From Roseithermus sacchariphilus (GTDB lineage Bacteria; Bacteroidota; Rhodothermia; Rhodothermales; MEBIC09517): a DNA stretch of 64,000 nt. Shown in pieces: positions 1 to 64,000 of the stretch. The notes under the pieces were generated by a model. That model searched no databases and had not been told where the DNA came from. It saw only the letters and a list, made by a program, of their open reading frames with translations. The position numbers were made by a program, and so were the translations under genes. Position 1 is the stretch's first letter. Every line of letters begins with the position of its first letter. The stretch is from NCBI GenBank assembly GCA_003285105.1, contig CP030158.1, positions 2,146,501 to 2,210,500 on the forward strand, read 5' to 3'.

Positions 1-2
1 TC

Positions 3-743
3 CGGCACCTCCACCTCGTCCCGGAAGGCGCCCTCCATTACCTGCCGTTCGCCGCGCTGCAGGATGAGCAGGGGCGGTTCCTCGTCGAGCGCTTCAGCCT
101 GTCCGTCGTGCCCTCGGCCTCCGTGCTGGCGCTGAGCCGCCGGCGCAACCCCCGGCGCTGGCGTTCCATGCTCCTCGTGGCCGACCCCGCCGGACGGCTG
201 CCGGGCGCCCGCCAGGAGGTGCGTGCCATCGCTGCCCGCGCGACCTCCCGGCGCATCGTGCTCGAAGGCGCCCGTGCCACGCAGGCCAACCTGGAGGAAC
301 GCGCCCCGGCGTATGACATCCTCCACCTGGCCACCCACGGCCAGTTCGTGAGCCAGGCCCCCTGGCGCTCCTACCTCGAACTGGCCGACGGCCCCTTCCA
401 TGTCGACGAGATCGGCCGCCTGCGCCTCGATGCCTACCTCGTCACCCTCAGCGCCTGCGAAACGGCCCTCAGCGGCGGCCTCCTGTCCGACATCCCCGAC
501 GGGGATGAATGGATCGGGTTGAACCAGGCGTTTCTCGCCGCCGGCACGCCCACCGTCATGGCCAGCCTCTGGGCCATCGACGACGAGGTCAGCAGCCCGT
601 TGATGATCGGCTTCTACGACCGCCTGGGGCCCGAAGGCAAGGCGCACGCCCTGGCTACCATGCAGCGCCGCTTCATCCAGGACCCGACCACCCGCCACCC
701 GTTCTACTGGGCGGCCTTCACCGTCATCGGTGACCCCCTGTGA
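3..743 (+). CDS. CHAT-domain caspase-like protease, C-terminal part (5' end outside window)
   Basis: The reading frame is open from the left edge, so only the last 246 residues are seen. They form a CHAT domain, the caspase-fold peptidase often joined to TPR repeats. The opening LVPEGALHYLPFAAL segment is the usual CHAT start. The catalytic dyad is visible as His in ILHLATHGQF (about residue 112 of the fragment) and Cys in LVTLSACETALSGG (about residue 152), followed by the typical FLAAGTPTVMASLW segment. The gene runs directly into the subtilase gene, whose longest possible GTG frame overlaps this stop codon, so the two are probably co-transcribed. CHAT proteins cleave other proteins in signalling or defence systems. 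The N-terminal sensor part lies outside the window, so its trigger cannot be told. Confidence 0.85.
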   Translation, partial: RHLHLVPEGALHYLPFAALQDEQGRFLVERFSLSVVPSASVLALSRRRNPRRWRSMLLVADPAGRLPGARQEVRAIAARATSRRIVLEGARATQANLEERAPAYDILHLATHGQFVSQAPWRSYLELADGPFHVDEIGRLRLDAYLVTLSACETALSGGLLSDIPDGDEWIGLNQAFLAAGTPTVMASLWAIDDEVSSPLMIGFYDRLGPEGKAHALATMQRRFIQDPTTRHPFYWAAFTVIGDPL

Positions 744-817
744 CCCCGATCCCTGATTCCGACGAACCCCGCGTGAGTCCCCTGTCGCGTACCCCGGTGA
801 ACCGAAGAGGTTTTGAA

Positions 818-2743
818 ATGAACGATGGAGCCTCTCCCGTACGGCCCCCTGTGCGGGCCCTGACGACCGCCCTCCTGCTCGTTGCATGCCTGAGCCTGAC
901 GGCCCAGGCCCAGGTCCGGGTGACGAGCCAGCACGGTGAAGTGCGCATCCAGAACGGCCCGGCCGTCCTGCGCATGATGCCGGTGGCGGGTAAAAGCTCT
1001 GGAACCACCTGGATGGCGCTGGACAACGTCGGCAATGCCTATCGGATCAGCGGCTACGCGGAAAACCCGACGGGGGGATCGGACGACCCGACCGAGGAGA
1101 CGGTCGTCGTCGTCGACGGCTATCAGAACAACCCGACGGGGGGATCGGACGACCCGACCGAGGAGACGGTCGTCGTGGCCGACGGCTATCAGGACGTGCT
1201 GGTCTACCTCCGCGAAAAGCACGGGGTGACGGTGCGGCATGACCCGGACCTGGGGGCCGATCTGCTGACGCTCCCCGGCGCCGATGACCCCCTGGCGGCG
1301 CTGCTGGAGATCCTCACCACCGACACCTTCGACGGCCGCCCCCTCACCGACTATTTCCGGCTGCTGGAGGTGGCCACGATGGGGCTGTTCGACCAGCCGG
1401 GGCCGACGCCCGCCAAGCCGACCCGCTGGGTACTGCCCTTCCCCAACGATCGCTTCTACCCGATGCAGTGGAACCTCTTCCGGGCGCGGCTGGCGGCGGC
1501 TCAGTGGCACCCGGCCCGGCCGAAGAAGCGCGTGCGGATTGCGATCATCGACAGCGGCATCGCCCCGGCCAGCCGGGCGCACGAAGGCCTGGACGGCGCT
1601 GCCGTCGCGCATCGGCCCGTGGCGCCGTCCACCGGCGCGCCCGTTGCCCACGCGCTCGGGATCGTGTCGCTCCTGGCGGATCGCGGCCAGGATGCGAGCG
1701 GCATCGTCGGGCTGCTCGGGCAGTGGGACGGGACGGGCTGTTTCGGCCGCACGCCCCTGCTGGCGGACGCCCCGCCCGAGATCATCTCCTACAACGTCGG
1801 TGACTTCTCGCCCAACTCGATCTATGTGGCCGAGGCCATCCGGGCCAGCGTGGCGCAGCAGGTCGATGTCATCAACCTGAGCCTGCGCCTGGCCTACTCG
1901 CCGCTCGTCGAGGAAGCCATCCGGGACGCGCTGGCCGCCAACGTCATCGTGGTCGCCGCGGCGGGCAATTACGCGCCGGGCACCGCATACCGCCCCACGG
2001 CCTTCCCCGCCAACATCGAGGGCGTCATCGCCGTGGGGGCCGCCGGGCCGGACATGGCCGTCAGCCCGACGTCTGCCAATGAAGGCCTCGACCTGCTCGC
2101 CCCCGGTGAGGAGGTGCTCGTCGGGGGGCCGGGCGACATCTGGTACTACAACGGCGGCACGTCGCTGGCGGCGCCGCACGTGACGGCCACCGTGGCCCTG
2201 ATGCGGGCCGTGCGCCCGGACCTGACGCCGGCCGAGGCGCTGGCGGCCCTGCAACGCCGGGCACAGGCGGCCTCCGAGACGTCGCCGGGGTTCCTCAACG
2301 CCCTCAGCGCGCTCAACGACGTCCTGCCGCCGCCGGAGCGCGTGCGGTACGTGCAGACCCCGCACACGTGTAGCTTCTCGCCGGGTAGCCTCGTCGATGC
2401 CCTGGGTAAAGACGTGGAAGCGTACGACCACCACATCGACGACGATCTCTTCCCCGAGGCCGACCAGCCCGAACTGCCTGCCGCCCCGATGCTGGCAGGC
2501 AATTACCCCAACCCGTTCAACCCGTCGACGACGGTTCGCTTCATGCTGCCGGCGCGGCAGCACGTGCGGCTGGCCGTCTACAACGCGCTCGGGCAGGAGG
2601 TGCAGGTGCTCGTCGAGGGCGTGCGGGAGGCGGGCGAGCACGAGGTGCGCTTCACCGCCCGGAACCTGCCGAGCGGCGTCTACTTCGCCCGGCTCGAAGC
2701 GGCCGCCCACACGGCCGTGCGGAGCCTGGTGCTGGCCGAGTAG
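818..2743 (+). CDS. Secreted subtilisin-like (S8) serine protease with T9SS C-terminal sorting domain
   Basis: The ATG at 818 was chosen because it follows an AGAGG-type site and begins a clear signal peptide (hydrophobic LTTALLLVACLSLTAQAQ). A GTG at 740 in the same frame would spoil it. The 641-residue product has a catalytic triad at about Asp245 (AIIDSGIAP), His278 (VAHALGIVS) and Ser449 (GGTSLAAPHV), with the oxyanion Asn384 (VAAAGNY). The His motif is diverged from the usual HGTHVAG. Residues 83-126 carry a tandem 22-residue acidic repeat. The last ~80 residues contain AGNYPNPFNPSTTVRF and an Ig-like tail ending in VLAE, the type A signal for type IX secretion. The protease should be exported to the cell surface. 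It lies just downstream of a CHAT protease gene. Confidence 0.88.
   Translation: MNDGASPVRPPVRALTTALLLVACLSLTAQAQVRVTSQHGEVRIQNGPAVLRMMPVAGKSSGTTWMALDNVGNAYRISGYAENPTGGSDDPTEETVVVVDGYQNNPTGGSDDPTEETVVVADGYQDVLVYLREKHGVTVRHDPDLGADLLTLPGADDPLAALLEILTTDTFDGRPLTDYFRLLEVATMGLFDQPGPTPAKPTRWVLPFPNDRFYPMQWNLFRARLAAAQWHPARPKKRVRIAIIDSGIAPASRAHEGLDGAAVAHRPVAPSTGAPVAHALGIVSLLADRGQDASGIVGLLGQWDGTGCFGRTPLLADAPPEIISYNVGDFSPNSIYVAEAIRASVAQQVDVINLSLRLAYSPLVEEAIRDALAANVIVVAAAGNYAPGTAYRPTAFPANIEGVIAVGAAGPDMAVSPTSANEGLDLLAPGEEVLVGGPGDIWYYNGGTSLAAPHVTATVALMRAVRPDLTPAEALAALQRRAQAASETSPGFLNALSALNDVLPPPERVRYVQTPHTCSFSPGSLVDALGKDVEAYDHHIDDDLFPEADQPELPAAPMLAGNYPNPFNPSTTVRFMLPARQHVRLAVYNALGQEVQVLVEGVREAGEHEVRFTARNLPSGVYFARLEAAAHTAVRSLVLAE
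1064..1195 (+). repeat. 66-bp tandem duplication inside the subtilase gene
   Basis: Two nearly identical 66-nt units (1064-1129 and 1130-1195) encode the 22-residue acidic unit beginning NPTGGSDDPTEETVVV and ending DGYQ. The second copy differs by a few bases (VVVD becomes VVAD). The period is a multiple of three, so the frame is kept. The repeat lies between the signal peptide and the protease domain, in the region where a propeptide or linker is expected. Confidence 0.9.
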
Positions 2744-2754
2744 CCGGGCCGGGG

Positions 2755-4005
2755 TCAGGTCCCCGCCACGGGCAGTTCGTTCCAGCGCGTGGTGAACCGC
2801 GGCGAGCGGCGCTGCTGGTTCATCTGCCAGGGCCGGTCCAGCCCCGAGGCGCCGAAGCACAGCGTGCCGCGCCCCCAGCGCCGGTTGATGGCGTCGATGG
2901 TGTCCATCAGCGCGCTCTGCTCCGGGGCGGGCGGGGCGGCAAACAGATCGCCCTGACGGTCCGGCGCCGGCTGGATGCCGGTGACCATGACGCCGGCCTT
3001 GCGGTAGACGAACCCCGGTCGGTAGATCCGCTCCAGCCCGGCATGAGCCGCGCGGATCAGGTCCGGCGTGTAGCTGGTCGGGATGGACAGGGTCGTCGTG
3101 GCGCGGTTGCTGTACGAAGGGCCGGGGCCGTGGTCCTTCGTCGTCAGGAACACGCTCACCACGGCGGCGACGCTGCCCTGCCGCCGTAGCTTCTCGCCCA
3201 CGCGCGCGGCAAAGGCCGTCACGGCCTCCCGGATCCCGGCCAGATCCCGCTGCGGTGTGCCGAACGAGCGGGAGCACAGGATGGCCTTCCGGGGCGGGCG
3301 CACCTGCTCCAGCGGCAGGCAGGACCGCCCCCGCAACTCCCACACCGTGCGCAGCCCGACGACGGTCAGGTGCTGCCGGATCCAGCGGTCGTCGGCGTCG
3401 CGCAGGTCGCGGGCGGTGCGGAGGCCGTGGGCCTGCAGGCGGGCGGCGTAGCGCGGCCCGATGCCCCAGACGTCCTCCACCGGAACGCGGGCGAGCAGGG
3501 CATCGGCGTTGCGCGCCGTCAGGCAACAGACCCCGTGGGGCGCGTGCCGCTTCGCAAACCGATTGGCGATCTTCGCCAGCGTCTTCGTCGGTCCCAGGCC
3601 GATCGACGTGGGGATGCCCGTCCACCGCCACACCCGCTCCCGGAGGTCGCGCGCGAAGGCCGGCGTGCGGAGCGCCGGCGCCAGATGCAGAAACGCCTCG
3701 TCGATCGAATAGGCCTCGACCTCCGGCACCGCTGCCTGCAACGTGCTCATCACACGCTGCGACATATCGCCGTACAGGGCGTAGTTGGACGAGAACACCG
3801 CCACGCCGTGCTGCCGGATCACGCGGCGGTAGCGGAAAACGGGCGCGCCCATCGGCAGGCCCAGGGCTTTGGCCTCGTTCGAACGGGCGATGATGCAGCC
3901 GTCATTGTTGGAGAGCACCACCACGGGACGCCCCTCCAGCCCGGGATCGAAGACCCGCTCGCACGAGACGTAGAAGTTGTTGCAGTCGACCAGGGCAAAG
4001 CTCAT
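2755..4005 (-). CDS. umuC: Y-family DNA polymerase, UmuC (pol V catalytic subunit)
   Basis: A 416-residue translesion polymerase, the usual length for UmuC. The N-terminus has the Y-family metal site Asp7 in [13 protein letters not shown], then [17 protein letters not shown], and the second acidic pair in [10 protein letters not shown] (residues 99-108). Helix-hairpin-helix residues follow ([12 protein letters not shown]), and the little-finger and UmuC C-terminal region ends in [15 protein letters not shown] and [18 protein letters not shown], typical of UmuC rather than DinB. The ATG at 4005 overlaps the umuD stop codon as ATGA, so the pair is translationally coupled. The stop lies 11 nt from the convergent subtilase stop. 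Confidence 0.95.
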
Positions 4006-4388
4006 CGCAGGACGTGGATGGCGTGCGTCACGACGCCCCACACGCGAACATCCATCTCCTCCTCGATCTCGATGGGCGGGAACGACGGGTGCGATGCCTG
4101 AAGCCAGATCCGGCCCCCCTGCCGCTGCAAGCGCTTGACGGTCAGCTCGCCGTCGAGGGCGGCGACGACCACGTCGCCGGGGCGGGGCTCCAGCGAACGG
4201 TCCACGATGAGCAGATCGCCGTCCCGGATGCCGGCGCCCGTCATCGAACGGCCCTGTACCCGCACGAAGAACGTCGCCGCCGGATGGCGGATCAGGTACT
4301 CGTTCAGATCCAGCGACTGGTCCAGATGATCGTCGGCCGGGGAGGGGAATCCGGCGTCGATCCGAAAGGCATACAGGGGAAACGACAT
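4002..4388 (-). CDS. umuD: UmuD-type S24 self-cleaving protein, pol V accessory subunit
   Basis: A 128-residue S24/LexA-like peptidase. The Ala-Gly cleavage site is seen in [11 protein letters not shown] (Ala12-Gly13), the nucleophile Ser48 in [11 protein letters not shown], and the general-base Lys85 in GELTVKRL. No DNA-binding domain precedes them, which separates it from LexA. On RecA activation UmuD would cut itself and join UmuC. The ATG at 4388 is preferred over an in-frame GTG at 4397 because GGAGG lies 8 nt upstream. The gene overlaps umuC by four bases. The leader can fold over the ribosome-binding site (see the separate entry). Confidence 0.92.
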
Positions 4389-4390
4389 GG

Positions 4391-4431
4391 CGAACACCTC
4401 CGTGGGGACCGGCGGAAGAAAAAGGTGTTCG
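4391..4431 (-). promoter_or_regulatory. Inverted repeat that can pair with the umuD ribosome-binding site
   Basis: On the coding strand CGAACACC (4431-4424) and GGTGTTCG (4398-4391) form a perfect 8-bp stem with a 25-nt loop. The downstream arm overlaps the GGAGG ribosome-binding site of umuD. It could be a translational hairpin or a palindromic operator. A TTGACA hexamer also lies upstream (4443-4438, minus strand). Which LexA-type operator this lineage uses is not known to me, so the role is inferred only from position. Confidence 0.4.
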
Positions 4432-4480
4432 ATCTATGTGTCAATACCTGAACATATGTGCCGGGGTGATTTTTCACGTC

Positions 4481-4546
4481 GTCAGCCGTCAGCCTTCAGT
4501 ACAGCTAGCTGAAAGCTGATCGCTGAAAGCTGATCGCTGAAAGCTG
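4481..4546. repeat. Degenerate heptanucleotide tandem array between umuDC and the pyrophosphatase-like gene
   Basis: About nine units with a 7-nt period: GTCAGCC repeated, then alternating CTGAAAG and CTGATCG. The array ends about 5 nt before the stop codon of the minus-strand gene at 4551. Its period matches the arrays at 8674, 11131, 21778, 49850 and 50410. Confidence 0.8.
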
Positions 4547-4550
4547 CCCC

Positions 4551-4955
4551 TTAACGGCTCTCCTGCCACAAGACGTGCATGGGACGGCGCAGGAGGAGGA
4601 CGCCTTCGAGCAGGGTGCGGTCGAAGTTGATGAAGCCGTTGGCGAGGTAGATCTCCTCGGGCGTACACCGATAGAGCAGCTTGACCTCGCGGTCGCCCCG
4701 GCGGTGGTCGGTCGTCAGGAGCGCGCCGACGAGCCCGGTGGGGGCGGTGCCGACGAACACGTCGAGGCCCTCGCCGTCGGTGCCGAGCGTGCCGTTGACG
4801 TAGCCGTAATCGATCGGGTAGATGATCTCCGGGTAGCGCGGATGCGCGGAACGGCGCGGCCGGTCGATGGTGAGGCCGTGCGTCTCGATCACCCGTTCCC
4901 AGGCGGCCCAGTCCAGATGCCGGGCGACGAGCGGTTTCAGGCGGAGCAGGTGCAT
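4551..4955 (-). CDS. Inorganic pyrophosphatase-like protein
   Basis: A short 134-residue protein with the core of soluble family I inorganic pyrophosphatase: YPIDYGYVNGTLGTDGEGLDVFVG matches the YPxNYGF...DGDxLDVLV block of Ppa. Of the metal-binding acids, Asp60 and Asp65 are kept, while the middle Asp is Glu62. DHRRGDREVK supplies acids at 83 and 88 and Lys92, in the same spacing as the second cluster of E. coli Ppa. It is shorter than Ppa (about 175 residues) and lacks part of the N-terminal barrel, so substrate and activity are uncertain. The start at 4955 gives a compact MHLLRLKPLVARHL opening; a longer frame upstream looks non-coding. Confidence 0.7.
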   Translation of the reverse strand: MHLLRLKPLVARHLDWAAWERVIETHGLTIDRPRRSAHPRYPEIIYPIDYGYVNGTLGTDGEGLDVFVGTAPTGLVGALLTTDHRRGDREVKLLYRCTPEEIYLANGFINFDRTLLEGVLLLRRPMHVLWQESR

Positions 4956-5035
4956 CGCGCGGGGGGAGGGGGCCGGCCCACGAAGGCGGCGGGGCGGAGG
5001 GGCTACCCGTCCGGGGCCCTCGCCGCTGTGCCGGT

Positions 5036-6892
5036 TCAGGCCCGCCCCGGTTTGTCCGGGAGGACGGTTCGGATGTGCAGTTCGACGAGCTGGCGTTCGT
5101 CGACCACGTCCGGGGTGTTCGACATCGGTTCGTGGGCGCTCTGCGTTTTCGGGAAGGCGATGACGTCCCGCAGCGAGCCGGCGCCGGCCAGGAGCATCAC
5201 GATGCGGTCCAGGCCGAGGGCGATGCCGCCGTGCGGGGGAGCGCCGTAGCGGAAGGCGTTCAGCAGGAAGCCGAAGCGTTCCTCGGCCTCGGCCTCGTCG
5301 ATGCCCAGGAGCCGGAACATGCGTTGCTGCACGGCGCGGTCGTGGATTCGGATGGAGCCGCCGCCGATCTCGTTGCCGTTGAGCACGAGGTCGTAGGCGC
5401 GCGCCCGGGCCTGGCCGGGGTCGTCGTCCAGCAGCGGGACGTCCTCGGGGCGGGGCGAGGTGAAGGGATGGTGCATGGCGTAGAAGCGCTGCGTCTCCGG
5501 GTCCCATTCCAGCAGCGGAAAGTCGGTGACCCAGAGGAAGCGCCAGGGGCCGTCGCTGCTGTCGCCGATGAGGCCCAGCTCCTCGGCCATGTGCAGGCGC
5601 AGCGCACCCATCTGCGTGTAGACCGTCGGGGCCGGGCCGGCCAGCACCAGCACCAGGTCGCCGGCCTGTGCGCCGACGGCCTCGATGGCCCGCTCGACGT
5701 GCACTGTCGGCAGCACCTCGGCCTTGACGGACGAATACGTCTCGGAGCCGTCGGAGGGCCGCTTGAAGTAGACGAGCCCGCCTGCGCCGATGCGCTTGCG
5801 GACGACGTCTTTGTCCAGCCGGTCCATGGCACCGCGGCCGCGGTCGCCCTCACCGGGTACGCGGATGGCGACGATCTTGCCGCCGTTCTCGAGCACGCCG
5901 TCGAAGACGCGGAAGCCGGACCCCTCGAAGGCCGCGCTGACGTCGTGGATCTCCATGCCGGCGCGCAGGTCCGGCTTGTCGGAGCCGTAGCGGCGGAGGG
6001 CTTCGTCGTAGGTCATGCGAGGGAAGGGACGCGGCAGTTCGACGCCCTTGAGCTCGCGCCAGACGGCGGCCATCAGGCCTTCGATGAGGTCATAGATCTG
6101 CTCCTCCGTGGCGAAGCTCATCTCCACGTCCACCTGCGTGAACTCGGGCTGGCGGTCGGCGCGGAGGTCTTCGTCGCGGAAGCACTTGACGATCTGCACG
6201 TAGCGGTCGAGCCCGGCCACCATCAGGATCTGCTTGTAGGTCTGCGGGCTCTGCGGGAGCGCGTAGAACTTGCCGGGGTGGAGCCGGCTGGGCACGAGGT
6301 AGTCCCGCGCGCCCTCGGGCGTGGACTTCATCAGCACTGGCGTTTCGATCTCCAGGAAGCCGTGCAGGTCGAAGTGGCGGCGGGTGATCTGGTAGAATCG
6401 GTGGCGCAGGATGAGGTTGCGCTGCAGCTCGGGCCGGCGCAGGTCCAGGTAGCGATACTTGAGGCGCAGGTCCTCGTTGGCGAGGGTGCGTTTCTCCTCA
6501 TGGGCCGAGATCGTAAAGGGCGGGGCCTCGGCCGTGTTCAGGATGACGAGGTCGTCGACGTAGACCTCGACCTCGCCCGTGGGCAGCTTCGGGTTGACCT
6601 GCTCGGCGTCGCGCGCGCGCACGGTGCCGCGGACGGAGACGACGAACTCGCTGCGGAGGCTATCGGCCAGGGTGTGGGCTGCCCGGCTCACGTGGGGCTC
6701 GAAGACGACCTGCGTCAGGCCGTGGCGGTCGCGCAGGTCGATGAAGATGACGCCGCCGAGGTCGCGCCGGGTATCGACCCAGCCCTTGAGGACGACGGTC
6801 TGGCCGACGTGCTCGGGGCGGAGCGCGCCGCAGGTATGGGTCCGGGGGCCGTGGGTGTCGGTGCTGACGAGGGGAGAACGCGGGTCGTCCAT
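5036..6892 (-). CDS. aspS: Aspartyl-tRNA synthetase
   Basis: A 618-residue class II synthetase of the bacterial type that charges tRNA(Asp). The N-terminal OB-fold anticodon-binding domain (VGQTVVLKGWVDTRRDLGG) is followed by RYLDLRRPELQ, the FLEIETPVLMKSTPEGARDY block, motif 2 (IVKCFRDEDLRADRQPEF) and motif 3 (GIALGLDRIVMLLAG). The GAD insert lies in the middle, and the C-terminal LRDVIAFPKTQSAHEPMSN is typical of bacterial AspRS. MDDPRSPLVSTDTHGPR at 6892 is the likely start; 16 residues upstream are in frame but look like leader. The enzyme is encoded alone on its strand with a possible TACCTTG promoter element upstream. Confidence 0.97.
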   Translation of the reverse strand: MDDPRSPLVSTDTHGPRTHTCGALRPEHVGQTVVLKGWVDTRRDLGGVIFIDLRDRHGLTQVVFEPHVSRAAHTLADSLRSEFVVSVRGTVRARDAEQVNPKLPTGEVEVYVDDLVILNTAEAPPFTISAHEEKRTLANEDLRLKYRYLDLRRPELQRNLILRHRFYQITRRHFDLHGFLEIETPVLMKSTPEGARDYLVPSRLHPGKFYALPQSPQTYKQILMVAGLDRYVQIVKCFRDEDLRADRQPEFTQVDVEMSFATEEQIYDLIEGLMAAVWRELKGVELPRPFPRMTYDEALRRYGSDKPDLRAGMEIHDVSAAFEGSGFRVFDGVLENGGKIVAIRVPGEGDRGRGAMDRLDKDVVRKRIGAGGLVYFKRPSDGSETYSSVKAEVLPTVHVERAIEAVGAQAGDLVLVLAGPAPTVYTQMGALRLHMAEELGLIGDSSDGPWRFLWVTDFPLLEWDPETQRFYAMHHPFTSPRPEDVPLLDDDPGQARARAYDLVLNGNEIGGGSIRIHDRAVQQRMFRLLGIDEAEAEERFGFLLNAFRYGAPPHGGIALGLDRIVMLLAGAGSLRDVIAFPKTQSAHEPMSNTPDVVDERQLVELHIRTVLPDKPGRA

Positions 6893-6939
6893 GCTGACTA
6901 ACCTGGTCGAAAAGGGGATTTCGCGGAGGAACAAAGTCA

Positions 6940-6946
6940 CAAGGTA
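6940..6946 (-). promoter_or_regulatory. Possible promoter -7 element (TACCTTG) of aspS
   Basis: TACCTTG on the minus strand lies 47 nt upstream of the aspS start. It resembles the TAnnTTTG element of Bacteroidota housekeeping promoters, and the same heptamer stands before the sbcD-like gene and the first rhomboid gene. No convincing -33 TTTG is seen, so this is tentative. Confidence 0.3.
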
Positions 6947-7128
6947 CGGCGGCCGGGGGATTGCCCCGGTGCCGGGCCTTTCAAAAAACGGTGTAGAATG
7001 AAACGGCCGAGAATGCCGGCCGCGCCGGAGGCGGGCCGCAGCACCGATGCTGCGGAAACGTTAACTTCCCGCACCCATCGCCCGGCGACCCGGGCCTGTC
7101 CGTTCTTCGAGACGTCGCGTAAGGCATT

Positions 7129-8636
7129 ATGGCAGATCAACCTACGGCCCCGGCCGCCGTCGCCGCCGGGGCAGCTTCTTCGGGCATCCCCGGGGGCTCT
7201 CGACCCTCTTCTTCACCGAGATGTGGGAGCGGTTCAGCTACTACGGCATGCGCGCGCTGCTCGTGCTGTTCATGACGACCGCTACCACCGAGGCCAACCC
7301 GGGCCTCGGCTACGACATCGGCATGGCGACGGCCATCTACGGCCTCTACACCTTCTTCGTCTACGTGCTCTCGCTGCCCGGCGGCTGGGTGGCGGATAAC
7401 ATCTGGGGGCAGAAGAAGGCGGTGTTCGTCGGCGGCGTCATCATCGCTGCCGGGCATTTCTCGATGGCAATCCCGTTCACGTCCACGTTTTTCCTGGGCC
7501 TGGTGCTGATCGTGATCGGGACGGGGCTGCTGAAGCCGAACGTGAGCACGATCGTCGGGGATCTGTACCCGGAGGGCGGTGCGCGGCGGGATGCCGGCTT
7601 CTCGATCTTCTACATGGGCATCAACATCGGCGCCGTGGCCGGGCCGTTCTTCTGCGGGCTGCTCGGGGAGGGCTACAACTGGCACTGGGGCTTCTCGCTG
7701 GCCGGCATCGGCATGGTGCTGGGCCTGATCCAGTACCGGCTCGGGGAGAAGTACCTGGCGGGCGCGGGGGAGTACAAGCTGGACGACGATCCGGCCGCGC
7801 GCGCCCGGCGGAGCCGCCATTTCTACACGATCGCGTCGGTGCTGGCCGCGGTGGTGGTGGTGATCGGCTTTCTGATGAGCAGCGGAGCCTTTCCGCTGAC
7901 GCTGGAGGAGCTGGCGGGCAGCCTCGGGGTGCTGGCCGTGCTCATCACCATCGGCTTCTTCGTCTACATCATCTTCTTCGGCGGGCACACGCCGCTGGAG
8001 AAAAAGCGCCTCGGGGTCATCTTCTGGCTGTTCCTGCTGGCGGCGCTGTTCTGGTCCGGCTTCGAGCAGGCCGGCTCGTCGCTGAACCTGTTTGCGCGGG
8101 ACCTGACGGACCGGACGTTCGGCAGCCTGGAGATCCCGGCCAGCACGCTGCAACTCATCAACCCCTTCTTCATCATCGTCTTCGCGCCGGTCTTCGGCTG
8201 GCTGTGGACGTGGCTGGCGCGGCGCAATGCCAATCCGTCGATTCCGGTGAAGTTCGGGCTGGGGCTGCTGGGCCTCTCGGCCGGGTTCTTCGTGCTGAGC
8301 TGGGGGGCGGCCAACGCCACCGTGGAGAACCCGGTGACGCCGGCGTGGCTGGTGGTGACCTACTTCCTGCACACGGTCGGGGAGCTGTGCCTGAGCCCGG
8401 TGGGGCTGTCGTCCATGACGAAGCTGGCGCCGAAGAACCGCGTGGGGCAGATGATGGGCATCTGGTTCGTGGCGGCGGCTCTGGGCAACCTGTTCGCCGG
8501 GCTCGTCGCCGGCCGGCTGGAGACGCTGGCGCCGAGCAGCCTGTTCTGGACCGTCGCGCTCATCGTGGGCGGCGGCGGCCTCGTCGCGCTCCTGATGGCC
8601 CCGCCGATCAAGAAGCTGATGGGGAACGTGGAGTGA
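7129..8636 (+). CDS. POT/PTR-family proton-dependent oligopeptide transporter, with apparent frameshift near 7170
   Basis: This is an inner-membrane di/tripeptide:H+ symporter of about 500 residues with many hydrophobic helices and the PTR signatures ExxERFxYY (EMWERFSYYG), GGWVADNIWGQKKAVF and GTGLLKPNVSTIVGDLY. The first in-frame ATG of the main frame, at 7221, would cut through the ExxERF motif. The same frame upstream reads FFGHPRGLSTLFFTEMWERF from 7176, the normal start of TM1, but has no start codon. The ATG at 7129 (MADQPTAPAAVAAG) is in another frame. One missing G in the GGGG run at 7168-7171 would join them as ...AAGGSFFGHPRG. It is therefore either a sequencing error or a real frameshift. 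It lies divergent from aspS. Confidence 0.85.
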
Positions 8637-8673
8637 ATGCCGAATGGCGCGTGACGAGGGTCGAATAGGCTTC

Positions 8674-8753
8674 GCTGCTCGTTGCTCGCCGCGTTCACGC
8701 TCACCCACTCGACCCTCGCCACTCGACACTCATCACTCGAAACTCGACACTCC
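8674..8753. repeat. Degenerate heptanucleotide tandem array between the POT gene and dut
   Basis: About eleven 7-nt units, clearest as TCGACCC, TCGCCAC, TCGACAC, TCATCAC, TCGAAAC, TCGACAC. The array fills the intergenic space and ends 3 nt before the dut start codon. Confidence 0.85.
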
Positions 8754-8756
8754 TAA

Positions 8757-9215
8757 ATGGATCGCATCACCGTTGCCGTCACCCGGCTTCCCCACGCCGA
8801 AGGCCTGGAACTCCCGCACTACGCCACCGAGCAGAGCGCGGGGATGGATCTGCGTGCGGCGGTGCCGGCGGACGCTCCGCTGACGCTGCCGCCCGGCGCC
8901 CGGGCCCTCGTGCCGACGGGGCTGCAGATCGCGCTGCCGGCGGGCTACGAGGGGCAGGTGCGGCCGCGCAGCGGGCTGGCCTACCGGCACGGCGTCACCG
9001 TGCTCAACAGCCCCGGCACCATCGACGCCGATTACCGGGGAGAGGTGAAGGTGCTGCTGGTCAACCTGGGGTCGGAGCCGTTCACCATCGAGCGCGGGGA
9101 GCGCATCGCCCAGCTCGTCGTCGCGCGCCATGCCCACGTGGCGTGGGCCGCCGAGGCGGAGCTGGCAGCCACCGCCCGCGGCGCCGGCGGCTTCGGCTCG
9201 ACGGGAAGGGGCTGA
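8757..9215 (+). CDS. dut: Deoxyuridine 5'-triphosphate nucleotidohydrolase (dUTPase)
   Basis: A 152-residue trimeric dUTPase that hydrolyses dUTP to dUMP, keeping uracil out of DNA and feeding dTMP synthesis. All five motifs are present: [31 protein letters not shown] (with the catalytic Asp), RIAQLVV and the glycine-rich C-terminal arm [12 protein letters not shown]. The length is normal. A heptad repeat array stands immediately before the start codon, and no typical Shine-Dalgarno site can be seen in it. The gene ends 16 nt from a convergent outer-membrane protein gene. Confidence 0.96.
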
Positions 9216-9231
9216 GCGGCTCCCGGCCGGC

Positions 9232-10986
9232 CTAGAACGCCGGGCTGAGGCGGAGCCAGAGCGAGGGAGCGAGGCCGTTGCCGTCGATGTCCTTCAGCGG
9301 CCAGGCCAGCTCCAGGCGTACCTCGCGGTCGTTGAAGCCCACCCCGAAGCCGGCCGACGGGATCACGTCGGTCAGGCGGACGGCGTCGGTGCCCGCGTGG
9401 CCGTTCGTCCAGCCGGCGTCGAACAGCCCGAAGACCTGCACGTCGTCGAGCAGGTCGTCCAGCAGCGAGACCCGGCCGACGGCCAGTTCGGCGTTGGCCA
9501 GCAGCATGCGTGTGCCGAAGAACGCGTTTTGCGGATACCCGCGCACGGTGCCCAGGCCGCCCAGGGTGAACTGCTTCTGCAGCGGGGTGCCCTCGGTGGC
9601 GTAGCCGCCGCGGGCGCGCAGGCTGAGGCTGGAGAAGGGGCTCAGCGGGAGGTAGAGCCGCAGGTCGCCGAGGTAGCGATTGAAGCTATACGCGCCGCCA
9701 AGGCCCTGGCCGATCTCCGCTTCGGTGCGGACGGCCAGGCCCCGCGGCAGGCTGCGCAGGCCGGCCACGCGCCCGCCCTCGGCGGCGAACACGAGCGTGT
9801 TCATCCGCTCGCCCTCGGCGCTCACCGGCGGGTTGAAGCGGAAGCCGTTGCCGTCGATGCCGAAGAAGGACCACCCCGTGATCCGCTCCAGCGTGCGGTG
9901 CACCTCGGAGCGATAGCCGGCGGTGATCTGGGCGTAGGGGGTGAGGCGTTGCACGGCGTAGAGCGTCCAGCCCTCGGTTTCGTAGTAGTCGAAGTAATCG
10001 CTCTCGAAGAAGAAGGCGGCCAGCGAGTTTTCAGCCCAGCTCAGCTTCCAGAGGTCTTCCGTCGTGGTGTTGCGCCGGTAGGCCCCGCCGAGCTTCAGGC
10101 CGAAGGCGTGGCTGCGGGCCGGTCCCGGCCGCACCTCGGCGCCGATCTCGTAGCGCCAGGCCTTCCGCCCGAACGCGTAGGAGGCCTGCCCGTAGAGCGT
10201 GGCCCGGTCGTAGTCGTCGTCCCAGTCGAGCGGCGGCAGGCCGATGCCGAGCACGAAGCCTTCGACGCGGTTGTAGCGGATGGCGGGGATGGGGCGGTAG
10301 GCGGCCGTGGCCCGGTACGGCCAGTAGTAGGACAGGTCGCCCACGAAGGCGTCGACGTCGTGAAAGCGTTCGAAGGGCGCCTCCCAGCGGGGGTCGACGC
10401 GGGGCCGGGCGGCGGCGGAGTCGTCGTCCGGGGGATGCGGCGTCATGGTGTGCGGCCGGGCGGCCGGCCCGGTCTCCGGAGCCGTCTCGTGGGCAAAGGC
10501 CGGGGCTTCGGCATCCCGTTCGAGGCGGCGGATCAGCCACAGCGCATCGGTGAGGCCGTCCTCGATGGCGTCGAAGCGGGCGCGGGTGGCCTCGTCGTCG
10601 GCCAGGTCGGCGCGCAGCGAGCGGATCTGGTGGCGGAGGTCGACGAGCAGCGCCTTGAGGTCCCGCAGGTCGTCCGGGGTCAGCGCGACCGGGGCGGTGG
10701 CCGGTGCGGCCGGCGGCAGGCCGGCCGCCGGTGGGGCGAAGCCGCTGGTGGCGTGGCTGAGTTGCAGCGCCATCGTGCGCAGCCGGTCGCTGACGTCGCC
10801 GCTCGGATGCTGCATGGTGGCCTCCTGCAGGACGCCGACGACGGTGCCGAGGATCGATTCGATCAGGTGGCGCTGGGTATCGTAGGTCGCCGGGACGGTC
10901 GAGGGTGTGTCCTGGGCGTGCAGGCGCGGTGCGGTAGCGGCCGGCAGCAGTACGGCGGCGAGAAGGACGGCGGTGAGGCGGTTCAT
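9232..10986 (-). CDS. Outer-membrane beta-barrel protein with BamA/ShlB-like C-terminal domain
   Basis: The 584-residue protein starts with a signal peptide (MNRLTAVLLAAVLLPAATAPRLHAQ). Residues about 100-160 form a charged, probably coiled-coil segment (LRHQIRSLRADLADDEATRARF). The rest is rich in alternating aromatic/hydrophobic strands and contains the VRGYPQNAFFG element, the VRGY lid motif of Omp85/TpsB barrels, followed by LFDAGWTNG and GFGVGFNDREVRLELAWPL. It ends in SPAF, an aromatic C-terminus usual for outer-membrane barrels. No POTRA domains are apparent, so it is not BamA itself; surface-antigen or patatin-like barrel relatives fit. ATG 10986 was preferred over an upstream start because it begins the signal peptide. 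Substrate unknown. Confidence 0.7.
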   Translation of the reverse strand: MNRLTAVLLAAVLLPAATAPRLHAQDTPSTVPATYDTQRHLIESILGTVVGVLQEATMQHPSGDVSDRLRTMALQLSHATSGFAPPAAGLPPAAPATAPVALTPDDLRDLKALLVDLRHQIRSLRADLADDEATRARFDAIEDGLTDALWLIRRLERDAEAPAFAHETAPETGPAARPHTMTPHPPDDDSAAARPRVDPRWEAPFERFHDVDAFVGDLSYYWPYRATAAYRPIPAIRYNRVEGFVLGIGLPPLDWDDDYDRATLYGQASYAFGRKAWRYEIGAEVRPGPARSHAFGLKLGGAYRRNTTTEDLWKLSWAENSLAAFFFESDYFDYYETEGWTLYAVQRLTPYAQITAGYRSEVHRTLERITGWSFFGIDGNGFRFNPPVSAEGERMNTLVFAAEGGRVAGLRSLPRGLAVRTEAEIGQGLGGAYSFNRYLGDLRLYLPLSPFSSLSLRARGGYATEGTPLQKQFTLGGLGTVRGYPQNAFFGTRMLLANAELAVGRVSLLDDLLDDVQVFGLFDAGWTNGHAGTDAVRLTDVIPSAGFGVGFNDREVRLELAWPLKDIDGNGLAPSLWLRLSPAF

Positions 10987-11130
10987 GATCGGCAGGAGGA
11001 TGGGCTTCTCAACGGGAGCACGCAACGGTGGCGTGTGGACCCGTGAGGGCGGGGGCGCCCGGGGTCCGCGCCAGATACGAACCGGCCCGCCGGATGGTTA
11101 CAGGGGTGGGGTGAGGGGTGCTGGTTCAGC

Positions 11131-11151
11131 CACACCCTCACACCTCGACAC

Positions 11152-11158
<7 letters not shown>
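11131..11158. repeat. Short heptanucleotide array overlapping the copB stop codon
   Basis: Four 7-nt units (CACACCC, TCACACC, TCGACAC, TCAACCC). The TCA at 11152-11154 inside the last unit is the complement of the TGA stop codon of the P-type ATPase gene. Confidence 0.65.
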
Positions 11159-13176
<2,018 letters not shown>

Positions 13177-13255
13177 GGTTGCAGGTTGGTCAGGCTGGCG
13201 CGAGGAAGGAGGGGAGCCGGACGTCACGGCCGTTCGGCGTCGCGGCCGTTTGGCG

Positions 13256-13810
13256 TCACGGGCGGTACCGGGTGAAGACGTGCCGGGGGCCGTTCCGGTC
13301 GAAGGCGATGACGTCGTAGGGGTCCTGCCGGTCGCCCTGTTCCATCCCCGGCGAGCCGATGGGCATGCCCGGGACGGCGATGCCGGTGATGTCCGGCTGC
13401 TCGGCCAGCAGTCGCTCGATGTCGGCGGCCGGCACGTGCCCCTCGACGACGTAGGTGCCGACGGCGGCGGTGTGGCACGCGTGGAGCGGGTCGGGTACGT
13501 GGAAGCGCTGCTTCACCGGCGTGAGGTCCGGCAGGTCGGTCACCGTCACCTCGAAGCCATGCTCGCGGAGGTGATCGACCCACTTCGTGCAGCAGCCGCA
13601 GGTGGGGGTCTTGAAGACGGTGACCGCCGGCAGGGCGGAGGCGGTGGAGACGGCCCCGGAAGCCGTCGTCCCGGAAGCCGTCGTCCCGGAGGCCGTGGCC
13701 GGGGCGGGGGGGGAGGCCGGGCGGGAGAGCCAGGTGACGCCGCCGAGGCCGATCAGGGCGATCACGGCGCCGGCGGCGAAGGCGTAGAGGTAGGTGCGTG
13801 GACGAGGCAT
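13256..13810 (-). CDS. DUF411 membrane-anchored metal-binding protein
   Basis: A 184-residue protein with one N-terminal membrane anchor (residues ~7-30), a low-complexity Ala/Ser/Thr linker, then the DUF411 domain with TPTCGCCTKWVDHLREHGF (Cys71, Cys73, Cys74), PDPLHACHTA and the conserved VPGMPIGSPGME segment. DUF411 proteins are regularly encoded with copper resistance genes and are thought to bind copper in the periplasm; the exact role is not settled. The linker is built from three 15-nt repeats. Gaps to the neighbours are small (79 nt to copB and 48 nt to the cupredoxin gene), which suggests the same operon. Confidence 0.85.
   Translation of the reverse strand: MPRPRTYLYAFAAGAVIALIGLGGVTWLSRPASPPAPATASGTTASGTTASGAVSTASALPAVTVFKTPTCGCCTKWVDHLREHGFEVTVTDLPDLTPVKQRFHVPDPLHACHTAAVGTYVVEGHVPAADIERLLAEQPDITGIAVPGMPIGSPGMEQGDRQDPYDVIAFDRNGPRHVFTRYRP
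13656..13700 (-). repeat. Three 15-nt tandem repeats in the DUF411 linker
   Basis: Units at 13656-13670, 13671-13685 and 13686-13700 (plus strand CCGGAAGCCGTCGTC; the third copy diverged) encode the repeated TASGT linker between the membrane anchor and the metal domain. Confidence 0.8.
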
Positions 13811-13857
13811 GGGGATTCCGTCGGGGATCGTGGAAGGTGTAGTGGAAAGGAGGACGG

Positions 13858-14301
13858 TCAGGATTGGACGACCAGCGTGCCGTGCTGCATGTTCATCCCG
13901 CAGATGAACGAGAAGGTGCCGGCCTCTGTCGGGGTGAATTCGATGACGACCGGCTCGTTCATCGGCAGGTCGGTCGCTTCGATGCCGAAGTCGGGGATCA
14001 TAACCTGCTCCAGGCAGGCCGAGGGCGTCGTGCGGGTGAAGATCAGCCGGGCCGGGACACCGGCCTGCAGCGTGATCTGCCCGGGTTCGTAGCCCGAGGC
14101 GCCGGCAGTGATCTCGACGACCTGAACGCCGTCCTGCATCGTGACGCCGTGCCCGGCGCCGTCGTCGGGCGTCATGCCGTCGGCGTGCATGCCCGTCGCA
14201 TGATCGCCGGGTGAGGCGGTGTCGTCGTTCGGGTTGCCGCCACAGGCGGCCAGGGTGAGGGCCAGCAGGAGTGCGGGGAGCAGAGAGTGCAAGCGGTTCA
14301 T
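13858..14301 (-). CDS. Cupredoxin-like copper-binding lipoprotein
   Basis: A 147-residue lipoprotein: signal peptide with lipobox LTLAAC (Cys20), a linker rich in His, Met and Asp, then a cupredoxin domain from about residue 55. Likely metal ligands are Cys96 and Met101 (SACLEQVMIPDFGI) and Cys134/Met136/Met138 (SFICGMNMQHG). The domain closely matches the C-terminal extension of the CusB protein encoded 3.4 kb upstream in the same operon. It should hold copper in the periplasm or at the outer membrane for the CusABC pump. ATG 14301 gives the better signal peptide than the in-frame start three codons earlier. Confidence 0.85.
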   Translation of the reverse strand: MNRLHSLLPALLLALTLAACGGNPNDDTASPGDHATGMHADGMTPDDGAGHGVTMQDGVQVVEITAGASGYEPGQITLQAGVPARLIFTRTTPSACLEQVMIPDFGIEATDLPMNEPVVIEFTPTEAGTFSFICGMNMQHGTLVVQS

Positions 14302-14355
14302 GGGAGTCACGGGTTGGTTGTGGACGTGTTGCGAAGGGTACGGTGCGGATCGGGG

Positions 14356-17300
14356 TCAGGGGGCGGGGGACGGCTCCGGGGTCGGGTGCGGTGCGGCCGG
14401 GACGGCGCCCGGCGCGTCGCCCGCCTCCGCCTGCGGCAGGCGCCGCCGGTGGACGAGAACGTAGACGGCCGGGATGACGATGAGCGTCAGGATCGTCGAG
14501 CTGATCAGGCCGCCCACCATCGGTGTGGCGATGCGTCGCATGACCTCGCTGCCGGTGCCCGTGCCGACCATGATCGGCAGCAGGCCGATGAGCGTGGTGA
14601 AGACGGTCATCAGCTTCGGGCGGACGCGGTCCACCGCGCCTTCCTCCAGCGCCGCGTGCAGCATGGCCCGCGAGGTCAGCCGCCCTGCGTGGCGGTAGCG
14701 GGCCAGCGCTTCGTCGAGGTAGACCTGCATCACCACGCCCGTCTCGGCCGCCAGCCCGGCCACGGCGATGAACCCGACCCCGACGGCGATCGACATGTTG
14801 AAGTCGAGCGCGGCCATCAGCCACACGGCGCCGACGACGGCGAAGGGCAGCGTGCCCATCAGGATGGTCGTCTCGGTGACGTTCTTGAAGTGGATCAGGA
14901 GGAGCAGGAAGATGATGGCCAGCGTGATCGGCACGAGCACCTGTAGCCGCCGGTTGGCCCGTTCCATGTACTCGTACTGCCCGCTCCACGTGAGCGAGTA
15001 GCCCGCCGGCAGGTCCACCTGCTCGGCCACGATCTGCCGGGCACGTTGCACGTAGGTGCCCACGTCCACGCCCGGCGCCAGGTCCACGAAGACCCAGGCG
15101 TTGGGGCGGGCGTTCTCGCTCTTGATCATCGGCGGGCCGTCCACCAGGCGGAACGCGGCCAGTTGCCCCAGGGGAATCTGCGCGCCGGGGCCGGTCCCCG
15201 CGGACGCGGGGATGGGGACGAGCACCTGCCGCAGCGCCGGGAGGTTGTCGCGCAGGTCGCGGGGATAGCGGACGTTGACGGGGTAGCGTTCCAGGCCCTC
15301 GACGGTCGTGGTCACGTTCATCCCCCCGATGGCGCTCATGATGACGTCCTGCACGTCGCCCGTGGTCAGGCCGTAGCGGGCGGCCTCGGTGCGGTCGATG
15401 TCGATGTCGAGGAACGAGCCGCCCATGACGCGTTCGGCGTAGACGCTGCGGGTGCCCTCGAGCGGGCGCAGCACGGCCTCCAGTTGTTCGCCGATATGCT
15501 GGAGGGTGGGCAGGTCCTCGCCGGCGATCTTGATGCCCACGGGCGTCTTGATGCCGGTCGCCAGCATGTCGATGCGCGTCTTGATCGGCATCGTCCAGGC
15601 GTTGGTCACCCCGGGGATCTGGATGGCCGCGTCGAGTTCGGCGATGAGCCGGTCCCATGTCATCCCGGGGCGCCACTGCTCCGGCGGCTTGAGGCGGATG
15701 GTCGTCTCGATCATCGTCAGCGGCGCCGGGTCGGTGGCCGTCTCGGCGCGTCCGATCTTGCCGAAGACCGAGGCCACCTCGGGGAAGGAGGCGATGATGC
15801 GGTCGGTTTGCTGGAGCAGCTCTTTCGCCTTCTGCGGGCTGACGCCGGGCAGCGTGGTGGGCATGTAGAGCAGGTCCCCCTCGTTGAGCGGCGGCATGAA
15901 CTCCGAGCCGATCTGCGGGAAGGGCACAAGCGTCCGGCCCAGCAGCACCTGTTGCACGGGCAGCAGCGTGGCCAGCAGCACCGCGCCGGCGACCAGCAAC
16001 ACGGTGACCGGATGGCGGAGCGTCCACCGGATGACGGGGCGGTAGGTGCGGATGAAGAAGCGCGCGATGGGGTTGTCCGCCTCCCGCCGGATGCGGCCCC
16101 GGATGAACGTCACCATCAGCGCCGGGACGACGGTCACGGCCAGCAGGGCCGCCGCCGCCATCGCGAACGTCTTCGTGAAGGCCAGCGGCCGGAACAGCCG
16201 CCCCTCGACCTGCTCCAGCGTGAACACCGGCAGGAACGACACCGTCACGATCAGCAGCGAGAAGAACAGGCTCGGCCCGACCTCTCTGGCGGCGGCGATG
16301 ATGGCGCGGGTACGTTCCCGAGGCGCAAGGTCGACGGTCGAGGGTCGACGGTCGGGGCCGCTGTCGCCGGGGCCGGAGAGCGCCCTTCGGCCTTCGTCCC
16401 GCGCCCGTTCCAGATGCTTGTGGGCATTCTCCACCATCACCAGGCTCGCGTCCACCATGACCCCGATGGCGATGGCGATGCCGCCGAGGCTCATGATGTT
16501 GGCGTTGATGCCGAGCAGGTACATCACCAGCAGCGAGATGAGCACGCCGACGGGGACGGTGATGAGGGCGACGAAGGCGCTGCGGGCGTGTAGCAGAAAG
16601 ACGATCACGATGAGCGCGACGACGGCCAGTTCCTCCCAGAGCTGCGTCGTCAGCGTGCTCACGGCCCGCTGGATCAGCCCGGAGCGGTCGTACTCCTCGA
16701 CGATCTGCACGCCCTCGGGCAGGCTCGGGCGGAGTTCGTCGAGGCGGGCCTTGACGCGGTCGATGACGCGCTGCGCGTTCTCGCCGTAGCGCATCACCAC
16801 GATGCCGCCGACGACCTCGCCCTCGCCGTTGCGCTCGGCGATGCCGCGCCGGATCTCCGGCCCGAGTTGCACGGTGGCGACGTCGTCGATGGTGATGACC
16901 GTGCCGTTCTGCGTCTTGAGCGGAATGGCGCGGAGGTCGTCGAGGCCCCGCAGGTAGCCCTTGCCGCGCACGATGTATTCCCGCTCGCCCAGCTCCAGCA
17001 GGCGTCCGCCCACGTCCCGGTTGCTCCGCTGGAGCTGCATCCGGACGTGGCTGAGCGGGATGCCGTAGGCCGCCAGCTTCTGCGGGTCGACGACGACCTG
17101 GTACTGCTTCTGGAAGCCGCCGATCGTGGCGATCTCCGCGACGCCGTCGAGCGCCTGCAACTCGTACTTGAGGAAGAAGTCCTGCAGCGCCCGCAACTCC
17201 GCCAGGTCGTGCCGCCCGGTCGTGTCGACGAGGCTGTACTGGTAGACCCAGCCGACGCCCGTCGCGTCCGGCCCGATGGCCGGCCGGGCGCCCTCGGGCA

Positions 17301-17661
17301 GGTTGCCGGCGACCTGGTTGAGGTATTCCAGCACGCGGCTGCGGGCCCAGTACATGTCGGTCCCGTCCTCGAAGATGACGTAGACGAACGACGTGCCGAA
17401 CATCGAGTAGCCGCGCACGGTCCGGGCATAGGGCACCGCCAGCATCGCCGAGGCGAGCGGGTAGGTGACCTGCTCCTCGACGATCTGCGGCCCCTGCCCG
17501 GGGTATTCCGTCTTGATGATGACCTGCACGTCCGACAGGTCCGGGATGGCGTCGACGGGCGTGTTCACGGTGGCCCATATCCCGCCGACGGCCAGCAGCA
17601 GCGTCACGAGGATGACCAGCAGCCGGTTGCGGGCGCTCCAGTCGATGAGGCGTTCGAGCAT
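14356..17661 (-). CDS. cusA: CusA/CzcA-type heavy-metal efflux RND transporter
   Basis: A 1101-residue inner-membrane RND pump, normal length for the HME-RND family, which drives Cu(I)/Ag(I) out with the proton gradient. It begins MLERLIDWSARNRLLV and carries NTPVDAIPDLSDVQVII, the TM4 proton-relay region IAIGVMVDASLVMVENAHKH, and the porter and docking domains. Around residues 425-446 the loop between the relay helix and ERTRAIIAAAREVGPSL has about 20 extra residues, part of which (436-445) is encoded by a 7-nt tandem repeat. The gene lies between the fusion protein CusB (36 nt upstream) and the cupredoxin gene (54 nt downstream). Its copper role is inferred from the neighbours, because CusA and CzcA are hard to separate by eye. 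Confidence 0.93.
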   Translation of the reverse strand: MLERLIDWSARNRLLVILVTLLLAVGGIWATVNTPVDAIPDLSDVQVIIKTEYPGQGPQIVEEQVTYPLASAMLAVPYARTVRGYSMFGTSFVYVIFEDGTDMYWARSRVLEYLNQVAGNLPEGARPAIGPDATGVGWVYQYSLVDTTGRHDLAELRALQDFFLKYELQALDGVAEIATIGGFQKQYQVVVDPQKLAAYGIPLSHVRMQLQRSNRDVGGRLLELGEREYIVRGKGYLRGLDDLRAIPLKTQNGTVITIDDVATVQLGPEIRRGIAERNGEGEVVGGIVVMRYGENAQRVIDRVKARLDELRPSLPEGVQIVEEYDRSGLIQRAVSTLTTQLWEELAVVALIVIVFLLHARSAFVALITVPVGVLISLLVMYLLGINANIMSLGGIAIAIGVMVDASLVMVENAHKHLERARDEGRRALSGPGDSGPDRRPSTVDLAPRERTRAIIAAAREVGPSLFFSLLIVTVSFLPVFTLEQVEGRLFRPLAFTKTFAMAAAALLAVTVVPALMVTFIRGRIRREADNPIARFFIRTYRPVIRWTLRHPVTVLLVAGAVLLATLLPVQQVLLGRTLVPFPQIGSEFMPPLNEGDLLYMPTTLPGVSPQKAKELLQQTDRIIASFPEVASVFGKIGRAETATDPAPLTMIETTIRLKPPEQWRPGMTWDRLIAELDAAIQIPGVTNAWTMPIKTRIDMLATGIKTPVGIKIAGEDLPTLQHIGEQLEAVLRPLEGTRSVYAERVMGGSFLDIDIDRTEAARYGLTTGDVQDVIMSAIGGMNVTTTVEGLERYPVNVRYPRDLRDNLPALRQVLVPIPASAGTGPGAQIPLGQLAAFRLVDGPPMIKSENARPNAWVFVDLAPGVDVGTYVQRARQIVAEQVDLPAGYSLTWSGQYEYMERANRRLQVLVPITLAIIFLLLLIHFKNVTETTILMGTLPFAVVGAVWLMAALDFNMSIAVGVGFIAVAGLAAETGVVMQVYLDEALARYRHAGRLTSRAMLHAALEEGAVDRVRPKLMTVFTTLIGLLPIMVGTGTGSEVMRRIATPMVGGLISSTILTLIVIPAVYVLVHRRRLPQAEAGDAPGAVPAAPHPTPEPSPAP
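16329..16356 (-). repeat. Four-unit heptanucleotide repeat inside cusA
   Basis: GGTCGAC, GGTCGAG, GGTCGAC and GGTCGGG in tandem on the plus strand. The period (7) is not a multiple of three, yet the pump frame stays open and reads PDRRPSTVDLAP. It is the only heptad array found inside a gene in this window. Confidence 0.8.
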
Positions 17662-17697
17662 GGTCTGACTACCTGTGGATCTACAACGGCGCGGGGG

Positions 17698-19401
17698 TCA
17701 GGAGGTGACGACGAGCACGCCTTTGATCATGTCCATGCCGCAGGCGAAGGTGAACGTGCCATCCTCCTGCGGGGTGACTTCGATCGTGACGGATTCGTGC
17801 AGCGGCAGCGGCGTCGCATCGACGCCCAGGCCGGGAATCATGACATCCGTGGCGCAGGTCCTGTCGGTGTGGCGCGTGAAGACGAGCCGGGCCGGCACAC
17901 CTTTGCGGAGGCGAATCTGGCTCGGCTCGAAGGCCGCGCCGGTGATGTCGATCCGGACGACCTGCACGCCGTCCTGCACGCGCGCAAGCGCTGCCGGAGC
18001 CTCTGCCGGAGCCTCGTGGGCCGGATGCCCGTCCGTCGTGCTCTCGCCGGGGGCGACGGACGCAGCAGCCGTGGGGGCCGCTCCATGGCCGGCATGACCG
18101 CCCATCATGGCATTGACGGCGCTGGCGAGCCGGGCCTCCGAGTCGATCAGGAACTGGGCGCTCGTGACGACCTGCTCGCCGCCGGCGAGGCCTTCCAGGA
18201 TCTGCACGCGTCCGCCGGCATGCAGGCCGGGGGTCACGTCGACGGGCCGGAAGCGTCCCTGGCCGAGGGCGAGGATCACCACGGCCCGGGTGCCGGTGCG
18301 GATCAGCGCTTCTTCCGGCACCGTCGGCATCGGCGCCGTCTCGCCGCCGGTGAGGGTCACGGTGGCATACATGCCCGGCTTCAGCGCCCGGTCCGGGTTG
18401 GGGACGATCACGCGGGCACGGGCGGTCCGCGTGGCGGAGTCGAGCGTGTCGTAGAGGTAGTCGATCCGGCCGGAGAACGACGTGCCGGGCTGGTAGGGCA
18501 GCGCCACCTCGGCGGGCGTGCCGATGCGCATCCAGGCCAGGTCCTGCTCGTACACGTCGATCATGAGCCAGAGCCTCGACAGGTCGGCCAGCTCCAGCAG
18601 GGTCTGTCCGGCGCGGATCTGCTGGCCTTCCACCACCTGCTTGCGCGTCACCGTGCCGGAGGCCGGGGCGTAAAGCGTCAGCGTTTTCATCGGCGTGCCG
18701 GACTGTGCCAGGTGCTCGATCTGCTGGTCCGAGATGTCCCAGTAGGCGAGGCGGCGGCGGGCGGCGTCCACGAGGCGGCGGGCGTCGGCCTCCCCGGCGG
18801 TGCCGGCCAGCCGCTCGGCATGGCGGAGGGCCAGCAGGTACTCCTCCTGCGTCGAGACCAGCTCGGGGCTGTAGATGGATAGCAGCGGGTCCCCGGCACG
18901 GACGCGGGCGCCTTCGTAGTCGACGTGCAGCCGTTCCACCCAGCCGCCGACCTTCGGGGAGACGGCCACCACCGCCTGCTCGTTGACCTCGAACCGCCCC
19001 GTCGTCCGCACCGAGCGCGACAGCGGCTCGACCCGGACCGTCGCGGTTCTGACGCCGATGTTCTGGATCGTCACCGGGTCGATCTCCACGACGCCCTCCG
19101 ACGCGGCCGTCTGGCGCACGGGGACGAGGTCCATGCCGCAGATGGGGCACGTGCCCGGTTCCTCCGAGCGAACCTGGGGGTGCATACTGCACGTCCAGTA
19201 CAGGGGGGCATCGTCCGTGCTGCGTGGGTTCAATACCTCGCCGGCGCGGGAGCCCGGAGCGGACGTGGCGAGGCGGTCGTGGTCGTGCCCGGCGTGGGCA
19301 TCTGCGGTGTGAGCATCCCCGGATGCCGGCTGATCCGTGCCGCAGGCGGCGAGGGCGAGCAGCAGCACCGCGAAGGCGAGGGGGTGAAGCAGCGTGTTCA
19401 T
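17698..19401 (-). CDS. cusB: CusB-type periplasmic adaptor with fused C-terminal cupredoxin domain
   Basis: A 567-residue membrane fusion protein linking CusA to CusC. It is a lipoprotein (LALAAC, Cys20) with a His-rich stretch, then a heavy-metal-binding domain (YWTCSMHPQV and CPICGMDLVPV; Cys71, His74, Cys85, Cys88), the barrel-sandwich and coiled-coil hairpin, and beta-barrel segments (LYAPASGTVTRKQVVEGQ, LKPGMYATVTL). After a His/Ala-rich linker, residues 475-567 form a cupredoxin domain with Cys516, Met521, Cys554, Met556 and Met558, matching the separate cupredoxin lipoprotein. The in-frame open region upstream of 19401 lies inside the cusC coding sequence, so the ATG at 19401 is used. 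Confidence 0.92.
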   Translation of the reverse strand: MNTLLHPLAFAVLLLALAACGTDQPASGDAHTADAHAGHDHDRLATSAPGSRAGEVLNPRSTDDAPLYWTCSMHPQVRSEEPGTCPICGMDLVPVRQTAASEGVVEIDPVTIQNIGVRTATVRVEPLSRSVRTTGRFEVNEQAVVAVSPKVGGWVERLHVDYEGARVRAGDPLLSIYSPELVSTQEEYLLALRHAERLAGTAGEADARRLVDAARRRLAYWDISDQQIEHLAQSGTPMKTLTLYAPASGTVTRKQVVEGQQIRAGQTLLELADLSRLWLMIDVYEQDLAWMRIGTPAEVALPYQPGTSFSGRIDYLYDTLDSATRTARARVIVPNPDRALKPGMYATVTLTGGETAPMPTVPEEALIRTGTRAVVILALGQGRFRPVDVTPGLHAGGRVQILEGLAGGEQVVTSAQFLIDSEARLASAVNAMMGGHAGHGAAPTAAASVAPGESTTDGHPAHEAPAEAPAALARVQDGVQVVRIDITGAAFEPSQIRLRKGVPARLVFTRHTDRTCATDVMIPGLGVDATPLPLHESVTIEVTPQEDGTFTFACGMDMIKGVLVVTS

Positions 19402-19465
19402 GGCGATGGGGTGTGTGCGACGTTCGAGCGGGGACGTGCGGCGGGTGAAGGGGCTTGCGGGGCGG

Positions 19466-20749
19466 TCATTCCGCCGTGGCGCTTCGCCCCTCGATCTGGC
19501 CGAGGGCGCGTTCGAGGGCAGCCATGGTCTGGAAGAGCCGGGCCGCAGTGTCCTCGCGTTCCATCTGGAGCGCGAACAGCGTGCGTTCGGCGTCGAGCAG
19601 ATCCAGAAAGGTGGCGCGGCCGGTGGTGTAGGCGCTGAGGCTGGCCTCCCGGGCGGCCTCGGCCTGGGGGATGAGGGCCTGTTGCAGGAGGGTGAGCCGG
19701 GTGCGCTGCCGGTCGAGGCGCTCGGTGAGGTCGGCGATGTGGGTGCGGATGGCGGTGGTGAGTGCCTCCCGGCGGGCTTCGACCTGGCGGCGGCGCACCT
19801 CGGCCTCTTCGATGCCGGCCCGGAGGGCGCTGCGCCAGAGCGGGATCGAGACGCCCACGCCCAGCGCCAGGGCATCCCGGCCGTCGGCCATGGCCGGCAC
19901 GTCGCTCTCGGCGATGTCGAAGTAGGTGGCGCTGACCATGAAGCCGGGCCGGAGTTGCAGGCGCGCCAGCTCGATCTGATGCGTGGCGCGGTGCAGCGCC
20001 GCCTCCAGGGCCTTTACCTCCGGCCGACGGCGCAGGGCGGCCGCCAGGCTCGTATCCGGCAGGGCCTCGACCGTGGGGGGCGCCAGCCGTCCGGCCGGCA
20101 GGGCCTCCGGCGGGCGGTTGAGCAGGCGGGCCAGGTCCTCGCGGGCGGTACGTGCCGATTCGGCCAGTTGCTCTTCCTGGAGGCGAAGCCGGTGCCGCTC
20201 CAGCTGGGCTTTCAGGATGGCCTGTTGCGTCCCCTCGCCCACCTCGTAGCGCGTGGTGGCGGCCGCCTCGAACGCCCGCAGGCGTTCCCGGAAGTCGGCC
20301 AGCAGGCGCTGCTGCTCCTGGATGCGGTAGAGGTCGGCGTAGCGCTGCATCAGGTCGAGCGCGAGGTCCCGGGCAACGGTTTCGGCCTCGTACCGGGCTA
20401 CCTCGGCGCTGCTCTCGGCGATGGCGCCCTGCCGCTCCAGCGTGCCGGGGTAGGGGATGCGCTGCTCCACGCGCCATTGCGAGCGCTGGATGCCGCGGGC
20501 CGTGTACACCGGGAACGGCTGAAGCGTGACGGAGACGGTCGGCTCCGGCAGGGCCGTCACCCGACGGGAGCGGGCGGCCCAGGCCTCGGCTTCGAGCCGT
20601 GCGGCCCGCAGCGAGGGGTTCCGGGTGTGGAGTTCGACCAGCAGGTCGGGCAGGCGGAGCACCTGCGTGGTGTCCGGTGAGGACTGGGCCCGGACGGGTG
20701 CGGGCCACAGGCCGCCCAGCAACAGGGCGGCGACGATGAGACGACGCAT
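19466..20749 (-). CDS. cusC: TolC-family outer-membrane efflux protein (CusC-like)
   Basis: A 427-residue outer-membrane factor with a signal peptide (MRRLIVAALLLGGLWPAPVRAQ) and two OEP repeats. The long helices are seen in LRAARLEAEAWAARSRRV and REASLSAYTTGRATFLDLLD, the latter a typical TolC-family segment. It would form the trimeric duct for the CusA-CusB pump. It lies 64 nt upstream of cusB on the same strand, and the order cusC-cusB-cusA fits the operon. Confidence 0.9.
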   Translation of the reverse strand: MRRLIVAALLLGGLWPAPVRAQSSPDTTQVLRLPDLLVELHTRNPSLRAARLEAEAWAARSRRVTALPEPTVSVTLQPFPVYTARGIQRSQWRVEQRIPYPGTLERQGAIAESSAEVARYEAETVARDLALDLMQRYADLYRIQEQQRLLADFRERLRAFEAAATTRYEVGEGTQQAILKAQLERHRLRLQEEQLAESARTAREDLARLLNRPPEALPAGRLAPPTVEALPDTSLAAALRRRPEVKALEAALHRATHQIELARLQLRPGFMVSATYFDIAESDVPAMADGRDALALGVGVSIPLWRSALRAGIEEAEVRRRQVEARREALTTAIRTHIADLTERLDRQRTRLTLLQQALIPQAEAAREASLSAYTTGRATFLDLLDAERTLFALQMEREDTAARLFQTMAALERALGQIEGRSATAE

Positions 20750-20883
20750 ACGGCTCGTGATCGACAGGCAACCGATGGAGGCCCGGCGCGGGGTGGGGCG
20801 TCAGCCACCGACCCGCAGGGCGACGGGCAGGACCGGCGAGGGCGGCACGCAGGCAGAAGCACCCGGTGCGGCCGTCGGGCCTG

Positions 20884-21390
20884 TCAATTCAGGAGCGAGG
20901 CGAAGAGGAGGTGCGTGCGCACCGGCGGGGCGTGGTCGCTCGACGGGAGCGGTGGCCACGGCCGGACGGCCTCGTCGGGAAGGAGGAGGGGAGTGCCGGC
21001 GAAGAAGAAGACCGGCACGGCGAGAAGCGAGAGCGGAGGGGCCGGGACGGCCTGCTCGACGTCGGCCTGCCGGACCTCGACGGAGCAGCAGGGGTCATCG
21101 GAGTGCGCCGACGGGTGAGCCTCCGACGGGGTGGTGGCATGCGGGCACGGGGCCTCGGCGGGCCTCTCCGGCGTGTGATGAGCCGCCGCGTGATCCGGCT
21201 CAGGATCGTGGCCGTGCGACGCCGTCCCGGTGGCGGTCCGGTCCTTGCAGCAGCAGGCCGCCATCATGGTCATGCTCGTCCCCATGGCCCGGGCGCAGAC
21301 GTGCTGCACCAGCGGCAGGCTGCCCGTCAGGAGCAGCAGCAGCGCCGCCAGGGCGGCCGGGAGGCGATGGGTGCGAACGAGGGCGAGCAT
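20884..21390 (-). CDS. Cys/His/Met-rich exported protein, HYC_CC_PP-like
   Basis: A 168-residue protein, first gene of the leftward copper operon. A hydrophobic N-terminal segment (residues ~10-28) is followed by QHVCARAMGTSMTMMAACCC (His30, Cys32, Cys46-48), a long His-rich stretch (HGHDPEPDHAAAHH), a second Cys pair (DPCCSVEV, 101-102), a hydrophobic segment, and a C-terminal APPVRTHLLF. The H-x-C, CC and PP spacing is that of the small HYC_CC_PP proteins found in Bacteroidota beside metal genes. Their function is unknown to me. From its residues and position it probably binds copper outside the cytoplasm. Confidence 0.6.
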   Translation of the reverse strand: MLALVRTHRLPAALAALLLLLTGSLPLVQHVCARAMGTSMTMMAACCCKDRTATGTASHGHDPEPDHAAAHHTPERPAEAPCPHATTPSEAHPSAHSDDPCCSVEVRQADVEQAVPAPPLSLLAVPVFFFAGTPLLLPDEAVRPWPPLPSSDHAPPVRTHLLFASLLN

Positions 21391-21512
21391 ACGGGGCGAG
21401 GCTGCGCAAACGACTCTGGGGTCAACCAGCGGCGGGGCACCGGGTTTCCATCCCGACGGGTTAGCGGGTTTTTCAAATCCTGCGCCGGCAACCCCGTGCC
21501 GGGTCCTGTAGT

Positions 21513-21529
21513 ATAGGGGGGTACCCTAT
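21513..21529. promoter_or_regulatory. Candidate CsoR operator between the divergent copper operons
   Basis: ATAGGG-N5-CCCTAT with the centre GGGTA is a 17-nt palindrome about 36 nt upstream of copZ and 122 nt upstream of the leftward operon. CsoR-family operators are AT-flanked G-tract/C-tract palindromes, and a CsoR gene lies in the adjacent operon. A TATAG overlapping the left arm could be a -10 element, so binding would block transcription. The 174-nt gap holds nothing else that I recognise. Confidence 0.6.
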
Positions 21530-21564
21530 GTTGTTCCCGAACCTGGCACCAATCCGAATCCGCC

Positions 21565-21777
21565 ATGAGTCAGCATACCGAGACCCTCACGATCGAAGGC
21601 ATGAGTTGCAGCCACTGTGTCCACGCCGTCCGCCAGGCGCTGGCGGGCCTCGACGGGGTGGACGTCGACGCCGTCGAGATCGGCTCGGCGACGGTGCGGT
21701 ACGACGACACCCGCGTATCGCGCGACGCCCTCGTCGCCGCCATCGAGCAGGAAGGCTATCACGTGGCAGATGCGTGA
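21565..21777 (+). CDS. copZ: Copper chaperone, HMA domain (CopZ)
   Basis: A 70-residue single HMA (ferredoxin-fold) domain with the GMSCSHC metal site (Cys15, Cys18) near the N-terminus and the usual length for CopZ. It carries Cu(I) in the cytoplasm to CopA and probably to CsoR. It is the first gene of the rightward operon copZ-csoR-copA, directly behind the candidate CsoR operator. Its stop codon abuts a heptad repeat array that fills the whole space to csoR. Confidence 0.92.
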   Translation: MSQHTETLTIEGMSCSHCVHAVRQALAGLDGVDVDAVEIGSATVRYDDTRVSRDALVAAIEQEGYHVADA

Positions 21778-21896
21778 GTGGGCTGCTGGCCGCTGGCTGC
21801 TGGCCGCTGGCCTGCTGACGGACGGCTCACAGCTAACAGCCCACATCTCGCAGCCAGAAGCTAACAGCCCACAGCTAACAGCCCACAGCTAACAGC
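21778..21896. repeat. Seventeen-unit degenerate heptanucleotide array between copZ and csoR
   Basis: The spacer reads as seventeen consecutive 7-mers in one phase, from GTGGGCT, GCTGGCC and GCTGGCT to alternating TAACAGC and CCACAGC. It starts right after the copZ stop codon and ends one base before the csoR start. The units resemble, on the opposite strand, the GTGGGCT/TTCTGGC units of the arrays at 49850 and 50410. Confidence 0.92.
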
Positions 21897-21897
21897 C

Positions 21898-22179
21898 ATG
21901 CATCTCGACGATCAGCAGCGTGACGCCGTATTGAAGCGCCTTCGGCGGATCGAGGGCCAGATTCGCGGTCTTCAGCGGATGGTGGAGGAGGATCGCTACT
22001 GCGGCGACGTGCTCAACCAGATCAGCTCCGTGCAGCAGGCCCTCCGCTCCGTGGGCAAGGTCATCACCCGCACCCACCTCGAAACGTGCGTCACCGATGC
22101 CTTGCGCTCGGGCGATCCCGAGGCTGCCCGGCGGACGTACGACGAGATCATGGACCTGTTGTACAAGCAACTCAAGTGA
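21898..22179 (+). CDS. csoR: CsoR/FrmR-family copper-sensing repressor
   Basis: A 93-residue all-helical repressor (DUF156). The Cu(I) ligand set Cys35 ([10 protein letters not shown]), His60 and Cys64 (RTHLETCV) matches the C-H-C triad of CsoR, not the FrmR or RcnR sets. Without copper it would bind the palindrome upstream of copZ and repress both divergent operons; Cu(I) binding releases it. The N-terminal [20 protein letters not shown] helix is family-typical. The start codon follows directly on the heptad array, without a clear ribosome-binding site. Confidence 0.93.
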
Positions 22180-22193
22180 AGGACGAAATACGA

Positions 22194-24722
22194 ATGTCGG
22201 GTGTCGAACCGAAGGCTATGAGCAGCCAGGCGGAATTCGTCGACCGGGAATCGTGCCTTGACGTCACCCTGCCCGTCGAAGGCATGACGTGTGCGGCGTG
22301 CTCGGCGCGGGTGGAGCGGGCGCTCGGGGCGGTCGAGGGCGTGGCCGAGGCCCGGGTCAACCTGGCCACCGAGCGGGCGGCCGTGCGCTTCGACCCGCGG
22401 CGGCTGTCCACGGCGGATCTGGTGCGGGCCGTCCGGGAGCGGGGCTACGACGTGCGGACGGCCGAGGCGACGCTGCACGTGCAGGGGATGACGTGCGCGG
22501 CGTGCGTGGCGCGCGTGGAGCGGGCATTGCGGCAACTCGACGGGGTGCTGGAGGCGCAGGTCAACCTGGCCACCGAGCAGGCCCGTGTGCGGTACGTCCC
22601 GGGCGTGACGGGGCCGGAGGCGTTCCGGCAGGCCGTCCGTGAGGCCGGCTACGACGTGCTGGAGGCGGCTCCCGGGCAGGACCGGGCGGACGTCGAGCGC
22701 GAGGCCCGCGAGCGGGAGCGCCGCGCCCTGCGCCGCCGGCTCATCGTCGCGGCGGCCTTCACCCTCCCGATCCTGCTGCTGAGCATGGGGCCGATGCTGG
22801 TGCCCGGCGGCGAGGCCTGGCTGATGGGCCACATCCCGCAGCCGGTGCTCTACGGCCTCCTGTTCGTGCTGGCCTCCGTCGTGCAGTTTGGGCCGGGATG
22901 GCGCTACTACCGCGCCGGCTGGGCGGCGCTGCGGCACGGCAGCCCGGACATGAACACCCTCGTCATGCTGGGCACCTCGGCGGCCTACGGCTACTCGGTC
23001 GTCGCCACCTTCCTGCCGGGTGTGTTGCCCGAGGGGACGGTCCACATCTACTACGAGGCGTCCGCCACGATCATCACGCTGATCCTCGTGGGCAAGTACC
23101 TGGAGGCGCTGGCGAAGGGCCGCACGAGCGAGGCGATGAAGCAGTTGCTGCGGCTCCAGCCGCGGACGGCCCGCGTCCGGCGTGGCGCGGCGGCCGTCGA
23201 GGTGCCGGTGGAGGAGGTCGTCGTCGGCGATCTGGTCGAGGTGCGGCCCGGGGAGAAGGTGCCGGTGGACGGGCGCGTGGTGGAGGGCGCGTCGTTCGTG
23301 GACGAGGCGATGGTGACGGGCGAGCCGATCCCGGTGGAGAAGGGGGCAGGGGATGAGGTGATCGGGGGGACGATCAACACGAACGGCCACCTCGTCGTCG
23401 AGGCCATGCGCGTGGGCGAGGGCACCGTGCTGGCGCAGATCATCCGCATGGTCGAAGAAGCCCAGATGACGCGGCCGCCCATCCAGGCGCTGGCGGACCG
23501 CGTCGTGCGTGTCTTCGTGCCGGCGGTGCTGGCCGTCGCGGCGGTCACCTTCGGCGTGTGGCTGGCCGTCGGGCCCGAGCCGGCGCTGACGTACGCGCTG
23601 GTGAATGCCGTGGCGGTGCTCATCATCGCCTGCCCCTGTGCCATGGGGCTGGCCACACCGACGTCCATCATGGTCGGCACCGGCAAGGCGGCCGAGCACG
23701 GCATCCTCTTCCGCCGCGGCGACGCCCTGCAGACGCTCCAGGAGGTCGATACCGTCGTGCTCGACAAGACGGGCACGCTGACGGCCGGCGCGCCGCAGCT
23801 CACCGATCTGGAGCCGGCGCCCGGCGTCGAGCGGGCCGACGTGCTGCGGTGGGTGGCGGCCATCGAGGATCGATCCGAGCATCCCATCGCGCGCGCCATC
23901 GTCGAGGCGGCCCGGGCCGAAGGCGTGCAGCCGGCCGTGGTGCAGGACTTCCAGGCGGAGCCGGGCTTCGGCGTGCGGGCGACGGTGGACGGGCGCCGCG
24001 TCGCGGTCGGCGCGGATCGCTACATGGCGAAGCTCGGCGTGGCCGTCGCGGCGTTCGAGGACGTGGCGGCCCGGCTGGCCGGGGAGGGCAAGACGCCGCT
24101 CTACGCCGCCGTCGACGGCCGGGTAGCCGCCGTGCTGGCCGTGGCCGATCCCGTCAAGCCGTCGACGCCCGCGGCCATCGAGGTGCTGCACCGGCTCGGG
24201 CTGCGCGTGGCGATGCTGACGGGCGACAACCGCCGCACGGCCGAGGCCATCGCCCGGCGGCTGGGCATCGACGAGGTGCGGGCCGAGGTGCTGCCCCAGG
24301 ACAAAGCCGCCGTCGTCGAGGCGATGCAGGCCGAGGGGCGCACCGTGGCCTTCGTCGGCGACGGCATCAACGACGCCCCGGCGCTGGCCCGGGCGGACGT
24401 CGGCCTCGCCATCGGCACCGGCACCGACATCGCCATCGAGACGGCCGACGTCATCCTCATGAGCGGCGATCTCCGCGGCATCGTGCGGGCGCTGGCGCTG
24501 TCCCGCGCGACGATCCGCAACATCAAGCAGAATCTGTTCTGGGCGTTCTGCTACAACGTGTTGCTGATCCCCGTGGCGGCCGGGGCGTTGTATCCGGCCT
24601 TCGGGGTGCTGCTCTCCCCGATGTTCGCCGCCGCCGCGATGGGCACCTCCAGCCTGTTCGTCCTGGGGAACGCCCTGCGGCTGCGGCGGTGGTCGCCGGA
24701 GGAGGGAGTCGGGGAGGTCTAG
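22194..24722 (+). CDS. copA: CopA copper-translocating P1B-1 ATPase with two HMA domains
   Basis: An 842-residue Cu(I) exporter. Two N-terminal HMA domains carry GMTCAAC (Cys33/36 and Cys101/104), followed by membrane helices, the actuator loop ([12 protein letters not shown]), the intramembrane CPC site ([15 protein letters not shown], about residue 480), the phosphorylation site DKTGTLTAG (about 522), the HP loop (SEHPIARAI) and the hinge [16 protein letters not shown]. This is the CPC type, distinct from the CPH-type CopB encoded in the divergent operon. The ATG at 22194 follows an AAGGA site and lies 14 nt after csoR; an ATG at 22218 is an alternative. The stop overlaps the convergent glycosyltransferase stop by four bases. 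Confidence 0.96.
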
Positions 24723-25846
24723 CGCTGCACCAGGCGCAGCCACTGTGCTCGCACAACCTCGGGGCTGAAGGCCGTCACGAAGCGCTCGCGGGCCTGGGTC
24801 GACATGGCGAGCCACACCGACGGCGTTCGGAGACGCTCCACCGCCGTCGCGATAGCGGAGGGGTCCTGCTTCGGCACGAGCAGCGCCTCACGACCGTCCC
24901 GTACCATGGCCGGTATGCTGGCATGCCGCGTAGCGATGATCGGCGTCGCTGCATTCAAGGCCTCGACGATCGTCAGGGGCTGGGCCTCGGTCGGGTAGTA
25001 GGTGGGCAGCAGAAACACATCGGCGTTCAGGTGGAGGCGTTTAACCTGCGTGCGGTCCGTCACAGCGCCGTGATGCGTGACGTGCTCGGTCAGATTCAGG
25101 GCATGCACCCGTTTTTCGAAGTCCAGGCGGTCCGCCTCTGCCATCCAGCCGCCCGCGAAGTCGGCGCGGACCGCCACACCGCGCATGTGCAGCAAGCGGA
25201 CGGCTTCCAGGACGTCGAGATAGCCCTTCGACGGGATCATGTTGCTCAAATAGAGCAGACGTATAGGATGCTCTGCTGCGGCACGGTGCTTGAAGTCATC
25301 CTGCTTGGCGCTGATGTCGGCAGGGACGCACAGCTGCGCAGCGTCGATGGTGTTGGGAATGGTGATGCGCTTGGCAGCAGGGATCCAGGGGGCGCAGCGG
25401 GTGTCCAGGCTAGGGTTGAATACCAGACCGGCCAGCTGGCCGACCATCCGCCGCGCGGAATGGCGGGTTAAAGGATGGCGAAACACACGGTCGAAGTTGC
25501 CCCAGTGGACGACGCCGTACACCGTTTGATCGGGGCGGAAGGCAGGCAGCACGGTCACGCGATCGCGCCAGTGGCCGAGGAGGGAGGGCGAGATAGAAGG
25601 CCAGAAGACCGTGGCCTGCGGGGCGGCTGCGAGGGCCTGCCGGGTGTGTTCGCGGATGCTGAGGTAGTGCCGCAGGCGCCCAGTCTGGAAGCGGGCGTCC
25701 GTCTTAACGAGGTCGGTGTCGGGTGGTGACAGGTTGATGCGCTGTACCTCGTAGTCAGGTTCCAGCAAGCTGGCCAAGCGCTCGGTCAGCATGGATTGGC
25801 CGTCCACGGGAGGAGGAAACCGGCCGATTACGACGATGGGAGGCAT
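24719..25846 (-). CDS. Glycosyltransferase family 4 protein (last gene of the polysaccharide operon)
   Basis: A 375-residue GT-B fold glycosyltransferase. The N-terminal domain opens with [21 protein letters not shown], and the C-terminal Glycos_transf_1 domain has [22 protein letters not shown] and the nucleotide-sugar binding segment [20 protein letters not shown], with the E-x7-E type arrangement. It should add one sugar to the repeat unit on the cytoplasmic side of the inner membrane; donor and linkage cannot be read from sequence. Its GC content is closer to the genome average than that of the genes at 27-33.5 kb. Confidence 0.85.
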
Positions 25847-25882
25847 GAGAGGTAGGGACGAACGGTGAGGGCTGGCGAGGCA

Positions 25883-27085
25883 TCAACCCTGGAGGCAGTC
25901 ACGAAGGACGCGCTCGAAGGTGTCCGTGATGTCCTCGATGTCAAAAGCTTGCTCGGCGTAGGCGCGGGCGTTGCGTCCCATGGTTTCCCGGCGGTCGGGA
26001 TCCTGGAGCAGCGTCTCGGCCGCCCGGATGAAGGCCGTTGCGTCGGTGGGCGGAACCGTCAGGCCGGCGGCTTCGCGTCGTACGATGCGGGCAGCGAGGT
26101 TCTCCGGCGGCACGGCCAGCAGCACCGGCCGGGCGGCACAGAGATACGCCAGCACCTTCGATGGGACAGAGAAGACGCCGGCGTCGGGCTCCAGGAGGGC
26201 GACGAGCACGTCGGCCGAGGCGAACACGTCCGGCATGGCCTCGAAGGGTTGGAAGCCGAGCAGCAGCAGGTTGTCCAGGCCGTGCCGTGTTTTCTGCTCG
26301 CGGAGCCAGTCCGCACCCGGCCCCTGGGACACGACGACCACGCGCACGTCGGGCTGATCTCGGACGTGCAGCGCGAGTTGCAGGAGCAGGTCCGGGTTGT
26401 GTTTCAGGGCGAGGGTGCCGGCGTAGAGCAGGCAGCGCCGGTCGGCCAGCCCGTGGCGCTCGGCCCAGGCGTTGCGGCGGGGGCGGGGCGTGATGTCGTC
26501 CAGCGGCGCCCAGTTTTCCACGACGTGCAGGCGGTCGTCGGGCACGCCGTAGCGGTGCAGGATGGGGCGAAAATCCTCGGTGATCAGCACGGCGGCATCG
26601 CTCTGGCGCAGCAGGCGGCGTTCAAGGCCGAGGTAGTAGCGGCCGACGAGGTGCCCCACGCCGGGCAGCCTGCGCCGCAGGATGCGGTCGGCCGCCACGC
26701 CCAGCAGATCCTGCACCCAGTAGACGACCCGGCTGCCGGTGGCCCGGCAGGCGCGCTGGAGGGCCCGCTGGGCGTCGAGCGGCGTGTTACCGGAGAGGAC
26801 GACCTCCGGCTGGAAGCGGTGGACGGTGCGCTGCAGCAGGCGGCCGTATTCGTTTTCCTGCCGCCAGCGCGTCACGAAGCGGTACTTTTCGAGGGGGCGG
26901 GCCAGGCGAATCGGCTCGATGGTAAGCGAGGGCGCGTCATCCGGGCGAGGGGCGAGCGGGCCGGTGGGCGTGGTCTGGAGCGAGGCGCAGTAGCCGTGCA
27001 GGACCGTGTGCCCGCGGCGTGCCAGCGCGCGGCTCAGCTCGATGGGAAACGGGTATCCGCCGAAGTCGTGGACGAAGAGGCGCAT
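25883..27085 (-). CDS. Glycosyltransferase family 4 protein
   Basis: A 400-residue GT-B glycosyltransferase. It begins MRLFVHDFGGYPFPIELSRA with an N-terminal acceptor domain, followed by VVYWVQDLLGVAADRIL and the C-terminal donor domain with RRCLLYAGTLALKHNPDLLL and SVPSKVLAYLCAARPVLLAV. The PSKV/LAYL region is typical of WbuB/WcaI-like enzymes of capsule and colanic-acid clusters. It probably adds one sugar to the lipid-linked repeat unit. It lies 36 nt upstream of the next glycosyltransferase gene and 8 nt downstream of the previous one, in one operon. Confidence 0.85.
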   Translation of the reverse strand: MRLFVHDFGGYPFPIELSRALARRGHTVLHGYCASLQTTPTGPLAPRPDDAPSLTIEPIRLARPLEKYRFVTRWRQENEYGRLLQRTVHRFQPEVVLSGNTPLDAQRALQRACRATGSRVVYWVQDLLGVAADRILRRRLPGVGHLVGRYYLGLERRLLRQSDAAVLITEDFRPILHRYGVPDDRLHVVENWAPLDDITPRPRRNAWAERHGLADRRCLLYAGTLALKHNPDLLLQLALHVRDQPDVRVVVVSQGPGADWLREQKTRHGLDNLLLLGFQPFEAMPDVFASADVLVALLEPDAGVFSVPSKVLAYLCAARPVLLAVPPENLAARIVRREAAGLTVPPTDATAFIRAAETLLQDPDRRETMGRNARAYAEQAFDIEDITDTFERVLRDCLQG

Positions 27086-27093
27086 GGGCCGGC

Positions 27094-28263
27094 TCAGGAT
27101 CGGGGGCGATGAGCCGCAGCATAGGAAATGGCTCCGACCAGGCCGTCGAGCATATGGTCGACGGTCAAATGCTGCTCTGCGTACGTGATGGCATTCCGCG
27201 AAAGGATGGTTCGTTTTTTCAGGGTGAGCCGGATTGCATTGAGGAAGGCGTTGAAATTGCCGCGTTGAACCATGAATCCATTATAGCCATGTTCCAGCGA
27301 TTCAATCTCTGGACCGTGGAAAGGGATATTACCCGGTGGATGTTGAGTAACCAGTGGCAGTCCCATCCCGAAGGCATGGTTAATGACAAGACCCACATAG
27401 CCGGGCAAGACCATGACATCCGCAGCATAGAGGTAGGGAGCCGAATCTTCCAGTCTGGGGATAGAGCCCAAAAAATGGACGTCGGGGAGGTTACGGGCTC
27501 GGACCCACTGTTCCATCGGTTCTCGTTCAGGCCCCCCTCCAATAATGAGGAGAGTCATGGGGCGTTCAGCGCGAAGCGCGGCAAAGCTTTCCAGCAAGAG
27601 TTGCGTTCCCTTGCGGGGTATCAACTGTCCGACAAAGACGAGGATGTCGTGTTCTTCCGGGAGTTGAAGGCGCTGGCGGACGGCCGTTTTTCCTTCTTTC
27701 TCGAGCTGTTTCCGCAAGCGAAACAGCACATCCATTTCCAGGGTGTTTTGTGCGACGAAGAGCCGTTCATCGGGTAAATAAGGTTGCAGGGCTGCTCGGA
27801 CACCTTTCGTATAACACGCGCAGGCTTCTACCCTGCGGGCCATTTCGATACGGTATCGTTGGAGCGGATGGAGTCCGGAGAAAGGCCGAAAGACCGAATA
27901 GAAGATGCCCCATAGCACGCGCCCTGCCCCTTGTTTTCGTGCATAGCGGAGCAGAAAGGGTAAGGTCAGGGAGCGTGGGTTTTCTTCGGCCAGAACCACC
28001 TCGGGTGGACCGTATTGCTCAAAGATGTGACGGAATGGTTGTGCATGTAAGGTTTCGCTTTCACGAAACCACCAGTTGGGGATAAACTCACGTCGAAATG
28101 TACTCTGAATATCGTCCATCAAAGTTGTAGAGGCGTGGGGGGGCTGCCCGTGGCACACCACGAGACGGCCCTGGAGGCGCTGATTCAGCCGTTCCAACAC
28201 GGGAACGCGATAAGCCGGTAGCATCCGGCAGAAGTAGAATACAGGAGCCGGTGAGGAGGTCAA
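27094..28263 (-). CDS. Glycosyltransferase family 4 protein (low-GC segment)
   Basis: A 389-residue GT-B enzyme. The donor domain shows DILVFVGQLIPRKGTQLLLE, TLLIIGGGPEREPMEQWV and the binding region LVINHAFGMGLPLVTQH. The acceptor domain begins APVFYFCRMLPAYRVPVLER. The base composition is visibly more AT-rich than in the two genes downstream, which suggests the cassette from here to about 33.5 kb was acquired separately. The upstream gap to the next glycosyltransferase is 70 nt. Confidence 0.85.
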   Translation of the reverse strand: MTSSPAPVFYFCRMLPAYRVPVLERLNQRLQGRLVVCHGQPPHASTTLMDDIQSTFRREFIPNWWFRESETLHAQPFRHIFEQYGPPEVVLAEENPRSLTLPFLLRYARKQGAGRVLWGIFYSVFRPFSGLHPLQRYRIEMARRVEACACYTKGVRAALQPYLPDERLFVAQNTLEMDVLFRLRKQLEKEGKTAVRQRLQLPEEHDILVFVGQLIPRKGTQLLLESFAALRAERPMTLLIIGGGPEREPMEQWVRARNLPDVHFLGSIPRLEDSAPYLYAADVMVLPGYVGLVINHAFGMGLPLVTQHPPGNIPFHGPEIESLEHGYNGFMVQRGNFNAFLNAIRLTLKKRTILSRNAITYAEQHLTVDHMLDGLVGAISYAAAHRPRS

Positions 28264-28333
28264 GGTCAGCAGGCGTGTGTATGGGTGTGATGGAAGCGAT
28301 ACGGGAGGTTGCTTGGAGAAGGAGCCAGGCCTT

Positions 28334-29569
28334 CTATGCCGGGCGGGCTACGTAGTCAAAGAGTGTCCTGGCAAAGTGGTCTACGGCATTGGCCCGGGCA
28401 AACTGAAGCATGGCCTTCTCGTCGACGGAGATGCCCTCGGTAAGAATCTGAACGAGGCCCTGGGCAATGGCTTCAGGTTGTGTCGTATCGACGGCGAGCC
28501 CCAGGCCGTGGCGGCGGATTTGTTCACCGATCAGGCCATAAGATTGCCCCAGGATCGGCACCTGGGCTGCTGCTGCTCGAATCAATGCATTGCTCGAACC
28601 TATATGGCGTTGATAGGCGATTAGCATCACGTCGGAGGCTGCAATCAGGCTTTGCAACTCGGACTCTGGCAGGAAACGATCATCCATGATCAGCTGCACT
28701 TGTGTGTGATGCCGAGTTTCCTCGAAGGCTGTGTAGATGTCCACACGTTCTCTTGGAGAAACACGCCCGGCAAAGACGAGGCATAGACGCTGTTGGAGGT
28801 CCTGCGGTAATAGACGGACGGCATCCAAAACCTGGAATACGCCTTTGCGAGGTGAAATCGATCCAAACAGGAGAGCCACCGTACGTCCTGGCTCGACGCC
28901 CCAGTCGGCGCGAACCTCTGAAGGAGTGCGGCTGCCGGGTTGCAGGGTAATACCATCCGGCAAAGCAATGGCCTGGACGTGCCTGCCGGTCATAGCGTTT
29001 ATGTAGGGTACGGCGTATGGGTCCAGACTAAAGAGGTAGGCCAGGTGCCGATTACGGGCAGCCATCTGCAGCAAGACACGCTTTCGCCAGTGATGTAGGT
29101 GCTCCCGCCAGGAGGAGGATGTTGCCGGGTCAACGAAGAATCTGTAGTGGACGGTCGGGCGAAAATAGATGCCGGAGAGCCGGATGGGAAAGGTAAAGCG
29201 CAAATCCGTTGCGAGAGATACCTGAAGATGGTCCATGTGCATGAGCACGGCATGATCCGGACGGATCTGGCGGAGATAGCGGGCGAGAATGCGACCTTGT
29301 TGTAGATCATTGCGCAGCAAGCCCAGTGGACGCGCATGATCCAGATGTAGTGATTCGGTTACAGGGGTCACGCGCAGGCCGGCAGACGCGTGCGCGAGAA
29401 GGAACGGATGCAGCGTAGGATGTGTGTCGAGCCCATGAGCCGGAAGCAGAAGATGCAGGCATCCAGCGATCTGCTCGTGGACCCAGTAGCGACACAGGTA
29501 CTCCAGATATTGTAGATGATGTCCTCCTGTATAAAGGTCGAATAATACGACGTGCGGAGACGTGCTCAT
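28334..29569 (-). CDS. Glycosyltransferase (GT-B fold, family 4-like)
   Basis: A 411-residue protein. It begins VVLFDLYTGGHHLQYLEYL, with an N-terminal acceptor domain, and the C-terminal domain carries TVALLFGSISPRKGVFQVLD, LCLVFAGRVSPRERVDIY and SSNALIRAAAAQVPILGQSYG in place of the more usual E-x7-E segment. It is a diverged member, so the sugar donor cannot be predicted. Its ATG overlaps the flippase stop codon as ATGA, which suggests translational coupling within the methyltransferase-flippase-glycosyltransferase cassette. Confidence 0.75.
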   Translation of the reverse strand: MSTSPHVVLFDLYTGGHHLQYLEYLCRYWVHEQIAGCLHLLLPAHGLDTHPTLHPFLLAHASAGLRVTPVTESLHLDHARPLGLLRNDLQQGRILARYLRQIRPDHAVLMHMDHLQVSLATDLRFTFPIRLSGIYFRPTVHYRFFVDPATSSSWREHLHHWRKRVLLQMAARNRHLAYLFSLDPYAVPYINAMTGRHVQAIALPDGITLQPGSRTPSEVRADWGVEPGRTVALLFGSISPRKGVFQVLDAVRLLPQDLQQRLCLVFAGRVSPRERVDIYTAFEETRHHTQVQLIMDDRFLPESELQSLIAASDVMLIAYQRHIGSSNALIRAAAAQVPILGQSYGLIGEQIRRHGLGLAVDTTQPEAIAQGLVQILTEGISVDEKAMLQFARANAVDHFARTLFDYVARPA

Positions 29570-31089
29570 GGCTCAACGGGCGAAGATGAGGAAGCGCGGG
29601 GTCGGAAAAGAGCACGGATCCACTTTATGGCATCCCGGCGGACCGGATGCCGCCATAGGGGGATGATGATAATGCTCATGTAGAGGGTGCAGACCACCAG
29701 CGTCCTTGGAAAGAACGAGAGGGAGGGGAGTAGAACGACATAGCCGAGCATGGCTACGCCGAGAGCAAACAGACTGGCCAGCCCCAGTCTCAGGCTTGCG
29801 GGATCGAGTAGATCGGCAAGATGAAGGTGGTGTTGCCGTTGATAGGCGATGGCAACGGCAGCACTGCCTGCCAGGAGCGCCACCGTAAAACCGAACACGA
29901 CTCCTGTGCCTCCAAACGCACGTCCAAGCAGGTAACCGAGACCTACGTTCATCACCCCCATGATGAGATGGCCGATGACGTTCCAATGTAAGTCCCCTGT
30001 GCCGAGGTTGGCGAAGTAAGCCGGGTTCGACAGTATGTTCAGGAACCATCCTACCAACAACAGGTCGGCATAGAGAATGAAAGTTGCATTGTAACCTCCC
30101 ACATAAATCTCAGCGATGGGGGGAGTCAGGATAATCAAGAAGGGCAGCCCCGGGAAGACAAGGAAGAACAACAACCGCATCGAGGTGATGTAGAGCTGCC
30201 GAATGGTTTCGGGAGCACGTTCTTGCAGGTTGGCAATCGCGGGAACGATTGCACGATGAGCGGTGGTGACCAGGGCGCGTAGTTGCACAACCATACGGTT
30301 TGCCATCTCGAAGTATGAGACGACCCCGGTTCCCCCGAGGCGCGATAGTAGCGCCGTCGTCGTGGGGAGAAAAAGCAGCTGGGCCAGGGAGCTGATCTGA
30401 AAGTTGATGCTGTAGCCAAGCATCTCGGAGAAACCGCGTCTCGACCAGTGGGTCGGAACCACGGGCAGGGTGGGTTTGAGGTGACGCAGTAGAAGCCAGG
30501 AGCCGATACATAGCGTGCCGGCCTGGATGACCTGGGCCCGGGCCAGACCGATGAGCCCCTGCTCTGGAACCAGCCAGAAGCAGAGACCAAGGTACAATGC
30601 CGTCGTCCCCATGGTCAGATAGCCCCGCAGGTCGATACGTTGGAAGCCTTCCAGACAGGAGAGGGTGACTGTCGCCACAGTCGTTAGCCAGAAAGAAGTA
30701 AGGGCATAGGGGAGTACCTGGAAGGCTTCGGGAACGAGCGTCTGGGGGGTAATGATGAACGCCAGGATATACCTGAAAAGAGGATAGGCGAGAGGGAGAA
30801 GTACCAGTAGCACACCGCCGATCGTTAGCAGGGCCGTTTGGATGAGGGTGTCTACGTAAGCCTGCTCATCTCGGGCCAGATACTGAGCAACGAATTTCAA
30901 CGTGCTGCCGGCTAATCCCAGGTTGGCTATCGCGCTGGCTGAAGTGGTGGCGAGGACGACAGCCCAAACCCCAAACAGATCTTCCCCGAGCGACCGGAGC
31001 AGGAAGGGGTAGAGCAGGAAAAAAGCCCCGCCCACCACGATGACCTGAACCGCCGAAACGACGGCGTTCACAAAGAAGCGTCGTTTCAT
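29566..31089 (-). CDS. Wzx-like polysaccharide flippase (MOP superfamily)
   Basis: A 507-residue integral membrane protein with 12-14 hydrophobic helices from the start (KRRFFVNAVVSAVQVIVVGG) to LVVCTLYMSIIIIPLWR. The N-terminal LLYPFLLRSLGEDLFGVWAV is typical of O-antigen/teichoic-acid flippases. It would turn the lipid-linked repeat unit across the inner membrane for assembly by the polymerase or ligase encoded upstream. Start and stop each overlap a neighbour as ATGA. AT content is raised compared with the rest of the window. Confidence 0.88.
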   Translation of the reverse strand: MKRRFFVNAVVSAVQVIVVGGAFFLLYPFLLRSLGEDLFGVWAVVLATTSASAIANLGLAGSTLKFVAQYLARDEQAYVDTLIQTALLTIGGVLLVLLPLAYPLFRYILAFIITPQTLVPEAFQVLPYALTSFWLTTVATVTLSCLEGFQRIDLRGYLTMGTTALYLGLCFWLVPEQGLIGLARAQVIQAGTLCIGSWLLLRHLKPTLPVVPTHWSRRGFSEMLGYSINFQISSLAQLLFLPTTTALLSRLGGTGVVSYFEMANRMVVQLRALVTTAHRAIVPAIANLQERAPETIRQLYITSMRLLFFLVFPGLPFLIILTPPIAEIYVGGYNATFILYADLLLVGWFLNILSNPAYFANLGTGDLHWNVIGHLIMGVMNVGLGYLLGRAFGGTGVVFGFTVALLAGSAAVAIAYQRQHHLHLADLLDPASLRLGLASLFALGVAMLGYVVLLPSLSFFPRTLVVCTLYMSIIIIPLWRHPVRRDAIKWIRALFRPRASSSSPVEP

Positions 31090-32060
31090 GGTCGGGCAAA
31101 GATAGCCACGATGTGGTCGTGGGCCGTGCTCCAGGTTGGAGGGAAATATTGTAGAGCCTCGTGCTGTCGGGTGTTTTTGTCGCCAAATCCCATCCGGCGA
31201 AGCAGGGCAAACACGGAGGGTGCAAATCGATACAGAAGATTGGTCCCGAGTTCATAGATCCGCTTTCCTATCGAGGCGTTCGAATCATGTGAATAGGTTT
31301 CGAGGGCGAGGAGTTGTAGATTCAATTGTTGAGCTGCAGATTGGCACCATGCGTCGTTGATGAAGGATATATGCTCGGGAATGGTGCAGTACCAGTAACG
31401 ACTACCCATCAGGCGCCATGGTAGTGCCCGAGTGTTTCCCGTGCTGATAATAATCGTTCCTCCCGGGCAGACGATGCCGGCCATCCGGCGCAAAAAGCCG
31501 AGAGGATCCGCGACATGCTCGATGACGTCGAAGGCCGTAGCTGCGTGCATCTGGAGCGTTGCCGGGGGCAGGGTCATGATGTCCCGGCCAAGGATAGTGA
31601 TGTCTCGCTGGCGTGCTCTGGCAAGAGCGGCTTCGCTCATCTCGACACCGAAGCGCTGCCATGAAGGAGGTAGTGTGTCGAGAAAAGCACCGTCATAGCA
31701 ACCGAGGTCCAGAATACGGCCTCCTGCTGGATGTCGTCGGGAGAGCCAATCGTGCGCTGTGCTCCAGTCAGGTCGATGGTGTTGCTCGTAGATCCAGTTG
31801 GTGGAAGGTGCTTGTTTATAGAGCACTTCGAGCACGTCCTGCGGCGGACGAGGGAAACGGAAGCAGAGCAAGCAGGCGGGACAGCAATACAAGTTCCCTC
31901 CCGGAAGAGGCGGGTCTAGACGCTGTCCGGCAAAGAAGAAGCCAGGCGCAATGGGACCGAGATTGTGCGTATCGGGATGCTTACAAGATGGACAGGGCGC
32001 GATCTGAACAGGAGCAGGCATCGTAGATGCGAGAGGGTCGCTGTGAGTAGAAGCATGCAC
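31086..32060 (-). CDS. Class I SAM-dependent methyltransferase with N-terminal zinc-ribbon-like Cys pairs
   Basis: A 324-residue protein. The N-terminus has CPSC (from about residue 23) and CCPACLLCF (about 59), a likely zinc-binding knuckle. The methyltransferase core follows with the SAM motif RILDLGCYDGAFLDTL, and downstream AATAFDVIEHVADPLGFLRR and CPGGTIIISTGN. This is the arrangement of sugar methyltransferases in surface polysaccharide clusters, so it may methylate a sugar of the repeat unit or cap the chain; the substrate is not known. The stop overlaps the flippase start as ATGA, and the upstream gap to the ligase gene is only 7 nt. Confidence 0.85.
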   Translation of the reverse strand: MHASTHSDPLASTMPAPVQIAPCPSCKHPDTHNLGPIAPGFFFAGQRLDPPLPGGNLYCCPACLLCFRFPRPPQDVLEVLYKQAPSTNWIYEQHHRPDWSTAHDWLSRRHPAGGRILDLGCYDGAFLDTLPPSWQRFGVEMSEAALARARQRDITILGRDIMTLPPATLQMHAATAFDVIEHVADPLGFLRRMAGIVCPGGTIIISTGNTRALPWRLMGSRYWYCTIPEHISFINDAWCQSAAQQLNLQLLALETYSHDSNASIGKRIYELGTNLLYRFAPSVFALLRRMGFGDKNTRQHEALQYFPPTWSTAHDHIVAIFARP

Positions 32061-32067
32061 GGCCAGC

Positions 32068-33519
32068 TTATGTCAGATCGTTCGACGATCGAACCGGAGC
32101 CTGGCATTTTAAGCGCTCATAGGTCCCCGCTGCAATACCGGCGAGGAGGGCAAAAAGGAAGGTGCCGTCATTGCGGTGAAAAGGGTTGGAGGTAAGAGCC
32201 GGGAGGGCCAGTACGGTAAGTGTAATGGCGGTGGAAAGACCACACAGCCTGGTTAAGAGGGGGCTGTTAGTTGTCCGGTAGGCGGTAAATCCTTGCCAGA
32301 TCGACGACACCCAGAGTACGAGGATGGCGGTCAGACCAGGCAGGCCGAGGCGGTACCACAGGCTCAAGTATCCGTTGTGTACGAAGGAGTCTACGTCGGT
32401 GGAATGGCGCGTTAAATCAAAGAATCTATATGGTACACCCATTCCATAGCCGATCACCGGGTTCTGAATGATGCGTTCCCAGACAGTCTGTGTTTCGTGA
32501 AATCGATTGATGAGCGAGATGTCACGCGAAGCCGCTGAGCCGAGAGAAGATATACGCTCGATTAATCCGCTTATAATCAAGGATATATATTCCTCGAAAA
32601 ATATGATTCCGAATGCGAGCGCGCCGAAGCTGCCTATGAGCACCAGACCGATCAGGCGGGTTTTGTGTCGTCGGTCGAAGAATACGAAGAGTAAACCTGC
32701 CCCGAGGAGGAAGGTGACCCAGAAAGCCCTGCTCTGTGTGAGCAGCAGTCCCACAAAGTTGAGCAGGAAGGCTATAAGCAGCATCAGTCGATAATGCCAT
32801 CGCTCGGCATGGAGGAGAAAAATCAACCCGATGAGCGAAATGGACATGAGGATGCTGTCATTGGTAACGGCTCGACCGCGGATGATTTGCCATGCCTGAG
32901 TGGCGTCGCTCAGTCCCTGCTGGTACTCGTACAGATTACGCAGTGCCAGGATGGACCCGATGATGAGAACTAGTGCGATGACGACTTCAGGCATGCGCTT
33001 GTAGCGAGCGAAGCCTTCTCGAATCGGGAAGTACAAAAGCAGGGTAGCCATGGCTACCCATTCACTAAAGATCCAGCGTGCATTGCCACCAGACAGGAGG
33101 GAGAGAGGAATGGTCAGGGTAGCCCAGACGATGAGCAGGAAGAGTGCGATGGATCCTGGTGTATCAAGGACCCGATCTCTATAGAAGAACAGGCGGGAGA
33201 GGAACCAGAAGGCCAGATAAGAGAGGTAGTAAAGGCCGTAGATAGCTTCGGTGATTTGAATCCCTTCTTGATGGTCGGCAACTAAAATGAATCCGAAAAG
33301 AATCAACGCCAGGTTAAGTAACGGATGTCGAAGTAAATACCAGAGTCCTCCTATCCCTGCCAGCAGAATCGGGAAAAACGAAAGGTATGTTGGGGCCTTC
33401 CAGGTTAGATACAGGAGAGAACACAGGCTGAATCCTAGTACGGCATAGAGTGTCAGTAGTCCCCGGCGATAAAAGGCCGCTTCAGAGGTAGAAGGCAGGG
33501 TATGTGTGTGGTGGGGCAT
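32068..33519 (-). CDS. O-antigen ligase/polymerase family membrane protein (Wzy_C-like)
   Basis: A 483-residue protein with about 11-12 membrane helices. The conserved Wzy_C region is seen in GLLLTQSRAFWVTFLLGAGL, then a large periplasmic loop with RFHETQTVWERIIQNPVIGY (the usual RxxxW...NPxxGxG pattern) and DSFVHNGYLSLWYRLGLPG with the conserved His. Such proteins either polymerise repeat units (Wzy) or ligate the chain to lipid A-core (WaaL); sequence alone does not decide. As it is the only such gene in the cluster and a Wzz-like chain regulator lies next to it, polymerase is the more likely role. The coding sequence is the most AT-rich of the window. Confidence 0.78.
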   Translation of the reverse strand: MPHHTHTLPSTSEAAFYRRGLLTLYAVLGFSLCSLLYLTWKAPTYLSFFPILLAGIGGLWYLLRHPLLNLALILFGFILVADHQEGIQITEAIYGLYYLSYLAFWFLSRLFFYRDRVLDTPGSIALFLLIVWATLTIPLSLLSGGNARWIFSEWVAMATLLLYFPIREGFARYKRMPEVVIALVLIIGSILALRNLYEYQQGLSDATQAWQIIRGRAVTNDSILMSISLIGLIFLLHAERWHYRLMLLIAFLLNFVGLLLTQSRAFWVTFLLGAGLLFVFFDRRHKTRLIGLVLIGSFGALAFGIIFFEEYISLIISGLIERISSLGSAASRDISLINRFHETQTVWERIIQNPVIGYGMGVPYRFFDLTRHSTDVDSFVHNGYLSLWYRLGLPGLTAILVLWVSSIWQGFTAYRTTNSPLLTRLCGLSTAITLTVLALPALTSNPFHRNDGTFLFALLAGIAAGTYERLKCQAPVRSSNDLT

Positions 33520-33573
33520 GGGGATCGCACGGATGGGCGATCGGAAGAGGGGCTATGAGCAGCAAGTTCGCAA

Positions 33574-34794
33574 TTACGGCTGCGAGGATGCCATGATGGT
33601 TAGCCGCTCGAGCAGCGTCCGGTAGTTGCGCCGCCACCAGTCCGTCAGCAGCACGAAGAGCACCGCGAGCATCCCGGCGGAGAGCGTCGCCATGATGACG
33701 ATGATCGAACGCTTGGGTTTGGCCTTGCGCTCGGGTGGGACGGCCGGGTCCAGAACCTGCACGGCCATCTTCTCGCGCTGCTCGTCGAACCGGGCCTGCT
33801 CGTAGAGGGGGCGGACGAACTTGAGGATCTCGCCCTGGATCAGCACCTCCTGTTGCAGCTTCGCGTACTGGCGCGCCAGCTCGGGCACGGCGGTCTGCGG
33901 CACAGGTAGCATGCGCTCGCTGCCCTGGAGCGCCGCCTCGTACCGGGCCTGGGCCGCGGCGGCGGCGTCCTGCATCGCGCGGACCCGCGGGTTGTCCGGG
34001 CCGTATTGCCGCCGGAGTACCTCGGCCTGGATCTCGGCCTGGAGCACGTCGGTCCGCAACGCCGCGATGTTCTGCAGGAAGGCCTGCGTCTGCGTCGGCA
34101 GGTCGATGACGCCGTGCCGCTCCTGGAAGTGCTGCAGCGCCGCCAGCGCCGAGTCCAGCGCCGCCTCGGTCTCCCGCAGGCTCTGCTCCATGAAGCGCCG
34201 GTAGTTGGCCGCGTTCTGGGACAGCAATTCGCTGTTGACCCGGTTGAGCTCCTCGACGAAGAAGTTGGCCATGGCCGCCGCCCGCTCCGGGTCCTGGTCG
34301 TAGACCTCGACGGCGATGAAGCCGTATTCCTGGTCGATCACGAACTCGACGTTGTCCTGCAGCAGGCGGATCGCGTCGGCGCGGGGCGTCTCGCTGTCGG
34401 TCGTTTCATAGACCGTTTCCAGGTCGAACGTGCTCACCACGCGGTCCAGCACCCGGCGGCTCGAGAGGATGGAGAAGTAGCGGTCCGTGTCGCCGCCGCC
34501 GCCGCCCAGCAGCGCGGCCGCCGCCGGACCCAGGTCGCCCAGCATCGCCGACAGCCCGCCCGAGCCGCTGCCCTCGGGCAGCAGCAGCCGCGTCGAGGCC
34601 CGGTACCACACCGGCATCATCAGGCTCAGCACCACCGAGAGCACCGCGACGGCCATTGTGGTGCCGAGGATGAACCGCCGCCGCCGGTAGAGCACGGCGG
34701 CCATCTCCCAGAACGTCTGCTCGGCCCGCGCACGGCGTTCGTCTTCGGGGGTTGCAGGCCGGTCCGGGGAAGCGGGGGGAGCTTGCACGTCCAT
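33574..34794 (-). CDS. Wzz/GNVR-type chain-length regulator of polysaccharide synthesis
   Basis: A 406-residue inner-membrane protein with a cytoplasmic N-terminus, TM1 (RRRFILGTTMAVAVLSVVLS, about residue 40), the Wzz domain, a long periplasmic coiled coil (RRFMEQSLRETEAALDSALA onward), the GNVR-like region before PPERKAKPKRSIIVIMATLS and a second TM. No C-terminal tyrosine kinase domain follows, so it is the kinase-less type. It sets polymer length together with the polymerase and the outer-membrane exporter. ATG 34794 is taken; an in-frame GTG lies two codons upstream. GC content returns to the genome level here. Confidence 0.87.
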   Translation of the reverse strand: MDVQAPPASPDRPATPEDERRARAEQTFWEMAAVLYRRRRFILGTTMAVAVLSVVLSLMMPVWYRASTRLLLPEGSGSGGLSAMLGDLGPAAAALLGGGGGDTDRYFSILSSRRVLDRVVSTFDLETVYETTDSETPRADAIRLLQDNVEFVIDQEYGFIAVEVYDQDPERAAAMANFFVEELNRVNSELLSQNAANYRRFMEQSLRETEAALDSALAALQHFQERHGVIDLPTQTQAFLQNIAALRTDVLQAEIQAEVLRRQYGPDNPRVRAMQDAAAAAQARYEAALQGSERMLPVPQTAVPELARQYAKLQQEVLIQGEILKFVRPLYEQARFDEQREKMAVQVLDPAVPPERKAKPKRSIIVIMATLSAGMLAVLFVLLTDWWRRNYRTLLERLTIMASSQP

Positions 34795-34832
34795 GGGCAC
34801 AGGGCACGTTGAGATCGGGCATCCGGCTGCCG

Positions 34833-36599
34833 CTAGCGGGTGCGGATGACCAGATAGGTCGTCACGATCGCGGCAGCGGTCGAAAGGGTTTGCAGGATCG
34901 TCTGCGTCGTGCGGATGCGGGCGTCGGCCCGGAGTCGATCCCGTTCGAGGCGGATCCGCTCCTCCTCGAAAAGGATCCGCTGCATGTCCGCCGCGTCAGC
35001 CAGGTTTTGCCGGTCGACGAAGATCACGTCGCCGGATTCGAGGGGGGTGCCGGCCAGGGGGAGGAACTGGTTCGTGCCGGCTTTGATGACGTAGGCGTTC
35101 GTGGCCAGCGGTCCGCGGCCGCCGGCAGCCCTCACGTAGTCCTCGCCGCGGCGATCCGGGCGGTAGGGAATGTAGCCGGGGCGGTTGACGTGGCCGAAAA
35201 CGAAGACGGTCTGCTCGTCCCGGGGGACGAAGAGCCGGTCGCCGTGTTGCAGGTAGATGGGTTCGGTTTCGCCGCGGAGGACGGCGTCGAGGTCCACCGG
35301 CACGCGGTTCTGGACGCGCAGCTCCTGGGCGAAGTAAGTGCGGCTGAGGAAGTCGAGGTCGGAGAGCCGCATCTGCCGCAGGATGGCGATGCTGTCGGCG
35401 CGGACGGCAAGGATGCTGCCATAGGCGCCGGGCAGCCGGGCGGTGGTGCGATCGGTGACCTCCAGCCGCGGGGCGGGCAGGACGCGCCGCTCCAGGTAGG
35501 CGCCTCGCGCCAGGGCCTCGGGCCGCAGCCCGCCGGCCTGTTCGGTCAGCAGCGCGCGCAGCGTCGTCCGCCCGGGCTCGATCGGGTAGGTGCCGGGGAA
35601 TTCGACGTAGCCGTCGATCGTGGCGACGCCCGCCTCCCGGCGGGGCGGCAGGACGTAGAGGTGGTCCAGCGGCCCGACGGCCGGGGCGGAGGCCGGGTCC
35701 GCGAGCAGCGCCGGGACGTCCAGCAGCTCGCCGGGGGTGTTGCCGCCGGGGGTGTGGCGCGTGAAGCGGACGCGCTCCAGGCGGTGGATGCCCGGGTCGC
35801 CGGCGGCCAGGTAGAGCAGGTCCAGCACGGTGTCGCCCTCGCGGTAGTCGTAGCTGCCGGGGAAGGCCACGGCGCCATCGACGAAGACGCTGGCGAGGGT
35901 CGGGTCGTAGGCGGGGACGGAGATGACGTCGCCGTCCTGGAGGTAGGGGTTGTGCCCGGTGTCGCCGGTGGCGAAGTAGCGGCGCAGGTCCAGCGAGCGC
36001 TGCCGGCCGTCGCGGCGTTGCAGGACGACGTTGCGCAGCGAGGGCCGGAACCGGGGGTTGGCTACGGGGAGCTGGCTCGTGTCGGCGAAGGCGATCTCCA
36101 GCACGCTGGCCACGCGGGCCACCGGTGCGGCCGGGTATCGCCCCGGCACCGGGACGGCCCCGGTGACGTGGACGTAGAACTCGCGGGGCCGTGCCAGCGC
36201 CACGGACAGGTCGACGTTGCGGTAGCGCTGGCGGAGGCGTTCGGTCGCCTCGGTGCGCACGTCGGCCAGCGTCCGGCCCGCGGCCGGGAGGCTGCCGGCC
36301 TCCGGCAGGACGAGCAGCCCGTCGGCCGTGACGGGCACGTCCAGCGCCACGGGCTGCGGGCCTCCGATGGTGATCTGGAACTGATCCCCGGGGCCCACCA
36401 CGTACGCCGTATCGTCGACGGCGCCTTCGAGCGGGGTGCCGGGGCCGGTCGCCGTCAGCGACATGCGCTGGCGCATCTGCTCTAGGGGGTTGACGCTCCG
36501 GAAGCCCGTCAGGTCTTCCTGCGGCGTCTGGGCCGCGCCGGGCCGGGCCAGGACGACCCCGCCCAGCAGCAGAAGGCCCCACACGACGGCCGTCCTCAT
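34833..36599 (-). CDS. Wza-like outer-membrane polysaccharide export protein with SLBB domains
   Basis: A 588-residue exported protein, the first gene of the leftward polysaccharide operon. The ATG at 36599 begins the signal peptide MRTAVVWGLLLLGGVVLARP; two in-frame starts upstream (36617, 36632) would lengthen the n-region. The Poly_export domain has DDTAYVVGPGDQFQITIGGP, followed by several SLBB-type repeats (HVTGAVPVPGRYPA, FVDGAVAFPGSYDYREGD, IDGYVEFPGTYPIEPG, VFVFGHVNRPGYIPYRP). The C-terminus ends with a charged coiled segment and a hydrophobic helix (LSTAAAIVTTYLVIRTR), as in Wza-type exporters. It should form the outer-membrane channel for the polymer. Confidence 0.87.
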   Translation of the reverse strand: MRTAVVWGLLLLGGVVLARPGAAQTPQEDLTGFRSVNPLEQMRQRMSLTATGPGTPLEGAVDDTAYVVGPGDQFQITIGGPQPVALDVPVTADGLLVLPEAGSLPAAGRTLADVRTEATERLRQRYRNVDLSVALARPREFYVHVTGAVPVPGRYPAAPVARVASVLEIAFADTSQLPVANPRFRPSLRNVVLQRRDGRQRSLDLRRYFATGDTGHNPYLQDGDVISVPAYDPTLASVFVDGAVAFPGSYDYREGDTVLDLLYLAAGDPGIHRLERVRFTRHTPGGNTPGELLDVPALLADPASAPAVGPLDHLYVLPPRREAGVATIDGYVEFPGTYPIEPGRTTLRALLTEQAGGLRPEALARGAYLERRVLPAPRLEVTDRTTARLPGAYGSILAVRADSIAILRQMRLSDLDFLSRTYFAQELRVQNRVPVDLDAVLRGETEPIYLQHGDRLFVPRDEQTVFVFGHVNRPGYIPYRPDRRGEDYVRAAGGRGPLATNAYVIKAGTNQFLPLAGTPLESGDVIFVDRQNLADAADMQRILFEEERIRLERDRLRADARIRTTQTILQTLSTAAAIVTTYLVIRTR

Positions 36600-36770
36600 A
36601 GCATCGTCAACGGTCATGGACTCCAGAACCAAAAAGCACCGGGTCGGTACCCGGTCTCAACGAGACGAACGAGACAGGTCAGTCGTAGCGGTGGCTCGAA
36701 TACGCAGGAGAGGCCATGAGGGGGGATGGGCGAGGGCTCGTAAAGCTACGATATCGCCGTTTCGTCTGCA

Positions 36771-37694
36771 ATGAATCCTTCGCGAACGCCCTCTGCTTCC
36801 GTGCTCTACCCGCAGCTCGCCCCGGCCAAGATCAACCTGGGGCTTCACGTGATACGCCGTCGGGACGACGGCTACCACGACCTGGAGACCGTGTTCCTGC
36901 GCGTGCCCTGGGCGGATCGCCTCTCGGTGCGTCCGGCGGCACGCCTGCGGATGACGTGCTCGGACCCCGCGCTGCCGACGGACGAGCGCAACCTCTGCAT
37001 GAAGGCCGCGCGCGCCCTGCAGACGGCGGCCGGTGTGACGGCCGGGGCGGCCCTGCACCTGGACAAGCGGCTCCCCTACGGCGCCGGGCTGGGCGGGGGG
37101 TCGAGCGATGCGGCCACGACGCTGCGGGGGCTGGCGGCGCTCTGGAACGTGGCGATCCCGCCGGATCGCCTCCACGCCATCGGGGCCACCCTCGGCTCCG
37201 ACGTGCCCTTCTTCCTCGGCCCGCCGGCGGCGTATGCCACGGGGCGGGGCGAGCGCCTGGAGCCCCTCTACGACCCGGCCACGCAGGCACTCTACCGTTG
37301 CCCCTTCCCGCTCGTCATCGCCGTGCCGCCCGTGCATGTCGCCACGCCCGACGCCTACCGGCGGGTCGTGCCGCGGGCCAGCGGCCGGGCCGACCTGCGG
37401 CAGGTCGTCGTCTCGAACGACCTCGACCGCTGGCGGGCCGAGCTGGTCAACGACTTCGAGGCACCGGTGGCGGCCGCCTATCCGCCCGTGGCCGAGGCGC
37501 TGCACCTGCTGCGCCAGGCCGGTGCGGGCTATGCCGCGCTCTCGGGGTCGGGGGGGGCCGTCTTCGGCGTCTTTGCCGGCGAGGCCCCGGCACGGGCCGC
37601 TGCGGCGCAGGCCCGCCGGGCCGGGTGGCGCGTGTGGTGGGGCTACGCCGGAGACGCCGAGGCCTCCTCGTCCTCGTCGTCCTCCGGGGCGTAG
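36771..37694 (+). CDS. ispE: 4-diphosphocytidyl-2-C-methyl-D-erythritol kinase
   Basis: A 307-residue GHMP kinase of the MEP isoprenoid pathway that phosphorylates the 2-hydroxyl of CDP-methylerythritol. It has PAKINLGLHV (Lys20), the ATP loop LPYGAGLGGGSSDAA (about residues 101-115), LGSDVPFFLG with catalytic Asp144, and the C-terminal GHMP motif ALSGSGGAVFGVF. The last residues are a run of serines encoded by TCC/TCG repeats; this part overlaps the convergent acidic-protein gene by 52 nt. ispG, a later enzyme of the same pathway, lies 11 kb away. The gene is divergent from the polysaccharide operon. Confidence 0.95.
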   Translation: MNPSRTPSASVLYPQLAPAKINLGLHVIRRRDDGYHDLETVFLRVPWADRLSVRPAARLRMTCSDPALPTDERNLCMKAARALQTAAGVTAGAALHLDKRLPYGAGLGGGSSDAATTLRGLAALWNVAIPPDRLHAIGATLGSDVPFFLGPPAAYATGRGERLEPLYDPATQALYRCPFPLVIAVPPVHVATPDAYRRVVPRASGRADLRQVVVSNDLDRWRAELVNDFEAPVAAAYPPVAEALHLLRQAGAGYAALSGSGGAVFGVFAGEAPARAAAAQARRAGWRVWWGYAGDAEASSSSSSSGA

Positions 37695-38179
37695 GCGTCG
37701 AGGTCCACGTCGAGGTAGTGCAGGAGTTGATCCAGCGCCCAGGTCTGGTTCTCGATGCCGGTCCACTCGTAGCCCTTGACCGTCTCATCGGCGACGCGGG
37801 ACCAGTCCACCGTCCAGTCATTGAAGACGTGGAAGGAATACTGGCCCTCGTCCGTCTCGAAGTAGATGGCGCCTTCCTCGGGGTCGTAGATGGAGTCCGC
37901 GCCGCCGTCCTCGCGGGCCATCTCGGCCGCCAGCACGATCAGGGGGACCTTGAAGCGGTAATCCATCTTGTGGACGCGCTTGGCCTCGCTGTTGAGGTAG
38001 TTGGCCAGCACCACACAGCCATCGCTCGAGCCCAGGGCGGCCACGGCCGCCTCACGGGTGGTCTCGTCGGCCTCGATCTTGTTCAGCGCGGCCTCGACGA
38101 GCGGCCAGACGGCCACGGGGGCCTCGTCTTCAGACACGCCGTCCTTACGGGGGATGACGACGGTCAGGCTTTCGACCAT
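37643..38179 (-). CDS. Acidic conserved-looking protein of unknown function
   Basis: A 178-residue soluble protein with no signal peptide or membrane helix. It is strongly acidic, with a tail of EDDEDEEASASPA. The middle part (ANYLNSEAKRVHKMDYRFKV, IYFETDEGQYSFHVFNDWTV) has a normal globular composition, so I take it as a real gene, but I recognise no family. Its 3' end overlaps ispE on the other strand by 52 nt, so its acidic tail and the IspE serine tail are encoded by the same bases. It stands alone on its strand, with 242 nt upstream that show only small GC-rich hairpins. Confidence 0.7.
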   Translation of the reverse strand: MVESLTVVIPRKDGVSEDEAPVAVWPLVEAALNKIEADETTREAAVAALGSSDGCVVLANYLNSEAKRVHKMDYRFKVPLIVLAAEMAREDGGADSIYDPEEGAIYFETDEGQYSFHVFNDWTVDWSRVADETVKGYEWTGIENQTWALDQLLHYLDVDLDAYAPEDDEDEEASASPA

Positions 38180-38421
38180 GTCGGGTAACGGTTGTCGGGT
38201 CTGTGTCGTCGGGCACCGTCGCGTGCGGAGCCGTCTCCGGCTTGCAGCCGGGGGGCGGTTCCGTCTCCGAGGACCCAGAACCCGGGTTCAGGAAGTAAGG
38301 TGTACGGGAGCGGAAAGAGGGTCGCGGATGCGGAGGAATCAACGGTATCGGACGCTGCCGGGCAATTCCCGGACCAAAATCATGCGATCCTGGATGAAAA
38401 TCACCGGATCGATCCGGGTGC

Positions 38422-39666
38422 TCACGCCTCGTCTCGTCGGGCGCCGTCGTGCTCGGCTTCGAGCGCCAGGGCCGCCTCGATCAGTTCGTCCCGGAGCGCG
38501 CTCAGGTGGTCGTGCTGGGCGATGTACTGCTCCATCGCCTCGCGCAGGCTGGACTCGCGCGTGACGACCGTGCGGCGCTGCCGCTCGGTGGGCTCGACGA
38601 TGCGTTCGATGGAGGCGATGGCGTAGGCCGGCCGCAGCGCGTCCCGCAGCCGGGGCACGTCCACCCGGTGCACCCGGTCTTCCTCGATCTCGTACCGCAC
38701 CCGGACGACGGCCTCCTCGATCGACGCTGCGGCGATGGTGGACAGCAGCACCTCGGTCGGGCTCTCGGCGCCGCGGACGTCCGCCTGCAGGTCCACGAAG
38801 CGGCGGGCCGGGGTGTCGACGAAGGTGTAGGAGGCGCGTGGGGCGGGACGTTCGGGGTCGATCTCCACCAGGACGAAGCCCTTGCGGTCGTCACGTTCCT
38901 TGAAGGTCACCCGTTCGATGCTGCTGGCATAGACGACGGGGATGCCGCCGTCCGGGTTGAGGTCCTGGTACCGGTGGATGTGCCCGAGCGCCACGTAGTC
39001 GATGGGCGGGACGGCGAGCTGGGCCGGGGAGAACTTGGGTTCGTGGGCGATGAGGCTGGTGCGCTCGGAGCCGGAGAGGTCCGCCCCGTGGACGCTGAAG
39101 TGGCCGGCGAGCACGGCCGGGAGCGCCGGGTCGAGTTCTCCGGCGGCCTGCTGCACGAAGTCGACGTACGTGGCCTCGATGAAGTCCCGCACCTCGGTCG
39201 GGGATTTCTTCCGGTGCTCGTCCTTCGTCAGCAGCATGCTGCGGATGGGCCAGGGCAGGGCGATCAGCTGCAGCGGCCCGCGCCGCGTCGGGATCGTCGC
39301 CAGCGTGGGCCGGCGGAAGACGTAGGCCCGGCCCTGCAGGAACGGGAAGATGTCGAGGGCCGACGCCTTCCCGAAGGACACCGGATGGTCGTGGTTGCCG
39401 ACGATCATCACGATGGGGATGCCGCGGTCCGCCAGGGGCTGGAGGCACTCGGCGAAGGTGCGCTGCTGCGTGGGGGTGGGGTCGGCGGTGCGGTAGGCGT
39501 CGCCGCAGAAGAGAAAGACGTCGATGTCTTCCTCCAGCGCCCGCTCCACCATGAACGCGAAGCACCGCTTGAAGTCGAGCAGCCGGGTGTTCAGGCCCGT
39601 CGCCGGGTCGATCCGCCCGAACGTGTTACTGCCCAGGTGGATGTCGGCGGTGTGCAGAAGCTTCAT
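38422..39666 (-). CDS. sbcD: SbcD/Mre11-family DNA double-strand-break repair exonuclease
   Basis: A 414-residue calcineurin-like nuclease with the metal motifs in order: LLHTADIHLGS (residues 3-13), DVFLFCGDAYRT, VMIVGNHDHP, LAGHFSVHG and YVALGHIHRYQ. This is the SbcD/Mre11 pattern; the second motif reads GDAYR instead of the commoner GDLFD. A C-terminal capping region follows (VYASSIERVTFKERDDRKGF). SbcD works with the SbcC ATPase, but no sbcC lies next to it here; the partner may be elsewhere. A TACCTTG element lies 34 nt upstream. The symbol is by family likeness. Confidence 0.85.
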   Translation of the reverse strand: MKLLHTADIHLGSNTFGRIDPATGLNTRLLDFKRCFAFMVERALEEDIDVFLFCGDAYRTADPTPTQQRTFAECLQPLADRGIPIVMIVGNHDHPVSFGKASALDIFPFLQGRAYVFRRPTLATIPTRRGPLQLIALPWPIRSMLLTKDEHRKKSPTEVRDFIEATYVDFVQQAAGELDPALPAVLAGHFSVHGADLSGSERTSLIAHEPKFSPAQLAVPPIDYVALGHIHRYQDLNPDGGIPVVYASSIERVTFKERDDRKGFVLVEIDPERPAPRASYTFVDTPARRFVDLQADVRGAESPTEVLLSTIAAASIEEAVVRVRYEIEEDRVHRVDVPRLRDALRPAYAIASIERIVEPTERQRRTVVTRESSLREAMEQYIAQHDHLSALRDELIEAALALEAEHDGARRDEA

Positions 39667-39700
39667 GGGAAAGGTCGATGGTCAGTGGGCCCGGGCCGCT

Positions 39701-39707
39701 CAAGGTA
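39701..39707 (-). promoter_or_regulatory. Possible promoter -7 element (TACCTTG) of the sbcD-like gene
   Basis: TACCTTG on the minus strand, 34 nt before the start codon, the same heptamer as before aspS and the first rhomboid gene. A TTTT run lies roughly where a -33 element is expected. Tentative. Confidence 0.3.
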
Positions 39708-39764
39708 CGAAACGTCCGTTCGGGATGGAAAACGGCTACCATGCACCCATGACGATCTGATTCG

Positions 39765-39822
39765 GTCATCCCGGGCGGAAGCGCGGAGGTCCTTTCTGGA
39801 TACCTGCGTTCGCGGGCATGAC
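39765..39822. repeat. Short intergenic element with inverted GTCAT ends
   Basis: A 58-nt element begins GTCATCCCGGGCG and ends CGCGGGCATGAC, so the ends are imperfect inverted repeats. Internally it has CTTTCTGGATACCTGCGTTC. The text is similar to the GTCATTCCCGCG...GGAATCCAG palindromic repeats dispersed in several proteobacterial genomes. It lies between the PBP gene stop and the sbcD-like promoter region. Confidence 0.5.
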
Positions 39823-39857
39823 GGTAACCGCACGGGTTCCCATGGGCTCGCCGATGC

Positions 39858-42215
39858 TCACCAGCCCACGCGGCCGTCGTCCCGGTCGTCGCCGGGGAGT
39901 TCGGCCGGGGCGAAGTCGGCGGGGGTGGGGAAGCGGGCGTCTCTGGAGATGCCGATGCCGGCCGAGTCGGTGGCGGACTTGAAGAAGTCGCCCACGAGGT
40001 AGAGGGCGTTGTGCGCGCCCTGGCCCCACCAGTTGGTGCGGAAGGTGATGCGGCGGTCGTTGAAGCCGACCCAGGCCCCGGTGACCAGGTCCGGGTGCAT
40101 GAGCACGAACCAGCCGTCGGCGCTGTTCTGCGTCGTGCCCGTCTTGCCGGCCAGGTCATAGCCGCTCAGCCCCCATTGCCAGCGGATGCGCTGCCCGGTG
40201 CCGGTCAGGATCACCTGGCGCATCATGTCGACCATCGTGTAGGCGGTGGTTTCGGAGAGGGCTTCTTTGGGGGTGGGGGTGGCTTCGTAGAGGACGTTGC
40301 CGTAGCGGTCCTCGACGCGCGTGACGAAGGTGGGGGGGTAGTAGAGGCCGCCGTTGGCGAGCGTGCAGTAGGCTGACGTCAGTTCCAGGAGGGTGACGTC
40401 GCTCGTGCCGAGGGAGAGCGCGGGCACCTCGTCCAGCGGGCTCTGGATGCCCATGCGGCGGGCATAGAGGGCGATGTTCCGGGCGCCCACCTCCAGGGCC
40501 AGTTGCCCGGTGATGGTGTTCTTCGATTGCGCCAGGCCTTCCCGCAGCGTCATCGTCGCTCCCGAGATGCCGTCGGTGTTGCCGGGGCTCCAGACCTGCC
40601 CGGTGGTCGGGTCGACGTAGGTGAAGGAGGTGTCGCGCAGGGTGTAGTAGGGCGAGTAGCCGTTGTCGATGGCGACGGTGTAGACGAAGGGCTTGAACGT
40701 CGAGCCGGGCTGGCGGCGGGCCAGGGCTACGTGGTCGTACTTGTCCTCTTCGTAGTTCTTGCCGCCGACCCAGGCCTTCACCGAGCCGGTGTTGGGGTCG
40801 AGGGCGACGAGGCCGGCTTCGAGGCGGGTCTTGTTGGTTTTGAGGGAATCGAGGAACACCGCGTCGCGCTTGAGCGAGTCGAGCGCGGCATCGCGGCTGA
40901 GACCCTGGTTGCGCAGACGGCGGAAGCGGGGGGTTTCCTGGATGAACGTGTTCAGCAGCCCGGGGTGCGTCTGCCAGAAGTAGCGGAACGGCTCATACCC
41001 GTCGAGCTTCAGGAAGTCGTTGATGTCGGTGCTGTAGTTGCCGCTGGAGGGGCGGCTCCAGTGGTAGTCCACGACGGCCTGCAGCCCCTTCATCTGGCGG
41101 GCGACGGCCTGCTGCGCGATGCGCTGGAGGCGGGAGTCGATGGTGGTATAGACGACCAGGCCGTCCTCGTAGATGTCGAGGCCGAGGGGTTCGGCCCAGG
41201 CGCGCAGCCAGTCCCGCACGTGGATGGCGAAGTGCGGGGCCATGCTGGCCGTGATCTCGGCGGAGTGGTAGGCAGCGCCGGGCGGGTCGTCTTTGTGTTC
41301 CTCGTAATAGGCCTGCGTCAGATAGCCGTGCTCGACCATCTTGCGCAGCACGAGGTTGCGGCGGGCCTGGGCGTTTTCGGGGTTGCGCACCGGGTTGAAC
41401 CGCGTGATGGCCTTGAGCATGCCGATCAGCGTGGCGCTCTGCAGCGGGTCGAGTTCGGCGGCGGAGGTGTTGTAGAAGGTGCGGGCAGCCGTTTCGATCC
41501 CCCAGGCGTTGTAGCCGAACTCGACCGTGTTCAGGTACATCTCCAGGATCTCGCGCTTGGTGTAGCGCCGCTCCAGTTGCACCGCCGTGACCCATTCCTT
41601 GAGCTTGCGCCCGATCGTCTGCTCGAAGCCGATCTGGTCGTTGTACAGGTTACGGGCCAGCTGCTGCGTGATGGTCGATCCGCCCTGCGTGTAGAAGCCG
41701 GGCACGTGCAGCTTGGCCAGCACGGTCTGCGCGACGGCCGAGACGGTGCGGAAGAGGTCCATGCCCCAGTGGTCGTAGAAGCGATGGTCCTCCGTGGCGA
41801 TGAGCGCGTTGATGACGTGCGGCGAGATGTCGTCGTAGGTGACCCAGGAGCGGTTCTGCCGGGCATAGCGGGCCAGCACCTCGTTGTCGGCCGTGTAGGC
41901 GACGGTGGCGAGCTGGAATTCCGGGTTTTCGAGCTTCGAGAGCGGGGGCAGGTCGGTAGCCAGGAGGGCCATGTACAGCCCCAGCAGCAGCGTGACGCCC
42001 AGCAGCGCCCCGGTGATCACGGTCAGCGCGGCGGCGGCGGTGGCTTTGCGGGCGTCGCCGAAGCGCCGCAGGAAGTAGCCGTGCAGGCCCCGGCCGTGGC
42101 GCCGTCCGGGCGGGGGGGCGCCGTGCCCGTCGGGGCTGCGTTTCCGCGCGTTCGGGTTGGAGAAGTAGGCTTCGAGTTCCGCTTCGGTCGGCTCGGTGTA
42201 AGAGCGGGTGCTCAT
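39858..42215 (-). CDS. Class A penicillin-binding protein (PBP1A-type), copy A
   Basis: A 785-residue bifunctional cell-wall synthase: a cytoplasmic tail rich in Pro/Arg, one TM (residues ~60-85), then the GT51 glycosyltransferase with TEDHRFYDHWGMD, QGGSTITQQLARNLYNDQ and LERRYTKREILEMYLNTVEF. The transpeptidase follows with the SxxK active site in PGSTFKPFVYT, SKN in LAQSKNTITG, and LAGKTGTTQNSADGWF. It polymerises and cross-links peptidoglycan on the outer face of the inner membrane. ATG 42215 overlaps the stop of the LpxH-like gene (ATGA). A close paralogue is encoded just beyond that gene. Confidence 0.94.
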   Translation of the reverse strand: MSTRSYTEPTEAELEAYFSNPNARKRSPDGHGAPPPGRRHGRGLHGYFLRRFGDARKATAAAALTVITGALLGVTLLLGLYMALLATDLPPLSKLENPEFQLATVAYTADNEVLARYARQNRSWVTYDDISPHVINALIATEDHRFYDHWGMDLFRTVSAVAQTVLAKLHVPGFYTQGGSTITQQLARNLYNDQIGFEQTIGRKLKEWVTAVQLERRYTKREILEMYLNTVEFGYNAWGIETAARTFYNTSAAELDPLQSATLIGMLKAITRFNPVRNPENAQARRNLVLRKMVEHGYLTQAYYEEHKDDPPGAAYHSAEITASMAPHFAIHVRDWLRAWAEPLGLDIYEDGLVVYTTIDSRLQRIAQQAVARQMKGLQAVVDYHWSRPSSGNYSTDINDFLKLDGYEPFRYFWQTHPGLLNTFIQETPRFRRLRNQGLSRDAALDSLKRDAVFLDSLKTNKTRLEAGLVALDPNTGSVKAWVGGKNYEEDKYDHVALARRQPGSTFKPFVYTVAIDNGYSPYYTLRDTSFTYVDPTTGQVWSPGNTDGISGATMTLREGLAQSKNTITGQLALEVGARNIALYARRMGIQSPLDEVPALSLGTSDVTLLELTSAYCTLANGGLYYPPTFVTRVEDRYGNVLYEATPTPKEALSETTAYTMVDMMRQVILTGTGQRIRWQWGLSGYDLAGKTGTTQNSADGWFVLMHPDLVTGAWVGFNDRRITFRTNWWGQGAHNALYLVGDFFKSATDSAGIGISRDARFPTPADFAPAELPGDDRDDGRVGW

Positions 42216-43012
42216 AGGCGATGGGTCGGGGCAGGGTCGTGGGCGGGGCGGACCGGTTCGCCGGATGCCTCCGGTTCGACGATGGTGGCGTGGGTCCCGT
42301 TCCAGCGCAGCAGGTGCACGCCGGTCGCATCGAGGCGGCCGAACGTGCGAGATTCGTGCCAGTAGCCGGTGTTCAGGTAGGTGCCGCAGGGCCAGACGGT
42401 CCGCTCCGCCCGGTGGGTGTGGCCCAGGACCACGACGTCGGCCACGTTGGTGGCGAGCAGGTGGTGGGCCAGGCGCCGGAAGGCGACCACGGCCTGCTGG
42501 TCGACGGCGTCCTTGCCGACGAGGCGCTTGACCCACCGGGCCAGCCCGACGCCGGCGTCGCCCGGTAGCAGATGGCGGTAGAGCCAGACGGGCAGGGGAT
42601 GCCGCAAGAGCGGCCGCAGGCGGTTGTAGAGCGGGTTGGCCTCGGTCAGGCCGTCGCCGTGGGCCACGTAAACGTGAACGCCTTCGAGAGGTTCGACGAG
42701 GCTGTCGAAGACGACGCGCACGCCCAGTTCTTCCCGGAAGTAGGTCCGGTGCCACGGGTCGTGGTTGCCGACGAGGTAGGTCACCGGGATGCCGCGGTCC
42801 GTCCAGTCCGCCAGCAGCCCCTGAAAGCGGGCAAAGCCGCGCGGGACGAGGTGCCGGTATTCGATGTAGTCATCGAACACGTCGCCGACGAGGTAGAGCG
42901 CCGTCACCTCGGCTTCGTGGGCGCGCAGGCAGGCCAGCAGGTCGGCCTCGGAGGTGCGGGCGACCTCCGGGCCGCCTTTGCCGAAGTGCATGTCGGAGAA
43001 AAAGAGGACCAC
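42212..43012 (-). CDS. LpxH-like UDP-2,3-diacylglucosamine diphosphatase / calcineurin-fold phosphoesterase
   Basis: A 266-residue metallophosphoesterase with all metal motifs: LFFSDMHFGKGG (residues 3-14), LYLVGDVFDDYIEYR, TYLVGNHDPWH, VYVAHGDGL and VVLGHTHRAERT. The layout matches LpxH (COG2908), which cleaves UDP-2,3-diacylglucosamine to lipid X in lipid A synthesis on the inner-membrane face. The sequence does not rule out another phosphoesterase role. It lies between two class A PBP genes, 64 nt after one and overlapping the other by four bases, so envelope biogenesis is likely. Confidence 0.75.
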   Translation of the reverse strand: MVLFFSDMHFGKGGPEVARTSEADLLACLRAHEAEVTALYLVGDVFDDYIEYRHLVPRGFARFQGLLADWTDRGIPVTYLVGNHDPWHRTYFREELGVRVVFDSLVEPLEGVHVYVAHGDGLTEANPLYNRLRPLLRHPLPVWLYRHLLPGDAGVGLARWVKRLVGKDAVDQQAVVAFRRLAHHLLATNVADVVVLGHTHRAERTVWPCGTYLNTGYWHESRTFGRLDATGVHLLRWNGTHATIVEPEASGEPVRPAHDPAPTHRL

Positions 43013-43076
43013 CGGGCTGGTCGGAACGGGGAGGGGAGCGCGAAGGGGAGCGGCCTACAGAACCCGTTTCGTCCGG

Positions 43077-45458
43077 CTACGATCCGTCCTTTTTCGGGGG
43101 AGGGCCCAGGGCGCGGCGCAGGGCGGCCTCCGGGTCGGCCTCGGGCGGCGGGGTGTCGTCCGGCCGGGCGAGGCCTTCGGCGAGGGCGTCGCGCAGCGGG
43201 AGCGGGCCGGGCGGAGCCGGGCGTTCGAGGCCGGCCGGTGCGTGGAAGGCCTCCAGCGACGTCACGGCCGGCCGCGGCGGGCGGTATCCGGGCGGCGGCG
43301 CGAACCGTACCCCCCGGCCGAGGGCCGCTTCCGGGTCGTCGAGCACGCGGCGAACGAATTCGCCGACGACCGGAAGCGCCGTTCGCGCACCCTGGCCCCA
43401 GTCGCTCGTGCGAAAGGTGAGCCGGCGGTCGTTGAAGCCCACCCAGGCCCCCACGACCAGGCGCGGGTGGGCCAGGATGAACCAGCCGTCGGCGTAGCCC
43501 TGAGACGTCCCCGTCTTGCCGGCCACGTCGGCCTCGATGCCGAACCGGGTGCGGAGGGCCCGCCCCGTCCCGCGTTGCACGACGTCCCGCATCATGTCCA
43601 GGACGGTGTAGGCCGTCTGCCGCGTCAGCGCGCGGTGGCCCTCCGGGACGAACGTGGCCAGGCGCCGGCCGGCGGCGTCGTCGATGTGGGTGACGACGAC
43701 CGCGGGGTGGTGCACCCCGCCGGAGACGAACGTGCCGTAGGCCGAGGTCAGCTCCAGCAGCGTCACCTCGCTGCTCCCCAGCGCCAGGGACGGCACCCGG
43801 GCCAGCGGGCTGCGGATGCCCATGCGGTGGGCGACGTCCGCGACGTGCTCCGGGCCGAGGGCCGCGATGAGTTGCGCCGTGATGGTGTTCTTCGACCAGG
43901 CCAGCCCGTCCCGCAGGCGAACGTAGGCGCCCGAGTACCCGCCGGCGTTGCGCGGCGTCCAGGTGGCGTCGTCCTCGGCCGCGATGGTGAACGTCATGCG
44001 GGCGTCCTGGAGCGAGTCGTCCGGGGCAAAGCCGTGTTCGACGGCGGCGGCGTAGACGAAGGGCTTGAAGGTGGAGCCCGGCTGGCGGCGGGCCAGGGCC
44101 ACCTTGTCGTACTGGTCCGCCGCGAAGTCGCGCCCGCCGATCCAGGCCTTCACGTGGCCGGTGTGCGGGTCGATGGCGACGAGACCCGTTTCGAGGCGGG
44201 CATGGGCGGTGCGGAGCGAGTCGAGGAAGGCGGCGTCGGCCAGCAGCCGGGCCTGCGCGCGGTCGGGTGGCTCGCCCTGCCGGACGGCCCGGCGGTAGCG
44301 CTCGGACCGGCGCACGAGGGCGACGAGCAGGTGGGGGTGCGTGGCCCAGAAGTGGGCGAAGGGGGATACCCGGCCGAGGCGAGCCTCGTAGGGCGCATAG
44401 GTCGACCCCGGCTCGGGCGGGTGCGGGGCGCTCCACTCCACCGCCGCGACGGCCTGGAGGCCGGGCAGGTGGGCCTCGACCGCCGCCCGGGCGTGCTGCT
44501 GGAGGCGGGTGTCCAGGGTCGTGTAGATCCGCAGGCCGTCCGTGTAGAGGTCGTAGCCGTGCGCCTCGGCCCAGTCCTCCATCCAGCGGCGGACGTACGC
44601 GGCGAAGTGCGGGGCGAGGTCCGAGGCGGGCCGGGCGGGGCGGAGGTTCAGGTGGAGCGGCTCGGGGGCGAGGCGGCGGTAGGCGTCGGCGGAGAGGCGG
44701 TCGTGCTCCACCATCTGCCGCAGCACCAGGTTGCGCCGCTGCCGGGCCCGCTCCGGGTGCCGCAGCGGGTTGTACCGGCTCGGCCCCCGCAGCAGGGCGA
44801 CCAGCGTCGCCGCCTCGGGCACCGTCAGCGCACGGGCGGGCTTGTCGAAGTACGTCCGCGCCGCCGCCTCGATGCCGAACGCATTCTGCCCGAACGGGAC
44901 CGTGTTCAGGTACATCTCCAGGATCTCGTGCTTGCCGTAGCGCCGCTCCAGCTTGCAGGCCACGACGATCTCGCGCAGCTTGCGCGCCAGCGTCACCTCC
45001 CGCCCGACGTCCGGGTAGAGGTTGCGGGCGAGCTGCATCGTGAGGGTGGAGCCCCCCTGCCGGGATCCGCGCAGCGTGTACCAGACGGACCCGGCCAGCC
45101 GCACCGGGTCGACGCCGCGGTGCTCGAAGAAGCGGTGGTCCTCGGTGGCGACGAGCGCGTCGAAGACGGCCGGGCTGATCTGCCCGTAGCCGACCCACAC
45201 CCGGTGGGTGCGGTAGTAGCGGGCCAGCTCCTGCCCGTCGGCCGTGTAGGCGATGGAGGCCACGTCCAGGTCCGGCGGGGCCTCGGTCTGCAGGGCGGCC
45301 AGGTCCGGGATGTCGATGAGGTGGTAGAGCGCGCCCGCCGCCGCCAGGCCGATCAGGGCGGCCAGGGCGAACCACGCCGCCCGGCGCGCCCCCAGGCGGT
45401 GTGCCGGGCGCCGCCCCGCCGACGACGCCGGCCGGCCGATGAAAGGATTACGAAGCAC
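43077..45458 (-). CDS. Class A penicillin-binding protein (PBP1A-type), copy B
   Basis: A 793-residue bifunctional peptidoglycan synthase paralogous to copy A. It has a short basic tail, one TM (WFALAALIGLAAAGALYHL), and the GT51 domain with TEDHRFFEHRGVD, QGGSTLTMQLARNLYPDV and LERRYGKHEILEMYLNTVPF. The transpeptidase has PGSTFKPFVYA, LAWSKNTITAQ and VAGKTGTSQGYADGWF. The C-terminal ~90 residues are a Pro/Ala-rich tail ending in LGPPPKKDGS, unlike copy A. It is the first gene of the PBP-B, LpxH-like, PBP-A operon; upstream is a 213-nt divergent region shared with the first rhomboid gene. Confidence 0.93.
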   Translation of the reverse strand: MLRNPFIGRPASSAGRRPAHRLGARRAAWFALAALIGLAAAGALYHLIDIPDLAALQTEAPPDLDVASIAYTADGQELARYYRTHRVWVGYGQISPAVFDALVATEDHRFFEHRGVDPVRLAGSVWYTLRGSRQGGSTLTMQLARNLYPDVGREVTLARKLREIVVACKLERRYGKHEILEMYLNTVPFGQNAFGIEAAARTYFDKPARALTVPEAATLVALLRGPSRYNPLRHPERARQRRNLVLRQMVEHDRLSADAYRRLAPEPLHLNLRPARPASDLAPHFAAYVRRWMEDWAEAHGYDLYTDGLRIYTTLDTRLQQHARAAVEAHLPGLQAVAAVEWSAPHPPEPGSTYAPYEARLGRVSPFAHFWATHPHLLVALVRRSERYRRAVRQGEPPDRAQARLLADAAFLDSLRTAHARLETGLVAIDPHTGHVKAWIGGRDFAADQYDKVALARRQPGSTFKPFVYAAAVEHGFAPDDSLQDARMTFTIAAEDDATWTPRNAGGYSGAYVRLRDGLAWSKNTITAQLIAALGPEHVADVAHRMGIRSPLARVPSLALGSSEVTLLELTSAYGTFVSGGVHHPAVVVTHIDDAAGRRLATFVPEGHRALTRQTAYTVLDMMRDVVQRGTGRALRTRFGIEADVAGKTGTSQGYADGWFILAHPRLVVGAWVGFNDRRLTFRTSDWGQGARTALPVVGEFVRRVLDDPEAALGRGVRFAPPPGYRPPRPAVTSLEAFHAPAGLERPAPPGPLPLRDALAEGLARPDDTPPPEADPEAALRRALGPPPKKDGS

Positions 45459-45579
45459 CGTGGCTGCGGGGGAATGTTACCGCTCAGAGGACGGCCGTCT
45501 GGCGCGGGAGGTATCGTCCGTTCGGGTGGAACGTAAAGCCGTGGGCCGGGTCTGACCTCTCCCGCCGGCGCGGTCCGTG

Positions 45580-45586
45580 TACCTTG
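45580..45586 (+). promoter_or_regulatory. Possible promoter -7 element (TACCTTG) of the rhomboid genes
   Basis: TACCTTG lies 85 nt before the first rhomboid start codon, within the region divergent from the PBP operon. It is identical to the elements before aspS and the sbcD-like gene. No clear -33 partner is seen. Confidence 0.3.
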
Positions 45587-45671
45587 CGGGCGCCGGCCGC
45601 CGTAGATGGGTCCGCGCCTTGCCGCACGGGAAGGCGCCGGCCGCCCGGATGCCCACGACCCGCACAGCCTC

Positions 45672-46370
45672 ATGTATCAAAGCCCATACCAGCCCCCGAC
45701 GCAGTTCTCGGTCTTCCCGCCCATCATCAAGAATCTGCTGATCTTGAACGGGCTGTTCTACATGGCCAAGATGGTGGCGATCTACACCAACGCCATCGGC
45801 CTGGCGCAGGTCTTGAACTGGATGGCCCTCTATGCGCCCGGCGCGCCGGCGGTGGGGTATACGATCTTCGGGACGATGACGACGATCCCGGGCTTCTGGC
45901 CGTGGCAACTGGTCACGTACGCCTTTCTGCACGGCGACCTCGGCCACATCTTTTTCAATATGTTCGCGCTGTGGATGTTCGGGGTGCAGATCGAGCACGC
46001 CTGGGGGTCGCGGCGCTTTGCGATCTATTACTTCACCTGCGTCGTCGGGGCGGGGTTGCTGCAGATGCTGGTCATGTGGGGCCAGCCCGTGCCCACGGTC
46101 GGGGCGTCGGGCGGGGTGTTCGGGATCCTGCTGGCGTTCGGGATGATGTTTCCCGATCGGTACATCATGCTGTTGATTCCGCCGGTGCCGATCAAGGCGA
46201 AGTGGTTCGTGATCGGGTACGGGGCGCTGGAGCTGTTCTTCGGCGTGACGGGCACGCAGTCGGGCATCGCGCATTTCGCGCATCTGGGGGGGATGCTCTT
46301 CGGCTTCCTGCTGATTCAATACTGGCGCGGCAAGCTGCCCATCCAGCCCTCGCGGCGGCTGTCGTTCTGA
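45672..46370 (+). CDS. Rhomboid-family intramembrane serine protease, copy 1
   Basis: A 232-residue membrane protein with six predicted helices. The catalytic Ser146 is in PTVGASGGVFGILLAF (GxSG motif) and the His204 partner in GIAHFAHLGGMLFGF. The family-typical FLHGDLGHIFFNMFALWMFG is in L1/TM2. It would cleave membrane-anchored substrates within or near the bilayer; the substrate is unknown. The ATG at 45672 (MYQSPYQPPTQF) was chosen over a start 22 codons earlier because a short hydrophilic N-terminus is usual. A second rhomboid gene follows 167 nt downstream on the same strand. Confidence 0.88.
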   Translation: MYQSPYQPPTQFSVFPPIIKNLLILNGLFYMAKMVAIYTNAIGLAQVLNWMALYAPGAPAVGYTIFGTMTTIPGFWPWQLVTYAFLHGDLGHIFFNMFALWMFGVQIEHAWGSRRFAIYYFTCVVGAGLLQMLVMWGQPVPTVGASGGVFGILLAFGMMFPDRYIMLLIPPVPIKAKWFVIGYGALELFFGVTGTQSGIAHFAHLGGMLFGFLLIQYWRGKLPIQPSRRLSF

Positions 46371-46537
46371 GGCGGTCGTGGGGTGGGCGGCGGCAAAACC
46401 TTCGACGCGTTCTCCGGTACTACCCGTATGTTGCACGGGGCGAGGCGGGCGCCCGGCCGGGCCGTGGAGCGCCGGTGCGCGTCCGGCCGCGGTGGGTGGC
46501 GAGGCCGCCGGCCCCAGATCACTAGCGAGGAGCAGCC

Positions 46538-47479
46538 GTGAACCAATTCCAAGCCTGGTATCGGATGCAACCCCGCGCCCTCCGGGCGCTGCTGACGATC
46601 AACGTCGTCCTTTACGTGCTGTGGATCGTCCTTTTCCGCCACATCGATGCGACGGCGGTGTTCGTCTTGAACCACCTGGCCCTCAACCCCGGCCTGCCGG
46701 GCATCCTGTTCGAGCCCTGGCAGCTGGTCACGTACAACTTCCTGCATCTGGAAGCGGGGTTCTGGGGGCTGTTGCACATCCTGTTCAACATGCTGTGGCT
46801 GGTGTGGATCGGCCGCGAGTATGAGGAGCTGCACGGCCCGCACCGGCTGATGGCGCTCTATCTGATCGGCGGGGTCGGGGGCGGGGTGCTCTCGGTGCTG
46901 CTGGCCGGCCTCGCGCCGGGGCTCTTCGGCGGCATCATCCACGGCGCGTCGGCGTCGGTGCTCGGGGTGCTGACGGCCGTCGCCATCCTGTATCCGTACA
47001 AGAGCATCGCGCTGCTGTTCATCGGCACCGTCCGCCTGATCTATGTGGTCATCGGCTTCCTGGTGCTGGATCTGCTGTTCCTGCGGGGCAGCAGCACCGC
47101 CGTCGCCGCGCATCTGGGCGGGGCGCTCTTCGGCTTCCTGTTCGCCCGCGCCGAAGGCAAAGGCATCGACCTGTCCTCCTGGGCGCGGATCTTCTTCCGC
47201 GAGCGTCGCCGCCGTGCCCCGGCGCGCCGCGAGGCGGACGAGGGCTGGCTCAGCCGGCTCGAAGGGTGGCTGGCGTCCCGGGGCACGCCGGCGGACCGGG
47301 CGCCGTCGTCGCCGCGCCGGAGCCCGCTGACGCCGCTGCGCAGCCTCGGCGGCTCGGTGGAGACGGAGACGGCCCCGGAGAGCGAGGTGGATCGCATCCT
47401 GGACAAGATCAGCGAGCAGGGTTACGATGCCCTGACGGACGAGGAGAAACGCATCCTGTACGAGGCCAGCAAGCGGTGA
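46538..47479 (+). CDS. Rhomboid-family intramembrane serine protease, copy 2, with cytoplasmic C-terminal extension
   Basis: A 313-residue rhomboid. The catalytic Ser138 lies in IIHGASASVLGVLTAV and His192 in TAVAAHLGGALFGFLFA; the Ser motif is GASAS rather than GxSG. After the last helix comes a ~110-residue basic, then Ser/Pro-rich extension that ends in the acidic helix VDRILDKISEQGYDALTDEE, a tail seen in Bacteroidota rhomboids (DUF6576-like). It differs from copy 1, which lacks this tail, so the two are not a recent duplication. The stop codon overlaps the GTG start of the next gene. Confidence 0.87.
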   Translation: MNQFQAWYRMQPRALRALLTINVVLYVLWIVLFRHIDATAVFVLNHLALNPGLPGILFEPWQLVTYNFLHLEAGFWGLLHILFNMLWLVWIGREYEELHGPHRLMALYLIGGVGGGVLSVLLAGLAPGLFGGIIHGASASVLGVLTAVAILYPYKSIALLFIGTVRLIYVVIGFLVLDLLFLRGSSTAVAAHLGGALFGFLFARAEGKGIDLSSWARIFFRERRRRAPARREADEGWLSRLEGWLASRGTPADRAPSSPRRSPLTPLRSLGGSVETETAPESEVDRILDKISEQGYDALTDEEKRILYEASKR

Positions 47480-48582
47480 GGTCGACGCTGCGCGGACGGA
47501 GGCAGGGGCGGCGTGTGTGGCGCTGGCTCGGGGGCGTCGTGCATGGCCTGGTGGCCGGGCTGTTCGGGCTGGCCTATGCCGCGCGCTACGTGCACCCGGA
47601 GGCGTTCTGGTGGGGCGGGCTGCTGGCGCCGGGGCTGGCGGTTCTGGCGGGGGGCTTGCTCGGGGCGCTGGGGCTGGCGCTGGCCGGGCGCCGGTGGCGC
47701 TGGGCGGTGCTCCACGCCGGGCTGCTGGGGCTGGCTGCCGTACGCCTGTGGCCCGCGCTGCCGCCGGCGGCAGCGCCGGGTGAGTCGGCCTCGCTGACGG
47801 TGCTGACCTACAACATCTCGGCGGCCCGCCTCGAACGGCAGCAGGGCCGGGCGCTGCTGGCCTTCGTGCGCGAGCACATGCCGGACCTGCTCGTGCTCCA
47901 GGAGGCGTACCTGTATTACCGGGACGATGTCCCCGTCCGCCCCAGTCGCTACTTGCAGTTGCTGATCGATTCGCTCGGGTACCGCACGCTGCGGCCGGCG
48001 GTGCCGCTGCGGGATCACACGGAACAGGCCGTGCTGGCGCGGCCCGACGTCCAGCTCCTTGCCGTCGAGCAGCATCTGCTGCCGGACGGGCCGGACGACC
48101 GGCGGGCCTCCGAGGTCGTCCGGGTGCGGTTCCGGTGGGACGGCCGGGAGGCGGTGCTCTACAACCTGCACCTGCGTTCCTTCGGTCGGCTCAAGCCCTG
48201 GGAGGACCAGCGGCACTGGCTCAACCCCGCGTACTGGCGCGCCTTTCTCGGGCACTACCGGGAGGCCTTCGGGGCGCGGGCCCGTGAGGCGGAACAGCTC
48301 CGTGCCCTGATCGAGCAGGATACCCTGCCCGTGATCGTCGCCGGCGACTTCAACAGCACCCCGCACAACTGGAGCTACCACCACCTCGCGCGGGGCCTGC
48401 AGGACGCCTTTCGCGTGGCCGGATCGGGGTGGGGCGGCACCTACCACGTCCGCTTCCCCGTCGTGCACATCGACCACGTCCTGGCCGGTCCCGCCTGGGC
48501 CGTCGAGTCCGCCGTCATCCCCGACCTCGCGCTGTCCGACCACCGGCCCCTCCTCGTCCGGCTCCGGTGGGCGGCCGAGTAG
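47476..48582 (+). CDS. Membrane-anchored endonuclease/exonuclease/phosphatase (EEP) family protein
   Basis: A 368-residue protein. The GTG start at 47476 overlaps the rhomboid stop as GTGA. The N-terminal third has about three hydrophobic helices (WLGGVVHGLVAGLFGLAYAA and two more), then an EEP domain with VLTYNISAARL, LLVLQEAYLYY (catalytic Glu), YNLHLRSFG, VIVAGDFNSTPHNW, VVHIDHVLAG and ALSDHRPLLVRL, giving all catalytic Asn/Glu/Asp/His residues. By topology the catalytic domain may face the periplasm. EEP enzymes of this layout may be phosphodiesterases or sphingomyelinase-like; I cannot say which substrate is used. Confidence 0.82.
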   Translation: MRSTLRGRRQGRRVWRWLGGVVHGLVAGLFGLAYAARYVHPEAFWWGGLLAPGLAVLAGGLLGALGLALAGRRWRWAVLHAGLLGLAAVRLWPALPPAAAPGESASLTVLTYNISAARLERQQGRALLAFVREHMPDLLVLQEAYLYYRDDVPVRPSRYLQLLIDSLGYRTLRPAVPLRDHTEQAVLARPDVQLLAVEQHLLPDGPDDRRASEVVRVRFRWDGREAVLYNLHLRSFGRLKPWEDQRHWLNPAYWRAFLGHYREAFGARAREAEQLRALIEQDTLPVIVAGDFNSTPHNWSYHHLARGLQDAFRVAGSGWGGTYHVRFPVVHIDHVLAGPAWAVESAVIPDLALSDHRPLLVRLRWAAE

Positions 48583-48759
48583 CGCCCCACGCGCTGCCGC
48601 CCGGGCTTCGGGCGCTACCACGGGGGGCTACCACGATCGTCACGGGAAAATCCCGATCGGTCCGGGCGAGGCCGCCGGGCCGGAGGGAGCCTTTGCCGGG
48701 ACGGGTGGTATCAGCCCCCCGTTCGTCCGATCCCAAGACTCGACTCCGCTTCTTGACCG

Positions 48760-49854
48760 ATGAAACGACCGCGTCGGATTTCCCGGGCCGTGCAGGTGGG
48801 CCCCGTACAGGTGGGCGGCGGCGCCCCGATCTCGGTGCAATCGATGACTGTATCGAAGACGCACGACGTGGCGGCGACGCTGGCCGAGGTCGCGCGGCTG
48901 GCCGAGGCCGGCGCGGACATCGTGCGGGTGGCGGTGCCGCGCCCCGAGGACGCCGAGGCCCTGCGGGACGTCGTGCAGGGCAGCCCCGTGCCCATCGTGG
49001 CCGACATCCACTTCAACTACCAGTATGCCCTCAAGGCCATCGAGGCCGGGGTGGCCAAGGTGCGCATCAACCCGGGCAACATCGGCAAGGAGGAGTGGGA
49101 GCGTGAGGTGCTGCTGGCGGCGAAGGAGGCTGGTATTCCCATCCGCATCGGCGTCAACGCCGGGTCGCTGGAGAAGGACATCCTGGACAAGTACGGCTAC
49201 CCGCAGCCGGAGGCGCTCTTCGAGAGCGCGATGCGCCACGTCGAGATCTGCACGAAGCACGGCTTCGAGGACATCGTCATCTCGGTCAAGCACTCCGACG
49301 TCTTCTTCATGATTCAGGCCTACCGGCTCGTGGCGGAGCGGACCGACTATCCGCTGCACCTGGGCGTGACCGAGTCGGGCACGCTGCAGGCCGGGTCGAT
49401 CAAGAGCGCCATCGGCATCGGCGCCCTGCTGGCCGACGGCATCGGGGACACGATCCGCGTGTCGCTGGCGACGGACTCCGTGCACGAGGTCGAAGTCGGG
49501 CATCAGATCCTCAAGTCGCTGCGGTTGGGGCGGCCCGGGGTCAACATCATCGCGTGCCCGACGTGCGGCCGTCTGGCCGGGGATCTGTTCTCCATCGTCG
49601 ACGAAGTGGAGGCGGCCGTCAAGGCCCGCAAGTTCACCAAGGACCTCAACGTGGCGCTGATGGGCTGTGCCGTCAACGGGCCGGGGGAGGCCGCCGGTGC
49701 CGATCTGGGCATTTCTCTGGGACGCGGGCGGGCCCACCTCTTCAAACGTGGCGAGATCATCCGCACCGTGCCGGAGGAGGAGATCGTGGAGGCCGTCCTG
49801 GAGGCCATCGAGGCCTGGGAGGAAGACGAGACGACGGCCGAGGCCACCGGCTGA
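48760..49854 (+). CDS. ispG: 4-hydroxy-3-methylbut-2-en-1-yl diphosphate synthase (flavodoxin)
   Basis: A 364-residue iron-sulfur enzyme of the MEP pathway that converts MEcPP to HMBPP. The TIM-barrel part has ISVQSMTVSKTHDV, VPIVADIHFNYQYAL and KVRINPGNIG. The 4Fe-4S ligands are Cys266 and Cys269 (IIACPTCGR) and Cys303 (LMGCAVNGPGEA), with Glu310 beside it. The length is that of the short bacterial type without the large insert. Its TGA stop codon lies within the first unit of a heptad repeat array. The 177-nt upstream spacer after the EEP gene holds a few GC-rich hairpins but no clear terminator. Confidence 0.96.
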   Translation: MKRPRRISRAVQVGPVQVGGGAPISVQSMTVSKTHDVAATLAEVARLAEAGADIVRVAVPRPEDAEALRDVVQGSPVPIVADIHFNYQYALKAIEAGVAKVRINPGNIGKEEWEREVLLAAKEAGIPIRIGVNAGSLEKDILDKYGYPQPEALFESAMRHVEICTKHGFEDIVISVKHSDVFFMIQAYRLVAERTDYPLHLGVTESGTLQAGSIKSAIGIGALLADGIGDTIRVSLATDSVHEVEVGHQILKSLRLGRPGVNIIACPTCGRLAGDLFSIVDEVEAAVKARKFTKDLNVALMGCAVNGPGEAAGADLGISLGRGRAHLFKRGEIIRTVPEEEIVEAVLEAIEAWEEDETTAEATG

Positions 49855-49933
49855 AAGCTGTGGGCTTCTGGCTGTGGGCTGCGGGCTACGGGCTTCTGGC
49901 TGCGGTGCGGGCTGACCGCTGAAAGCTGCAGGC
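49850..49933. repeat. Heptanucleotide array overlapping the ispG stop codon
   Basis: Twelve consecutive 7-mers (GCTGAAA, GCTGTGG, GCTTCTG, GCTGTGG, GCTGCGG, GCTACGG and so on, to TGCAGGC). The ispG stop TGA (49852-49854) is inside the first unit. The 40 nt at 49883-49922 recur exactly at 50410-50449, on the other side of the 165-bp array. Confidence 0.92.
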
Positions 49934-49935
49934 AT

Positions 49936-50405
49936 CGTGCTGGAACGAGTTCTTCCCCCTGGCCGCAGGCCTTACAGGGGGAAGTCCCCGCAGGGGGAAG
50001 GGGGTCCACATTCGTCGCTGTGCCGCCATCGTCCGGGGGCTACCCCTCCGTCGCTGCGCGACACCTCCCCTTCGCAAGGGGAGGATTTGGATGGCGCCCT
50101 CGTGCTGGAACGAGTTCTTCCCCCTGGCCGCAGGCCTTACAGGGGAAAGTCCCCGCAGGGGGAAGGGGGTCAACATCCGCCGCTGTGCCGCCATCGTCCG
50201 GGGGCTACCCCTCCGTCGCTGCGCGACACCTCCCCTTCGCAAGGGGAGGATTTGGATGGCGCCCTCGGATCGGGCCACGCCCTTCCCCCTGGCCGCAGGC
50301 CTTACAGGGGGAAGTCCCCGCAGGGGGAAGGGGGTCCACATTCGTCGCTGTGCCGCCATCGTCCGGGGGCTACCCCTCCGTCGCTGCGCGACACCTCCCC
50401 TTCGC
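49936..50405. repeat. Three-copy 165-bp tandem repeat with strong palindromes
   Basis: Copies start at 49936, 50101 and 50266, with an exact 165-nt period. Copies 1 and 2 differ at four positions. Copy 3 differs in its first 17 nt, then equals copy 1 until it stops inside the second palindrome near 50405. Each unit holds TTCCCCCTG (49953) that can pair with either of two CAGGGGGAA arms (49975, 49991), and a 21-nt palindrome CCTCCCCTTCGCAAGGGGAGG (50064-50084, 50229-50249). No frame is interrupted by stops because 165 is a multiple of three, but the translation is Arg/Pro-rich and not protein-like. This explains most of the 734-nt gap between ispG and ggt. Confidence 0.95.
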
Positions 50406-50409
50406 ATGA

Positions 50410-50486
50410 GGGCTACGGGCTTCTGGCTGCGGTGCGGGCTGACCGCTGACGGCTGAACGCTGACCGCTGAAAGCTGCGGGCTCCGG
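50410..50486. repeat. Heptanucleotide array after the 165-bp repeats
   Basis: Eleven 7-mers (GGGCTAC, GGGCTTC, TGGCTGC, GGTGCGG, GCTGACC, GCTGACG, GCTGAAC, GCTGACC, GCTGAAA, GCTGCGG, GCTCCGG). The first 40 nt equal 49883-49922 exactly. A TACCTTC promoter-like element for ggt follows at 50513. Confidence 0.9.
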
Positions 50487-50588
50487 CCGCGTGATCTTGT
50501 GTCCGGCGTCTGCTACCTTCCTCCGGTGAACAGCGGCTCCCCGGAGCCCCACCCCCGTTTTCCCGATCCGCATCGAAGAGGCCATCCC

Positions 50589-52433
50589 ATGGTTCGTCTC
50601 CCTCTGCTTCTGCTCGCGGCCGGCATGGCGTGCGGTCTGTGCGCGCCCCCCGTTCAGGCCCAGCGTCCCAACAAGCCGGTGCTGCACGGGCGGCACTGGG
50701 TGGCCATCACCGGCAAGCCGCTCGCGGCCACGGCAGGGGCGGCCATCTTCCAGCAGGGCGGCAACGCGGTGGATGCCGCCTGTGCCATGCTGGCGGCGAC
50801 GGCGACCATGTGGGACGTGCTCGGCTGGGGCGGGGAGACGCAGGCGCTCATCTACAACCCCAACACCGGCAAGGTCATCGGCGTCAACGCCCTCGGCGTG
50901 GCTCCGACGGGGGCGACGGCCGACTTCTTCCGGGCGCAGGGCCTGGCCTATCCGCCCGAGTACGGGCCGCTGGCGGCCGTCACACCCGGCACGCCCGGTG
51001 GGCTCCTGGTGATGCTGGCCGAGTTCGGCACGATGCGCCTGGCCGAGGTGCTGGCGCCGGCCATGGAGATGGCCGAAGGCTACCCGATCGAGGCGCAGAC
51101 GGCCGATGCCATCGAGCGGGAGAAGGAGCGCATCAAGCAATGGCCCCACTCGAAGGCCGTCTTCCTCCCGCATCTGGGTGAGCCCGAACGGGAAGCGCCC
51201 TACCCCGGCGAGCTCTTCCGCCAGCCCGACCTGCTCGCCACCCTGCAGAAGCTGGTCGACGCCGAAGCGCAGGCCCTGGCCGAGGGCAAGAGCCGCAAGG
51301 AGGCCATCTACGCCGCCTACGACCGCTTCTACCGGGGCGACATCGCCGAGGAGCTGGTGCGCGGCACGCGCGCCGAAGGAGGGCTGTTGACGATGGACGA
51401 CCTGGACCGCTGGCAGGTCTACCTCGAAGAGCCGGTGATGACCACCTACAAAGACATCGAAGTCTACAAGCTCACCTCGTGGGTGCAGGGGCCCGTGATG
51501 CTGCAGATGCTGAACATGCTCGAAACGTTCGACCTGCCCGCGATGGGCTACAACAGCGCCCGCTACATCCACACCCTCTACCAGGTGATGAACCTCGCCT
51601 TCGCCGACCGCGACTTCTACTACGGCGATCCCTATTTCCCGCCCGAGGAGCCGCTCGAAGGCTTGCTCTCGAAGGACTATGCCCGCGCCCGCGTCCGGCA
51701 GATCGACCCGGCGCGCAACGACCCGAACGTGAAGCCGGGCGACCCCTATCCGTTCCAGGGACAGGAAAATCCGTACCTCCACTACCTGGAAAACTGGTCC
51801 GTCGTGACGCCCGCCCGGCAGGATGACGCGGCCTTCGACGCCGACTTCTACGCCGGGACGACCTCCATCCAGGCGGCGGACGCGGCGGGGTGGGTCGTCT
51901 CGGTCACGCCCAGCGGCGGGTGGATCCCGGCGTTCATCGCCGGGGAAACCGGCATCGGGCTGAGCCAGCGGATGCAGAGCTTCGTGCTCGATCCGGCCGA
52001 GAACCCGTTCAACGTCGTCGAGCCCGGCAAGCGGCCGCGGGCCACGCTGACGCCGGGGCTGGCGCTCAAAGACGGCCGGCCCTACCTCTCCTTCGCCGTC
52101 CAGGGCGGGGACAGCCAGGACCAGAACCTGCTCCAGTTTTTCCTGAACGTGGTCGAGTTCGGGATGGACGTGCAGGAGGCTGCCGAGGCGGCCAACATCA
52201 ACAGCTTCCAGCTCAAAGGCTCCTTCGGCCAGCACGAGTCGCGACCCGGCCGGCTGTTGCTGCGCGAGGACGTGCCGGGATGGGTGCGCGCCGAACTGGA
52301 GGCGATGGGGTACGACCTCACGTTCGAGGAGCGCACCTCGGGGCCGATCAACGCCATCTTCTTCGACCACGAGCACGGCACGATGTGGGGCGGCTCCAGC
52401 GATCACGGCGAGGATTACGGCATCGCCTGGTAG
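50589..52433 (+). CDS. ggt: Gamma-glutamyltransferase family protein
   Basis: A 614-residue exported Ntn-hydrolase. It has a signal peptide (MVRLPLLLLAAGMACGLCAP ending in VQAQ), then the large-subunit region with GAAIFQQGGNAVDAACAML and GPLAAVTPGTPGGLLVML, and the small-subunit region with the conserved WVVSVTPSGGW. The self-cleaving Thr should be Thr424 or Thr425 in YAGTTSIQAADAAGW, where the common motif is TTHxSVVD; the missing His makes the start of the small subunit atypical. Such enzymes hydrolyse or transfer gamma-glutamyl groups (glutathione) in the periplasm; the substrate here may differ. ATG 50589 begins the signal peptide. A TACCTTC promoter-like element lies at 50513. Confidence 0.85.
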   Translation: MVRLPLLLLAAGMACGLCAPPVQAQRPNKPVLHGRHWVAITGKPLAATAGAAIFQQGGNAVDAACAMLAATATMWDVLGWGGETQALIYNPNTGKVIGVNALGVAPTGATADFFRAQGLAYPPEYGPLAAVTPGTPGGLLVMLAEFGTMRLAEVLAPAMEMAEGYPIEAQTADAIEREKERIKQWPHSKAVFLPHLGEPEREAPYPGELFRQPDLLATLQKLVDAEAQALAEGKSRKEAIYAAYDRFYRGDIAEELVRGTRAEGGLLTMDDLDRWQVYLEEPVMTTYKDIEVYKLTSWVQGPVMLQMLNMLETFDLPAMGYNSARYIHTLYQVMNLAFADRDFYYGDPYFPPEEPLEGLLSKDYARARVRQIDPARNDPNVKPGDPYPFQGQENPYLHYLENWSVVTPARQDDAAFDADFYAGTTSIQAADAAGWVVSVTPSGGWIPAFIAGETGIGLSQRMQSFVLDPAENPFNVVEPGKRPRATLTPGLALKDGRPYLSFAVQGGDSQDQNLLQFFLNVVEFGMDVQEAAEAANINSFQLKGSFGQHESRPGRLLLREDVPGWVRAELEAMGYDLTFEERTSGPINAIFFDHEHGTMWGGSSDHGEDYGIAW

Positions 52434-52454
52434 CGCGGCATCGCCTGGTAGCCC
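52419..52454 (+). repeat. 18-nt duplication of the ggt 3' end
   Basis: CGGCATCGCCTGGTAGCG at 52419-52436 is repeated at 52437-52454 with one change. The first copy holds the ggt stop codon; the second repeats the end of the gene and its TAG just outside it. Confidence 0.85.
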
Positions 52455-52493
52455 CGTGCAGGCCTGCCGCCGAGGTGCCCGCCGGGGTGCGGG

Positions 52494-55325
52494 TCACTCC
52501 GGGGAGCGACCCCGGAGCGGCACCAGGCGCACCGGGCCGATCAGGCCGGAGGGCATGGGCGCCCAGCCCGAGGCGTCGAAGGGTTGGTAGGCCAGGTTGA
52601 CGAAGTTGATGTCGTAGAACCGCCGCCATACGAACCCGCGCCGGTCCAGGTAGGCGATGCGGTTGGCCATGAGGTTGGTGACGTCCACCTCCAGCGTGTT
52701 CGTGCCGGGTGCCAGGCTGTCGATGCGAAGGTGGAAGGGCAGGCTGAAGGCCGTCCCGAGCGGGCGGCCGTTGAGGCGGACGGCAGCGCTCTCGGCGACC
52801 CGCCCCAGGTCGAGCCGCCACGCGTCGGCGGGGGTGGTCGGGGCCTCGAAGGTGAGGGTGTACCGCGCCGTGCCGGCGAACCAGTCGTGGAGGCTCTCGC
52901 CCAGGTCGGTCCACGAAACCAGCGAATCCAGCGTGGTGGCCGGGGGGTAGCCCGGGCCGCCTGCGATGAAGGAGAGCTGCCACGGCCCGGTCAGCGGGTG
53001 GGCGGGGCCGGCGGGTTCGGTGTAGAGCCAGGCCGGCACGTCCGCCGCCATCGGTTCGGCGAAGGTGCGGAGGATCAGCGATGCCCCCGGTGCCAGTTGC
53101 AGGAAGACCTCGGCCCGTCCGTCCCGGCGCTGCCGGAGGGCGGCGCGGCCGGCGCGGCCGCTCATCGGGTCGAGGAAGGCGGCGGAGCGGGCGGGGACGC
53201 TCAGCGGCACCCAGGCGGCCACCGGCTCGGCGCCGAGGTGGGCGAAGAAGTAGTGCACGCCGGTGTCGTGGGCGCGCCGGATGAAGGCCACGCCGTGATC
53301 CACCACCGGCTCGCGGGGCACCCGGGCCGCCTCCAGCAGCGCCCCCACCTCGTCCCCGATCAGCACCCGCCCGGCCCCGATGGCCACGGTCCGGACGGCG
53401 CCCGCGGCGGTGGTGTCTGCGACGGCGGTGTCCACGGCGAGGCGGGCCAGCTGCCGGGCCAGCGCGGCCCGCCGTTCGGCCAGCCGCCCCAGGCCGGGGA
53501 CGTCGTGCGGGAGGTGGCGATGCACCAGCACCGTCGCCCCCTGCTCGGCCAGGTCGAGCAGCCGCGTGAGGGTGGCGACGGGCATCTGATGGCTCGCGGG
53601 CACCAGCAGCACCTCGTAGTCCGTGCCCGGCGTCTGCAGGCGAGATCCGTCTACCCCGGTGTCCATCAGCAGCCGGTCCGAGACGTAGTCGAAGGCGTAT
53701 CCCCGCCGTTGCAGGTGGCGGGCCACCTCGTGCAGCGGCGTGCCGTAGAGCCATTCGTCCGCATTGTGCACGGTGAACTGGAAGAACAGCCGGTCCGAGG
53801 CGTACCGCACGTCGTGGATCGGGAAGTAGACCAGCACCTCGGCATCGGGGCGGCTGGTTTGCAGGACGGATTGCACCCGGGTGACGTAGGTGTTCAGCGC
53901 CGGCAGGTCCCGCCAGAAGGGGTTGGTGGGGGCGACGTGCGTGGAGGCGTAGAACAGCCATCCCGGCCACTCGGCGTCCGGCGGCGAGTAGGGCGTGCCG
54001 TGGTAGACGATGTGGTTGATGCCGCTGACGAAGAGCTTGTCCACCGTCGGCTTGATCTGCGAGAGGGAGACCCTGAAGTGCTCATCCAGCCAGGTGGCCG
54101 TCTCGGCCGACACCAGCGGCTTCCCCGTCAGGTGCGCGCCGGAGGCGGCGAACTTGAGCACGAGCGGATCGGTGCGGTCCGGGCGGGTGGCGTAGGCGGG
54201 GTTGAGGCGGTAGCCGGGGATGGCGAAGCTGTCCGGGTTGAAGGTTTCCGTTTCGGGGATGTCCACGGCGGCGTAGAGGTCGACCAGGTTGCCGGGGGAG
54301 CCGTGGGCCTGGTTGCGGGCGAGGCTGCCTCGCGCGTGCGCCCATTCGACCCAGGGGCGGGTGAACTCGTCCCGCAAGCGCAGGGCCATGAGCGCCTGAT
54401 AGTCTGCCGTCACCCGGCCGATGCGGTCGGCGTCGACGGTGTCGGCGCGGAGCAGCGCCGGGAGGTGGTCGCGCAGGTCGTAGCCGTGCACTGCCTGGAA
54501 GTGGTCGAGCAGGCCGGTCGTCCAGTTCGATCCGTAGGCTTCGAACGAGTCATTGAAGAAGGCGCGGATCAGCCCGTCGCGGTAGGGGGCAAAGGCGCTG
54601 TCGAAGCGGGCGATGTAGTCGGCGAAGGCGGTGCGGTCGAAGTGGTTGATGACGAGGCCCTCGCCGCCGGGGGCGGCCCGTTTGACCTGCTGACCCGTCC
54701 AGCCCTCGAAGAGGGCGAGCAGCGTCCAGGAGGCCCCGGGAGGCGCCGTCCAGTCCAGCCGGCCGTCCGGTCCGACGCGGTCGGTCAGGTCCAGCCGATC
54801 GCCGGTGTCGGCATAGGCCATGAGGACCACGAGCGGGGCGGGGCGGTGGAGGCGCGGGTCGTCGAGGCGGACCGGCGCCTCCAGCGTGGCGCCGCCCGGC
54901 AGGGTGAACGTCTGCACGCGGAGCTGCCGGGCCGCGTGCTCCGGCTCCACCTGCGGTCCGCCGAAGGGCCATCCCGTGCCGGTGGCCATGTCCACGCCCA
55001 GGTCCAGCCGGCGGGCTTCCTCGGCCGTGTAGGCCAGCATGTTCATCCAGCGGGGCGAGAGGAAGTCGATGAACCGATCCTCGGCGCCCCGGACCCCGTA
55101 GATGGGCGTGATCTCGACGCCTCCGAGGCCGGCGGCGCGGTACGCCTCCAGCAGCGCCGTGATCGTGGGTGCGTCGACGGCATTGCCCATCCACCACCAG
55201 CGCGTCCAGGGGCGGTGGGTCTGCTCGATCTCGGGCCAGGCGAGCGGGTCTGGCGGGGGAGCCGGCCGGCAGCCGGCGAGGAGGAGGACGGCAAGGGCGA
55301 GGAGGAGGGCGGGCAGGCGGGCCAT
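52494..55325 (-). CDS. GH106-like alpha-L-rhamnosidase lipoprotein
   Basis: A 943-residue lipoprotein (LALAVLLLAGCRPA lipobox) with the layout of glycoside hydrolase family 106. RPWTRWWWMGNAVDAPTITA near the N-terminus is the family start, followed by LGGVEITPIYGVRG, MATGTGWPFGGPQVEP, a (beta/alpha)8-like catalytic region with FFNDSFEAYGSNWT and PLVSAETATWLDEHF (candidate acids), then beta-sandwich domains ending in RRFYDINFVNLAYQPFDAS. GH106 enzymes remove L-rhamnose from plant or algal glycans, here probably at the cell surface or in the periplasm. It lies near a VCBS/UnbV lipoprotein and susCD. ATG 55325 gives the lipobox; the frame upstream is not coding-like. Confidence 0.82.
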   Translation of the reverse strand: MARLPALLLALAVLLLAGCRPAPPPDPLAWPEIEQTHRPWTRWWWMGNAVDAPTITALLEAYRAAGLGGVEITPIYGVRGAEDRFIDFLSPRWMNMLAYTAEEARRLDLGVDMATGTGWPFGGPQVEPEHAARQLRVQTFTLPGGATLEAPVRLDDPRLHRPAPLVVLMAYADTGDRLDLTDRVGPDGRLDWTAPPGASWTLLALFEGWTGQQVKRAAPGGEGLVINHFDRTAFADYIARFDSAFAPYRDGLIRAFFNDSFEAYGSNWTTGLLDHFQAVHGYDLRDHLPALLRADTVDADRIGRVTADYQALMALRLRDEFTRPWVEWAHARGSLARNQAHGSPGNLVDLYAAVDIPETETFNPDSFAIPGYRLNPAYATRPDRTDPLVLKFAASGAHLTGKPLVSAETATWLDEHFRVSLSQIKPTVDKLFVSGINHIVYHGTPYSPPDAEWPGWLFYASTHVAPTNPFWRDLPALNTYVTRVQSVLQTSRPDAEVLVYFPIHDVRYASDRLFFQFTVHNADEWLYGTPLHEVARHLQRRGYAFDYVSDRLLMDTGVDGSRLQTPGTDYEVLLVPASHQMPVATLTRLLDLAEQGATVLVHRHLPHDVPGLGRLAERRAALARQLARLAVDTAVADTTAAGAVRTVAIGAGRVLIGDEVGALLEAARVPREPVVDHGVAFIRRAHDTGVHYFFAHLGAEPVAAWVPLSVPARSAAFLDPMSGRAGRAALRQRRDGRAEVFLQLAPGASLILRTFAEPMAADVPAWLYTEPAGPAHPLTGPWQLSFIAGGPGYPPATTLDSLVSWTDLGESLHDWFAGTARYTLTFEAPTTPADAWRLDLGRVAESAAVRLNGRPLGTAFSLPFHLRIDSLAPGTNTLEVDVTNLMANRIAYLDRRGFVWRRFYDINFVNLAYQPFDASGWAPMPSGLIGPVRLVPLRGRSPE

Positions 55326-55383
55326 GGTCCGAACGGGGGCAGGTGAGGGGGCACCGAAATCTCGCGCAGCGAGATCGAAATGG

Positions 55384-56034
55384 CTACTCCGTGGCGGTCG
55401 TTCCCTTCGCCGGCCGCTCCAGCGCGCGCCACAGGTACCAGCTGGCGACGGTGCGGTAGGGGCGCCAGCGGGTGCCATGGTCCAGGATCTCCGCCGGGGC
55501 GGGCAGGTCCGGCCGGCCAAAGGTGTGCATGAACCCCTTGCGGATGCCCAGGTCCGTGGCCGGCAGCACGTCCGGGCGCCCGAGGCGGAAGATCAGCAGC
55601 ATCTCGACCGTCCAGCGGCCGACGCCGCGCACCTGCGTCAGCAGGGCGACGATCTCGTCGTCGCTCAGGGGCGTGAGCGCGTCGGCCCGGGCCGGGATCG
55701 TGCCGTCCAGCGTCTTCCGGGCCAGGTCGCGTGCGGCGGCCAGCTTGGCGCGGGACAGCCCGGCGCCTCGCAGCGCCTCCTCCGGCAGGGCGAGCAGCGC
55801 GGCCGGCTCGGGCGATGCCTCGAAGAGGGCCTCCACGCGGCCGTAGATGGTCGCCGCCGCCTTCGTCGAAAGCTGCTGGCCGGTGATGGCCCGCAGCAGG
55901 TAGGCGAAGAGCTCCGTTTCCGTGCGCGGCGCCAGGGTGAACGGCCCGACGTGCGCGATCAGGCGGCCCAGGGGGGCATCGACCCGTGCAAGGTGGCGGA
56001 GGGCGTCGGCCGGGGCGAAGGGGAGTGCGGACAT
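55384..56034 (-). CDS. DNA-3-methyladenine glycosylase II family (AlkA-like HhH-GPD)
   Basis: A 216-residue base-excision glycosylase. The helix-hairpin-helix and Gly/Pro-rich loop with the catalytic Asp are seen in LLTQVRGVGRWTVEMLLIF and LPATDLGIRKGFMHTF. YLLRAITGQQLSTKAAATIY is the usual AlkA-family helix. It lacks the N-terminal domain of E. coli AlkA (282 residues), so it is the compact type that excises alkylated purines. ATG 56034 (MSALPFAPADAL) was chosen over a start 16 codons earlier. It lies 59 nt upstream of the GH106 gene on the same strand, probably without functional connection. Confidence 0.9.
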   Translation of the reverse strand: MSALPFAPADALRHLARVDAPLGRLIAHVGPFTLAPRTETELFAYLLRAITGQQLSTKAAATIYGRVEALFEASPEPAALLALPEEALRGAGLSRAKLAAARDLARKTLDGTIPARADALTPLSDDEIVALLTQVRGVGRWTVEMLLIFRLGRPDVLPATDLGIRKGFMHTFGRPDLPAPAEILDHGTRWRPYRTVASWYLWRALERPAKGTTATE

Positions 56035-56206
56035 GGGGAAGGACGGCTGCTGGTGGGAGGACGGAAACGGCGAGGGCGGCACCTCGGCACCTCGGCGCGA
56101 GGCGGCGGTTTGAGGATGCGGTGGGTTGCGTCGTAACCTACGGCACCCGTGGCCTGCCTGTCACGCCGATCCGGCCGTGCGGTCCCTTTCGGGCCTCGGG
56201 ATCCTC

Positions 56207-56234
56207 GCCGGGAAGCCCCCGCCGGGAAGCCCCC
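56207..56234. repeat. Two-copy 14-nt tandem repeat upstream of the VCBS/UnbV gene
   Basis: GCCGGGAAGCCCCC occurs at 56207-56220 and again at 56221-56234. The unit length is twice seven. It lies in the 247-nt divergent spacer between the AlkA-like and VCBS/UnbV genes; I see nothing else there. Confidence 0.75.
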
Positions 56235-56281
56235 GCCGTTCCCGGAGGATCGGCCCCCTGTGTTCATCGAGCTTCATGTAC

Positions 56282-59200
56282 ATGTTCAGGATCCGTCGTA
56301 CGAGCCGGCGGCTGTGGAGCGGTCTGCTCATCGCGCTGGCCGTGGGCTGCGGCGCACCCGACCACGCCGCCCACCGTCCCGCCCCGGCTCCGCTGTTTCA
56401 GCGGCTACCGCCCGAGCGCACCGGCATCGCCTTCCGCAACACCCTCTCCGAGCACCCCTCGCCACACCGAAACGTGTTGCTGTTCGAGTATTTCTCCAAC
56501 GGCAGCGGCGTGGCCGTCGGAGACGTCAACGGGGACGGGCTGGACGATCTCTACTTCGGCGGCAACATGACCTACAACCGCCTCTACCTCAACCGGGGTA
56601 ACCTGACCTTCGAGGACGTCACGGAGGCCGCCGGGGTCGCCGGGCGGGTGAACACCTGGAAGACCGGCGTGACCATGGCGGACGTCAACGGCGACGGCCG
56701 GCTCGACCTGTACGTGGGCTACTCCGGGGACCTCCCGCTGGACCGCCGCGTCGACGAGCTCTACATCAACCAGGGCGTCGATGACCGGGGTATCCCACGC
56801 TTCGAGGAGCAGGCCCGCGCCTACGGGCTCGACCGGCCGCACTCCACCAATCAGGCCTACTTCTTCGACTACGACCGCGACGGCGACCTCGACCTGCTGC
56901 TGCTGACGCACAACGTCCGCCAGATCCCCCGCATGGACCGGGCCGGCACGCAGCAGCAGCTGCGCGAGGACGACCCCGTCAACGGGGTGCGCTTCTACCG
57001 GAACGAGGGCAAGCGCTTCGTGGACGTCACCCGGCAGGCCGGCTTCGTCAGCTCGCCCCTGACCTACGGCCTCGGCGCCGGCATCGCGGACATCGACCAG
57101 GATGGCTGGCTCGACGTCTACATCGGCAACGACTATTCGCCGCCGGACTACCTCTACATGAACCGGGGCGACGGCACGTTCGCCGACGAACTGGCCGAGC
57201 GCATCGACCACACCTCGCACGCCTCCATGGGGATCGACGTCGCCGACCTCGACAACGACGGCTGGGCCGAGATCATGGTGCTGGACATGCTGGCGCCGGA
57301 CCCGCACCGGCAGAAAACCCTGTTCGTCCCCGAAGACCGCGACCTCTTCCAGATGTTCGTGGACGTCGGCTTCCACCATCAGTACCTGCGCAACACGCTG
57401 CAATGGAACCACGGGGACGGCACGTTCAGCGAGATCGGGCAACTGGCCGGCGTTGCCAGCACCGACTGGAGCTGGGCGCCGCTCCTGGCCGATTACGACA
57501 ACGACGGCCTCAAGGACATCGTCATCACCAACGGCACGCTGCGCGACAACACCCACCGGGACTTCCTCGCCTACAAGAACCGCTACGCGCTCAGCCGGCG
57601 CTACGATCTGGACCCGGCCGACGTGGCGCACCTGCTGGACGTGCTGCCGGCGTCCACCGTGCCCAACGTGGCCTTTCGCAACGGCGGTGCCTGGCGCTTC
57701 GAGGACGTGACGGCGGCCTGGGGCCTGGCCGAGCCGATGACCAGCACCGGGGCGGCCTACGCCGACCTCGACAACGACGGCGATCTGGACCTGATCCTGA
57801 ACAACATCAACGCCCCGGCGGTGCTGTTCGAGAACCGCGCCGCCGATAGGGCGGGGCACGCCTACCTCCAGGTGGAGCTCCGGGGCGAGGCGGGCAACAC
57901 CGCCGGGATCGGCGCCCGGCTCACGCTCTACGCGGGGGGGATGCAGCAGTACCTGGAGCAGATGCCGATGCGCGGTTACCTCTCCACCGTCTCGCCCGTG
58001 CTCCACTTTGGCCTCGGCCCGCAGACCGCGGCCGACTCGCTGCAGGTGATCTGGCCCGACGGCCGGCAGCAGACCCTCTACGACATCCCGGCCAACCAGC
58101 GGCTGACGCTGTACCAGCGCGACGCTACGCCCCGACCTGCGCCGGCTCCGCCGCCGTCGCCGCTGTTCGTGGAGGTGCCGTCGCCCATTCCCTTCGAGCA
58201 CCGCATGGCCGGGCCGGTGGACGACTTCCGGCGGCAGCCGCTGATGGTCAACGCCCAGTCGCTCGTCGGCCCGCCGCTGGCGCGGGCGGACGTCAACGGG
58301 GACGGGCTGGACGACGTCTTCGCCGGCGGGGGCGTGGGGCAGGCCGGTCGGCTCTACCTCCAGCAGCCCGGCGGCCGGTTCGTGGCGGCGTCCCCGGCTC
58401 CCTTTGCCGCCGACGCGCCGAGCCACGATGCCGCCGCCGTCTTCGTGGACGCCGACGCCGACGGCGACCCGGACCTGTACGTGGCCAGCGGGGGGTATGG
58501 CGCCTTCGCCCCGCAGGACCCTGCGCTCCAGGATCGGCTCTACCTCAACGACGGCCGGGGCGGCTTTACCCGGCAGAAAGACGCCCTCCCGCCCATGCCG
58601 ACCAGCACCGGCACCGTGGCGGTGACGGACGTCGACGGCAACGGGTGGCCGGATCTCTTCGTCGGCGGGTACGTCGTGCCCGGGCGCTATCCCGAGCCGC
58701 CCCGCAGTTACGTGCTGCTCAACGACGGCACCGGCCGCTTCGAGGACCGCACCGCCGACCTCGCGCCGGCGCTGCAGCACGTCGGCATGGTGCGCGTAGC
58801 CGCCTGGCACGACCTGGACGCCGACGGCACCCCGGAGTTGATCGTGGCCGGCCTCTGGATGCCGATCCGCATCTTCTCGGCGGACGGGGGCGTGCTGCAC
58901 GACCGCACCGATCGGTACTTCGAACGGCCGCTCCACGGGCTGTGGTCCGCGCTGCTGGTGCTGGATCTCAACGGCGACGGCCGCCTGGATCTGCTGGCCG
59001 GTAACCTGGGCCTGAACACGCAACTGCACGCCTCGGCGGACCAGCCCGCCGAGCTGTACTACGCCGACTTCGACGCCAACGGCTCCGTCGACCCCATCCT
59101 GGCGCTGTACATCCAGGGCACCAGCTACCCGTTCGTGACGCTGGAGGCCCTGCGCGATCAACTGCCCCGCGTGGCGCTCCGCTTCGACAGCCACGAGGCC

Positions 59201-59680
59201 TATGCCCGGGCGCAGATCGGGGATCTGCTCTCTCCACGGGAGCTCGAACAGGCCCGGGTGTTGCGTGTGGAGACGCTGGAGACGACCCTCTTCCTGGGGC
59301 GCGACGGCGGCGGCTTCGTCCGGGCCGAGTTGCCCATCGCCGCGCAACTGGCGCCTGTCTTTGCCCTGCACGCCGCGGACGTCGATGCGGACGGCATCAC
59401 CGACCTGCTGCTGGCCGGTAACCTCGGCGATGCCCCCGTGCGTCTGGGTCGTTACGACGCCAACCACGGCGTCCTGCTACGCGGCCTCGGCGGCGGGCGG
59501 TTTGCCTACGTGCCTCAGCGGGCATCCGGCTTCCGGCTGCGTGGCGATGTGCGCAGCATCCTGTCCATCCAGGGCCACCTGATCTTTGGCCTGCACCAGG
59601 CGGCGCTGCGGGCCTACGCGCCCGCCACACCGGCGCCCGCTCCAGCTTCGTCGCCGACGGCTGCGGCGGGCTCGCCCTGA
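56282..59680 (+). CDS. VCBS/FG-GAP and ASPIC/UnbV repeat lipoprotein
   Basis: A 1132-residue surface lipoprotein (MFRIRRTSRRLWSGLLIALA, lipobox AVGC). It has many calcium-binding FG-GAP/VCBS blades such as VGDVNGDGLDDLYFGGN, DVNGDGRLDLYVG, DYDRDGDLDLLLL, DIDQDGWLDVYIGNDY and DLDNDGDLDLILNNI, forming beta-propellers. An ASPIC/UnbV domain (about residues 515-610) is seen as IGARLTLYAGGMQQYLEQMP and LQVIWPDGRQQTLYDIPANQ, followed by a second set of blades with ADVNGDGLDDVFAGGG. Such proteins are often encoded beside susCD genes in Bacteroidota and may help bind glycan or protein at the surface; the precise role is unknown. ATG 56282 gives the lipoprotein signal; 56276 is possible. Confidence 0.87.
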   Translation: MFRIRRTSRRLWSGLLIALAVGCGAPDHAAHRPAPAPLFQRLPPERTGIAFRNTLSEHPSPHRNVLLFEYFSNGSGVAVGDVNGDGLDDLYFGGNMTYNRLYLNRGNLTFEDVTEAAGVAGRVNTWKTGVTMADVNGDGRLDLYVGYSGDLPLDRRVDELYINQGVDDRGIPRFEEQARAYGLDRPHSTNQAYFFDYDRDGDLDLLLLTHNVRQIPRMDRAGTQQQLREDDPVNGVRFYRNEGKRFVDVTRQAGFVSSPLTYGLGAGIADIDQDGWLDVYIGNDYSPPDYLYMNRGDGTFADELAERIDHTSHASMGIDVADLDNDGWAEIMVLDMLAPDPHRQKTLFVPEDRDLFQMFVDVGFHHQYLRNTLQWNHGDGTFSEIGQLAGVASTDWSWAPLLADYDNDGLKDIVITNGTLRDNTHRDFLAYKNRYALSRRYDLDPADVAHLLDVLPASTVPNVAFRNGGAWRFEDVTAAWGLAEPMTSTGAAYADLDNDGDLDLILNNINAPAVLFENRAADRAGHAYLQVELRGEAGNTAGIGARLTLYAGGMQQYLEQMPMRGYLSTVSPVLHFGLGPQTAADSLQVIWPDGRQQTLYDIPANQRLTLYQRDATPRPAPAPPPSPLFVEVPSPIPFEHRMAGPVDDFRRQPLMVNAQSLVGPPLARADVNGDGLDDVFAGGGVGQAGRLYLQQPGGRFVAASPAPFAADAPSHDAAAVFVDADADGDPDLYVASGGYGAFAPQDPALQDRLYLNDGRGGFTRQKDALPPMPTSTGTVAVTDVDGNGWPDLFVGGYVVPGRYPEPPRSYVLLNDGTGRFEDRTADLAPALQHVGMVRVAAWHDLDADGTPELIVAGLWMPIRIFSADGGVLHDRTDRYFERPLHGLWSALLVLDLNGDGRLDLLAGNLGLNTQLHASADQPAELYYADFDANGSVDPILALYIQGTSYPFVTLEALRDQLPRVALRFDSHEAYARAQIGDLLSPRELEQARVLRVETLETTLFLGRDGGGFVRAELPIAAQLAPVFALHAADVDADGITDLLLAGNLGDAPVRLGRYDANHGVLLRGLGGGRFAYVPQRASGFRLRGDVRSILSIQGHLIFGLHQAALRAYAPATPAPAPASSPTAAAGSP

Positions 59681-59733
59681 ATCGGCCTCCGGGGAGGCGG
59701 GTGCGAGGGGCGGCTGGCGCCTCCCAGGGGCTA

Positions 59734-59776
59734 CCCGGAGCGGCGTGTCAGCTCCGGGCTCATAGGTCGTTTTTTT
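59734..59776 (+). terminator. Possible intrinsic terminator after the VCBS/UnbV gene
   Basis: CCCGGAGC (59734-59741) and GCTCCGGG (59751-59758) form a perfect 8-bp stem with a 9-nt loop, and a run of seven T follows at 59770-59776. The 11-nt distance between stem and T-run is long, so it is imperfect. The following ~60 nt (59777-59835) are unusually AT-rich and probably hold the susC promoter, though no clear TTTG/TAnnTTTG pair can be fixed. The rest of the 362-nt gap to susC shows nothing I recognise. Confidence 0.45.
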
Positions 59777-60042
59777 CTCCCTTTCAAGTTGAATGTGAAG
59801 GGGATAAGTAGTAAATGTAAAAAATGTAACAGGCTGAACGTCCCCCTTCGGAGCCGGCTGCCGTGGCCCGAAGGCCCCCCCGCCGCCGATCGACGTGTGT
59901 CGTCTTGCGAGCGGCGAATGTTCGTTCGACCAGGGGCTCCCGCATCCGACCGATCGGTTCACCGACTCGGTGTGTCGTGGCTCCCCGGGATGTTCGGCGC
60001 TTTCCCCCCTCCACCAACGCTTCGTTCACGCGCTCGATGGCC

Positions 60043-63000
60043 ATGCACAAAGCTACTACCCTTCCTCACCCACATCCATCCAGGTTGGCGCCTCGATCCT
60101 CCGCGATCCATCGGCATGATGCCCGCCGGAAGCCGTGTTTCCTCTTTCTGGAAGCGCTTCTGGTGTTGATGATCGCGGGGGCGACCCCGGCGCTGGCTCA
60201 GCACCAGGTAAGCGGCCGGGTCACGTCCGGCGACGACGGCTTCCCCATGCCGGGCGTCAACATCCTGGTGAAAGGAACGACCACCGGGACCGCGACGAAC
60301 GTCGACGGGGAGTACACCCTGACGGCGCCGAGCCCGCAGGATACGCTCGTCTTCTCCTTCATCGGCTTCCAGACCCGGGAAGTCCCCATCGCCGGGCGCT
60401 CCGTCGTCGACGTCATCCTGCAGAGCGACCAGGCCCTGCTCGACGAGGTCGTCGTCGTGGGCTACGGCACACAGCGGCGGGAGACGCTGACCGGGTCGGT
60501 GAGCCAGATCTCCGGTGAAGAACTGGCCCTGATTCCGACGACGAACCTGTCGCAGAACCTCCAGGGGACGGTGCCGGGCCTCATCGGGGTGACCTCGAGC
60601 GGGCGCCCGGGGCGGGATGGTTCGAACCTGCTGATCCGCGGCATCTCCACGCTCAACAACAACGCCCCGCTCGTCGTGATCGACGGCATCCCGGATCGCA
60701 TGGGCGGGCTGGAGCGCCTCAACCCGGACGACATCCAGAGCGTCTCGGTGCTGAAGGATGCCTCGGCGGCCATCTACGGCTCCCGCGCCGCCAACGGCGT
60801 CATCCTCGTCACCACGAAGAAAGGCCGGGCCGGGGCCACGAACGTGACCTTCAACGTGGAGCGCGCCTGGGCCGAGCCCTCGATCGTGCCGGAGACGGCC
60901 GATGCCGAGACCTACATGCGGATGCTCAACGAGATCGACGTCTACCGGGGCAATCCGCCGCGCTACACCGAGGAGCAGATCCAGTGCCACGCCAACGAGG
61001 AGGACCCCTGGGAATGCCCCAACACCGACTGGTACGAGGAGGGGCTCAAGAACTTCAGCCGTGAGGTGACGGCCAACATGGCCATCAGCGGTGGCGGTGA
61101 GAACGTGCGCTACCGCCTCTCGGCCGATGCCGTGACCGAAGAAGGGATCCTCGTCAACAACGCCGAAGGGTACGACCAGCTCGGGTTCCGCACCAACATC
61201 GACGGCGACATCAACCGGTACCTGAACCTCTCGGTGAACCTGCATGGCCGCTACGAAAACCGCGACCTGCCCGCCTGGACGCGTGACCGGCTCAACGCGG
61301 CCTGGGAGCTCCTCCAGCGCGGTAAACCCATCGAGCCGGCCTTCTGGCCCAATGGTCTGCCCGGGCCCGACCAGGAGAACGGCGTCAACCCGGTCGTGTC
61401 CAACCTCACCGGCTATGACAACGAGAAGACCTACTACTTCCAGAGTGACGTGACCGCGCAACTGGCCGTGCCCGGCGTCGAAGGCTGGACGATCGACGGC
61501 ACCATCGCCTACGACCGCATGTTCTTCAACCGCAAGCGGTGGCAGAAGCCGTGGACACTCTATCACTGGGACGGCACCCGCGACGAGAACGGCGAGCCGG
61601 TGCTGACGGGCGTGCAGAGCGGGGTGCCGGAGCCGCGCCTGACGCAGGAAAGCGACAACGCGAGCGAGATCCTGCTGCGGGCTACCACCCGCTACGAGAC
61701 GACCATCGCCGAGGATCACAACGCCACGTTCCTGCTGGGCACCGAGTGGCAGAAGGGTGAACGGGAGGACCTCTACCTCTTCCGGCGCTTCTTCCCCACC
61801 GACCAGCTCGACCTCCTCTTTGCCGGGGGCACGAACCAGCAGGACCTCTCGGGGACCGCCTCGCACGAGGCACGCCTGAATTTCTTCGGCCGGATCAACT
61901 ACAACTACCGGCAGAAGTACCTCCTGGAGCTGGTGGCGCGGTACGACGGGTCCTACATCTTCCCCGAAGGGGACCGCTTCGGCTTCTTCCCCTCCATCTC
62001 GGCCGGCTGGCGCCTGGACCAGGAGCCGTTCTTCAACGCGCTCACGGGGGGCTTCTTCGACATGATGAAGCTGCGCACCTCCTACGGGCAGACCGGCAAC
62101 GACCAGATCGAGCCGTACCAGTTCCTGGCCACCTTCGGCTTCAACGGCCAGTTCGGCTACGGGGACGGCCTGGGGACCCGCATCGCGCCCACGCGCGTGC
62201 CCAACCCCAACATCACCTGGGAAGTCGCCACGCAGTTCGACATCGGCGTGGAAGGGGCCATCCTGGACAACCGCCTCACGTTCGACCTGACGTACTTCAA
62301 CCACAACCGTGACGACATCCTGTGGTGGCGCAACGAGGCGGTGCCGGAGACGGCCGGCTTCAGCCTGCCCCGGGAGAACATCGCGAGCATGAAGAACAGC
62401 GGCTTCGAGGCGCAACTGACGTACTCGCAGCGGCTCTCGCAAAACGTGCAGGTACGAGGCGGGACGACCTTCTCCTACGCGCACGACGAAGTGAAGTACT
62501 TCGCGGAGGCGGAAGGCGTGCTCCCCTGGCAGCGGAACACCGGCCGCCAGTGGAACACCGGCCTGTTCTACCTGACCGACGGGGTCTTCAACGATCAGGC
62601 CGAGCTGGATTCCTACCCGCACTGGGCGGGGGCACGGCCCGGCGACATCAAGTTCATCGACTACAACGAGGATGGCGTGATCAACGGCGACGACCGCGTG
62701 CGCGTCGATGAAAACGGCATCCCCGACGTCATCGGCTCCTTCAATGCCGGTGCCACGATCGGCCGGGTCGACCTCTACATCCTGTTCCAGGGTGCGGCGC
62801 AGGTGCGGCAGTACGTGCGCGCCGGAGGTGTCGGCGAGTTCGGCAACTACTTCATGGAAGACGCCGAGGGCCGCTGGACGCCCGAGACGCCCGAGAACAA
62901 CAAACCCCGGGCCTGGAACCGCGTGGATCCGTACTGGGCCTCGAACAACAACGACTACTTCCTGCGGGATGCCAAATATCTCCGCTTGAAGACCGCACGC

Positions 63001-63192
63001 ATCGCGTACACCTTCCCGCAAGGCATGCTGCAGACCCTCGGTGGGCTGGGGCAGCTGCAGGTGTACCTCACGGGACGCAACCTGCTCACCTGGTCGCCCC
63101 TGAAGACGATGGACCCCGAGATCCGCAACCAGGCCGCGCACGAGTACCCGCTCGAGCGGGCCTATACGATCGGGATTCAGATGGGCTTCTGA
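60043..63192 (+). CDS. SusC/RagA-family TonB-linked outer-membrane transporter
   Basis: A 1049-residue TonB-dependent importer. The start at 60043 (or 60037, two codons earlier) leads into a signal segment KPCFLFLEALLVLMIAGATP ending in ALAQ. A carboxypeptidase-regulatory-like domain follows (VSGRVTSGDDGFPMPGVNIL, FSFIGFQTREV), then the SusC plug with ALLDEVVVVGYGTQRRETLT, ISTLNNNAPLVVIDGIPD and LKDASAAIYGSRAANGVILV. The barrel ends with YLTGRNLLTWSPLKTMDPEI and IGIQMGF. It works with the SusD lipoprotein encoded next to import glycans or peptides. The GH106 gene nearby points to rhamnose-containing glycans, which is an inference from context. Confidence 0.95.
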   Translation: MHKATTLPHPHPSRLAPRSSAIHRHDARRKPCFLFLEALLVLMIAGATPALAQHQVSGRVTSGDDGFPMPGVNILVKGTTTGTATNVDGEYTLTAPSPQDTLVFSFIGFQTREVPIAGRSVVDVILQSDQALLDEVVVVGYGTQRRETLTGSVSQISGEELALIPTTNLSQNLQGTVPGLIGVTSSGRPGRDGSNLLIRGISTLNNNAPLVVIDGIPDRMGGLERLNPDDIQSVSVLKDASAAIYGSRAANGVILVTTKKGRAGATNVTFNVERAWAEPSIVPETADAETYMRMLNEIDVYRGNPPRYTEEQIQCHANEEDPWECPNTDWYEEGLKNFSREVTANMAISGGGENVRYRLSADAVTEEGILVNNAEGYDQLGFRTNIDGDINRYLNLSVNLHGRYENRDLPAWTRDRLNAAWELLQRGKPIEPAFWPNGLPGPDQENGVNPVVSNLTGYDNEKTYYFQSDVTAQLAVPGVEGWTIDGTIAYDRMFFNRKRWQKPWTLYHWDGTRDENGEPVLTGVQSGVPEPRLTQESDNASEILLRATTRYETTIAEDHNATFLLGTEWQKGEREDLYLFRRFFPTDQLDLLFAGGTNQQDLSGTASHEARLNFFGRINYNYRQKYLLELVARYDGSYIFPEGDRFGFFPSISAGWRLDQEPFFNALTGGFFDMMKLRTSYGQTGNDQIEPYQFLATFGFNGQFGYGDGLGTRIAPTRVPNPNITWEVATQFDIGVEGAILDNRLTFDLTYFNHNRDDILWWRNEAVPETAGFSLPRENIASMKNSGFEAQLTYSQRLSQNVQVRGGTTFSYAHDEVKYFAEAEGVLPWQRNTGRQWNTGLFYLTDGVFNDQAELDSYPHWAGARPGDIKFIDYNEDGVINGDDRVRVDENGIPDVIGSFNAGATIGRVDLYILFQGAAQVRQYVRAGGVGEFGNYFMEDAEGRWTPETPENNKPRAWNRVDPYWASNNNDYFLRDAKYLRLKTARIAYTFPQGMLQTLGGLGQLQVYLTGRNLLTWSPLKTMDPEIRNQAAHEYPLERAYTIGIQMGF

Positions 63193-63259
63193 GCGCGCCC
63201 GTGTGGACCTACCCAACCGCAGCTATCCCCTTCCATTGCAGGGAAAACAACCGATACCT

Positions 63260-64000
63260 ATGAGACGCTTTGCGCATATTCTCACGATCCTACTCGGCGG
63301 CTCGCTGTTGTTCATGGCGTGCGACAGCCTGAATCTGGAGCCAAAAACCGAGCTGTCCGGCAACGTCGTCTGGGGAGACCCGGCCCTCGTCGAGGCCTAC
63401 CTCAACGACGTCTACTCGGACGCCGGGTACGGCTTCGGCGACCCGATGATTGCCGGGCTGGCCGATGAGGCCAAGAACACCCACGGCCACGGCGATGCCC
63501 CCATGCGGCTCTCGAACATGAGCCCGACGGACCTCGGCCTCTGGCAGCGCGACTGGGAGGAGGTCATCCGGAAGTTCGACTGGGGCGTCACCTACAGCCG
63601 CATCCGGGACCTGAACACCCTGATCGAGAACGTCAGCGCGAGCGAGGCGCTGCCGGAGCAGACGAAGCAGACGATGCTGGGCGAGGCCTATTTCCTCCGC
63701 GCCTTCTTCTATCACGAGCTGATGCGGTTGCATGGCGGCGTCCCGCTCGTCGATCAGGCCTTCGAACTGGGCGATGACCTGTCGGCCTATCAGACGCCGC
63801 GCGCGTCGTTCGAAGAGACGATCAACTTCATCGTCTCGGACCTGGATGCCGCCGCCAGCCGGCTCACGGCGGACGGCCGCCGGCCGGGTGCTGCCACGGA
63901 AGGCGCCGCCCTCGCGCTCAAGTGCCGGGTCCTGACGCATGCCGCCAGCGACCTCTTCGCCGTCAACCCCTCCGGTATGCCGGAGACAGGCTACACCGGG
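63260..64000 (+). CDS. SusD/RagB-family surface lipoprotein (3' end outside window)
   Basis: Only the first 247 codons are in the window. The lipoprotein signal is MRRFAHILTILLGGSLLFMA followed by Cys20. Then come the SusD N-terminal region with LNLEPKTELSGNVVWGDPAL, the TPR-like helices (YSRIRDLNTLIENV, GEAYFLRAFFYHELMRLHGG, VPLVDQAF) and ETINFIVSDLDAAASRL, all typical of the SusD/RagB family. It binds substrate at the cell surface and closes over the SusC transporter. It follows susC by 67 nt on the same strand, so one operon. The frame remains open at the right edge. Confidence 0.93.
   Translation, partial: MRRFAHILTILLGGSLLFMACDSLNLEPKTELSGNVVWGDPALVEAYLNDVYSDAGYGFGDPMIAGLADEAKNTHGHGDAPMRLSNMSPTDLGLWQRDWEEVIRKFDWGVTYSRIRDLNTLIENVSASEALPEQTKQTMLGEAYFLRAFFYHELMRLHGGVPLVDQAFELGDDLSAYQTPRASFEETINFIVSDLDAAASRLTADGRRPGAATEGAALALKCRVLTHAASDLFAVNPSGMPETGYTG

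Follow-up and report, generated by a model that had tools for sequence, protein, structure and literature searches.

Background

The BoxC/PIT/TM motif of E. coli folds as a triplex in vitro when supplied as oligonucleotides (Holder et al. 2015, PMC4666352). In the available parts of that report, the motif is described as intergenic and as marking unstable sites, no association with mobile elements was found, and strain K-12 is given five inverted pairs, which belong to two types. PIT elements are stated there to have shown no promoter or terminator activity in earlier work. The same parts hold that purine-motif triplexes cannot form in RNA, exclude a quadruplex for TM_ECO by NMR, and report in-cell footprinting that revealed no stable triplex, a result that counts against in-cell folding. 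Loops were limited to 1-6 nt in the ITxF search and to 0-10 nt in the work of Hoyne et al. (2000, 2002), as given in PMC4666352.

We analyzed a 165-bp tandem array located in a 64,000-nucleotide stretch of Roseithermus sacchariphilus DNA (the whole stretch is called the window here). The repeated unit is probably an inverted pair of class II triplex motifs that derives from a MITE, was amplified in place, and persists as a structural and mostly selfish repeat. Neither a hairpin-connected triplex form nor a MITE with such a motif was found described in the open-licence literature searched.

Results

The array and its setting

A tandem-repeat scan (TRF) reported a repeat at positions 49935-50406 with a period of 165, 2.9 copies and a score of 851. 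Together with an alignment of the copies, this defined the array at 49936-50406, to which no strand was assigned. On the plus strand, copy 1 (49936-50100) is matched by copy 2 (50101-50265) at all but 4 of its 165 positions, and the exact period and four mismatches of the first-pass annotation were thereby confirmed. Copy 3 (50266-50406, plus strand) is shortened and has a different leader: every one of its 10 mismatches to copy 1 (141 positions compared) falls within the first 16 nt, and the remaining 125 are identical. An assembly artefact is an unlikely source of the array, because the copies differ mutually and arrays of 2 to 7 units occur at other loci.

Heptanucleotide repeats with GCT every 7 nt, found by TRF on the plus strand, flank the array on the left (49857-49914) and on the right (50437-50476). 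Within the tracts on both sides, 40 bp of heptad-type sequence recur as a perfect direct repeat (plus strand, 49883-49922 to the left of the array and 50410-50449 to its right). Degenerate repeats of this type also occupy other gaps of the window, at 4507-4546 and 21781-21897. The neighbors of the array are a 364-aa ORF (48760-49854) and a 644-aa ORF (50499-52433), which had been proposed as candidate ispG and ggt. No phage matched a 485-bp query, and the only plasmid match, to Vescimonas, was partial, with 21% covered; a plasmid or phage origin was rejected.

Two modules on opposite strands

Each unit contains two modules. In copy 1, module A (49952-50005, letters checked and mirror rule applied) lies on the plus strand and consists of a pyrimidine arm (49952-49961), a hairpin-capped loop (49962-49974), a purine arm (49975-49984), the connector hairpin TCCCCGCAGGGG (49985-49996) and the mirror tract GAAGGGGGT (49997-50005). 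Module B (50042-50084), assigned from checked letters, family matches and the mirror test, lies on the minus strand, which is its G-rich strand. It comprises the hairpin CCTCCCCTT-CGC-AAGGGGAGG (50064-50084), a connector hairpin (50050-50062) and the mirror tract GGAGGGGT, the complement of 50042-50049. Read along its G-rich strand, module A is CTTCCCCCT-capped loop-AGGGGGAAG-hairpin-GAAGGGGGT and module B is CCTCCCCT-loop-AGGGGAGG-hairpin-GGAGGGGT, so that both follow one order of pyrimidine arm, loop, purine arm, hairpin connector and mirror-image purine tract. In both, the last tract is the purine arm reversed, with T facing the first A. A mirror tract has no Watson-Crick reason, and an antiparallel purine third strand demands one, which leads to the triplex reading. 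At the level of sequence, the module order is the rule of the class II intrastrand DNA triplex (BoxC/PIT/TM).

The unit's two palindromes are therefore better read as two triplex motifs on opposite strands, a feature that the first-pass annotation had missed. It had described one TTCCCCCTG arm facing two CAGGGGGAA arms, which holds in copies 1 and 3, whereas copy 2 has CAGGGGAAA in place of the first CAGGGGGAA arm. The 21-nt palindrome CCTCCCCTT-CGC-AAGGGGAGG that it reported is intact in the first two copies but disrupted in the third. The two arms that it took for alternative stems do exist, but they are better read as the purine arm and mirror third strand of a triplex motif.

Class II membership was considered feature by feature. 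The arms and the mirror third strand are present with a stem of at least 6-7 nt, and all 36 two-hairpin elements of the window's own genome score 6 or 7 of 7. The loops are not the short ones of published searches (1-6 nt or 0-10 nt): the connector between purine arm and tract measures 14-16 nt in module B of this genome and 12 nt in module A. Published searches would miss the window's motif because its second loop is a hairpin that exceeds those limits. A short second loop is a limit of the published searches and not a structural law, and the window's motif thus counts as a class II variant.

A dispersed family in the genome

The genome is a single complete contig of 4,807,988 bases, in which the array region gave 54 matches, the window locus included. 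A 24-base piece of module B matched 46 times at up to 3 mismatches and its reversed control never did. Together these counts exclude a chance origin, and they identify the dispersed element that had been suggested from the array alone. We fetched 35 stretches around the matches and laid out 45 places, which with further matches make about 37 loci. Module A, a linker and module B are found at most of the 45 places, and a single module at some. Tandem copies are frequent: one locus has seven, the window and one further locus have three each, and several have two. Mean identity was 0.961 within fetched stretches (39 pairs) vs 0.865 between them (951 pairs), indicating that tandem copies arose or were homogenized in place; the recent local amplification or conversion proposed earlier is thus upheld.

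A heptad tract adjoins the element on at least one side at 39 of the 45 places and on both sides at 21, compared to 4% for random 90-mers from the same stretches. Matches to the heptad pattern number 555 in this genome, six others of the same order have none, and the tracts listed are frequently without an element nearby; the heptads are thus a separate repeat, specific to the window's genome among those tested. Beside the elements at L022, L036 and L041 there is a shared sequence starting TGTCAGTCCCTGCGGAAGCC, of which a similar form exists in the relative G010 (nested insert, L204). Another shared sequence, AGAGGTATTATCGAAAGTTGTGGATGAGC or its reverse complement, stands beside the elements at L014, L019 and L040.

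The largest element-free gap of the chromosome (2.71-4.03 Mb, 27% of its length, outside the window) has its midpoint at 3.37 Mb, near the point opposite dnaA at 3.33 Mb (simulated p 0.0004 to 0.001). Among the places listed for G010, about 2.6-4.06 Mb is nearly empty. Since dnaA lies at 2.32 Mb in that genome, its gap is not opposite dnaA, and no general position rule follows.

By a home-made gene caller, 33 of 34 clusters with at least two modules overlap no predicted gene. Of 56 clusters, 51 could be classified by gene context (5 lay at stretch edges), giving 32 tandem, 13 divergent and 6 convergent gaps against a background of 45, 32 and 6 among 83 gaps longer than 150 bp; this count keeps single weak matches, some of them inside predicted genes, its background includes element gaps, it depends on the same gene caller, and we base no claim of a context bias on it. 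These contexts bear on the idea of a transcription terminator or attenuator between the two flanking genes, to which we give hardly any credence. Stable hairpins are present in the gap, which would suit such a role, but 13 of the 51 classified clusters sit in divergent gaps, PIT elements lacked terminator activity according to the available parts of PMC4666352, and positions 49700-50700 contain no hairpin followed by a T run (0.5 in shuffles), contrary to the terminator-like character first proposed. The structured RNA suggested at the same time found no counterpart among known families, as Rfam gave no match up to E 5 in 49000-51200.

The hairpins might instead be REP/BIME-like palindromes that act as protein sites or RNA 3' structures, the mirror tract being incidental. 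The element resembles the REP families of PMC3733652, in the parts of that paper available, in being intergenic, dispersed, palindromic, arranged in inverted pairs and present in many phyla. We nevertheless regard this explanation as unlikely. The Y1 transposase is absent: the RAYT family PF01797, which would be expected of the REP kind of element first suggested, has 0 matches in the window's genome and was found in 5 of 14 control genomes. The unit is a composite of two modules and not a 20-40-bp palindrome with a GTAG or CGTC tag; where the letters CGTC appear in some B modules, they belong to the connector stem, and the GGCCC type does not have them. There is also no bias towards convergent gaps (6 of 51 classified clusters), and REP/BIME palindromes leave the mirror tract and the joint base change reported below unexplained.

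A MITE in a relative

In G010, a genome of the same order and another family, modules B and A form the body of a MITE. They lie between inverted copies of CTGATGTTACGCAGT, which are 15 bp long and mostly ~250 bp apart. Target duplications were compared in 11 elements: four have an exact 7-bp duplication, two match at 6 of 7 positions and the other five have none in that register; left and right flanks swapped between elements never match at 7 of 7. The MITE connection raised by the first-pass annotation was thus substantiated through a relative. The window's genome retains only end remnants, with three MITE ends adjoining such modules. At the window array the terminal inverted repeats are absent and a target duplication is undefined.

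Some G010 elements contain nested insertions. A nested insert starting TTGACAGGGGTAGGTTTTCATA is found inside the MITE in both genomes, at L204 and L221 in G010 and at L196 (1346072) in the window's genome. The exact MITE end is present in 2 of 114 genomes of the order. No pairs of MITE ends were seen around the 20 matches to DDE_Tnp_1 examined, out of 21 in the two genomes, DDE_Tnp_1 being the transposase family covered, and within this scope a transposase bearing the MITE ends was rejected. A plasmid origin of the G010 MITE was likewise rejected, as the MITE gave the same single plasmid record (Vescimonas) as the array query.

The same design in other bacteria

Contigs were scanned for ACCCCTCCG-N(12-30)-CACCTCCCCT-N(2-10)-AGGGGAGG, with the gap chosen to leave out the form of the window's own genome. 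At least 118 stretches across phyla were returned. Those listed include Sphingomonas, Sphingobium, Novosphingobium, Robertkochia, Butyricimonas, many Clostridia and Oscillospiraceae bins, a Phascolarctobacterium bin and an Omnitrophota bin; part of them are metagenome bins, for which single taxon assignments may be wrong. Judged by these sequences, the design occurs in Flavobacteriaceae, Sphingomonadales, Clostridia and an Omnitrophota bin.

Among the matches listed (at least 130, with 110 distinct gaps), 95 of the 110 connectors have a stem of at least 4 pairs, compared with 4% of shuffles; a stricter count without offset gave 28% vs 2.5%. The gaps vary in sequence yet remain self-complementary. 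The genomes of 30 of the 118 listed loci, picked for carrying the pattern, contain a related pattern 762 times (1 to 122 per genome), and its reversed control once. These results agree with the statement, in the first-pass annotation, that similar palindromes occur in other bacterial genomes. The highest of the 30 counts, 122 hairpin-connected matches, belongs to a 2.1-Mb clostridial bin (G486, the genome of L097). Within the window's own phylum, the strict pattern was found in 4 of 394 sampled genomes and a looser one in 55 of 296, where the control marks many single matches as chance.

The mirror rule

Elements for the mirror test were chosen by their two hairpins alone from the 118 listed loci, with pattern-selected elements masked. 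The 113 elements obtained had a mirror score of 6.25 of 7, vs 5.37 when partners were shuffled (not above 5.57 in 300 runs); a direct copy scored 5.2. A score of at least 6 was reached by 94 of them and missed by 19. The mirror also fits 36 of 36 elements of the window's genome, 8 of 8 in G010 and 5 of 7 in other relatives; the own and G010 elements are uninformative under shuffling because each set is nearly one sequence.

Outside the selected elements, 481 purine-arm hairpins on both strands were followed after 7-45 nt by 100 exact mirror tracts. Permuted arms gave 12.2 (maximum 19 in 30 draws) and direct copies 19. At connectors of 0-6 nt, the published limit, there were 15 exact mirror tracts vs 1.8. 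A stem of at least 4 pairs is present in the connectors of 78 of the 100, compared with 11% of shuffled ones. The arms and tracts are varied and include AAGGGAG with GAGGGAT, AAGGGGG with GGGGGAT and GGGAGAG with GAGAGGG.

This variety bears on a G-quadruplex formed by the two G-rich tracts with the connector hairpin in its loop. GGGGAGG and GGAGGGG do supply four G runs, and quadruplexes compete with triplexes in similar archaeal repeats in the available account of PMC8044849. The pairs AAGGGAG/GAGGGAT and AAGGGGG/GGGGGAT, however, have only two long G runs, and a quadruplex requires neither the mirror order, nor the pyrimidine arm, nor T opposite C. With the NMR result for TM_ECO (PMC4666352, as far as available) added, a quadruplex element seems quite improbable.

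Joint base changes

Genomes of the window's own phylum have either G or C as the closing base of the purine arm. For the base-change count, 146 places were listed among a larger match set, of which 72 are hairpin-connected. At these, an arm G is accompanied by a third-strand G in 33 of 33 cases, and an arm C by T in 36 of 39, by C in 2 and by G in 1. Counted as distinct strings per genome (arm/third strand), there are 17 G/G, 13 C/T, 2 C/C and 1 C/G. The 74 listed places that have no hairpin connector follow no such base rule. At other loci, 14 distinct arm-C elements have T in 13 cases and G in 1, with the pyrimidine-arm G in all; only these 14 are free there, because 102 of the 116 G/G cases come from a pattern that fixes those bases. 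Across these sequences a C-G-G triple is thus swapped for G-C-T as a whole, the counts being of sequences and not of independent evolutionary events. In the antiparallel motif, T is a tolerated third base at a C-G pair. The passage on third bases in the available part of PMC9177962 concerns a parallel design.

Covariation in the connectors of the window's own genome is modest, with 2 of 5 pairs changed on both sides among 9 sequences (7 of 500 shuffles reach the score). In 2 of the 9 distinct module B sequences from the window's genome and relatives, the arm is exchanged and its partner is not. Misfits to the triplex rule are the 15 of 110 gaps that have no 4-pair stem by the score used, the 19 of 113 elements with a mirror score below 6 and the 3 of 39 arm-C cases that are not T.

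The symmetry could also be MITE debris, merely inherited from few ancestors with no DNA structure selected. The G010 MITE with its target duplications and the strong local duplication are in keeping with this, but the same rule recurs with different arms and connectors in several phyla, and arm and third-strand bases change jointly. Inheritance of this kind is in our view very unlikely to account for the element.

Discussion

The preferred reading, an inverted pair of triplex motifs, predicts how the element might behave. The 165-bp unit carries the module A motif on the plus strand and the module B motif on the minus strand, so that either strand could fold. When a G-rich strand becomes single-stranded at replication or transcription, its arms would pair as a hairpin, the mirror tract would fold back into the groove of that hairpin, and the connector hairpin would hold the turn. 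A block folded in this way would be expected to stall the polymerase, and the flanking heptads and neighboring copies would supply the homology that slippage needs, in line with the tandem arrays and their local homogenization. The module pair became embedded in heptanucleotide repeats and was amplified where it lies; slippage or unequal recombination at stalled replication is the likeliest route. The MITE body accounts for spread in G010; for the copies that have no MITE ends in the window's genome, recombination between heptad tracts is our guess.

The element is best seen as a structural repeat that would destabilize its site and is presumably mostly selfish; a regulatory role for the two neighboring genes is not indicated.

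We tentatively raise the broader possibility, to which we do not commit ourselves, that across several phyla such elements have been evolutionarily tuned triple by triple for three-stranded folding, both arms and the third tract changing jointly and a connector hairpin of free sequence keeping the turn. If true, this would provide evolutionary support for the formation of intrastrand triplexes in cells and for their importance, whether to the host or to the spread of the element itself. The existence of DNA triplexes in living bacteria is an old open question that footprinting in E. coli left unsettled. A joint change of three bases in natural diversity is a different kind of evidence, and it opens the question to sequence surveys and to tests on small sets of mutants. 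That a widespread class escaped searches limited to short loops would be explained by the hairpin connector, and carriage by a MITE offers the motif a means of spread.

Comparison with known systems

The statements that follow concern the parts of each cited source that were available. Archaeal repetitive G4/triplex sequences (PMC8044849) are likewise intergenic, G/C-rich repeats able to form an antiparallel triplex. In them the third strand flanks the hairpin on the opposite side, and those parts describe no hairpin connector. The REP/BIME families with GTAG and CGTC tags (PMC3733652) share with the element intergenic palindromes, a range across many phyla and inverted pairs; the element differs in being a composite of ~150-165 bp that has no tag, no RAYT in the genome and a mirror tract. 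MITEs such as that of Porphyromonas gingivalis with its internal minisatellite (PMC4596501) are similarly short and non-coding, with a tandem repeat linked to the MITE, and in G010 the likeness extends to inverted ends and target duplications. Unlike in such MITEs, the body consists of two triplex motifs, the ends are lost in the window, and a partner transposase was not found among the DDE_Tnp_1 matches.

BoxC/PIT/TM_ECO (PMC4666352) likewise runs from pyrimidine arm through purine arm to mirror third strand, with a third-strand T opposite A, and is also G/C-rich, intergenic and dispersed in inverted pairs of two types. Its second loop is ~3 nt long, whereas here it is a hairpin of 12-30 nt with free sequence. 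The arm sequences and taxa are also different here, the motif is MITE-borne in a relative, and it has undergone tandem amplification.
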